Counted from the stretch's first letter, positions 1-38,969 are shown. The stretch is 38,969 nucleotides of DNA from Candidatus Alloenteromonas pullicola (GCA_018714785.1 DVMV01000012.1:1-38969), one strand, 5' to 3'. The notes: generated by a model from the letters alone, not told the origin. A program made the numbers and translations.

Positions 1-1
1 C

Positions 2-1159
2 AAAAGAAGATACGCAAGGCTCTCGGCTGAGGACCGCATGGTCATCCAGGCCTGCATACTGAAAAGGATGACGGCCACCCAGATCGCCGCCCGGATCGGG
101 TTCGACAAGTCCACGGTCTCAAGGGAGCTGAGGAACAACGCGACCCGGAAGCCGGGAAGGGCCATCCCGTGCCCCAAGAGGTTCCTCGGGCTGTGCAACG
201 GGTGCGGGACGGCGGCCTACTGCCACCGCGAGAAGGCCTACTACGACTTCGCCGAGGCGGATGCGAGGAGCATGGCCAACCGATCGGCCCCGAGGAGCTG
301 CCCGAAGACGCCGGAGGGCGTCGTCCGGGCGATCGACGAGGCCGTCTCCCCCAGGGTGTCCCTCGGCCAGTCGATCCACCACATATACGCGACCAGCCCG
401 GCCCTGCGCCGGCTCGCGTCCGAGTCCACCGTCAGGAGGCTTTGCTACAGGGGGCTCCTCTCGGCCAAGCCGCATCAGCTGAGGCGGTACGTCCGGTTCG
501 CCCGGAAGGAGGCGGGGAGGCCGAGGGAGGTCGCCCTCAGGGACATAAGGGCGGTCGTGGGCCGGACCTACAGGGACTACCTCAGGGCGAGGAAGGCCGA
601 TCCGAGGGCCAACGTCGCCCAATACGACTCGGTCATCGGGAAGGCCTCCGACAGGAAGGCCCTGCTCACCATCACCCTCCCCAAATACGGGTTCCAGTTC
701 GGGATCCTCATAGACAAGGGCAGCCCATCCAGCGCCCTCCGGGCCATAGCCGGCGTGTTCGCGAGGATCGGCAAGGAGCAGGTCGGGAGGATATTCCCCA
801 TCAACCTGGCCGACAACGGGTCCGAGTTCTCGTACTTCCCGAGGATCGAGCTCTCCGACGGCGGGGAGAAGGTCTGCTCCGCCTACTTCACCAGCCCATA
901 CAAGGCCACGGACAAGGCCGAGTGCGAGAGGCTCCACGAGCTCGTCAGGCACTGCCTGCCGAAGGGCCACAGCCTCGACTCCCTCACCCAGGAGGAGGTC
1001 GACGAGATGTACTCCAACATCAACTCGTACGTCCGGAAGGGGAAGGGGGACCGGGCCCCCTACGACATCGTCAGGAGGAAGTTCGGCGAGGGCTTCCTGA
1101 AGGGAATCGGGATCCGGCGGGTCCCAAAGAAAAAGGTTAGATTACTTCCGATAATCTAA
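2..1159 (+). CDS. IS30-family transposase (5' end outside window)
   Basis: DDE transposase that cuts and joins the ends of its own insertion sequence. The open frame continues upstream of the first ATG (position 38) to the window edge and encodes an IS30-like start (RLSAEDRMVIQ), so the true start is probably outside the window. Counting from the ATG at 38, an HTH of IS30 type lies near residues 12-31 (TQIAARIGFDKSTVSREL). It is followed by a cysteine-rich CNGC...C segment near 53-62 that is common in Bacillota IS30 transposases. The catalytic triad is probably D197 (QYDSVIG), D259 (LADNGSEF) and E297 (CERLHELVR, the position of NENTNGLIR in relatives). The frame is intact to TAA at 1157-1159, so the enzyme may be active. 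Family assignment is firm; activity is inferred. Confidence 0.88.
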   Translation, partial: KRRYARLSAEDRMVIQACILKRMTATQIAARIGFDKSTVSRELRNNATRKPGRAIPCPKRFLGLCNGCGTAAYCHREKAYYDFAEADARSMANRSAPRSCPKTPEGVVRAIDEAVSPRVSLGQSIHHIYATSPALRRLASESTVRRLCYRGLLSAKPHQLRRYVRFARKEAGRPREVALRDIRAVVGRTYRDYLRARKADPRANVAQYDSVIGKASDRKALLTITLPKYGFQFGILIDKGSPSSALRAIAGVFARIGKEQVGRIFPINLADNGSEFSYFPRIELSDGGEKVCSAYFTSPYKATDKAECERLHELVRHCLPKGHSLDSLTQEEVDEMYSNINSYVRKGKGDRAPYDIVRRKFGEGFLKGIGIRRVPKKKVRLLPII

Positions 1160-1161
1160 CC
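1135..1161. repeat. Perfect 10-bp inverted repeat at the transposase stop
   Basis: GGTTAGATTA (1135-1144), a 7-nt loop, and TAATCTAACC (1152-1161) form a perfect hairpin that includes the transposase stop codon. There is no following T tract, so it is not a standard intrinsic terminator. It could limit read-through from or into the element. Confidence 0.5.
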
Positions 1162-1206
1162 CCGAACAATCCAGCAAAGAAGGCGTCGCTTGAACCGACA
1201 AGGCCC

Positions 1207-1365
1207 GTTGCAATGAGTTAGCCAAACGCATTCGGGGCCGCCTTTTGCTGCGCCCGGATTATGCCCCAGAGGCCGGCAGATTGTCAAACTTGATCGATCC
1301 CAGCGCAACATGCTGGCCGATTTTCTAAGATAAGGCCGTAAATAAATAGATTGTTGCAATGAGTT
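1207..1365. repeat. Pair of 13-bp direct repeats GTTGCAATGAGTT
   Basis: Identical 13-mers occur at 1207-1219 and 1353-1365, 146 bp apart, in the gene-free stretch between the transposase and glgC (1160-1516). They look like two copies of an IS end sequence, perhaps from nested insertions. The rest of this stretch holds no gene that I can support. Confidence 0.45.
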
Positions 1366-1468
1366 TGCTACTTAACACCTTTGTTGGGAACGGCTCCCCG
1401 AAAAGGTGGGAAATCGAAGAAACTCCCCGCCTTTGCGATTTCCCTGCGCGCGGCGGGCGCCTAATGCT

Positions 1469-1512
1469 TATAATATACGTAGCCATTACATATCCATTCA
1501 CCATAAGGAGGG
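1469..1512 (+). promoter_or_regulatory. Probable glgCDA promoter -10 box and ribosome binding site
   Basis: TATAAT at 1469-1474 is a perfect -10 hexamer. The -35 region (about 1446-1451) is poor. AAGGAGG at 1505-1511 is a strong Shine-Dalgarno sequence, placed 5 nt before the ATG at 1517. The implied leader is about 35 nt. Confidence 0.6.
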
Positions 1513-1516
1513 CATG

Positions 1517-2641
1517 ATGGGCATAAAGATAGCCGCCATGATATTGGCCGGTGGGAAAGGGACGAGGCTTAAGGCGCTGACTCGGAAGACGGCCAAACCG
1601 GCCGTCAGCTACGGGGCGAAGTACCGGATAATCGACTTCCCGCTTTCAAACTGCGCCAATTCGGGCATCAACCACGTCGGGGTCTTGACCCAATACGAGA
1701 GCTCGGAGCTCAACACCTACATCGGCAACGGCAAGAACTGGGGCCTCAACGGGGTCAATTCGCTGACCTCGGTACTCACCCCGAAGCAGACCGAGGAGGG
1801 CAGCAACTGGTACCGGGGGACCGCCGATGCGATCTACCAGAACCTGGATTGGCTCGACTCCTTGTCCCCGGAGTACGTATTGATACTGTCCGGCGACCAC
1901 ATCTACTCGACGACCTACGAGCCGATGCTGCGGCGCCACCTCGACGCCAAGGCCGACTGCACCATCTCGGTCTACCCGGTCCCGATGGCCGAGGCCTCGC
2001 GTTTCGGGATACTCGAGGTCGACCAGGACGGCGTCATCACAGCCTTCAAGGAGAAGCCGAAGGTCCCGAAGTCCAACCTCGCCTCGATGGGCATCTACAT
2101 CTTCACCTACAAGACCCTCAGGGCGATGCTCGTGGAGGATGGCAAGGACGAGGATAGCGACCACGACTTCGGGAAGAACATCATCCCGAAGATGATGGAG
2201 AAGGGCAAGAAGCTCGTCGCCTACACCTACCATGGCTATTGGAAGGACGTGGGGACCATCGCGAGCCTGCACCAGGCCAACATGGACCTACTGATGTCCG
2301 GGGATTCCTCCGCCGACCTATTCGCCGGCGGGAAGCGCATCTACACCGAGGACAACCACGCCACCCCGCAATACATCGGCCCGGCCGGGACGGTCAAGGA
2401 CTCGCTAATCAACCAAGGGGCGATAGTCCGGGGGTATTGCGAGCACTGCGTCGTGAGCTCCGGGGCCTATCTGAAGGAAGGCTCGAAGGCCGTCAACTGC
2501 GTCATAATGGACGGGGCCACCCTCGATGAGGGGGCCGAGGCCTACGACGCGATAATCGGGCCCGACGCCTACATAGGCAAAGGCGAGAAAGTCAACGCGG
2601 AGAGGCAGGAAATCGACCTCTACACCGCGACGAGGGGATGA
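1517..2641 (+). CDS. glgC: Glucose-1-phosphate adenylyltransferase, catalytic subunit
   Basis: Makes ADP-glucose from glucose-1-phosphate and ATP, the committed step of bacterial glycogen synthesis in the cytoplasm. The 374-residue product has the nucleotidyltransferase loop LAGGKGTRL at 10-18, KPAV at 27-30, GTADAIYQN at 101-109, the metal-site SGDH at 125-128, the sugar-phosphate EKPK at 179-182 and a C-terminal left-handed beta-helix region. Length matches Bacillus GlgC. The frame is open upstream to 1406, but only ATG 1514 and ATG 1517 follow the Shine-Dalgarno sequence; 1517 has the better spacing (5 nt). The stop overlaps the glgD start (ATGA), indicating translational coupling. First gene of glgCDA, 150 bp after the IS element. 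Confidence 0.96.
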   Translation: MGIKIAAMILAGGKGTRLKALTRKTAKPAVSYGAKYRIIDFPLSNCANSGINHVGVLTQYESSELNTYIGNGKNWGLNGVNSLTSVLTPKQTEEGSNWYRGTADAIYQNLDWLDSLSPEYVLILSGDHIYSTTYEPMLRRHLDAKADCTISVYPVPMAEASRFGILEVDQDGVITAFKEKPKVPKSNLASMGIYIFTYKTLRAMLVEDGKDEDSDHDFGKNIIPKMMEKGKKLVAYTYHGYWKDVGTIASLHQANMDLLMSGDSSADLFAGGKRIYTEDNHATPQYIGPAGTVKDSLINQGAIVRGYCEHCVVSSGAYLKEGSKAVNCVIMDGATLDEGAEAYDAIIGPDAYIGKGEKVNAERQEIDLYTATRG

Positions 2642-3768
2642 GTATGAACAACGTAATCGGCATCGTGAACTTCCATTCCGACCCGGAGATCAGCCCGCTG
2701 ACGGATTCCCGCCCGCTCGGCTCCACCTCCTTCCTGGGGCGCTACGCCTGCTGCGACTTCGCGCTCTCGAGCTTCTGCAACTCCGGAATATCGACCGTCG
2801 GCATACTGGTCAAGGACAAGCTGCGCTCGGTCTTGAAGCACCTCGGCTCGATGGACGCCTGGGTCACCAACACCAAGATCGGCCAGGAGATCATCATGTA
2901 CAACGAGCCGGCGCACCTCCACCCGGAGACCAACACCGACATCAACAACATCCGCGAGAACGACTGGGTCCTCTACGATTCCGACGCCTCCTACATCGTG
3001 ATCGCCCCGACCCACATCATCGCCTCGATCGACTACCGCCCGATCCTCGCCGAGCACATCGCCAGGAAAGACAAGGTCACCGTCGTGGCCTGCCGAGTCG
3101 CAGACCCGCGGAAGGAGTTCCTGCATGAGGCGCTGCTGACGGTCAACCCCTCCGGCTACGTCGAGGACGTCGAGGACAACGACGGGAGCGTATCGTCTCC
3201 CTGCCTGGCCTCGCTAGGCATCTACATCGTCAACCGGACCGTCCTCGCCGACATGATCCACCGCTACGCCGCGAAGAACCCGACGCTGAGCCTGAGCTCG
3301 CTTATCTACGCGGTGGGGCGCGAGGAGGGCTCGACCCGCCCGCACGTCTACGTCTATGACGGATATGTGCGCTGCATCGACAGCTTCCGCCACTACATGG
3401 AGTACTCCTTCGAGCTCTTCGACGAGCAGAAGGGTAGGTCGCTATTCAAGGACGACTTCCCGATATTCACCCTGACCCACGACACCCAGCCGGCCATCTA
3501 CGGCAAGGACGCCAAGGTCACCAACTCCTTCATCGCCAACGGGGCCATCGTCGAGGGGACGGTCATCAACTCGATCGTCGCCCGCAACGTCAAGATCGCC
3601 AAGACGGCGGTGGTGAAGGACTCGATCGTCTTCTCCTCGACCATGATCGGGGATGGGGCGACGGTGTCCAACGCCCTCATCGACAAATACTCCATCATCA
3701 CCCGCAGCCACAAGGTCGTCGGGACCGCGTCTAGCCCGGTCTACGTGCCGCAAGGAGCCATACTATGA
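2638..3768 (+). CDS. glgD: Glucose-1-phosphate adenylyltransferase, GlgD regulatory subunit
   Basis: Non-catalytic partner that forms a hetero-oligomer with GlgC in Bacillota and raises its activity. The 376-residue protein keeps the overall GlgC fold (YACCDFALSSFCNSGI aligns with YRIIDFPLSNCANSGI in GlgC) and a C-terminal hexapeptide beta-helix (repeated I/V-x-N-S-I units near 295-345). It lacks the GGKGTRL nucleotide loop; that site reads IVNFHSDPEISPLTDSR. It also lacks the GlgC SGDH metal site, which reads VIAPTH. The start overlaps the glgC stop by 4 nt; an alternative ATG lies at 2644. The stop overlaps the glgA start in the same way, so the three proteins are probably made at linked levels. 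Confidence 0.95.
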   Translation: MSMNNVIGIVNFHSDPEISPLTDSRPLGSTSFLGRYACCDFALSSFCNSGISTVGILVKDKLRSVLKHLGSMDAWVTNTKIGQEIIMYNEPAHLHPETNTDINNIRENDWVLYDSDASYIVIAPTHIIASIDYRPILAEHIARKDKVTVVACRVADPRKEFLHEALLTVNPSGYVEDVEDNDGSVSSPCLASLGIYIVNRTVLADMIHRYAAKNPTLSLSSLIYAVGREEGSTRPHVYVYDGYVRCIDSFRHYMEYSFELFDEQKGRSLFKDDFPIFTLTHDTQPAIYGKDAKVTNSFIANGAIVEGTVINSIVARNVKIAKTAVVKDSIVFSSTMIGDGATVSNALIDKYSIITRSHKVVGTASSPVYVPQGAIL

Positions 3769-5162
3769 GAATCGCCATGATAGCCAGCGAGTCCAACCCG
3801 CTATGCAAAACCGGGGGGCTCGCCGACGTCGTCTACTCCCTCTCGAAGCAGCTTGCCGAGGACGGGGAGGACGTGATCGTCGTGCTCCCGTTCTACTCCT
3901 CCATCCGCGACAAGGGCGTAAGGGCGAGCTACGTCGGGTCCTACCCGGTGAGCCTGAGCTGGCGCCACCAGAACTGCGACGTCTACCATTGCCGCGAGGG
4001 CGGGGTGGAGTTCTACCTGCTCGACAACCATTACTACTTCGGCCGCTCCTCGCTATACGGCTACCTAGACGACGGCGAGCGGTTCGCCTTCTTCGCGACG
4101 GCCGCCAGGGGATTATTCGGCTACATCGGCTACCAGCCCGACGTCATCCACTGCCACGACTGGCAGACCGGCATGATCCCCTGCCTGGTCCGCGAGCAGA
4201 ACGCCTTCGACCCGACGTTTGCCCACGCCAAGTTCGTCTTCACCATCCATAACCCCGCCTTCAAGGGGATCATCGACCGCTACTTCCTCAACGACTTCTA
4301 CGAGCTCTCCGACGAGCTCTACTTCAACGGCAAGGTCCGCTTCGAGGGGATGGTCTCGACCCTCAAGACCGGGATCGTCTACTCCGACTACGTGACCACC
4401 GTCTCCCCGACCCACGCCAAGGAGCTCCTCACCGAGGAGGGCGGGTTCGGCCTGAGCGGCGTCTTGTCGGACAAGGGCGATAGGTTCCTCGGCATCGCCA
4501 ACGGCATCGACTACGGCGAGTGGGACCCCCTACACGACAAGCTGATCTACGCCAACTACTCATCCTCCAACGTCACCTCGGGCAAGCAGAAGTGCCGCAA
4601 GCGCCTATTCGACGTGGCCGGGTTCGAGGATAATGGCGGCCCGGTGTATGGGCTGGTGTCGCGGCTCACCTACCAGAAGGGCATCGACCTCGTCCTCTCG
4701 GTGGGGCGCGAGATATGCTCGCGGGGCGGATATATCTTCGCCCTCGGGTCGGGCGAGTACCGGCTTGAGCAGGGGCTCGAGCAGCTGCGCCGCGAATACC
4801 CAGGCAACGTCTGCATCTACATCGGCTATTCCGGGGAGAGGGCGCACCTGATCTACTCCGGGGCCGACTTCTTCCTTATGCCCTCTTTGTTCGAGCCCTG
4901 CGGCATCGGGCAGATGATCGCCGAGCGGTATGGGACGCTCCCCGTCGCCCGCGCGGTCGGGGGATTATGCGACACCATCGACGACGGCAAGACCGGGTTC
5001 CTATTCAAGGACTACGACGATGGCGGGCTCCGCTATGGCGTCATGAAGGCCGAGGAGGCCTACCTCGACAAGAAGCGCCTGCTCTCATTGAGACGGGCGG
5101 CCATGAAGCAGGACCATTCCTGGAAGAAGGCCGCCGCGATGTATCAGAAGATATACCGCTAA
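3765..5162 (+). CDS. glgA: Glycogen synthase (ADP-glucose-dependent)
   Basis: GT5 glycosyltransferase that adds glucose from ADP-glucose to the non-reducing ends of glycogen. The 465-residue product starts with the GT5 signature KTGGLADV at 16-23 and has HCHDWQTG (about 125-132). The C-terminal Rossmann half carries SRLTYQKG, then LFEPCGIGQM with the retaining-enzyme E-x7-E region, and finally GLCDTIDDGKTGF. Length fits the family (about 475). ATG 3765 overlaps the glgD stop and is preceded by AAGGAG at a suitable distance. No branching enzyme or glycogen phosphorylase is in the window, so glycogen branching and breakdown must be encoded elsewhere. A strong terminator follows at once. Confidence 0.96.
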   Translation: MRIAMIASESNPLCKTGGLADVVYSLSKQLAEDGEDVIVVLPFYSSIRDKGVRASYVGSYPVSLSWRHQNCDVYHCREGGVEFYLLDNHYYFGRSSLYGYLDDGERFAFFATAARGLFGYIGYQPDVIHCHDWQTGMIPCLVREQNAFDPTFAHAKFVFTIHNPAFKGIIDRYFLNDFYELSDELYFNGKVRFEGMVSTLKTGIVYSDYVTTVSPTHAKELLTEEGGFGLSGVLSDKGDRFLGIANGIDYGEWDPLHDKLIYANYSSSNVTSGKQKCRKRLFDVAGFEDNGGPVYGLVSRLTYQKGIDLVLSVGREICSRGGYIFALGSGEYRLEQGLEQLRREYPGNVCIYIGYSGERAHLIYSGADFFLMPSLFEPCGIGQMIAERYGTLPVARAVGGLCDTIDDGKTGFLFKDYDDGGLRYGVMKAEEAYLDKKRLLSLRRAAMKQDHSWKKAAAMYQKIYR

Positions 5163-5169
5163 GGCAAAT

Positions 5170-5193
5170 GCCCCGCAAAACGCGGGGCTTTTT
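5170..5193 (+). terminator. Intrinsic terminator after glgA
   Basis: GCCCCGC (5170-5176), loop AAAAC, GCGGGGC (5182-5188), then TTTTT (5189-5193). It ends 2 nt before the stop of the convergent DUF4143 gene. It may act for both strands, although the minus direction lacks a clear T tract. Confidence 0.9.
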
Positions 5194-5195
5194 CA

Positions 5196-6530
5196 TCACC
5201 AGCTTATCTTTTCGCTTTCCTTCAGGAATCGCTTCAATAGGAAAGACAGCGAGTAGGGCAAAGTGAAGATCCTTCCGTCGAATCCGATGTTCCCGCCAAT
5301 TAGCTTCACCGCGTGGCTTATGCCGAGGTCGGAATCAAGCACCGCCTTCAGCGATTTGCTCCTTCCCCGGTTTCGCTTCACCTCAACCGGTATGATCTCG
5401 TTTTTGGCGCGCAGCACGAAATCGAGCTCGATTGTCCCATTGTCGCTGCGGTAAAAATAAAGCGGATAGCCCAAAGCGGAGAGCGACTCGGCCACCAGAT
5501 TCTCGTAAAGGGCGCCATAGTAGATGTCGTAGTTGCCATTTAGCCGCAGGTCATCCTTCGCCTCTTCGTCGAGCGAGGCGATGAACAACCCGTGGTCGGC
5601 GTAATAGACCCGGAAGTTGTCGTCCTCCTCCTCGGCGTTAAGCGGGAGGCGAAGGGACTTCAGGTTGTGCGCAACCTCGATTACTCCGGCGTCGCGAAGC
5701 CATTCCTCAACCCCTTGGTATTCCCTCCATCTGGACCCATGGCCGATCTTCGAGACTTGGAATTTGTGGTTTTCGCGGGAAAGCTGCGACCCAATATGGC
5801 GGTAGAACCTCCTCACGCGGGCGCTGTCTAGCCCCTCCACGTATTTCCCGATATCGTCATCGTAATCCCGGCTTATCCTCATTTGGACTTCGAATGGGGC
5901 GGAGAAGAGCTTGGTCGACACGAACGCATTGACCGCCTCCGGCATCCCCCCGACGAAGATATAGTCCTCGAAAAGCTCCTTGAACCTAAGCAGGTAGGCG
6001 TCAGGAAGCGGGCTAAGCGAGCTTAGGCAGGAATAGGCGCGCTCTATCTGCTCCTCGCTTATCCCATTCGCCCAAAGGAATTCCTCGAAGTCCAAGGAAC
6101 GCATGCGGTATTCCTGCTTATATCCGACCGGGATCGAGCTGATCCGCTTATAATGAACCCCAAGCAATGACCCAGAGCAGATCACGTCGTAGCTTCCATC
6201 CAAGGAGAAGGGCTTGAGGCAGGTCAAAGCGTCAGGGCATTCCTGAACCTCATCGAAAAGGATCAAGGTGTCATGGGGCAAAAACCTGAACGAGGGATTG
6301 AAAAGGCTAAGCCCCATCAGTATGGAATCGACGTCATAGCCTTTGGAGAAAACCGTCTTCATGCTCGGCTCGGTGGCGAAGTTTATCTCGACGAAGCTGC
6401 CGTATTTCTTCCCGAATTCCCGGATGGAGGTGGTTTTCCCGATCTGCCGGGCCCCATATACCAAAAGCGGTTTGCGGTTCGGGTCTAATTTCCAAGCGGA
6501 TAGATAATCGTCGATTTTTCTTCTAAGCAT
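5196..6530 (-). CDS. AAA ATPase with C-terminal DUF4143 (ATP-binding protein)
   Basis: Member of the AAA_14/DUF4143 ATPases, common and often multicopy in gut bacteria, with no settled function. The 444-residue protein has Walker A GARQIGKT at 26-33 and Walker B LILFDEVQ with D93/E94. The C-terminal DUF4143 part carries a nuclease-like arrangement, ELDF with D370 and PVEVK with E383 and K385, resembling the PD-(D/E)xK core; activity is unproven. ATG 6530 has AAGGAA about 8 nt upstream. The gene stands alone, convergent with glgA and divergent from leuS. Its 220-bp upstream region carries four 13-bp repeats at 32-33 bp spacing, the nearest overlapping a plausible -35 position, so those repeats probably control this gene. 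Family call firm, role unknown. Confidence 0.9.
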   Translation of the reverse strand: MLRRKIDDYLSAWKLDPNRKPLLVYGARQIGKTTSIREFGKKYGSFVEINFATEPSMKTVFSKGYDVDSILMGLSLFNPSFRFLPHDTLILFDEVQECPDALTCLKPFSLDGSYDVICSGSLLGVHYKRISSIPVGYKQEYRMRSLDFEEFLWANGISEEQIERAYSCLSSLSPLPDAYLLRFKELFEDYIFVGGMPEAVNAFVSTKLFSAPFEVQMRISRDYDDDIGKYVEGLDSARVRRFYRHIGSQLSRENHKFQVSKIGHGSRWREYQGVEEWLRDAGVIEVAHNLKSLRLPLNAEEEDDNFRVYYADHGLFIASLDEEAKDDLRLNGNYDIYYGALYENLVAESLSALGYPLYFYRSDNGTIELDFVLRAKNEIIPVEVKRNRGRSKSLKAVLDSDLGISHAVKLIGGNIGFDGRIFTLPYSLSFLLKRFLKESEKISW

Positions 6531-6574
6531 GGCGTTTTTCCTTGTTTTCGCAATAAGATGCTAACATCGCTAAT

Positions 6575-6684
6575 CACATTTTTGTAGTCTTTTGCAATCA
6601 TGTTTCCACATTTTTGTAGTACTTTTTTGTCCTTCTATCACATTTTTGTATACACCTTTGACCACTTGAATCACATTTTTGTAG
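6575..6684. repeat. Four direct repeats CACATTTTTGTAG at 32-33 bp period
   Basis: Copies start at 6575, 6607, 6639 (last base differs) and 6672, giving spacings of 32, 32 and 33 bp, about three helical turns. The 19-20 bp between copies is not identical but shares a C/T-rich CTTTT-like segment after each repeat. Read on the minus strand, the unit is CTACAAAAATGTG, in the direction of the DUF4143 gene. The pattern fits cooperative binding sites on one face of the helix. The units are too short for a CRISPR array. Confidence 0.85.
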
Positions 6685-6711
6685 AATCGGGCATACCCCA
6701 GCGACAAAGAC

Positions 6712-6740
6712 TTCAAGCCTTTAGCCTAAAAGGCTATAAT
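6712..6740 (+). promoter_or_regulatory. leuS promoter with -10 box 10 nt before the start codon
   Basis: Perfect TATAAT at 6735-6740; a weak -35 (TTCAAG, 6712-6717) lies 17 nt upstream. The ATG at 6751 is 10 nt after the -10 box, so transcription should start within a few bases of the start codon. AGCCTTT (6716-6722) and AAAGGCT (6729-6735) form an inverted repeat that runs into the -10 box and could be an operator. Confidence 0.65.
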
Positions 6741-6750
6741 CGCAAGCGTT

Positions 6751-9153
<2,403 letters not shown>

Positions 9154-9165
9154 GCGAAGTTGCTC

Positions 9166-9171
9166 TATACT
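9166..9171 (+). promoter_or_regulatory. Possible -10 box (TATACT) for the coaX operon
   Basis: TATACT lies in the 69-bp gap between leuS and coaX. No good -35 sits at 16-18 bp, so this is weak; coaX could equally be read through from leuS, since no T-tailed terminator is visible in the gap. Confidence 0.3.
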
Positions 9172-9222
9172 ATGCGCGCTAGGCACCGCCAGAGGGCGGG
9201 CCGAAGCCGGGAGAGCGATAAC

Positions 9223-9978
9223 ATGATTCTATGCGTCGACGTCGGGAACACCTTGACCAACATCGGGTTCTTCGACCAGGGCAGCCTATATAAGGTCGCC
9301 AAATTTCACCTCACCCCAGCCTCAAGCTACGACGAGGTCGGGGCGAGGCTTTCTTTGTTCATGGACAGCTGGTCCATAGGCAAGGAGGATGTCGGGGGCG
9401 CCATCGTCTGCTCGGTGGTTCCGAGCCTCGAGTCCGTCTTCGTTAGGCTTTTCGAGCAGTGGGGGCTACGCCCCTTGGTGGTCGGGAAGAAGCTAAGGAC
9501 CGGGGTCCGGGTCAACGTCCCCAACCCCTCGGAGGTCGGCAACGACCTGATCGCCGACTGCGCCGGCGCGGATTTGTCTCACGACGCGGTGATCGCCGAC
9601 CTCGGCACCGCGACCAAGCTCATCGCCTATTCGGCCAAGGACGGGTTCATCGGGGTCTCGATACTGCCGGGCCTGGCCATGGCCGCCGAGGCGCTCTGCC
9701 ACATGACGGCGAGCCTGCCTTTGGTGGGGCTGGAGTGCCCCGTCGACGCGCTGGGCCGCAATACCGCCGACTCGATAAACTCGGGCATCTGCTATGGGTC
9801 GATCGGGGCGATAAAGGAGATAGGCGGGCTGCTGTGCGCCCATCTGCATGACCCCAAGCTCATCCTCACCGGGGGATACGCGGGCAAGGTAAAGGACCGC
9901 CTTCCGGAATACGACTACCAGGAGAACCTGCTCCTCAACGGCCTTTATAGGATTTACGGGAGGAATCGCCATGAATAA
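9223..9978 (+). CDS. coaX: Type III pantothenate kinase
   Basis: Phosphorylates pantothenate in the first step of coenzyme A synthesis. The 251-residue protein shows the ASKHA-fold phosphate loop DVGNT at 6-10, VGNDLIADC with D108 in the place of the family's GxDR motif, the second phosphate motif DLGTAT at 126-131, and TGGYA near the C-terminus. The frame is open upstream to 9160, but ATG 9223 starts exactly at the conserved MILCVDVGNT and has GGGAGAG 7-8 nt before it. The last 8 nt overlap the next gene, which encodes a membrane transport component. That suggests pantothenate uptake and phosphorylation are coupled. Confidence 0.92.
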   Translation: MILCVDVGNTLTNIGFFDQGSLYKVAKFHLTPASSYDEVGARLSLFMDSWSIGKEDVGGAIVCSVVPSLESVFVRLFEQWGLRPLVVGKKLRTGVRVNVPNPSEVGNDLIADCAGADLSHDAVIADLGTATKLIAYSAKDGFIGVSILPGLAMAAEALCHMTASLPLVGLECPVDALGRNTADSINSGICYGSIGAIKEIGGLLCAHLHDPKLILTGGYAGKVKDRLPEYDYQENLLLNGLYRIYGRNRHE

Positions 9979-10696
9979 CGCTTTGGCCATAACCGGGCTA
10001 TGCCTGCTCTGCCTAATGCTATTGGGCAGCCTTTGGCTCTACGTCCGCTTCTTCCCCAGCAGCAAGGACGCCCATGAGCGGACCGCCTCGCTTTCCTTCG
10101 ACGCCGCGATAGTGGCCATCATCCTCATCATGACCTTCGTGCCCAACATGGGCTTCATCTTCGTCACCCCGTTCATCTCGTTCACCTTGCTGCACCTGCC
10201 GGTGCTGCTTGGCGCGGCCCTGTTCGGCTGGAAGAAGGGGCTCCTATACGGGCTGGTCTTCGGCATCTGCTCCTACGTCCAGGCGCTATTGCAGGGCGCC
10301 GGGTTCAACCTGCTTTTCGCCTACCCCTGGACCGCCATCCCCCCGCGGGTCGTCTTCGGCCTATTGGCCGGGCTTGCCTTTTCCTTTACAAGGAAACTTC
10401 ACAATAACCTCGCCAAAAGCCTATACTTAGGCCTGGGTTCGGCCGTCTTGACGGCCATCCACACCGGCCTGGTGTTTCTCACCCTATATGCCTTCTTCCC
10501 CGCGGAGGTGTCGGGGCTGCTTGGAAGCAGCGACCCGCTGGCCGAGGGGACGGGGCTCACGTTCTTACTCGCCATACTGCTCGGCATGGTCGGGGAAATG
10601 GGGCTTGCGGCGGTGCTCGTACCGTCTTTATACCTCGCCATAACCAAGGCCGTCCCGAGCTTAGGGAAAAAGCATAGGAGGAAGGAAAATGCCTAA
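9971..10696 (+). CDS. ECF-type transporter S component, possibly for pantothenate
   Basis: Polytopic membrane protein of 241 residues with about six hydrophobic helices (near 5-27, 45-64, 66-87, 95-118, 125-140 and 150-205 in two passes). It has the look of an energy-coupling-factor substrate-binding subunit, with the TFVPNMGFI and LPVLLGAALFGWKKGLLYGLVFG segments typical of the ECF_trnsprt family; GWKKG matches the loop after helix 3 in that family. The start overlaps coaX by 8 nt. Location beside coaX suggests pantothenate as substrate, as in the PanT-type subunits placed by genome context; this is inference. No ECF ATPase or T subunit is here, so it would share them with other S components. 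Confidence 0.75.
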   Translation: MNNALAITGLCLLCLMLLGSLWLYVRFFPSSKDAHERTASLSFDAAIVAIILIMTFVPNMGFIFVTPFISFTLLHLPVLLGAALFGWKKGLLYGLVFGICSYVQALLQGAGFNLLFAYPWTAIPPRVVFGLLAGLAFSFTRKLHNNLAKSLYLGLGSAVLTAIHTGLVFLTLYAFFPAEVSGLLGSSDPLAEGTGLTFLLAILLGMVGEMGLAAVLVPSLYLAITKAVPSLGKKHRRKENA

Positions 10697-12062
10697 TTTC
10701 CGTAAAATTTGCGCCAAATACGATAAAGACGCCGCTTTGCTGCTGCAGGAACTCGTCAAGATCGACTCGACCTACGACGAGAAGACCGCGACCCCGCAGA
10801 CCCCGTATGGCAAAGGCGTGGACAAGGCGCTAAGCAAGCTGCTAGAGGTGGCGAAGAGCCACGGCTTCAAGGTCGAGAAGACCAACAACCGCTGCGCCGA
10901 GATAATCGCGGGCGAGGAAGGCCCCATAATCGGCGTCTACGCCCACCTCGACGTCGTCCCGGCCTCGGGCAAGTGGGACAACCCGCCCTTCGCCGCCAAG
11001 GTGATCGGGCAGGGCAAGCAGGCCAAAATGATCGGCCGCGGGACCAGCGACGACAAAGGGCCGCTGGTGGCCGCCTACTACGCCATGAAGGCCCTCAAGG
11101 ATGAGGGGCTGATCAACGGATACCGCGTCCGGCTCGTCGCCGGCGGGGACGAGGAGCGGGGCTCGAGCTGCCTATCCTCCTACTTCGAGTCGGGCAAGGA
11201 GCAGGCCAAGTTCGGCTTCACCCCCGACGCCGACTTCCCTCTTATCTACGCCGAGAAGGGCATAATCCACGGGACCTTGGTCAAGATGGTCGACCTCTCG
11301 CCGATCATCGCCATCTCCGGGGGCACGGTCGTCAACGCCGTCGCCGACAAGGTGATGGTGACCTTGGCCCACAGCAAGGCGGTCGAGGCCGCCTTCAAGG
11401 CCGATCCGAAGCTGGGCGACTACAGCCACGAGGGGGAGCTCGGCATCGCGCTTTTCAAGGGGAAGAGCGCCCATGCCTCGACCCCGGAGCTAGGCGAATC
11501 CGCCTTCGCGAAGGCCTTCCTGACCTTGGGCAAGGCCCTCAAGATGCCGCTATTGGAGAAGCTGGGGCTGCTGATATCCTCCACCTCCGGCGATGTCTTC
11601 GGCGGGGACGACGTCTCGAAGGAGCTCGGGGCGAGCACCTATTCCTATGGCCTATGCTCCTACGATTCCAACAAGCACGTCCTGAAGCTCAGCCTCGACT
11701 ACCGCTATGGCGAATCCGCTTCGCCGAAGCAGGCCATAAAGAAGCTGGAGGACTACTCGACCTTCAACTTCGTCGAGTCCTCTTCGGCACCGATACTGCT
11801 CTTCGACAAGAAGAGCGACCTGGTTTCGACCCTCATGAAGAGCTACCGCCACATGACCCATCGCCTGTTCGACAAGCCGATGGCCATCGGCGGGGGGACC
11901 TACGCCAAGGAGGCCAAGAACACCGTGGCCTACGGCTCGGCCTTCAAGGGGCACCCGGGCGACATCCACTCGCCAAACGAGTACATCTACCTAGATGACC
12001 TCTACGCCCAGATCGGCATCTACGCCGACGCGATCTTCGCCTTGGGGAAGAAAGCCAAGTGA
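10689..12062 (+). CDS. pepV: M20-family dipeptidase (PepV/Sapep-like)
   Basis: Cytoplasmic di-zinc dipeptidase of the M20 family that releases amino acids from short peptides. The 457-residue protein has the first metal motif YAHLDVVP with H86 and D88, the bridging-Asp motif GRGTSDDKGP (117-125), the general-base pair in GGDEERGSS (E155/E156), PDADFP near 176, and a C-terminal metal His in GHPGDIHSPNEY. A dimerisation or lid domain is inserted between them. Length agrees with Lactobacillus PepV. The start overlaps the ECF gene by 8 nt, after AGGAGGAAA. The stop TGA overlaps the GTG start of trmB. Confidence 0.88.
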   Translation: MPNFRKICAKYDKDAALLLQELVKIDSTYDEKTATPQTPYGKGVDKALSKLLEVAKSHGFKVEKTNNRCAEIIAGEEGPIIGVYAHLDVVPASGKWDNPPFAAKVIGQGKQAKMIGRGTSDDKGPLVAAYYAMKALKDEGLINGYRVRLVAGGDEERGSSCLSSYFESGKEQAKFGFTPDADFPLIYAEKGIIHGTLVKMVDLSPIIAISGGTVVNAVADKVMVTLAHSKAVEAAFKADPKLGDYSHEGELGIALFKGKSAHASTPELGESAFAKAFLTLGKALKMPLLEKLGLLISSTSGDVFGGDDVSKELGASTYSYGLCSYDSNKHVLKLSLDYRYGESASPKQAIKKLEDYSTFNFVESSSAPILLFDKKSDLVSTLMKSYRHMTHRLFDKPMAIGGGTYAKEAKNTVAYGSAFKGHPGDIHSPNEYIYLDDLYAQIGIYADAIFALGKKAK

Positions 12063-12658
12063 GGAGCCGCAAGAAGAAGTGGGCCGCCCCCTTCATCGCC
12101 GAGCACCCCGAGATCATGGGGGAGAAGCTCCCCGAGGGGGCGAGGTTCGACTTCCTAGAGGTCGGATGCGGCAAGGGCGACTTCATCATCGGACTGGCCA
12201 AGCTTAGCCCGGATAAGCGGTTCCTCGCCATCGAGAAGGACCGCTCGGTTGCCTCGCTAGCGGCCAAGAAGGCGCTAGAAGGCGGAATAGGCAACGTCTA
12301 TTTCCTCCTCGGCGACCTCGATTACCTATTGGAGGGCCTGTCGGGCCAGAGGCTAGAGGCGATCTACCTCAACTTCCCCGACCCTTGGCCGAAGCTTCGC
12401 CACCACAAGCGCCGGCTCACGCAGCGCACCCGGCTGCTGGCGATGGCCTCCCTGCTAAAAGAGGGAGGATACATAAGGCTCACCACCGACAACGCGGACC
12501 TGTTCGAGTATTCGCTGCTTGAGGCCGCCGAAGCGGGGCTGGAGGCCATTGAGGTCGACCGCGACGCCAAGCCGGTCGAGCCGCAGACCGAGTACGAGCG
12601 GAAGTTCCGCGAGCTCGGGATAAGCATCAACCGCTGCAAGATCAGGAGGAAAGCATGA
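12059..12658 (+). CDS. trmB: tRNA (guanine-N7-)-methyltransferase
   Basis: Methylates G46 in the variable loop of tRNA using S-adenosylmethionine. The 199-residue Rossmann methyltransferase has the SAM loop EVGCGKGDF (39-47), AIEKDRS for the acidic ribose contact, the TrmB hallmark NFPDPWPK near 107-114 and RLTTDNADLFEY near the C-terminus. It starts at GTG 12059, overlapping the preceding stop by 3 nt; the basic N-terminus RSRKKKWA is typical. The stop overlaps the next ATG (ATGA). Confidence 0.95.
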   Translation: MRSRKKKWAAPFIAEHPEIMGEKLPEGARFDFLEVGCGKGDFIIGLAKLSPDKRFLAIEKDRSVASLAAKKALEGGIGNVYFLLGDLDYLLEGLSGQRLEAIYLNFPDPWPKLRHHKRRLTQRTRLLAMASLLKEGGYIRLTTDNADLFEYSLLEAAEAGLEAIEVDRDAKPVEPQTEYERKFRELGISINRCKIRRKA

Positions 12659-13209
12659 GGGACGTATTCTACAACCGCGAATGGGACTACCTATTCGTCA
12701 AATGCGGCGAAGGCAAGCCCGACAGGAGCCTGGACGAGAATGGGGCGACCCTTCTTTTCCGTGGCGATGAGTTCCTCGGGGCCAACATCGCCAACCCGAA
12801 GGGGATGACGCTCCAGGACGGCCTCAACGTTCGGCTGTCGGATAAGGATGAGGAGGCCCTAAGGGGCTACCTCGGCGCGCACTACAAGGACGCTGAGCCG
12901 ACCAACTTCGTCTACGCCAAAGTGGTCTCGAAGGAGGAGCACCCCCTATACGAGAGGAAGTCGATACTGACCCTCGACGCCGGAAAACGGCTAAGCACCG
13001 TCACCGGCTACCAGAACGTCGACTCCGGCGACCTTATCGCCATCTTGCTGCCCGGCCCGCGGATGGACGGGACCTACTTCGCCCCCCGGGTGGAGAAGAA
13101 CATCGCCATCGACTGCGAGGTCTGCTCGCCTAAGGACCTCCGTTTGGGGGACGACGGCACCAAAGCCTATATAGGGAACGATGAGGAGGCGGGGAAACCC
13201 GTGTTTTGA
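12655..13209 (+). CDS. ytpR: YtpR-like tRNA-binding domain protein
   Basis: Small protein of the YtpR family: an N-terminal DUF4479 part (about 1-85; NPKGMTLQDG resembles the N-terminal region of B. subtilis YtpR) followed by an EMAP/Trbp111-type tRNA-binding OB fold (about 85-180) as found in PheT. The OB part has FVYAKVVSKEEHP, a degraded YQNV where relatives have AxNV, and CSPKDLRLG at the position of the CSxxELGL signature. 184 residues compared with about 200 in Bacillus. Role in the cell unknown. Coupled to trmB by a 4-nt overlap, which fits a link to tRNA. Confidence 0.8.
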   Translation: MRDVFYNREWDYLFVKCGEGKPDRSLDENGATLLFRGDEFLGANIANPKGMTLQDGLNVRLSDKDEEALRGYLGAHYKDAEPTNFVYAKVVSKEEHPLYERKSILTLDAGKRLSTVTGYQNVDSGDLIAILLPGPRMDGTYFAPRVEKNIAIDCEVCSPKDLRLGDDGTKAYIGNDEEAGKPVF

Positions 13210-13211
13210 GG

Positions 13212-14309
13212 ATGACTGAGATCGAAATGAAGGAAAAGGGCCTGATCAAGCGGCTCACCGACAAGACGTTCAAACTCGACCCCCGGATCGGGGAGGGATA
13301 CTACTCGGCCAACTACTTCCTGAAGAGCCGGGAGATAGTGAGCAAATTCGCCCCCGGCCACATCGTGGTCGAGCAGTGGTTCCAGCGCCGCGACGACTCA
13401 ATGCTCTGCGGCGTCGACGAGTGCCTCGCCGTGCTTAGGAAATTCGCGGTCCACCCCGAGGACCTCGAGGTCTACGCCCTCAACGACGGGGACCACATCG
13501 ACGCCAACGAGCCGGTGCTCAAGGTCAAGGGGCGTTATGAGGACTTCGGCTTCCTCGAGTCGCTATTAGACGGCATATTGGCCCGCCGGAGCTCGGTCGC
13601 GACCAACACCATGCTCGCCGTCCGCGCCCTACGCGGGGCGAGGACCTTCTCGATGGCCGACCGCCAGGACGACTACCTGACCCAGCCCGGGGACGGCTAC
13701 GCCACCTACGTCGGCGGCATCAAGGCCTTCTCCACCGACGCCCAGGGCGCCTGGGTCGGCAAGAGGGGGATGGGCACCATGCCCCATGCTCTGATCGAGG
13801 TCTGCGGCGGCGACGTCTGCAAGGCGGCCGACATCTATTTGCAGGCCTATCCCGACGAGCCGGTCACCTGCCTCATCGACTACCACAACAACGTGACCGT
13901 CGACGCGGTTACCCTGGCCAAGCACCTCGGACGCAAGCTGAAGGCCATCCGGGTCGACACCTCGAAGTCGCTCATCGACCACTACTTCGACGACAAGGAC
14001 ACCACCGGCTTCGACCCGCATGGGGTGTGCAAGCAGCTGATCTACGCCCTCAGGAAGGCGCTAGACGACAATGGCTTCCAGTTCGTGCAGATCGTCGTGA
14101 GCTCCGGCTTCACCCCGGAGAAGATCGACGAGTGGACCAAGGAAGGGGTCCCGGTGGACATGTACGGCATCGGAACCTACCTGGTCAACAACGCCACCTG
14201 CGGCTTTACCGGCGACCTGGTGGAGCTAGATGGCCATCCCGAGGCCAAGGAAGGGCGGCGCAACATCCCCTCCTCGAGGCTAGAGAAAGTCGATCTGATG
14301 TCGCTATAG
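13212..14309 (+). CDS. pncB: Nicotinate phosphoribosyltransferase
   Basis: Salvages nicotinate to nicotinate mononucleotide for NAD synthesis, with PRPP as co-substrate. The 365-residue product is of the short NAPRTase type. It has EGYYSANYFLKS near the N-terminus, WFQRRDDSMLCGVDE, a central SMADRQDDY...DGYATYVGGIKAFSTDAQ segment, GTMPHALIE for the substrate site, and the phosphate-binding strand region VSSGFTPEKIDEW and YGIGTYLVN near the end. ATG 13212 follows GAGG directly; TTG 13206 and ATG 13227 are alternatives. The preceding stop (13207-13209) is only 2 nt away. Last gene of the leuS-to-pncB run, ended by a terminator. Confidence 0.93.
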   Translation: MTEIEMKEKGLIKRLTDKTFKLDPRIGEGYYSANYFLKSREIVSKFAPGHIVVEQWFQRRDDSMLCGVDECLAVLRKFAVHPEDLEVYALNDGDHIDANEPVLKVKGRYEDFGFLESLLDGILARRSSVATNTMLAVRALRGARTFSMADRQDDYLTQPGDGYATYVGGIKAFSTDAQGAWVGKRGMGTMPHALIEVCGGDVCKAADIYLQAYPDEPVTCLIDYHNNVTVDAVTLAKHLGRKLKAIRVDTSKSLIDHYFDDKDTTGFDPHGVCKQLIYALRKALDDNGFQFVQIVVSSGFTPEKIDEWTKEGVPVDMYGIGTYLVNNATCGFTGDLVELDGHPEAKEGRRNIPSSRLEKVDLMSL

Positions 14310-14315
14310 CCGATT

Positions 14316-14342
14316 GCCGCGCCCCGTGCGCGGCTTTCTTTT
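14316..14342 (+). terminator. Intrinsic terminator after pncB
   Basis: GCCGCGC (14316-14322), loop CCCGT, GCGCGGC (14328-14334), then TTTCTTTT. Confidence 0.88.
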
Positions 14343-14431
14343 CGGCCACGCCTGAAAAAAGGCTGAAAAGCAGACTCGTTTTTTCATTCCCTTCTATTCC
14401 GAACGATAATTTCCGCTGAAAAAGTCGGGAA

Positions 14432-14513
14432 ATTACAAATTAATTATGTAAATGAAAGACCGTTGAAAAACCTTGAAAATTTACATTTACAAAAACGATA
14501 CAATGTGTACAAT
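14432..14513 (+). promoter_or_regulatory. LacI-gene promoter with possible autoregulatory dyads
   Basis: TTTACA (14486-14491), a 16-bp spacer and TACAAT (14508-14513) form a good promoter. Just upstream is a dyad TGTAAAT (14447-14453) / ATTTACA (14479-14485), plus the near-palindrome ATTACAAATTAATTATGTAAAT at 14432-14453. These sit where a LacI-type dimer could repress its own gene. The stretch is far more AT-rich than the genes around it. Confidence 0.55.
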
Positions 14514-14537
14514 AGGGTTGTCTCTAGGGGGTTATCA

Positions 14538-15542
14538 ATGAAGAATCTGAAAGACAGGGTCACGATATATCAGGTGGCCCAGGCGGCGGGGGTTTCGCTC
14601 GCGACCGTAAGCCGCGTCATCAACAAAAGCGGGAACGTGACCGAATCGACCCGGCGGAAGGTCGAGGACACCATCGCCACCCTCGGCTACAAGCCTAGCG
14701 CTTTGGCCCAGGCCTTGGCGACCAACCGGACAACCAACATCGGGGTCATCATCCCGAGCGCCAACTACGTCTATATCGCGAACTTCCTAAACGGCCTCAC
14801 CCAGGTCGCGAAGGAGAAGGGCTACGTTCTGACCCTTTTCAGCACCTCGCATTCCCGCGACGAGGCCATGTCGATGATCGAGAAGGTCATCACCACCCAC
14901 GTCGACGGGGCCATCATCTTCGACGACCAGCTGGGGCAGGAGGACGTCAACCGGATCGCCTCCTACTCGGTGCCCTCCGTCGTGATCGACGCCCGCATCA
15001 CCGGCGACAAGGTCGGCGAGATACTCCTCGACTACGACACCACGGTCAGGTCGCTCGTCGAATCCTATTACGCGCGGGGCGGGAAGAAGGAGATGACCTT
15101 CCTCCACGTCCATAACGGCGGGCGACTGCTCGACCGCTGCGAGCGGGCCTTCATCTCGGCCCACGACCGGCTCGGGCACACCTACAAGGTCGTCAACTGC
15201 GACGATTCCTACGCCAGGACCTATGCCGATTTCGTCCAATACTTCAAGAACGTCAAGTCGGGCTTCTTCCTCTGCTACCGCGACTCCATCGCCGCGGCCG
15301 TGATGAACGCCGCGACCGACTCCGGGCTCAAGGTCCCCGAGGACATCGAGATCGTCTCGATCGTCGGCACCAAGTATGCCGCCATCGTCCGCCCGACCCT
15401 CTCGAGCTTCCACATCGACATGTCCGAGGTCGGCAAGCGGGCCATGTACATGCTAACCGACCTGCTCAACCAGAACCTGGTGGACAAGACATACCGCTTC
15501 GAATCGAGTTTCGCGCCCGGGTCGAGCACCATTGCCAAATAA
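14538..15542 (+). CDS. LacI-family transcriptional regulator
   Basis: DNA-binding regulator of sugar-type catabolism. The 334-residue protein has the LacI helix-turn-helix at about 8-27 (TIYQVAQAAGVSLATVSRVI), the hinge helix KPSALAQALAT, and a periplasmic-binding-protein-like effector domain beginning NIGVIIP. The open frame reaches back to 14463, but ATG 14538 follows AGGGGG by 8 nt and gives the normal family N-terminus. It stands alone between terminators. With no adjacent sugar genes, its effector cannot be named. A CcpA-like global role cannot be excluded, and the glgCDA operon is one possible target, but nothing in the sequence shows this. Confidence 0.92.
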   Translation: MKNLKDRVTIYQVAQAAGVSLATVSRVINKSGNVTESTRRKVEDTIATLGYKPSALAQALATNRTTNIGVIIPSANYVYIANFLNGLTQVAKEKGYVLTLFSTSHSRDEAMSMIEKVITTHVDGAIIFDDQLGQEDVNRIASYSVPSVVIDARITGDKVGEILLDYDTTVRSLVESYYARGGKKEMTFLHVHNGGRLLDRCERAFISAHDRLGHTYKVVNCDDSYARTYADFVQYFKNVKSGFFLCYRDSIAAAVMNAATDSGLKVPEDIEIVSIVGTKYAAIVRPTLSSFHIDMSEVGKRAMYMLTDLLNQNLVDKTYRFESSFAPGSSTIAK

Positions 15543-15547
15543 GGCAA

Positions 15548-15573
15548 GCCCTCGGATGAGGGCTTTTTGTTTT
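15548..15573 (+). terminator. Intrinsic terminator after the LacI gene
   Basis: GCCCTC (15548-15553), loop GGAT, GAGGGC (15558-15563), then TTTTTGTTTT. Confidence 0.9.
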
Positions 15574-15604
15574 GCCTCGCCCATCCGGCACCGACGCAAA
15601 CTTT

Positions 15605-15646
15605 TTAGCACTCGACCCTTGACAGTGCCAGACAATCGACTAATAT
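15605..15646 (+). promoter_or_regulatory. groESL promoter with a degenerate CIRCE operator
   Basis: TTAGCACTC (15605-15613) is a perfect left half of the HrcA operator CIRCE. After exactly 9 nt comes CAGTGCCAG (15623-15631), which matches 6 of 9 bases of the right half GAGTGCTAA. The right half overlaps the -35 TTGACA (15619-15624); -10 TAATAT lies at 15641-15646 after a 16-bp spacer. This predicts HrcA repression and heat induction. Confidence 0.75.
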
Positions 15647-15679
15647 TTTACACGTAGCGAAAAGGAGACAGGCAAACAA

Positions 15680-17595
<1,916 letters not shown>

Positions 17596-17605
17596 TCCAA
17601 AGAAG

Positions 17606-17634
17606 GCCGCTTGGGTTAAGCCCAGGCGGCTTTT
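17606..17634 (+). terminator. Intrinsic terminator after groEL
   Basis: GCCGCTTGGG (17606-17615), loop TTAAG, CCCAGGCGGC (17621-17630) with one G-U pair, then TTTT. Confidence 0.88.
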
Positions 17635-17650
17635 CTTGTATCTGAATATA

Positions 17651-17677
17651 CTGACACATTTCCTATCTTCGTATAAT
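17651..17677 (+). promoter_or_regulatory. Promoter for the Cys-rich lipoprotein gene
   Basis: TATAAT at 17672-17677, with CTGACA at 17651-17656 after a short 15-bp spacer. The implied leader is about 105 nt. AGGAG at 17774-17778 is the ribosome binding site for the ATG at 17789. Confidence 0.5.
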
Positions 17678-17788
17678 TATTATTGAAAGGCAGCAGTTCA
17701 TGGGCAACGTCCTTATCCTTATTTCGTCACATCTTGGTGGCATGCGCCAATATTACTGTGTCAATTACGAAAAAGGAGTGGTGGTGCA

Positions 17789-18439
17789 ATGAGATTTACC
17801 TTGAGGGCTTGCCTGGCGGCTATGGCCTTGCCGCTTCTATGCGGATGCAACGATTGGCCCAATTACTGCCAAGGCTGCCGCATCGACGCCTACAATTGGA
17901 CCGTCGCCTCCTATGGGCAGGAGCCCGCGCGGGTCGCCAAAACAACGACCAGCCATTCCGCCTGCTGTGACAAAAGCGCGTACTACGAATACGATTACAC
18001 CGATTATTACGCCTTTGTCGAGTCCTCTTGGGTCGACGGCGGCCTTGCCTACATGTGGGTGGAGGTGGAGAACCGCGGGGGCGAGGAAGGCGAGTTCGAG
18101 CAGTTCAAGCAGGAGGCCGCGGAGGCTCAGCTGTCCGGTTATTCCTCTTTCCCCCCGTTTGTCGATTTATCCGGCCTGAATGACCGTTACGAGTTTGAAG
18201 GGTATGTTCCTCCGAAGAAGATCCGCGTGGAAGACGGGGGAAGCACCCTCCATATCTTCGCTTCCTTCTCGACTGGCTCCTTCAAGGCCTCCTACATCCC
18301 CGACCGTCCGCCTTTGCCTTATGATGATTCTTCTAGCGCGAATAGCGAAGTCTATGACGTCCGGCTCGATGGGTTCTCCTTTTATTCATGCGGGCTAAAC
18401 CTCGCCTTCAGCTGCGCTTCCTTGCTTGCCGGGAACTGA
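17789..18439 (+). CDS. Cysteine-rich putative lipoprotein, unknown function
   Basis: 216 residues. A short basic start, a hydrophobic stretch and LCGC give a lipobox with the lipidated Cys at position 20, so the protein is probably anchored outside the membrane. The mature part is rich in Cys (CQGC at 27-30, SACCDK near 60, SCGL and SCASL near the end) and aromatic residues (YYEYDYTDYYAF). I recognise no domain. Codon use is less C-biased than that of groEL or the tRNA synthetase genes. It stands alone with its own promoter, convergent with the CNNM/CorC gene. Function unknown; disulfide bonding is possible but inferred. Confidence 0.75.
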   Translation: MRFTLRACLAAMALPLLCGCNDWPNYCQGCRIDAYNWTVASYGQEPARVAKTTTSHSACCDKSAYYEYDYTDYYAFVESSWVDGGLAYMWVEVENRGGEEGEFEQFKQEAAEAQLSGYSSFPPFVDLSGLNDRYEFEGYVPPKKIRVEDGGSTLHIFASFSTGSFKASYIPDRPPLPYDDSSSANSEVYDVRLDGFSFYSCGLNLAFSCASLLAGN

Positions 18440-18469
18440 ATCGGCTATGAGGGGCCATCCACGCCTGCA

Positions 18470-18535
18470 GACTTTGAAATCGCTTCAAAGTGACTTTGAA
18501 GTGACTTTGAAGTAGACATTGAAGCGACTTTGAAG
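18470..18535. repeat. 11-bp tandem repeats of GACTTTGAAGT type between convergent genes
   Basis: Units occur at 18470 (variant), 18491, 18502, 18514 (one substitution) and 18526, with periods of 11-12 bp; one inverted copy (CGCTTCAAAG) lies at 18481-18490. CTTCAAAG (18483-18490), TGA, CTTTGAAG (18494-18501) form a perfect 8-bp hairpin. It may serve as a T-less terminator for either convergent gene, or be a simple local duplication. Confidence 0.7.
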
Positions 18536-18558
18536 TAAGGGCTGGAAATTGCCTTCTC

Positions 18559-19851
18559 CTACTCCTTGTCCTTCTCTTTTTCCTGGGTTTTGACGAGGAT
18601 TTTGTCGACCGCGGTCCCCTCAACGTGGAGGACTTTCAAGGTCAATCCCTGGTAAGAGACCTCATCGCCCTGCTTGGCGAAGCGGTCGCCGAGCAGTTCC
18701 ACGATGAAGCCCCCGATGGTGTCGTATTCGGTGTCGATGGAGTCGAAGTCGAGGTTGAACTCGGAGCAGAACTCGCGCAGGGTGACGGTCCCATCGACGA
18801 TGTACTCGTTCTCCCCGGCCTCCTCGATCGGCTCATCGGCCCGGTCGGTCTCATCCCATATCTCGCCGACGATCTCCTCGACGATGTCCTCCATGGTGAT
18901 GATGCCCTCGACCGCGCCGTACTCGTCCATGACGACGGCCATCTGGGCCTTCTCCTTCTTCATCCGCTGGAAGAGGTCGTTGATCTCGACGGTCCGGGGG
19001 ATGAACAGCACCGGGTTGACGGCGCTCTGGGGTATGAGCTGCTTCCCCTCGAGGTGGAGGGCGATCAGGTCCTTGCTCTTGACGTAGCCCTGGATCGAGT
19101 CGAAGTCATCCTCGTAGACCGGGAGGCGCGAATGGGCGAAGGTCTCCTCGTCCGAGAAGATGTCCTTCAATGTGTCCTCGAGGCAGATGGCGGTGACCTT
19201 GGCCCGCGGGGTCATGATCTCGTAAGCCTCGGTGGTGGCGTAGTCGATGGTGCCGCGGAGCAAGTCGGCGGCCTGCTCGTCTATGGCCCCCTTCTCCTCC
19301 ATCTCGTCGGTCATCTCGTGGAGCTCGTCGTCGCTCGGCTGAAAGTCCTTGACCGCCTTGGTGACGGGGTAGGTGACGACCTTGCCGAAGCCCCCGACCA
19401 AGAAGGTGATGGGGTAGGTCACGTAGTAGCAGGCCAGAATGATGTAGGAATAGGCCCTGACCAGGCCGCGGTTATATACCTTGCCGAGCGATTTGGCGAT
19501 TATCTCGCCGAAAATTATCTTCAGCACCAGGAAAACCATCGAGCAGATGAGGCCGTAGCTCTCCTGCGCGTCGGGGTCGACCACCCCGAACCACTCATAG
19601 GCCAATAGGATTCCGAGCAAGGTCGAGATGGTGTCGAGGGCGGCGTTGACGGTGTCGTTGAACAGCAGGATCGTCGAGATGGTCTTGTCGTATTCGCGCG
19701 ACAGCTTGATCGCGAGCTTGGTCTTCTTGCTCGGCTTCTCATCCTCGAGCCTCCCGATGGAGACCGACCCGAAGGCCATGTCGGCGCTAGAGAAGAACAC
19801 CGAAAGGCAAAGCAGCAGCAGAAGCAATATGGAATAAACGGCGATCATCAT
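18559..19851 (-). CDS. CNNM/CBS/CorC_HlyC membrane protein (Mg2+/Co2+ transport type)
   Basis: Hemolysin-C/CorC-type protein thought to move or sense divalent cations. Of 430 residues, the first ~190 form the DUF21/CNNM membrane domain (helices near 5-25, 62-85, 100-118 and 130-150). They are followed by a pair of CBS domains (about 205-330; TTEAYEIMTPRAKV opens the first, MAVVMDEYGAVEGIITMEDIVEEIVGEI closes the second). The C-terminal CorC_HlyC domain is about 345-425. The start overlaps the stop of the upstream paralogue (TGATG arrangement), so the two are translationally coupled. GGAGG lies 8 nt before ATG 19851; ATG 19848 is an alternative. Confidence 0.9.
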   Translation of the reverse strand: MMIAVYSILLLLLLCLSVFFSSADMAFGSVSIGRLEDEKPSKKTKLAIKLSREYDKTISTILLFNDTVNAALDTISTLLGILLAYEWFGVVDPDAQESYGLICSMVFLVLKIIFGEIIAKSLGKVYNRGLVRAYSYIILACYYVTYPITFLVGGFGKVVTYPVTKAVKDFQPSDDELHEMTDEMEEKGAIDEQAADLLRGTIDYATTEAYEIMTPRAKVTAICLEDTLKDIFSDEETFAHSRLPVYEDDFDSIQGYVKSKDLIALHLEGKQLIPQSAVNPVLFIPRTVEINDLFQRMKKEKAQMAVVMDEYGAVEGIITMEDIVEEIVGEIWDETDRADEPIEEAGENEYIVDGTVTLREFCSEFNLDFDSIDTEYDTIGGFIVELLGDRFAKQGDEVSYQGLTLKVLHVEGTAVDKILVKTQEKEKDKE

Positions 19852-20948
19852 TGCCTTGCCTCCTTCTTCTTCGGGAGCTCATCCATGGCCCCGACGAGCT
19901 TGGAGAGCAGGTCGTCCATGGTGACGAGGCCGAGCAGCTTCCCCTGATTGTCCTTCACCAGGGCCATGTGGGTCTGCTCGTTGTTCAGGATATCGAAGGC
20001 ATCGTCGAGGGTTTCCTCGTCCTCGACGTATACCGGGGGAAGCAAGGTCGAGGTTATCGAGAGGTGCTCGTCGCGGTTGTATTCCTGGAAGTAGACGTTG
20101 GCGGAGAGGATCCCGATGCATTCCCCTTCCTGATTGAACACCGGGAAGCGGGAGTAGGGGGAGGACAGCAATAGCTTGTTGACCCCGGCGATGGTGAGGT
20201 CATCCTCGTTGATGTAGTTGACCTTCGAAAAAGGGGTCATGACGGCCTTGACCGCGATGGTGTCGAAGGTGAAGGCGCGGGAGATGAGCCGCTTCTCGTC
20301 CTCCTCGAACAGGTCCTCGTCCTGCTCGGTTATCTCATCCTCGTTCTTGGCCTCCTTGGCCCGCTGCAGGAAGTCCTCCTTGGTCAGCATGTTCTCGTCC
20401 TTGATGTGGAAGATGCGGTGGACGAGCTTCAGCAGCAGCCGGAAAAGCAGCACCAGGGGGTACAGCAGGATCGAGACGATGAAATCCGGCCAGGCCAGAA
20501 AGGCGGCCATCTTGTTGGGTATGGCTTTGGAAAGAATCTTAGGGCAGGTGTCGCTGATGAGATAGACCAAGAAGCCCATGACCACGGTCGAGAGGATGGC
20601 GTCGAGTCCGCCAACGCCGAATTCGGCGCAGATCTCGTAGAAGATGACGGCGGAGATGGACGACATCAGCGTCTGGACGATGTTGTTGCCGACCAATACG
20701 GCGACCAATGTGTCCTCGAAGCGCTCGGTCAGGCGCACGATGATCTTCGCGGTCAACTTGCCTTTGTCGGCGTCTATCTTGAAATGGTACTTATCGCAGT
20801 TGGAGAACGCGTTCTCGGAAGCGGAGAAAAGGCCTGAAACCAAAAGCAAAACCGCGATCAGGACGATGGCCCCCCATAGGGGCATCCCATAGACGGTTAT
20901 ATAGCTACAACAATCAGGATCAAGGGTCTCAGCAAGGGGAACGCTCAT
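19848..20948 (-). CDS. CNNM/CBS membrane protein without CorC domain
   Basis: Paralogue of the downstream gene: DUF21/CNNM membrane domain (about 20-185) and two CBS domains, ending shortly after LVTMDDLLSKLVGAMDEL. The C-terminal CorC_HlyC domain is absent. 366 residues from ATG 20948. A GTG at 20969 also opens the frame, but it lies inside the promoter: TTGTCA (20989-20984), a 17-bp spacer and TATAAT (20966-20961), so ATG 20948 is the likely start. Only 12 nt separate the -10 box from this ATG and there is no Shine-Dalgarno sequence, implying a 5-6 nt leader. The pair may form a heterodimer, since CNNM proteins dimerise; this is inference. Confidence 0.86.
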   Translation of the reverse strand: MSVPLAETLDPDCCSYITVYGMPLWGAIVLIAVLLLVSGLFSASENAFSNCDKYHFKIDADKGKLTAKIIVRLTERFEDTLVAVLVGNNIVQTLMSSISAVIFYEICAEFGVGGLDAILSTVVMGFLVYLISDTCPKILSKAIPNKMAAFLAWPDFIVSILLYPLVLLFRLLLKLVHRIFHIKDENMLTKEDFLQRAKEAKNEDEITEQDEDLFEEDEKRLISRAFTFDTIAVKAVMTPFSKVNYINEDDLTIAGVNKLLLSSPYSRFPVFNQEGECIGILSANVYFQEYNRDEHLSITSTLLPPVYVEDEETLDDAFDILNNEQTHMALVKDNQGKLLGLVTMDDLLSKLVGAMDELPKKKEARQ

Positions 20949-20960
20949 ATATCGGCAGGC

Positions 20961-20989
20961 ATTATACACTCAACCGGCATTTATGACAA
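20961..20989 (-). promoter_or_regulatory. Promoter of the CNNM gene pair
   Basis: On the minus strand TTGTCA (20989-20984), 17 bp, TATAAT (20966-20961). The ATG at 20948 follows 12 nt later, so the transcript is nearly leaderless. Confidence 0.8.
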
Positions 20990-21008
20990 ATTTTGACGTT
21001 TTTCGCCG

Positions 21009-21866
21009 CTATTGGCCGAGCCAATCGATGGCCTCGTCGATCCACCCCTCGGCTTCTGAACCTTCCCCGATGCCGTAGGCGTGGTCGAGGTGGGGGAACT
21101 CGCGCTGCCTCACCCTAACCCCGGCGCGCAGGAAGGACAGGGCAAGCGGCTCGCCGTTTTCCGATGCCGGGGCGATGAAGTCCTTCCTGCCATAGCAGAT
21201 ATGGCATTGGGGGAAGGAAGGGCTTATCCGCTCCTCCATCCTGGCATAGCCCCTGCCTTGCTTATGGTTGTTCCCAAACAGGGCTTTTAGCGCCTTGCGC
21301 TTGGCGCGGTGCCGGAAAATGGCCAAAAGGAGGTTGGGGCTTCTTCCGCCCATATGAGAATACGGGTATGCCAGTATCAAGCCATCGGGCTTTATCCTCC
21401 CGAATTCGCCAAGGCAGGACAGCAGCGATAGATGGGCGCCGGCCGAATACCCAAGCAGGATGATCCTCGCCCCGGGGTTCTCGTCCCTTATTGCCTCCAT
21501 TGCGTTATTCAAGTCGATGATCGGCGAGCCCTCGCCCAGCACGCTGTAGCGGAGGCAATAGGCCTTTTTGCCACGCGAATGCAAGTAGCCGAGGGTCGGG
21601 AACCCCTCCGCGCCCATCGAGCAGGAGGTGTATCCCCCGCCGGGCAAGACCAAATAGGCTTCTTTGGATTCGCCTTGCAGCGAATATAGCTTCGCCTTCC
21701 CGCCCAGATCGCGGACTTTGGCTTCCTCCTCGGCGCGCCGGCCGATGTCCCATCCCGACATCAGCTTCACCTGCCTCCCCGTCCGGCGGAGCTTCAGCAG
21801 CGCGTCGAGCAGACAATAGGCGAGGTATGCCAGGATCAGGCCGATTAGTATGTATATAGCCACCAT
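21009..21866 (-). CDS. Alpha/beta hydrolase (esterase-like) with N-terminal membrane helix
   Basis: 285 residues. A single hydrophobic helix (about 3-22) is followed by an alpha/beta hydrolase fold. The oxyanion loop is LPGGGYTS (near 75), the nucleophile elbow is GYSAG (near 146-150), the acid is in the YGRKDF region, and the catalytic His is in LDHAYG near 263. The HGGG-like loop and GxSxG resemble carbohydrate-ester or small-ester hydrolases (acetylxylan-esterase or BD-FAE type). Substrate unknown. GAGGAG about 9 nt before ATG 21866 fixes the start. The active-site domain is probably tethered to the membrane. Upstream of the CNNM pair on the same strand; no terminator was seen between them. 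Confidence 0.82.
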   Translation of the reverse strand: MVAIYILIGLILAYLAYCLLDALLKLRRTGRQVKLMSGWDIGRRAEEEAKVRDLGGKAKLYSLQGESKEAYLVLPGGGYTSCSMGAEGFPTLGYLHSRGKKAYCLRYSVLGEGSPIIDLNNAMEAIRDENPGARIILLGYSAGAHLSLLSCLGEFGRIKPDGLILAYPYSHMGGRSPNLLLAIFRHRAKRKALKALFGNNHKQGRGYARMEERISPSFPQCHICYGRKDFIAPASENGEPLALSFLRAGVRVRQREFPHLDHAYGIGEGSEAEGWIDEAIDWLGQ

Positions 21867-21914
21867 GGGGATATTCTCCTCGAAGCCAAGCCGGGGTTCA
21901 ATAGCCCTAAGTCC

Positions 21915-21942
21915 TTGTTTTGCGCGCCATCAAGGGTAAAAT
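21915..21942 (+). promoter_or_regulatory. tyrS promoter with -10 box 8 nt before the start codon
   Basis: TTGTTT (21915-21920), 16 bp, TAAAAT (21937-21942). ATG is at 21951, 8 nt later, so the mRNA should begin at or next to the start codon. Confidence 0.7.
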
Positions 21943-21950
21943 AGCCCCGT

Positions 21951-23198
21951 ATGAGCAACATTATCGAAGATTTGAAATACCGCGACCTAATCGAGCAGGT
22001 CTCCGACGAGGAGAAGGTCGCCAAGCTGCTTGAGGGCAATTGCCCGGTGTACTGCGGCTTTGATCCCTCGGCTGCCTCGATGCACCTCGGGAACTACGTT
22101 ATGATATCCCTTCTGCGCCGGTTCCAGCTATCCGGGCATAAGATCGTGGCCGTCGTCGGCGGGGCGACCGGGATGATCGGCGACCCGAGCGGAAAGAGCA
22201 AGGAGAGGAACCTCCAGACCGAGGAGACTTTGCGGGCCAACACCGAGTCGATCCGCCGTCAGCTGCAGCGCTACATCGACCTAAGCGATCCCTCCAAGGG
22301 GGTGTTGCTTTCCAACTACGATTGGCTCGGCCATATGTCGGTGATCGAGTTCCTCCGCGACTATGGCAAGTACTTCCCGATCAACTACATGCTGTCGAAG
22401 GAGATCGTCAAGAGCCGCCTCGAGGCCGGCATCAGCTTCACCGAGTTCGCCTACCAGATACTGCAGTCGGTCGACTTCCTCCACCTCTACAAGACCGAGG
22501 GCGTGAGGATCCAGCTCGGCGGCAACGACCAGTGGGGCAACCTCACCTCCGGGCTTGAGCTCATCCGCAAGCTCGAGGGCGACGACGCCTTGGCCGGGGC
22601 CATAACCGCCCACCTGATACTGCGCAGCGACGGGAAGAAGTTCGGCAAATCGGAGAAGGGCGCGCTGTTCCTCGACGCCAACCTCACCAGCCCCTACACC
22701 CTCTACCAGTACTTCATGAACGTCACCGATGAGGATGCCATCAGGTTCCTCAAGGTCTTCAGCTTCCTGAGCAAGGATGAGATCGAGGAGGTCGCCAGGC
22801 AGCACTTCGCCGCCCCGGGCGAGCGCATCGGCCAGAAGAGGGTCGCCTACGAGGTCACCAAGGACATCCATGGCAAAGACGCCGCCGATGAGGCCGTCAG
22901 GATGTCGGAGGCCCTCTTCTCCAACCAATTCGACTCCCTCTCCGAGAAGGAGATCGAGGAGGTGTTCGGCGAGTTCAAGCGCAAGGTAGAGCCCTGCCTG
23001 CTTGAGGACCTGCTGATCAGCCTGGGCGCCGCGAGCTCCAAGCGCGAGTCCCGCACCTTCATAACCGGCAACTCGGTCTCAATCAACGGCAAGAAGGTCA
23101 CCGACCCCAAGGCCATGGTAGATTCCAGCCTGGCGCTTCATGGCAAATACGCCATCGTCAAGCGTGGCAAGAAGAACTACTACCTCGCCGAATTCTAA
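21951..23198 (+). CDS. tyrS: Tyrosine--tRNA ligase
   Basis: Class I synthetase charging tRNA-Tyr. The 415-residue bacterial-type enzyme has HIGH as HLGN at 45-48 (GFDPSAASMHLGN), tyrosine-site residues in LSNYDWLG and the LGGNDQWGN segment, and KMSKS as KFGKS at 230-234. A C-terminal S4-type RNA-binding domain spans about 345-415. No ribosome binding site precedes the ATG; the promoter's -10 box ends 8 nt upstream, indicating a leaderless mRNA and leaving no room for a T-box. Terminator follows. Confidence 0.98.
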   Translation: MSNIIEDLKYRDLIEQVSDEEKVAKLLEGNCPVYCGFDPSAASMHLGNYVMISLLRRFQLSGHKIVAVVGGATGMIGDPSGKSKERNLQTEETLRANTESIRRQLQRYIDLSDPSKGVLLSNYDWLGHMSVIEFLRDYGKYFPINYMLSKEIVKSRLEAGISFTEFAYQILQSVDFLHLYKTEGVRIQLGGNDQWGNLTSGLELIRKLEGDDALAGAITAHLILRSDGKKFGKSEKGALFLDANLTSPYTLYQYFMNVTDEDAIRFLKVFSFLSKDEIEEVARQHFAAPGERIGQKRVAYEVTKDIHGKDAADEAVRMSEALFSNQFDSLSEKEIEEVFGEFKRKVEPCLLEDLLISLGAASSKRESRTFITGNSVSINGKKVTDPKAMVDSSLALHGKYAIVKRGKKNYYLAEF

Positions 23199-23205
23199 GG
23201 AAAAA

Positions 23206-23228
23206 GGCCGCCAAACGACGGCCTTTTT
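23206..23228 (+). terminator. Intrinsic terminator after tyrS
   Basis: GGCCG (23206-23210) pairs with CGGCC (23219-23223), followed by TTTTT (23224-23228). Confidence 0.8.
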
Positions 23229-23261
23229 ACTTTGGATAACTTGTTTTTGCGGGCTTTCAGA

Positions 23262-23708
23262 TCACTTGGCGTTGCGCTGCTTAATTATCCGCATCGCCTC
23301 GCTTACAACCTGCTTTCCGCCGGTCATGAAGATGAACCATTTGCCAAGCCAGTAAGACGAGGTTCCGATCTTGATGAACCCAAGCCATCCCCTGCCGACG
23401 GAGCTCACCTCGTCGATGGGCAGACGGTAGGTAGAGAACACTTTGTAGAGGATGATCTCGTCGTCGTATACCTTGATGTACTGCAGCCTCGCCAATATCC
23501 CGAGCAGGATTATGATGATCCCGGCCACGATGATGCCCAGGCTCATGCCGATCACCGACATCGGGTAGGTATAGCTATGGATATCGGCTAGGAAGACGAT
23601 CAGGCAGATCAGCCCGATAAGCACAGTCAACCCCCCGACTATAAGGAACACCAGGAATCCGGCCAAAGTGAACCGGGCTTCCGCCAAAGGCTTCTTCTCT
23701 TCTTCCAT
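23262..23708 (-). CDS. Small membrane protein, unknown function
   Basis: 148 residues. A charged N-terminus is followed by two long hydrophobic helices (about 14-42 and 50-72). The soluble C-terminal part opens with QYIKVYDDEIILYKVFSTYRLPIDEVSSVGRG, a pattern seen in bacterial PH-like membrane proteins. SD GAAGGAG lies 6 nt before ATG 23708. Promoter at 23732-23758. Function unknown; PH-like fold is a guess from the strand pattern. Confidence 0.7.
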   Translation of the reverse strand: MEEEKKPLAEARFTLAGFLVFLIVGGLTVLIGLICLIVFLADIHSYTYPMSVIGMSLGIIVAGIIIILLGILARLQYIKVYDDEIILYKVFSTYRLPIDEVSSVGRGWLGFIKIGTSSYWLGKWFIFMTGGKQVVSEAMRIIKQRNAK

Positions 23709-23731
23709 GTTTTCTCCTTCTCGCAGTTGTA

Positions 23732-23758
23732 ATTATATCCCCATCCTGATTTTGTCAA
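23732..23758 (-). promoter_or_regulatory. Promoter of the small membrane protein gene
   Basis: Minus strand TTGACA (23758-23753) and TATAAT (23737-23732), both perfect, but with a short 15-bp spacer. Confidence 0.6.
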
Positions 23759-23939
23759 AAGAAAACCTTCGAGCCGAATCCAAGGCGCCAATACTGGGTT
23801 TCCCTTCATTGAGGCGGCTTCGGCCCCAATCAAGCGAAACGTTGAAGCGCCTGTCGCAACAAAGGATGCTTTTGCGCTACCTAGGCAATGGGTCGCCAAG
23901 CCGGGGAAAGGCGATGTCTTCGCGACCCCGAAAGCAAAA

Positions 23940-23960
23940 GAAAACCCCGGTTTCCCGGGG
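23940..23960 (-). terminator. Intrinsic terminator after rpsD
   Basis: On the minus strand CCCCGG (23960-23955), loop GAAA, CCGGGG (23950-23945), then TTTTC. The 180 bp between this and the next promoter (23759-23939) shows no gene that I can support. Confidence 0.88.
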
Positions 23961-23978
23961 CATCCTTTATAGACTTGA

Positions 23979-24590
23979 TTAGAGCTTGCGGTTGTAGAAC
24001 TCGATGATGGCCGATTCGTTGATGTCGGCGGGGAGCTCGTTGCGCTCCGGGAGCCTGGTGAAGGTTCCGATCATCTTCTCGGTGTCGACGGTGACGTAGC
24101 CCGGCAGGGTCGGGTTGGCGTCGAGGCACTCCTTGACGACCTTAAGCGGCTTGTCGCCCTTAAGCGAGATCTTGTCCCCGATGCTGCAGAGGGCGGAGGG
24201 GATGTCGCACTTCTTGCCGTTGACCAGGATGTGGCCGTGGTTGACGAGCTGCCTGGCGGCGGCGCGGGTCCTGGCGAAGCCCATGCGGTAGACGAGGTTG
24301 TCGAGCCTGGACTCTAGGATGCGGAAGAAGGCGAGGCCGGTGACGGTCGGCTCCTTCTTGGCGAGGACGAACAGGCGGCGGAACTGCCTCTCGCTGACCC
24401 CGTAGAGGGTGCGGAGCTTCTGCTTCTCGAGGAGCTGGGTGCCGTATTCGGACGGCTTCCTCTTCCTGTCCTGGCCGTGCTGGCCCGGCCCGTAGGGGCG
24501 CTTCTTGCTCTCTTCCCCGGTCTCGAGGATGGAGAAGGATAGATGGCGTGATTTCTTATACACGCTTCCGGTGTACCTTGACATATTCAA
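23979..24590 (-). CDS. rpsD: 30S ribosomal protein S4
   Basis: Primary 16S rRNA-binding protein of the small subunit and, in Bacillota, a translational repressor of its own mRNA. 203 residues. MSRYTG opens the typical N-terminus (read here MNMSRYTGSVYKKSRHLSFS), followed by KKRPYGPGQHG and the S4 RNA-binding domain with LESRLDNLVYRMGFARTR. It ends IIEFYNRKL. ATG 24590 is preceded by AAAGGAG; Met3 is an alternative start. Monocistronic, with its own promoter, a leader of about 135 nt and a terminator, as in Bacillus. Confidence 0.97.
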   Translation of the reverse strand: MNMSRYTGSVYKKSRHLSFSILETGEESKKRPYGPGQHGQDRKRKPSEYGTQLLEKQKLRTLYGVSERQFRRLFVLAKKEPTVTGLAFFRILESRLDNLVYRMGFARTRAAARQLVNHGHILVNGKKCDIPSALCSIGDKISLKGDKPLKVVKECLDANPTLPGYVTVDTEKMIGTFTRLPERNELPADINESAIIEFYNRKL

Positions 24591-24726
24591 ATGTCTCCTT
24601 TCATGCGAGAGGGACTATGGCGGGCCTTCCATCCCCCCGGGTGTCGCGGCTTCGGCCCAGTAGCTAGGGCTTACTTTGATGCCATGACGTCAGTCGGGGG
24701 CGTAGGCTCGTGCTGCCTCATACGCG
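24591..24726 (-). promoter_or_regulatory. rpsD mRNA leader, candidate S4 autoregulatory site
   Basis: Between the promoter and the rpsD start lies a GC-rich leader of about 135 nt with no supported gene. On the minus strand GGGCC and GGCCC enclose a GC-rich stem region (with GAAGCC and CCCGGGGGG) shortly before the ribosome binding site. S4 autoregulation through a leader pseudoknot is known in Bacillus; that this is the same structure is inference. Confidence 0.5.
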
Positions 24727-24732
24727 TTTGCG

Positions 24733-24761
24733 ATTATACGACAACGCGCTTTGTCTATCAA
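24733..24761 (-). promoter_or_regulatory. rpsD promoter
   Basis: Minus strand TTGATA (24761-24756), 17 bp, TATAAT (24738-24733). The inverted repeat CAACT-GCG-AGTTG (24759-24771) overlaps the -35 and lies directly after the upstream gene. Confidence 0.85.
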
Positions 24762-24774
24762 CTGCGAGTTGACG

Positions 24775-25962
24775 CTACCCGAGGTAGACCTCTTGGTAGG
24801 CGTCTTCCGATTCGGGCTGCCAGGATAGGTCGGCGCCTTCCGAAGAGCTTATCTCAAGCGATAGGGCGAACTGGTCCATGGCGACTTCTGAGGCGACGTA
24901 GGTCTCATCCTCGAACCCGGGGACGGCTTCGGTTACGCGAAACAGCCCGCTCAGGTCGCTGGTGGTTAGGCTTAGGTAGCTGCCGTCCTCATTGTAGCCG
25001 ATGGTCATCCTGGCGTCGGAGAAATGGCTGCCTTCGGTCGCCTTGGCGAGCTCTGCCACGACCTGCTGCAGCTGCTCCGGGGTGAGCTCGCCGCTGCCGA
25101 TGGAGGCGGCAATCATGGCCAGCATGTTGGCGTAAAGCAGCTCGCCGTCTATGTCGAGGTAGAGATAGTACATATCCTCGGATTTCGAATAGGTCAGGCC
25201 GCCCACTTGCGAGGCCAGCCCGACGTAGTCCCCAATCGATCCGGAGATGCCGTCTAGGTATTGCTTCGCCGCGTCCGCCGGGCTATAGCCGGTGGAGCCG
25301 ATCTCCGGGGTCTTGATCTTGGAAGGCAGGTCGGTCGCCTCGCCTTTTATCGAGGCCACGAAGTAGGAGTTGGATTCGATCAGGGAATCGCTCAGGTCGA
25401 AGTAGACGCGGTCATTGGTTAGATGGGCGGTCTCGTTGATGTCGCCGCAATAGAAGGTATGCGACTCCTCCTCCCCGGGGGTCTTCTCGACCGGCCCGTC
25501 CGATGTCTTATGGTAGAGGGTTTGCCCGGTGACGGTGGTGAACCCGAGCTCGCCGGTGAGGCTGGCCTCCCCCTTGAAAGCGGAGGAATCCTCTTTGTCG
25601 AGCCCGGCGATGGTGGCGTTGAGCGCAAGCCCGGAGCCGAAGTCGAATGAATATCCGGATTTGCTCAAGGTGGTGGTCTCCCCCTCGGAGTCGGATACGT
25701 AGTGGTACGAGGTGGTTTCGAACGAGAGCTTGCCAGACAGCCCGGCGTATACGGCCATTTCCGACATATCGATGGAGCTTAGGGCCGAGGAGAGGGCCTT
25801 GATCGCCTCGTTTTCGGAAACGATTGAGCCCGCGGGGAGCGAGCTTTGGCTTTCCGAGGTCGGCGTTTCGGTGGACGAAGGCTGGCTGGAGGTGCTTTCC
25901 CCGCCGCAGGAAGCGAGGGTGAGCAGGCACCCGGCCGATAGAAGCAGTATGTTCTTTTTCAT
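24775..25962 (-). CDS. Putative lipoprotein, Ser/Thr-rich linker, unknown function
   Basis: 395 residues. The signal sequence MKKNILLLSAGCLLTL ends in the lipobox LASC with Cys at about 19. A low-complexity Ser/Thr/Glu linker (about 22-45) follows, then a long domain rich in beta-strand patterns (SFETTSYHYVSDSEG, GEASLTGELGFTTVTG) resembling bacterial lipoproteins of the LppX/LolA-like shape, but no family is certain. It probably sits on the outer face of the cytoplasmic membrane. A strong AGGAGGAT lies about 8 nt before ATG 25962. Own promoter, with an inverted repeat across it. Divergent from ezrA. Function unknown. Confidence 0.75.
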   Translation of the reverse strand: MKKNILLLSAGCLLTLASCGGESTSSQPSSTETPTSESQSSLPAGSIVSENEAIKALSSALSSIDMSEMAVYAGLSGKLSFETTSYHYVSDSEGETTTLSKSGYSFDFGSGLALNATIAGLDKEDSSAFKGEASLTGELGFTTVTGQTLYHKTSDGPVEKTPGEEESHTFYCGDINETAHLTNDRVYFDLSDSLIESNSYFVASIKGEATDLPSKIKTPEIGSTGYSPADAAKQYLDGISGSIGDYVGLASQVGGLTYSKSEDMYYLYLDIDGELLYANMLAMIAASIGSGELTPEQLQQVVAELAKATEGSHFSDARMTIGYNEDGSYLSLTTSDLSGLFRVTEAVPGFEDETYVASEVAMDQFALSLEISSSEGADLSWQPESEDAYQEVYLG

Positions 25963-25982
25963 TGTCTTTTATCCTCCTGGAT

Positions 25983-26018
25983 ACCAAATTTTATAATGCG
26001 GGGGCATTTGGTGTCCAA
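25983..26018 (-). promoter_or_regulatory. Promoter of the Ser/Thr-rich lipoprotein gene with overlapping dyad
   Basis: Minus strand TTGGAC (26018-26013), 17 bp, TATAAA (25995-25990). ACCAAAT (25983-25989) and ATTTGGT (26006-26012) are perfect inverted repeats 16 bp apart that bracket the -10 and abut the -35, the usual place for a repressor site. Confidence 0.65.
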
Positions 26019-26074
26019 CCAAAGCGATTTGCGTTTTGCCCCTATCTGCACTCGCCCGTGCGCGCCAACCCTGC

Positions 26075-26080
26075 TAGAAT
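26075..26080 (+). promoter_or_regulatory. ezrA extended -10 promoter, 9 nt before the start codon
   Basis: TGCTAGAAT gives a TGn-extended -10 box (TAGAAT at 26075-26080). No -35 is evident. ATG 26090 follows after 9 nt, without a ribosome binding site. Confidence 0.6.
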
Positions 26081-26089
26081 AAACCCGAT

Positions 26090-27799
26090 ATGCTAAACAT
26101 CTTGCTTTCAACCGGCGCCATCGCCGGGATCGCCGCCGGCGGGGCGGTGGCCCTCATCGCCATCTGCCTACTTCTTTATTTCCTCGTCTTCAAGCACTTC
26201 CGCTACAAGAAGCAAGTCGATGAGCTCGAGCGCAAATTCGAATACCTCCATGGGCTGCTGACCGGGCAGGACGCCAGATGGATGAGGCAGATCGAGCAGA
26301 TCGCCTCCTCCAACCTGCTATTCGTAAGCCGCCATCAGACATTCGAGAAGCGTTTCAAGGACCTCCGCGACAAGGGCGACGCCTCGGCCCAGAAGGCGAT
26401 CAACGACCTGCTTTCCATGCTCTCCGACCACGACTACAAGGCGCTTAAGGAGGCCTTGCCCGCGGCCAGGCGGACCATCGCCGAGTTCGACGATGCCGCC
26501 AATAGCCTGCACAACGACCTCAACGCCCTTATCAAGCCCGAGGAGGACTGCCGCGCCGCAGCCTATGCCGTCAAGGAAAAATTCCGCTCCATCAAGCAGG
26601 ACTACAACGTCAAAAGCAGCGAGCTCTCCCTTTGCGCCGCCTCCTTCGAGGCCGTATTCGCCAAGCTAGAGGACATGTTCACCAAGTTCGAGAAGCTGGT
26701 CTCCTGCGCTCAGTACGAGGATGCCAACGCCATCATCCCCGAGGTCGATCAGGTGCTAGATGAGCTAAGCAAGGCCATCGCCGAACTGCCGAACATCTGC
26801 GTCAGCATCCAGACCGTCATACCAGATAAGCTGTTGAGCCTCGAGAACCGCTACGAGGAGATGGCTTCCTCCGGCTACCCGCTTCAGCACCTATTGACCA
26901 AGGCCGACATCGAGGAGCTGCGCCGCCAGCTTGGGCTGCTGGCCAACGACGTCAAGGCCTTCAAGCGGTCCTATGCCCAGAATCGGCTAGACGCCATCCA
27001 AGCCCAGATCGAGGGATACTTCGACGCCTTCGAGAAGGAGAAGGACTGCCGGGTCCGCTACGACTCGGAATGCCAGAAGGTATATACCGATTCCGGCGAG
27101 GTCGAGAAGAAATACACCCGCCTTTGCTCCGCCTTGCCCGAAGTGCAGAAGATATACGTCATCTCGGATGAGCAGCTGGACAACTTCAACAAGATCAAGA
27201 ACCTGATAAACAAGATGGGCGCCACCAAGCGGAGCTTCGACACCCTGATCCACTCCCCGACCAAACAGCCCTATAGCGCCCTGGTCGACAAGATGGACTG
27301 CCTGCGCCAGGAATCCGAGGAGGCCAATGGGGCGATCGAGGATTTCAACCGCTACCTCCTCTCCCTCAAAAGCGATTCGGAAGCCGGGCTATCCAAGGTC
27401 AAGGGCTATGCCGTCGCCCTCGCCGACGCCAAGTTCACCGTGCGCCAGATGGACCTTCATTCGATAGACGCCAAGTACATGCCCCGCATCGAGGAGTGCC
27501 TCGGCTACGTCGACGCCATCTACACCGCCTTGTCGAAGATGCCGATCGACGTCGTCGCGATCAACGAGTCGGCTTTCAGGCTTTCGAAGGTCGGCGACGA
27601 AACGCTATCCGGCATCAAGCGCGACTATGAGGCGATGCTCGCCGCCGATGCCGAGCTTACCTACGCCAACCGCGACCGATTCGGCCTCTCCGACCTCGAC
27701 GCCCAGCTGCGCCAGGCCGAGGAGTTCTACCGCAAAGGCGAGTTCGAGAAAGCCTACCTCCAGTCCAAGGAAAGCCTCAAGAGGATCCGCGGCGAGTGA
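26090..27799 (+). CDS. ezrA: Septation ring formation regulator EzrA
   Basis: Membrane-anchored coiled-coil protein that in Bacillus interacts with FtsZ and prevents extra Z-rings. The 569-residue product has one N-terminal transmembrane helix (about 10-35) followed by the basic HFRYKKQ, then almost wholly helical spectrin-like repeats. The segment AIAELPNICVSIQTVIPDKL...RYEEMASSGYPL matches the conserved LPxxxxxxxxxxPxxLxxLxxxYxxMxxxGY stretch of EzrA. Length is close to Bacillus EzrA (562). The gene order ezrA, cysteine desulfurase, thiI is that of Bacillus and supports the call. The start is probably leaderless. Confidence 0.85.
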   Translation: MLNILLSTGAIAGIAAGGAVALIAICLLLYFLVFKHFRYKKQVDELERKFEYLHGLLTGQDARWMRQIEQIASSNLLFVSRHQTFEKRFKDLRDKGDASAQKAINDLLSMLSDHDYKALKEALPAARRTIAEFDDAANSLHNDLNALIKPEEDCRAAAYAVKEKFRSIKQDYNVKSSELSLCAASFEAVFAKLEDMFTKFEKLVSCAQYEDANAIIPEVDQVLDELSKAIAELPNICVSIQTVIPDKLLSLENRYEEMASSGYPLQHLLTKADIEELRRQLGLLANDVKAFKRSYAQNRLDAIQAQIEGYFDAFEKEKDCRVRYDSECQKVYTDSGEVEKKYTRLCSALPEVQKIYVISDEQLDNFNKIKNLINKMGATKRSFDTLIHSPTKQPYSALVDKMDCLRQESEEANGAIEDFNRYLLSLKSDSEAGLSKVKGYAVALADAKFTVRQMDLHSIDAKYMPRIEECLGYVDAIYTALSKMPIDVVAINESAFRLSKVGDETLSGIKRDYEAMLAADAELTYANRDRFGLSDLDAQLRQAEEFYRKGEFEKAYLQSKESLKRIRGE

Positions 27800-27800
27800 T

Positions 27801-28931
27801 ATGGTCTATCTAGACTTCGCCGCGACCGCCGCCCCCTCATCCATCGCCAAGGAGGAGTACCGCCGGGTCAGCGACCTGTATTTCGGCAACCCCTCATCGC
27901 TGCATGAGGCGGGATACCAAGCCAAGCGCATCTTCGATGATGCCTGCAAGCGGGTGCTTTCCTGCACCGGATTGTCGGCCACCCATCGCTGCGTATTCAC
28001 CTCGGGGGCCTCGGAGTCGAACTCGATGGCGATCATCGGGTCGGCGCTCCGCTACCGCAACCGGGGGAACAAGATCCTATATGGCGCCTCCGAGCACGCC
28101 TCGGTTAAGGAAAGCTGCCTCTACCTAGCCAAGCTTGGGTATGAGCCGGTCGAGCTCCCGCTGCGCGACGGGGCCATCGACATGGACGCGTTGGAGGGGT
28201 CGATCGACAAGCAGACCATCCTGCTCTCCGCGATGTCCAGCAACAACGAGACCGGGGCGCTTACCGACCTCAGTAGGCTGCGGGAAATCCGCAGAACCCA
28301 TCCCAAATGCTTGCTTTTGGTCGATGCCACCCAGAGCATCGGCAAATTGCCACTCGACCTTTCCTTCGCCGATTTCATCTCCTTCTCGGGGCATAAGATC
28401 GGGGCCTTCAAGGGAAGCGGGTGCCTGCTAATCCGCAAGGGGCTGCTCATCGATCCTATAATCCATGGGGGCTCGCAGCAGGATGGGCTCCGGGCTGGGA
28501 CCATCGACGTCGCCGGCGCCAGCGCCCTTTCGGTTGCCCTTGAGGACGATTTCAAGAACATCGAGCCCAATCTGCGCCACGCCAAGGAGCTCAAGGCGAC
28601 GCTGCTGCAGGGCCTTTCCGGCCTAACCGACCTGGTCGAGGTAAATTCGCCAGAAGGCGCCTCACCTTACGTGGTGAGTTTCTCCTTGCTCCATCACCGG
28701 GCGAGCGTCATCGTCGAGGGGCTATCCGAGCGCGGGTACTGCGTCTCAAGCGTCTCGGCCTGCTCATCGAAGGTCGACGCCTCCTCCTATGTGCTCAAGG
28801 CCATGGGGAAGGACGACAGGATCGCCGCCAACGCCATAAGGGTGTCGTTCGGGAAGACGACCACCGCCGGGGAGGTCGAGGGATTCGCGGCTTGCCTTGG
28901 CAAGCTGCTGCAGGAGGTAAAGAGGATATGA
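27801..28931 (+). CDS. Cysteine desulfurase (NifS/IscS family)
   Basis: PLP enzyme that takes sulfur from cysteine and passes it on as a persulfide, here most likely to ThiI for 4-thiouridine in tRNA (as NifZ does in Bacillus). 376 residues. YLDFAATA at the N-terminus, GASEHASVKES with the PLP-stacking His, VDATQSIGK with the PLP Asp, the PLP Lys K199 in FSGHKIG, and the catalytic Cys C321 in SACSS are all present. ATG 27801 is 1 nt after the ezrA stop; a long upstream extension of the frame overlaps ezrA and is not coding. The stop overlaps the thiI start (ATGA). Confidence 0.93.
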   Translation: MVYLDFAATAAPSSIAKEEYRRVSDLYFGNPSSLHEAGYQAKRIFDDACKRVLSCTGLSATHRCVFTSGASESNSMAIIGSALRYRNRGNKILYGASEHASVKESCLYLAKLGYEPVELPLRDGAIDMDALEGSIDKQTILLSAMSSNNETGALTDLSRLREIRRTHPKCLLLVDATQSIGKLPLDLSFADFISFSGHKIGAFKGSGCLLIRKGLLIDPIIHGGSQQDGLRAGTIDVAGASALSVALEDDFKNIEPNLRHAKELKATLLQGLSGLTDLVEVNSPEGASPYVVSFSLLHHRASVIVEGLSERGYCVSSVSACSSKVDASSYVLKAMGKDDRIAANAIRVSFGKTTTAGEVEGFAACLGKLLQEVKRI

Positions 28932-30118
28932 AATGCGATTGCCTGATGATCCATTATGGGGAGCTGAGCACCAAGGGGGAGAACCGGAAGTCCTTCATCA
29001 GCTGCTTGACCCGGAACTGCCGCGCCGCGCTTAAGGGGACCGACTGCGTCCTTTCCGGGAGGCGTGACCACCTCTACGTCGAGCTTAACCTCACCTCCGA
29101 GCAGGAGGCGGTGAATAGGCTATCCAAGGTGGCTGGCATACAGCGCATATCCCCGGTATACAAGGTCGACAAGGGAATCGAGTCGCTCAAGGCCGAGGCG
29201 ATCGCGGCCATGAAGGAGTCGGGGAAGCATCGGTTCAAGGTATCCTGCCACCGCCCCGACAAGTCCTACCCGCTTTCATCGTATGATGTCTGCTGCGCCC
29301 TAGGCGACGCGGTGCTCGATTCGGTCGAGGGATCGGAAGTCGATCTCCACGACCACGAGGTAAACCTTAAGGTCTCGATCAGGGAGGACGCCGCCTACCT
29401 GTCCACCAAGACCTACCCTGGACTCGGCGGGTATCCTTTGGGGATGGCCGGCAAGGTCACGCTGCTGCTATCCGGCGGCATCGATTCCCCGGTCGCCTGC
29501 TATAAATTGCTCCGCCGCGGCATAAAGGTCGACTGCCTGCATTTCGCCGCGCCGCCTTATACCTCGGGGCAAGTCATATACAAGCTGATCGACATACTGA
29601 AGGAGCTATTGCCTTATCAGGCCGACTTCCGCCTCGACGTGTTCCCCTTCACCAAGATACAGGAGGAGATCTACAAGCACGCCCCGGAGCCGTACTGCAT
29701 CACTATAATGCGCCGGATGATGCTGCGGATCGCCGAACGCGTGGCCAAGGCCCGCGGGTCGCTTTCGATAGCGACCGGCGAGGACGTTGGGCAGGTGGCG
29801 AGCCAGACCCTCGACTCAATCTACGCGATAAACGAGGTCACGAGCTTCCCGGTGCTCCGCCCGCTATGCGTCGAGGACAAGGTCGACGTCATCGACCTCG
29901 CCAAGAAGATCAACACCTTCGACATCTCGATAAGGCCATATGAGGACTGCTGCACCATCTTCAAGCCCAAGCGGCCCAAGACCAAGCCCGACCTCGCCCA
30001 TTGCAAGGAATTCGAGGTGCGGTTCGACTTCGCCTCGCTCATCGAGGAGGGGCTGAAGGGCATAAAGACCATCTACGTTAGCCTTGATGGCGTCAGGGAA
30101 GAAGAGCCCCGCCAGTAG
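28928..30118 (+). CDS. thiI: tRNA 4-thiouridine synthetase ThiI
   Basis: Adenylates U8 of tRNA and inserts sulfur; may also supply sulfur for thiamine thiazole. 396 residues: N-terminal ferredoxin-like domain (IHYGELSTKGENRKSF), THUMP domain (about 60-165) and the PP-loop ATPase SGGIDS at 182-187. A C-terminal DCCTIFKPKRPKTKP region near 340-355 carries the conserved cysteine. No rhodanese domain, as in Bacillus ThiI, so sulfur is passed by the adjacent desulfurase. ATG 28928 overlaps the upstream stop; the frame is open further upstream but overlaps the desulfurase gene. Terminator follows. Confidence 0.95.
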   Translation: MKCDCLMIHYGELSTKGENRKSFISCLTRNCRAALKGTDCVLSGRRDHLYVELNLTSEQEAVNRLSKVAGIQRISPVYKVDKGIESLKAEAIAAMKESGKHRFKVSCHRPDKSYPLSSYDVCCALGDAVLDSVEGSEVDLHDHEVNLKVSIREDAAYLSTKTYPGLGGYPLGMAGKVTLLLSGGIDSPVACYKLLRRGIKVDCLHFAAPPYTSGQVIYKLIDILKELLPYQADFRLDVFPFTKIQEEIYKHAPEPYCITIMRRMMLRIAERVAKARGSLSIATGEDVGQVASQTLDSIYAINEVTSFPVLRPLCVEDKVDVIDLAKKINTFDISIRPYEDCCTIFKPKRPKTKPDLAHCKEFEVRFDFASLIEEGLKGIKTIYVSLDGVREEEPRQ

Positions 30119-30133
30119 CGAATCCAAACCGAG

Positions 30134-30165
30134 GCGCTTATCCGGAATCCCGATAAGCGCTTTTT
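30134..30165 (+). terminator. Intrinsic terminator after thiI
   Basis: GCGCTTATC (30134-30142), 9-nt loop, GATAAGCGC (30152-30160), then TTTTT. Confidence 0.92.
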
Positions 30166-30175
30166 AAACGGAAAA

Positions 30176-30673
30176 TTGGCGGTTTCAGCCAGCCGCCGCA
30201 TTTCCGAATGCTATTTCGACGGCCTCGGCGTGGAAAAGGACGTCGAAGAAGGATATCGGCATCTGCAACGGGCCGCCGAGTTAGGCGACCCGAGCGCCCA
30301 GCTCGATCTATCCATCGCCTATTCTTTGGATGGCGGATGCCTGAAATGGGACTGCGCGCTGTCTTTGAAGTGGCTAACCCTTTCCGCTAAGCGGGGATGC
30401 AGGCTTGCGCTTTTCTTCCTTGGGAGGAGGTACCTTAGCGGCTTTTTGGCCCCATTAGACCGCAAAAAGGGTTTGGATTGCCTAGCCGAATCCGCCGAGA
30501 AAGGATTCCCGCTTGCCATATATTGGGCCGGGCTTTGCTGCCGCCTAGGGGTTGGGGCAAACAAAGACGATGAGATGGCCTTGCATTAACTGCGCCTTGG
30601 GGCGGATGGGGGATGCCAGGAGGCCATCGATCTGCTGGCTGAGATGGAAAGCGAAAATAAAAGCGCCCATTGA
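30176..30673 (+). pseudogene. Decayed Sel1-repeat protein gene
   Basis: The frame encodes Sel1/TPR-like repeats: SECYFDGLGVEKDVEEGYRH, LQRAAELGDPSAQLDL, LAESAEKGFPLAIYWAGL, LCCRLGVGANKDDEMALH. It is stopped by TAA at 30587-30589 in the middle of a repeat and resumes in the same frame with LRLGADGGCQEAIDLLAEM to TGA at 30671-30673. Family spacing places an aromatic codon where the TAA stands. At the 5' side no ATG or ribosome binding site exists; the only start is TTG 30176 within a repeat, just after the thiI terminator, so the N-terminal part is missing too. Sel1 proteins serve in protein-protein contacts; this copy is probably dead. Confidence 0.75.
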
Positions 30674-30679
30674 GGCGCT
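30653..30679 (-). terminator. Second terminator after rplT
   Basis: Minus strand AGCGCC (30679-30674), 6-nt loop, GGCGCT (30667-30662), then TTTATTTT. It overlaps the end of the Sel1 remnant. Confidence 0.65.
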
Positions 30680-30687
30680 GATGAAGC

Positions 30688-30712
30688 AAAAAGCCCCGCC
30701 TTCCGGCAGGGA
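30688..30712 (-). terminator. First terminator after rplT
   Basis: Minus strand stem around loop GGAA with GGCGGGGC (30700-30693) as the 3' arm and G-U pairs or a bulge in the 5' arm, followed by TTTTT (30692-30688). Confidence 0.8.
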
Positions 30713-30717
30713 CTTTC

Positions 30718-31077
30718 TTAGGCGGCGATGGCCTTCTTGGCGCCTTCGACTAGGGAGGCAAAGGCCTTCGGATCGTTGATGGCGAGCTCGGAGAGCATCT
30801 TCCGGTTGAGGGCGATGCCTTCCTTCTTCAAGCCAGCCATGAACTTGCTGTAGGAGATGCCGTTGAGGTGGCAAGCGGCGTTGATGCGCTTGATCCAGAG
30901 CTTGCGGAAGTCGCGCTTGATGAGGCGGCGGGACTCGTAGGCATAGCGGAGGGAGTGGCAGACCTGCTCTTTGGCGGTCTTGAACAGAAGGTGCTTGGAG
31001 CCGAAATAGCCCTCAGCGGCCTTCAATATCTTCTTGCGGCGGGCGCGGGTGACGGTTCCGCCTTTGACTCTTGCCAT
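30718..31077 (-). CDS. rplT: 50S ribosomal protein L20
   Basis: Early-assembly 23S rRNA-binding protein and, in Bacillota, the repressor of its own operon through the mRNA leader. 119 residues, the usual length. [43 protein letters not shown] and NRKMLSELA match the family throughout. Last gene of infC-rpmI-rplT, 14 nt after rpmI, followed by two successive terminators. Confidence 0.98.
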
Positions 31078-31091
31078 TGTCTATATCCTCC

Positions 31092-31286
31092 TTACTTGCT
31101 GATCATGAACTTGATCCGGCTGTAGTCGGTCTTGTCCATCATGCCCGAGCGGCGCAGCTGACGGCACTGCTTGGCAGTCTTATAGGGCGCGTGGTGGCCC
31201 TTGAAAGCGTGAATGAATTTGATTTTCCCGTTGCCGGTGACCTTGATACGCTTCATCAAGGACCGGTTAGATTTCATCTTCGGCAT
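31092..31286 (-). CDS. rpmI: 50S ribosomal protein L35
   Basis: Small basic ribosomal protein. 64 residues: MPKMKSNRSLMKRIKVTGNG, then a basic region and KTAKQCRQLRRSGMMDKTD near the end. Middle gene of the infC operon, 11 nt after infC. The ribosome binding site is AGGAGG in the 11-nt gap. Confidence 0.97.
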   Translation of the reverse strand: MPKMKSNRSLMKRIKVTGNGKIKFIHAFKGHHAPYKTAKQCRQLRRSGMMDKTDYSRIKFMISK

Positions 31287-31297
31287 TTTGTTTCCTC

Positions 31298-31855
31298 CTA
31301 CTTCTTGGCTTTCTTCGTGACGATCGCGGCGTAGACCTTACCTTCCCAGAAGGGGGCCTTCTCGATCGTGATGGCGGTGGACTCCTCCAATACGGAGATG
31401 AACCGTTTCAGCAGCTCCTCGCCCAGATCCTGGTGGGCCATCTCCCTTCCCTTCAAGACGACGCGGATGTGGACCTTGTCGCCATCGTCGAGGAAGTTGA
31501 CGGCATGCTTGGCTTTGGTGCGGAGATCGTGGTCGCCTATCGAGATGTGCAGCTGAATCTCCTTCAGCTGGGTGGCTTTGGCGTTCTTCCTTTGGGCGCG
31601 CTCGCTCTTCTGCTTCTCGAACCGGTACTTGCCGTAATTGAGTATCTTGCAGACGGGCGGATTGGCCTGCGGGGCGACGCAGAACAGGTCGAGGTTGTGG
31701 CTGGCGGCGAGCTCGTTGGCGGCCCGGCTGCTCATCCTCCCCATGTTCTCACCGTTCGGCCCAATAACCATGACTTCCGGATAGCGGATGTGCTCATTGA
31801 TGGGGTCGAAGCGCTTCTGCGGACGACGCTGATCGTTTCTATCGAAGTATCCTAT
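31298..31855 (-). CDS. infC: Translation initiation factor IF-3, probable ATA start
   Basis: Binds the 30S subunit and checks start-codon and initiator-tRNA pairing. From ATA 31855 the product has about 185 residues: N-domain with FDPINEHIRYPEVMVIGPNGE, a linker rich in Lys/Arg, and a C-domain with EIQLHISIGDHDL, VHIRVVLKGREMAH. No ATG precedes the N-domain in frame. TTG 31891 opens the frame but lies inside a terminator hairpin. A strong GGAGG lies 8 nt before the ATA, and infC genes are known for rare start codons (ATT, ATC, ATA) that let IF-3 repress itself, so ATA 31855 is my choice. Operon with rpmI and rplT. Confidence 0.93.
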   Translation of the reverse strand: MGYFDRNDQRRPQKRFDPINEHIRYPEVMVIGPNGENMGRMSSRAANELAASHNLDLFCVAPQANPPVCKILNYGKYRFEKQKSERAQRKNAKATQLKEIQLHISIGDHDLRTKAKHAVNFLDDGDKVHIRVVLKGREMAHQDLGEELLKRFISVLEESTAITIEKAPFWEGKVYAAIVTKKAKK

Positions 31856-31990
31856 TTGTTTTCCCTCCAAGCGAAGAAAGCCGGGAAGCAACGCTCCCCG
31901 GCAAAACTATCCATGTTAGTGGTAGCTCCTAGCCAACCTCCATTGGAAGTCTGGCGAGCCCGGGAGGGCTGCTTTCTACGTCTTTCGACG
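31856..31990 (-). promoter_or_regulatory. infC operon leader with L20-type attenuator
   Basis: The ~135-nt leader ends in a terminator-like hairpin. On the minus strand GCCGGG (about 31902-31897) pairs with CCCGGC (31886-31881), followed by TTTCTTC, just before the infC ribosome binding site. Upstream of it are further GC-rich segments (CAGCCCTCCCGGGCTCG, GGCTAGGAGCTACC) that could form the anti-terminator or L20-binding fold. L20-controlled attenuation of infC-rpmI-rplT is established in Bacillus; identity with that leader class is inferred from position and hairpin. Confidence 0.65.
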
Positions 31991-31996
31991 GAAGAT

Positions 31997-32024
31997 AGTA
32001 TACTCGTTTCAGCCTGTGGTTCAA
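31997..32024 (-). promoter_or_regulatory. infC operon promoter
   Basis: Minus strand TTGAAC (32024-32019), 16 bp, TATACT (32002-31997). It lies 11 nt after the stop of the upstream membrane-protein gene, with no terminator between. Confidence 0.75.
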
Positions 32025-32035
32025 CAGAAATCTTC

Positions 32036-32458
32036 TCAAAGTCCGGCAAAGGCCAGTGAGGCCGCGGTTTGGCTAGACGAGATGATGGTCTCGTTGTCAA
32101 GGTTGAGGCGGCCCAAAGTGAACAGATAGCTAAGGCCCGCCACCGCGAACGCGAAGAAAAGCAAGGCGGCGATCGAGCCAACCGGTTTGCTATACCTTGG
32201 CAGGAAAAGCGAAGCGTGCCCAGCGTAGAGGAACACGCAAGCCAAGCAGAGGCAGCTTCCTATCGTATGTATCAGCTTGGTTTCAAACTGGGGATAGCAC
32301 TTAAGCAGGAAAAGGCAAAGGAAGGCGCCGAAAAGGACGGTGCAAGCAAAACCTACCCCAAGGCTTAGGCAGACAGCTATCTTCGAAAACTTCAGGAAGT
32401 GGGCGGCGAAGGCGCAAAGGAAAGCCAAGGCGAAGAAAGCGAAAAGGGCGAAATTCAC
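32036..32458 (-). CDS. Four-helix membrane protein, unknown function
   Basis: 140 residues, nearly all hydrophobic, with four probable transmembrane helices (about 3-20, 26-50, 63-83 and 92-112), then a short polar tail. Cys-rich helices (CLSLGVGFACTV, CLCLACVFLY). I recognise no family. Its start overlaps the stop of the Fic-like gene by 4 nt, so it is coupled to it. This suggests a two-gene unit, perhaps a membrane partner or target of the Fic-like protein. Function unknown. Confidence 0.7.
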   Translation of the reverse strand: MNFALFAFFALAFLCAFAAHFLKFSKIAVCLSLGVGFACTVLFGAFLCLFLLKCYPQFETKLIHTIGSCLCLACVFLYAGHASLFLPRYSKPVGSIAALLFFAFAVAGLSYLFTLGRLNLDNETIISSSQTAASLAFAGL

Positions 32459-33417
32459 TTTGCCTTCCTCCGGTAGCGCTGGGTCCTGTCAGTTGGGGAT
32501 AGGGGATTGCTCATCTCGATCGCCCCTTCCTCAAGGGCGGGCTTTAGGTAGTTCTTGTGCAGCCCAAGCCGGGACTTCAGCCCCAATAAGGACAATAGCT
32601 CGGAGGCCGAGTAGAACCTGCCCTCCTCCATTAGCGAGAGCATGCGTTTGGCCTGGTTGGTGAGTCCGCCGCGGGCCCGCAGGCTTTGCCGGCACTCCAA
32701 ATCTATAGCGTCCCCGATCGTTTGCAGATACTCAATCAGGAACGGCGACATATCGCCCTTCTCGACCGACCTGGATATCGCGTCCTTAAGGAGCTTTTCG
32801 CTTTTCTCCAGTTTCGGCAGCAAAAGGATGGAGGATAGCTCCTTTCGGTAGCCGCACAGCATCCCTTTGGCGTAGAGGCAGGCCAGCAGGAATGTGTGCG
32901 AGCTGTAGGGCATTATGGCGGGAATCATGAAGAGCAGAACACCCGAAAGCAAGAGGGGATGGACTTTTCCCTTGGCTTGCTTAAGGAAGCGGAACATGCC
33001 AGAGAGCAGCTCCTTGATCTTAGGATGGGAAGGGATTGGGTAATCGTAGCCGGCAACCTTCCTCGACAGACGATTGGGAACATCCTCCCCGAAGACGGAA
33101 TCCTCAAATAGTTTGATGAATGAGTCGGCGTAGGGATCCATCTTGGCGGATTTGTAGAAAAGGGAAGCGGTGGACGAAGCTATCGGGTGGGCGCTTATGA
33201 TCTCCAATGTATAAAGAGCCCTGGCCTGGGATGGCGTCAGCTTCACATCGATCAAACGGCAATAAGCCTTTGCCTCCTCCGCGGCCGACTCCTTGCCTTC
33301 CCGTTGATTGGCGATGCAAGAAAGCCTTCCGACCTTAAAACAGCACTCTGACAAAGCCATAACCACGGCATTAGACACCGAGAATGAGGCTTTATATGGA
33401 GGCAATATCTTATCCAT
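32455..33417 (-). CDS. Fic-family protein with degenerate active site
   Basis: Fic proteins transfer AMP or related groups to target proteins. The 320-residue product has the typical Fic start (MDKILPPYKASFSV), the PxHPKIKELLSGMFRFL and VHPLLLSG helices that precede the active site, SPFLIEYLQTIGDAI, and a C-terminal winged helix (LGLKSRLGLHKNYLKPALEEGAIEM) exactly as in Fic/HTH proteins. The active-site loop HPFxDGNGRxxR is replaced by MPYSSHTFLL (169-178): catalytic His, Asp/Gly/Asn and Arg are all gone. The SxxIEGN inhibitory segment is absent too. Start: Met13 of the longest frame (ATG 33417) gives the family N-terminus; TATTAT ends 7 nt before it. Probably a pseudoenzyme or DNA-binding remnant. 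Confidence 0.78.
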   Translation of the reverse strand: MDKILPPYKASFSVSNAVVMALSECCFKVGRLSCIANQREGKESAAEEAKAYCRLIDVKLTPSQARALYTLEIISAHPIASSTASLFYKSAKMDPYADSFIKLFEDSVFGEDVPNRLSRKVAGYDYPIPSHPKIKELLSGMFRFLKQAKGKVHPLLLSGVLLFMIPAIMPYSSHTFLLACLYAKGMLCGYRKELSSILLLPKLEKSEKLLKDAISRSVEKGDMSPFLIEYLQTIGDAIDLECRQSLRARGGLTNQAKRMLSLMEEGRFYSASELLSLLGLKSRLGLHKNYLKPALEEGAIEMSNPLSPTDRTQRYRRKAK

Positions 33418-33481
33418 CGCTACCATAATACACTCTTTTTGAGTTTGATGCATATTTACTTACATATTTTTTTACTAATTC

Positions 33482-33650
33482 CGGACAAAAATTTCGTTTT
33501 GTCCGATAACCAATTCCAAATGACGATTTTCAAAATCGCAGGAATTGGCGCGTGCGCCGCCTTAAATTTTTCATGAAAAACATGTAAACGTTTTCAAATA
33601 GACCCCTTTTCCTTAATTCATTAATACGCGCGCGAATTGAAAATTTAATG
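33482..33650. repeat. Palindrome-dense AT-rich intergenic region
   Basis: The gap between the Fic-like gene and the TasA-like gene has no supported gene but at least five inverted repeats. (1) CGGACAAAA 33482-33490 / TTTTGTCCG 33497-33505. (2) CCAATTCC 33510-33517 / GGAATTGG 33541-33548, enclosing CGATTTT-C-AAAATCG 33524-33538. (3) GGCGC-GT-GCGCC 33547-33558. (4) TTTTTCATGAAAAA 33567-33580. (5) CATTAA 33619-33624 / TTAATG 33645-33650. No T tract follows the first two, so they are not plain terminators. The content fits a regulatory region or cruciform-forming DNA. Confidence 0.8.
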
Positions 33651-33679
33651 GGTTCGTACTAACTTTTATTGCGAAGGGC

Positions 33680-33744
33680 TTGGGTTCTTTACAAAGCCCC
33701 GCAGTTTGTCTTTGAATTTCGCAACGGGCAAAAACCCAAAGGAG
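33680..33744 (+). promoter_or_regulatory. Structured leader and ribosome binding site of the TasA-like gene
   Basis: AAAGGAG at 33738-33744 is the ribosome binding site, 12 nt before ATG 33757. TTGGGTT (33680-33686) can pair with AACCCAA (33733-33739), which reaches into the ribosome binding site, while GGGCTT (33676-33681) can pair with AAGCCC (33694-33699). The two folds share bases and exclude each other, so the leader could switch. No convincing promoter hexamers were found. Confidence 0.4.
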
Positions 33745-33756
33745 AATGTTCCAAAA

Positions 33757-34407
33757 ATGACAAAAACTTCTAAAAGAAAGCTGATTGTCACCAGCGCACT
33801 AGTGCTAGGCGCCGTGGCGACCGTCGGCGCGACCTTCGGTGCCTTGATTCTAAACGGCGGCGACAAGACCGATACCGGTGGACTTGGAATCGGCACTGTG
33901 GAGATCAAGAACCAGGTTGTTTCGCTTGCCGTTGAAGTCACCGATGCTACTATTGTCTTAGACGGAAAAGAGCCAGACGACTCTTATACTGCCGATGATC
34001 TCCTGCATGGCGATGTGGCAAACGATAGGGAATTCTCCCTTAAATTCACCGTGACCGGTGATGTTAACGCTTGGACGTCGCTAAGCGTTTCCTTTGCTTG
34101 GGACGTCGGGAAAGCTGCCGCTGATACCTATCTTGATTTGCCCGATTCAGATACGATTGAGAAAAGCGTTCAAGGTTCTTCAACCAGCGGCGATGGTTCT
34201 TCCACGGTGTGGACTTATACTAAAGCCTACACAATTTCCTGGGACGCGACCACCTACAGCGGCGGAATATTGAAATATATCAACGATCAGTACAACCAAT
34301 CGAAAGATGATGCTTCTGCTTTGGCAAAGTTGAATGATTTTAAGGCGGCTGTCGAAGCCTCAAGCCTCACCGCAACAGTCACCGTCAATCTAGCAACTGG
34401 CGCCTAA
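33757..34407 (+). CDS. TasA/CalY (camelysin)-like exported protein
   Basis: 216 residues. Basic N-terminus and hydrophobic segment (about 8-32) form a SipW-type signal peptide (KLIVTSALVLGAVATVGATFGA). It is followed by TGGLGIGTVEI, similar in place to the first strand of TasA (ASGTLDL), and an Ig-like beta domain with NDREFSLKFTVTGDVNAWTSLSVSF. This layout matches the TasA/CalY family of amyloid-like fibre proteins or metalloprotease-like camelysins. The next gene is a SipW-type peptidase, which supports the call. Codons are clearly less C-ending than in neighbouring genes, suggesting separate origin or selection. Start: Met18 of the longest frame, chosen for the signal peptide and the ribosome binding site. 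Confidence 0.65.
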   Translation: MTKTSKRKLIVTSALVLGAVATVGATFGALILNGGDKTDTGGLGIGTVEIKNQVVSLAVEVTDATIVLDGKEPDDSYTADDLLHGDVANDREFSLKFTVTGDVNAWTSLSVSFAWDVGKAAADTYLDLPDSDTIEKSVQGSSTSGDGSSTVWTYTKAYTISWDATTYSGGILKYINDQYNQSKDDASALAKLNDFKAAVEASSLTATVTVNLATGA

Positions 34408-34445
34408 TAAGGGTGTGCCATGCTTAGCATGCCCTTATTTATTTC
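34406..34445 (+). terminator. Hairpin between the TasA-like gene and the signal peptidase
   Basis: AATAAGGG (34406-34413) pairs with CCCTTATT (34432-34439); inside, CATGC-TTA-GCATG (34419-34431) extends the stem, with a 5-nt bulge on the left. T/A-rich TATTTC follows. It overlaps the stop of the first gene and covers both possible ATG starts of the next (34420, 34429). It could lower transcription or translation of the downstream genes relative to the exported protein. Confidence 0.55.
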
Positions 34446-35313
34446 AACAGCCTTCGCCATCACGTTAGCGGTGGCGATACTCGCCTTGATAATCTTGACC
34501 TTAGTCCTGGTATTCGTCGGGATATCGGCCAAGAATGGCATCAAACAAGGCGAAGAGGATTTCGACATACTGGAGGAAAAAGTGGGTCGGGCCAGCCGAA
34601 GCCCAGCTCGAAAGGGCTGGGCCAAGGCCGGATCGATACTGGCCGACATCGTCATCGCGGTGCTGGCAATTGGATTCCTAGGCTTGCTTTTCACCAGACT
34701 CATGCCCTCAATCGGCATGCCATACGTATTGGAGGTAGTGGCGACGCCCTCGATGGCGAGCGTGCTGCCTCAAAACCAATCGCACGTGCGCGAGGGCGAT
34801 AAGCCAATCAAGGTCGATGACCTTATAGCGGTGAAGCGCATCGATTCGCTAGACGAGATAAAACTATACGACATAATCAGCTACGACAACCCGGATGGCA
34901 GGAACTACATCCACCGGGTAGTGGAAATAGCAGAGAGCTACGTCATCACCCAAGGCGACGCGAACAACGTCGATGATGGGGTAAAGGTGACCCTCGACAT
35001 GATCGTCGGGGTCTATACCGGATTCCAGATCCCCTACATCGGAACCGTGACCTTCTATTTGCAAAGCGATTACGGGATCCTTGGCATGAGCTGCCTGGCC
35101 TATGTGATAATAGCCGCAGAGATATACTTCGCCGCCATCGGGTCGGCTAGGGAGAAAAGGCTCAAGTCCTACGACGACATATTCGCCTCCACCGGGGCGA
35201 GGATCGTCACCTATTCCGACCCAAATGGGACCATATCGTTCAATAAAGACTATGTGGGCACCATCGACGAGAGCAAGACGATGCCGACAAAAGACATAAC
35301 CTTCAAGAGGTAA
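34420..35313 (+). CDS. SipW/ER-type signal peptidase I
   Basis: Membrane signal peptidase of the Ser-His-Asp (ER/archaeal, SipW) type, probably cleaving the TasA-like protein encoded next to it. 297 residues with helices at about 8-35, 72-93 and 217-240. Catalytic Ser is S111 in VVATPSMASV, His is H165 in YIHRVVEI (His in place of the Lys of ordinary signal peptidase), Asp is D180 in TQGDANN. The insert after S111 and the ~45-residue cytosolic loop after helix 1 are longer than in Bacillus SipW (about 190 residues). A C-terminal cytosolic tail of ~55 residues is also extra. Start ATG 34420 has a weak AAGGGTG upstream. Confidence 0.85.
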   Translation: MLSMPLFISTAFAITLAVAILALIILTLVLVFVGISAKNGIKQGEEDFDILEEKVGRASRSPARKGWAKAGSILADIVIAVLAIGFLGLLFTRLMPSIGMPYVLEVVATPSMASVLPQNQSHVREGDKPIKVDDLIAVKRIDSLDEIKLYDIISYDNPDGRNYIHRVVEIAESYVITQGDANNVDDGVKVTLDMIVGVYTGFQIPYIGTVTFYLQSDYGILGMSCLAYVIIAAEIYFAAIGSAREKRLKSYDDIFASTGARIVTYSDPNGTISFNKDYVGTIDESKTMPTKDITFKR

Positions 35314-35323
35314 GGAGCGTCAT

Positions 35324-37138
35324 ATGAACATATTCGCATTTAGCCCCAAGCAAAAGGCAATCACCGGATCGACGGTGCTGTTCGCCTTGCTTTCGTTCTT
35401 CGTGGGTGCTGGGTTGGACACAAATGCGGGCATCTTCTATGACAACAACATAATCGCAAAGATAGGGGAGCTCATGTCCTTTACCGATGCGAAGCCTTCC
35501 ATATCCGGCTATATCCTCTTGCTCTTCATCGTGCTGTATCTTGTCGTTGGCATAATCTGCTTGTTTGCCGCGATAAACAAAGTCAAACTGGCAGGGCAGA
35601 CCCTGAGGTCGTCGAAGCTGCTTCCATACGTTATTTGCTTCGGCGTCGCCGGACTGATCGTCTTCTTCGGCATCGGGTCGCTGTTCTCGATTCCCTTTGG
35701 CGCTGACGGGTATTTGGAAAACGTCACCTTCGTAGGCCAGTCGCTTACTATTTCCATCCTTGCCTTTGTTGCGATTTATGCCATTGTTTTTGCCATTTAT
35801 CTGCTTATCGCCTCGCTTCCTTCCATCAATCGCGAGACCGTCAAGGCAATGGGTGGCAAGAAGCAGAAAGACGGGCCAAAAGACGATTTCGAATCGCTTG
35901 AGGAAGAGGTCGAGAAGCGGAAGGAAGAGGATGATGTCACCACCTCATTCGATGAGAAGAAGGCCGGCAAGCCCGGAGCCGTGGCCAGCGTGGCCGGCGT
36001 TGGCACCGCGGTCATTTCCGGCGGGAACGGGGAAGCCTACGACAAGAAAAAGGTCTTCCCGAGCCTAGTGGAGATCGATGAGCGGTTCGTGCTTGGCGAC
36101 CAGCAGCTGCCGTTCCTGCCAAGCGGGCTGACTTTGCAGCGTTTGGTCGAGGATCTGCAGAACTACCTATCGACCAGCTGCGAGCTCTACTATTCGCTTG
36201 ACGACCTCGCGATGTACGTCTCGGCCATCTTGACCACGCCGCTCACCATCCTGGAAGGCGTATCCGGCACCGGCAAATCCAGCTTGCCCAGGTACTTCTC
36301 CAAGTTCATCGGCGAGACGGCTTATTTCGAGTCCATCCAGATGACATACAAGGACCGGGATGACCTGCTTGGATACTACAACGACTTCACCGGCGTCTAC
36401 CACGAGACCGAGTTCCTCAAGCGGCTTTACGAATCCACCTACCGGGCCAACCACCTCAACATCATGGTTCTCGACGAGATGAACATCTCCCGCATCGAGT
36501 ACTACTTCGCCGACTTCCTCTCGGTCATGGAATTCCCCGAGCCCGATAGGAAGATCCACCTCATGAACATCCCCGGCGATGCCCCGGCCCATCTAGGCAA
36601 GGGCGATCTGCAGATCACCCCGAACACTCGCTTCGTCGGGACCGCGAACACCGACGACTCGACCTTCGCCATCACCGACAAGGTCATCGACCGCGCCATC
36701 GTGCTCGACTTCGACGAGTATCAGTCCAAGATCGAGTTCTCGACCAAGGCCAAGCCGATCGCCCTTTCCTACAAGGACCTCGCATCGATGGCCGAGGAGG
36801 CCAGGAAGAAGGAGGGCAACCGCTTAGGAAAGGAAGACCGCCGGAAGTTCGGCGAACTGCTTAAGAAGACCGGCGAGCTCATCGGCGTCAAGACCGGCAA
36901 CCGCTTGCTGGTGCAGGCCGATATGCTGGTCCCGGTATACAAGGCGATGCGCGGCAATAAGGAAGGCGCGCTCGACTACCTATTCGCCTTCAAGGTCCTC
37001 CGCAAGGCCAAAGGAAGGGTCGATATGTCCTATCTAGGCGGGCTCTCCGACCTACGGGAATACGTCGTGAAGAACTACGGCAACGCTTTGCCGCACACCC
37101 TAAATGCGATCGACTCCGAGCTAAGGATGGCTAGATGA
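35324..37138 (+). CDS. Membrane-anchored McrB-like AAA+ ATPase/GTPase
   Basis: 604 residues. Four transmembrane helices (about 15-31, 62-84, 100-122 and 138-165) are followed by a charged, coiled linker (KDDFESLEEEVEKRKEEDD) and a Gly/Ala-rich stretch. The AAA+ module of the MoxR/McrB group follows: Walker A GVSGTGKSS (312-320), Walker B MVLDEMN (381-387), the McrB-type sensor motif TANTDDSTF (440-448, compare MNTADRS) and Arg457 in KVIDRAIVLDF. McrB hydrolyses GTP to drive the McrC nuclease; here the nucleotide cannot be told. The membrane domain is not part of ordinary McrB. Start ATG 35324 follows AAGGAG. Overlaps the next gene by 4 nt. Confidence 0.82.
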   Translation: MNIFAFSPKQKAITGSTVLFALLSFFVGAGLDTNAGIFYDNNIIAKIGELMSFTDAKPSISGYILLLFIVLYLVVGIICLFAAINKVKLAGQTLRSSKLLPYVICFGVAGLIVFFGIGSLFSIPFGADGYLENVTFVGQSLTISILAFVAIYAIVFAIYLLIASLPSINRETVKAMGGKKQKDGPKDDFESLEEEVEKRKEEDDVTTSFDEKKAGKPGAVASVAGVGTAVISGGNGEAYDKKKVFPSLVEIDERFVLGDQQLPFLPSGLTLQRLVEDLQNYLSTSCELYYSLDDLAMYVSAILTTPLTILEGVSGTGKSSLPRYFSKFIGETAYFESIQMTYKDRDDLLGYYNDFTGVYHETEFLKRLYESTYRANHLNIMVLDEMNISRIEYYFADFLSVMEFPEPDRKIHLMNIPGDAPAHLGKGDLQITPNTRFVGTANTDDSTFAITDKVIDRAIVLDFDEYQSKIEFSTKAKPIALSYKDLASMAEEARKKEGNRLGKEDRRKFGELLKKTGELIGVKTGNRLLVQADMLVPVYKAMRGNKEGALDYLFAFKVLRKAKGRVDMSYLGGLSDLREYVVKNYGNALPHTLNAIDSELRMAR

Positions 37139-38238
37139 TAGGGCAATCCCAACCCTACATAGCCACTAGATGCGGCTTCTCTGACCTCCCGTCGTGCCGG
37201 GATGGTTTGGGGCTGCTCAATCAGATAGCCAGGCAATCCAGAAAAGGCATCAAGGTCGACTCGGAGCTTAAGGACGTGTACAAAGCCAATCGCTTCACTC
37301 CGTTGCTGTTCGCCTTGACCGCGAAGGAGTCGAAGAACTTCTCCTTCCTAAACGGCAGGCTGACCCCCAAGAAGGTCTACTGCGAGGTCATCGACGACAA
37401 GGAGGAGATCTACGAGAACCGGTTCGCCGCCTATTGCCTGCGCAAGCTTTCCGAGGAACTGGAGGTGGCTTACGCAAGGTTCCGCGAAGACAGCAGCCTC
37501 CTTCACTCGGTCGGAAACATCGGCTATTCGAGGTGGGGCAATGCCAAGAACGCTTTGTCGTTCCTGAATGAACACAAGGGATTCGCTGATGGCCTCGAGG
37601 AAGTATCGAGGCTTAGGAATGAGGCCTTACTACTTCAGTCGACATCTTTCTATTCCTCGCTTAAGCCACTGCAGGAGGAGGAAATCCATTCGACGAACGC
37701 CTTGAGCTACGATCCGCTTTACGGGGCGCTATACCGCCTATACCTCGGATATAAGTCTAAGAAAGACGATGGGGAGATAGAGTCCCGCCTGCTGAAAGAC
37801 CTCAATAAATCCGCAAAACTCGCCCAAGGCAAGCCGAATTCGCTTCCAACAGCCTATTTCTACGACGATTTCCTCCTAAAGCTAAGGCATTACGGCGACT
37901 GCATCGAGATCCGCATCACCGACGTGTTCGACCAATATAGCCGCAAATACGAGCTGCGCCTGGACCCTGGCTTCTTCTATCCCTATATGTCTCTCAAGGG
38001 CGAGGGAAGGGAAAGGAAGATCTCCCTTTTCGGGGCGGAGGACTATTCATTGCCTCTGCTAACCATGTGCGCCAAGCTCGAGGCATCCTCCATCTGCCCG
38101 CTTTGCGGAGGGCGCATAGGGGATGGCGGCTTTTGCAGATCCTGCCATGCGGGTTATCATTATTACGAAGGGGCCAATGGCCGTTCTATGTGGGCTTATG
38201 ACCTTCCTTTTGCGACCAAGGAGAGTAGCTATGAATAA
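37135..38238 (+). CDS. DUF2357/McrC-like protein with C-terminal zinc ribbon
   Basis: 367 residues, encoded directly after the McrB-like ATPase with a 4-nt overlap, the usual place of McrC. The N-terminal half includes EEIYENRFAAYCLRKL (91-106), which matches the YENRF motif of DUF2357 proteins that pair with McrB-type ATPases. I find no D...(D/E)xK nuclease motif of the McrC type in the second half. Instead the C-terminus has a zinc ribbon, C321-x2-C324-x9-C334-x2-C337, then an aromatic-rich tail. So it may be an adaptor or sensor instead of a nuclease. The 8-nt overlap with the lipoprotein gene indicates one operon. Confidence 0.65.
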   Translation: MIGQSQPYIATRCGFSDLPSCRDGLGLLNQIARQSRKGIKVDSELKDVYKANRFTPLLFALTAKESKNFSFLNGRLTPKKVYCEVIDDKEEIYENRFAAYCLRKLSEELEVAYARFREDSSLLHSVGNIGYSRWGNAKNALSFLNEHKGFADGLEEVSRLRNEALLLQSTSFYSSLKPLQEEEIHSTNALSYDPLYGALYRLYLGYKSKKDDGEIESRLLKDLNKSAKLAQGKPNSLPTAYFYDDFLLKLRHYGDCIEIRITDVFDQYSRKYELRLDPGFFYPYMSLKGEGRERKISLFGAEDYSLPLLTMCAKLEASSICPLCGGRIGDGGFCRSCHAGYHYYEGANGRSMWAYDLPFATKESSYE

Positions 38239-38969
38239 ACTGAAGAGCATATTGCTAGGCTGCCTCGCGGCGTTGCCGCTAGCCTCCTGCGGCCTCATGG
38301 GTACCCAGGAAAGCCTCTATATCGAATCCGTCACCGCGGTCCCGCAGGAAGATGGGTCCATATTGGTCACCATCACCTTCACCGACGAGGACATGAAGCC
38401 GGTCACCTTCAACGTTCCTAAGGGCGACACCGGCGAGCAGGGCCCTCAGGGCGTTGGCATCGCCTCGGTCGAATCCGCGCCAAGCGAAGACGGCAAAGAC
38501 CTCGTTATAACCGTCACCTACACCGACAGCACCTTGGAGCCTTCGGTCTGGGAGATACCTAACGCCAACTCGATCGAGAATTTCTCGTCTTCATATGATG
38601 CCGAGACCGGCAATACGACCGTCACCATCACAACCTCCGATGGCGAGGACCACACTTTCATAGTCCCTAAAGGGAAGGATGGCGTCGGGATTGCCTCGGT
38701 CACCCAAACCGAGGAAGAAAGCGGCGACATCGTCATCACCATTACATACACCGATGTGACAATCCCACCTACTGAGATCAGGCTGCCATATAAAAACGGC
38801 GAGGATGGTAGAGGAATTGCCTACATTGAATCTAGCCAAGATTACGAGAACTACTACCTCACTATTCACTATACGAGCGGCGAGGAATCGCAGACCCTCG
38901 TTTTCCCTTTGCCGGATGTTGAGCAAGGCACTAGATGGGATTGCGGAGACGGATATCCTTCGAGTTACG
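38231..38969 (+). CDS. Repeat lipoprotein with collagen-like segment (3' end outside window)
   Basis: The open frame runs from ATG 38231 to the window end (246 codons visible). Signal sequence and lipobox LASC put the lipidated Cys at residue 20. Then come about five tandem modules of ~38-45 residues (near 31-75, 77-114, 115-153, 154-195 and 196-234). Each is a pair of strands of the type DGxxLVITxTYTD...IPKG; three boundaries carry Gly-rich turns such as GKDGVGI or GEDGRGI, and the first carries a short collagen-like GDTGEQGPQG run. Such modules occur in surface and adhesin-type proteins. Overlaps the upstream gene by 8 nt. Function unknown; surface exposure inferred. Confidence 0.82.
   Translation, partial: MNKLKSILLGCLAALPLASCGLMGTQESLYIESVTAVPQEDGSILVTITFTDEDMKPVTFNVPKGDTGEQGPQGVGIASVESAPSEDGKDLVITVTYTDSTLEPSVWEIPNANSIENFSSSYDAETGNTTVTITTSDGEDHTFIVPKGKDGVGIASVTQTEEESGDIVITITYTDVTIPPTEIRLPYKNGEDGRGIAYIESSQDYENYYLTIHYTSGEESQTLVFPLPDVEQGTRWDCGDGYPSSY

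Follow-up and report, generated by a model that had tools for sequence, protein, structure and literature searches.

A conserved gene set of uncultured gut bacteria joins a SipW-type signal peptidase to a membrane McrBC-like pair and suggests a DNA-defence motor reused at the cell surface

The window, the stretch of 38,969 bases analyzed here, is a whole contig (G000:C7) from an 86%-complete, 1.05-Mb MAG of Candidatus Alloenteromonas, an uncultured gut Bacillota. Its last part holds five plus-strand open reading frames, found where an earlier note on this DNA had placed them and with the overlaps of 4 and 8 nt given there:

33757..34407, plus strand: exported protein, 216 aa, with a SipW-type signal peptide (KRKLIV..GAVATVGATFGAL); the predicted fold is an Ig-like beta-sandwich
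34420..35313, plus strand: SipW/ER-type signal peptidase, 297 aa, from family profiles and Ser/His/Asp residues
35324..37138, plus strand: membrane McrB-like AAA+ NTPase, 604 aa, from four predicted membrane helices and motifs
37135..38238, plus strand: McrC-like DUF2357 protein, 367 aa, with a match to the McrC fold over residues 6-205 and a C-terminal four-Cys zinc ribbon
38231..38969, plus strand: repeat lipoprotein, lipobox LPLASC, cut by the contig end

The contig ends within the fifth gene of the operon, of which the window shows only the 5' half. A promoter scan upstream of position 33757 gave no promoter-like match. The divergent neighbor (32455-33453, minus strand) encodes a protein with a Fic-like C-terminal domain (3.7e-15); the closest relatives within the genus keep it beside the operon, and it is possibly a regulator. 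Further upstream (28892-31891) we read from the sequence a ThiI-like protein, ribosomal proteins L20 and L35 and initiation factor IF-3. Within the genus the operon adjoins such translation genes, in similar order, and does not lie in a defence island.

The NTPase bears out its earlier description as a four-helix membrane AAA+ protein with McrB-type motifs. Membrane helices are predicted at residues 13-31, 64-82, 103-121 and 145-163; these and a linker make up the N-terminal part, where there is no DNA-binding or modified-base-binding domain. By the positive-inside rule, mean loop charges across 50 relatives (+3.4, -0.4, +2.8, -1.2) assign loop 2 and the motor domain, like the N terminus, to the cytosolic side. 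The motifs are Walker A GVSGTGKS, Walker B VLDEMN, N442-T-D444-D445 and D456-R457; both Walker motifs, NxD(D) (N442, D444, D445) and DR are invariant in 25 aligned relatives. The NxDD pattern was counted in 77 of 94 NTPase rows, 15 rows being missed by the text pattern. This GTPase motif is thus the NxD variant and not the NxxD of McrB; NxD, usually with E or D next, is the mark of a major branch of McrB proteins (PMC11090510). Among profiles, AAA_5 matches weakly, and the PADLOC candidate PDC-M26A matches the window protein (6.9e-35) and all 25 aligned relatives (best 1.4e-42). A sequence search of the PDB with the NTPase profile or domain returned nothing.

The DUF2357 protein gave a confident structural model (mean pLDDT 88.9), for which the top four VIA matches are all McrC chains (6ut5, 6ut7, 6ut6 and 6hz4, Z 8.1-7.3), aligned over about residues 6-209 in three of the four. 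Foldseek found no significant match to the model; its first two rows were a model of YdjA-YdiS, which we take to be a DUF2357/McrB-like pair, and McrC 6hz4. The Pfam DUF2357 hit 39 of 61 relatives of this partner (best 3.1e-13). A Z score near 8 is middling when taken alone, but with all four top rows being McrC and DUF2357 found in 39 of 61 relatives, we regard the predicted McrC fold as firmly assigned. Cysteines 321, 324, 334 and 337, the C-terminal zinc ribbon, are invariant in the 61 sequences, so that the DUF2357-like protein with a zinc ribbon in the McrC position, as first read from the sequence, is borne out on both counts. These four cysteines are the only invariant residues beyond residue 193, and no D, E or K is conserved there among the 61. 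We read this as loss of the nuclease; judged by its sequence, the partner is apparently nuclease-less. An active restriction nuclease was accordingly considered and rejected on motifs, there being no conserved PD-(D/E)xK residues in the C-terminal half. PDC-M26B, the companion profile in PADLOC, did not match the window partner and matched one of the 61 relatives, weakly (4.2e-4).

The signal peptidase matches the NCBIfam profiles SigPepSipWBacil (4.9e-14) and TIGR02228 (2.2e-12), and its Ser111, His165 and Asp180 are invariant in a 21-row alignment, which upholds its naming as SipW-type. Members of the operon family carry an extra N-terminal membrane extension and a long tail. The peptidase is probably dedicated to the exported proteins of the operon, which occur in relatives as one to seven paralogues in tandem. 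At four loci (L082:2856-8862, L080, L087 and L113) six to seven paralogues with SipW signals stand directly before SipW, an arrangement reminiscent of antigenic or subunit variation. The earlier description of the exported protein as TasA-like is supported by its SipW-type signal peptide and its gene position; for its mature domain none of our searches found a TasA match, a result short of disproof. No Pfam or NCBIfam model matched the window protein; a sequence search of the PDB found no TasA homology beyond the signal peptide; and profile comparison with the camelysin/TasA proteins of PF12389 aligned a 29-column signal region alone. The structural model (pLDDT 81.4) shows an Ig-like sandwich whose last strand is preceded by two helices; Foldseek and VIA matched many generic Ig-like sandwiches to it equally (Z about 6), with no TasA listed. 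At one further locus (L163, G204), a PF12389 camelysin/TasA-family gene scoring above the Pfam cut-off lies in a SipW-NTPase-McrC-SipW operon; camelysin/TasA-family proteins are therefore neighbors of another branch of the same NTPase.

A search for the gene order in related genomes had been proposed in the earlier note. We searched 145 related genomes, fetched the neighborhoods and clustered their genes; the order recurs in dozens of genomes and is not the single occurrence that the note had named as a refutation. Relatives of the membrane NTPase are present in 98 of the 145 and take two forms, of about 600 aa (four membrane helices) and about 515 aa (one). A SipW match lies within 6 kb of 36 of the 37 four-helix NTPases, and the 37th is at a contig end (hence 36/36 testable cases), where the chance expectation is about 1.4% per gene. 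NTPases of other forms have a SipW match nearby in at least 33 of 89 cases, and these genomes also have SipW homologues that do not lie near the NTPase.

Profile HMMs built for this purpose were applied to the 50 named loci of sufficient length, and all eight families of the full set were present in 46. The families are the exported proteins with SipW signals, SipW, the membrane McrB, McrC/DUF2357, an ABC ATPase, an ABC permease, a surface protein of about 810 aa and the repeat lipoprotein. In two of the remaining four loci the contig starts just ahead of SipW; the other two look like fused ABC open reading frames. The usual order with the four-helix form is one to seven exported proteins, SipW, NTPase, DUF2357, ABC ATPase, permease, anchored surface protein and lipoprotein; in the clade of the window the lipoprotein, a small exported protein and a surface protein of about 900 aa precede the ABC genes. 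Little space separates the genes (median gaps 2-4 nt), and all products except the cytosolic DUF2357 protein and ABC ATPase are exported, membrane or lipid-anchored. The lipoprotein of the window does have its lipobox, but it is not the last gene, as the operon runs several genes further in relatives, where the lipoprotein is about 370 aa long with a Listeria-Bacteroides (Flg_new) repeat domain at its end. We did not find the ABC permease elsewhere in the window's own 86%-complete MAG, an absence for which the incomplete MAG and the contig end offer the best explanation.

Carriers are MAGs of Bacilli, Clostridia, Christensenellaceae and Oscillospiraceae, together with a MAG named Anaeroplasma bactoclasticum; within the genus of the window the four-helix form is patchily present. 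The 36/36 testable cases and the 46 full sets among 50 long loci confirm that the export genes and the McrBC-like genes form one conserved unit, and on the same counts we rejected a chance neighborhood of the two. The operon is real, conserved and underexplored.

Sister modules occur in a different filament context. In an Acholeplasmatales genome (L135:8126-16904) the NTPase/DUF2357 pair lies between type IV pilin genes (N_methyl 2.4e-9), about 20 bp from the next. At L146:4020-12432 the pair comes directly after PilB, with PilC and a prepilin peptidase upstream and prepilin-like genes before those, and a PilB-type neighbor was also found at L145, L148, L150 and L151. In a tree of the NTPase domain L135 falls inside the SipW-linked clade, where several inner supports are moderate; this placement suggests transfer of the module from one filament type to another.

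The genome of the window also has a paralogous operon on another contig (G000:C41, L062), with a one-helix AAA protein of 517 aa, an McrC of 711 aa and a SipW of 261 aa. In its same-genus homologue (L063) the next gene encodes an EAL-domain protein, a c-di-GMP phosphodiesterase (1.9e-66), which suggests c-di-GMP control of the paralogous operon; the McrC there (L063:6981-8969, minus strand) has a long charged stretch resembling a coiled coil, and where the zinc ribbon would be it has a lysine-rich tail.

The NTPase thus stands beside two unrelated filament systems, both with peptidase-processed, membrane-held subunits, and the simplest common denominator is filament assembly. On the sequence evidence, our best reading of the McrBC-like pair is a biogenesis motor for a surface fibre or pilus, and not a DNA restriction system. 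We give a probability of roughly 60% to the proposal that the operon produces surface fibres and mounts them on the cell, or does so for some other polymer built from exported proteins that SipW has processed. Co-occurrence alone does not make the fibre the target of the NTPase, and the SipW homologues remote from the NTPase, like its PDC-M26A match, count against the proposal. The McrB domain would form a hexameric ring under the membrane, into which the DUF2357 protein may insert as McrC does, switching on or transmitting nucleotide hydrolysis. Movement of the ring, passed on through the membrane helices, could then act on the membrane-held preproteins, on SipW or on the base of the fibre, and the outcome would be release, ordering or growth of the putative fibre. 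The part that in McrBC works on DNA would here be working on a membrane assembly. More tentatively, and with odds somewhat short of even, McrBC-type rings may constitute a new class of membrane-embedded motors for assembling extracellular filaments, exchanged between fibres processed by SipW and type IV pili.

The earlier note had offered two guesses, a fibre-assembly machine powered by an AAA+ motor and a membrane-bound defence device; the first is favored here and the second loses ground, given that there is no recognizable nuclease and that the pair belongs to an eight-gene export and surface set. A possible objection is nevertheless that the pair watches over the envelope, or over the fibre as a potential receptor for phages, and responds to disturbance by killing or blocking. 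The PDC-M26A matches in all aligned relatives speak for such an anti-phage device, as do the patchiness of the four-helix form within the genus and the restriction-type nature of its McrBC and CoCoNuT relatives (PMC11090510). No effector domain of any other kind is recognizable either, however, nearly every locus shows the eight-gene association, housekeeping genes flank the locus, and the weak match to one of 61 partners leaves little of PDC-M26B. We consider this objection unlikely to be correct, though it is the foremost one. PDC-M26 is itself only a candidate name, for which we know of no test.

Next comes the possibility that the NTPase is a MoxR-like quality-control or maturation chaperone, with SipW, the ABC transporter or the membrane-held preproteins as the clients it extracts or remodels, and does not drive fibre growth. 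A membrane AAA+ protein of AAA_5 kind (on its weak match) beside a peptidase and a transporter would suit this role, as would the added N-terminal membrane part and long tail of SipW; the sister modules, on the other hand, accompany type IV pili that have their own peptidase, and fit a filament role better than a SipW-specific one. This too we think improbable, and slightly the more so. That chance has made mere neighbors of the export set and of a three-gene McrBC-lipoprotein unit distinct from it is very improbable: adjacency alone does not establish function, but Bacilli, Clostridia and Acholeplasmatales keep the same order, with identities of about 31-67%.

Returning to the fibre-assembly reading, the closest described system is CoCoPALM, which was named in a 2024 census in one paragraph, with details deferred, and is uncharacterised (PMC11090510). 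It already pairs an McrBC-like NTPase with a signal peptidase gene, so that the earlier remark, that its author knew of no described system joining them, is not supported. Both systems have an NTPase of NxD type fused to one or more membrane segments, an McrC/DUF2357 partner, an adjoining gene of the signal peptidase family (on our side in every testable four-helix case) and a suggested link to pili. They differ in that the CoCoPALM NTPase has an FtsB-like single helix and a coiled coil where ours has four helices. The McrC of CoCoPALM carries a fused coiled coil; the partner in the window, 367 aa with a zinc ribbon, shows no evident addition of this kind, its long helices being those of the fold itself. 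The full operon, with exported proteins, ABC transporter, surface protein of about 810 aa and lipoprotein, is absent from the text of the CoCoPALM paper (PMC11090510). Since the window system shares the NxD and signal-peptidase features but its NTPase lacks the single helix with coiled coil, it is a four-helix variant close to CoCoPALM and not a member; the one-helix operon at C41 fits the CoCoPALM description better. Our literature search for CoCoPALM in the sense of the census found the census paper and its preprint only, with no later paper; it found no paper joining TasA with McrB as a system and no mention of PDC-M26.

With McrBC of E. coli and T. gammatolerans the window pair shares the AAA+ McrB domain and an adjacent DUF2357 partner of McrC fold, but it has NxD for NxxD, membrane helices for the DNA-binding domain and no conserved nuclease residues for PD-(D/E)xK, and it lies in a surface gene context. 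With the TapA-SipW-TasA operon of B. subtilis the likeness is a SipW-type peptidase beside exported proteins with SipW-type signals; that operon is without NTPase, DUF2357 protein or ABC transporter, and in ours no TapA was identified and the TasA likeness found lies in the signal peptide. We know of no ATPase in B. subtilis TasA assembly, a point against our reading. In published work donor-strand exchange builds the TasA fibre, TapA serving as its chaperone (PMC9674648, PMC10151520). The analogy we propose with type IV pili (PilB/PilC) is that of a cytosolic NTPase on a membrane platform moving membrane-held subunits, although PilB, PilC, prepilin and prepilin peptidase are all missing from the operon of the window.

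The joining of a signal peptidase with an McrBC-like pair is therefore not unprecedented; what is new here is the cargo, the gene set and the nuclease-free state. To our knowledge no motor has been described for fibres of SipW/TasA type, and no nuclease-free McrBC with a characterised task other than on nucleic acids. The eight-gene set makes the motor idea directly testable. If the idea is true, some defence-candidate labels (PDC-M26, McrBC-like) would need re-reading, and uncultured gut bacteria, Acholeplasmatales among them, would have turned a restriction motor family to assembly work at the cell surface.
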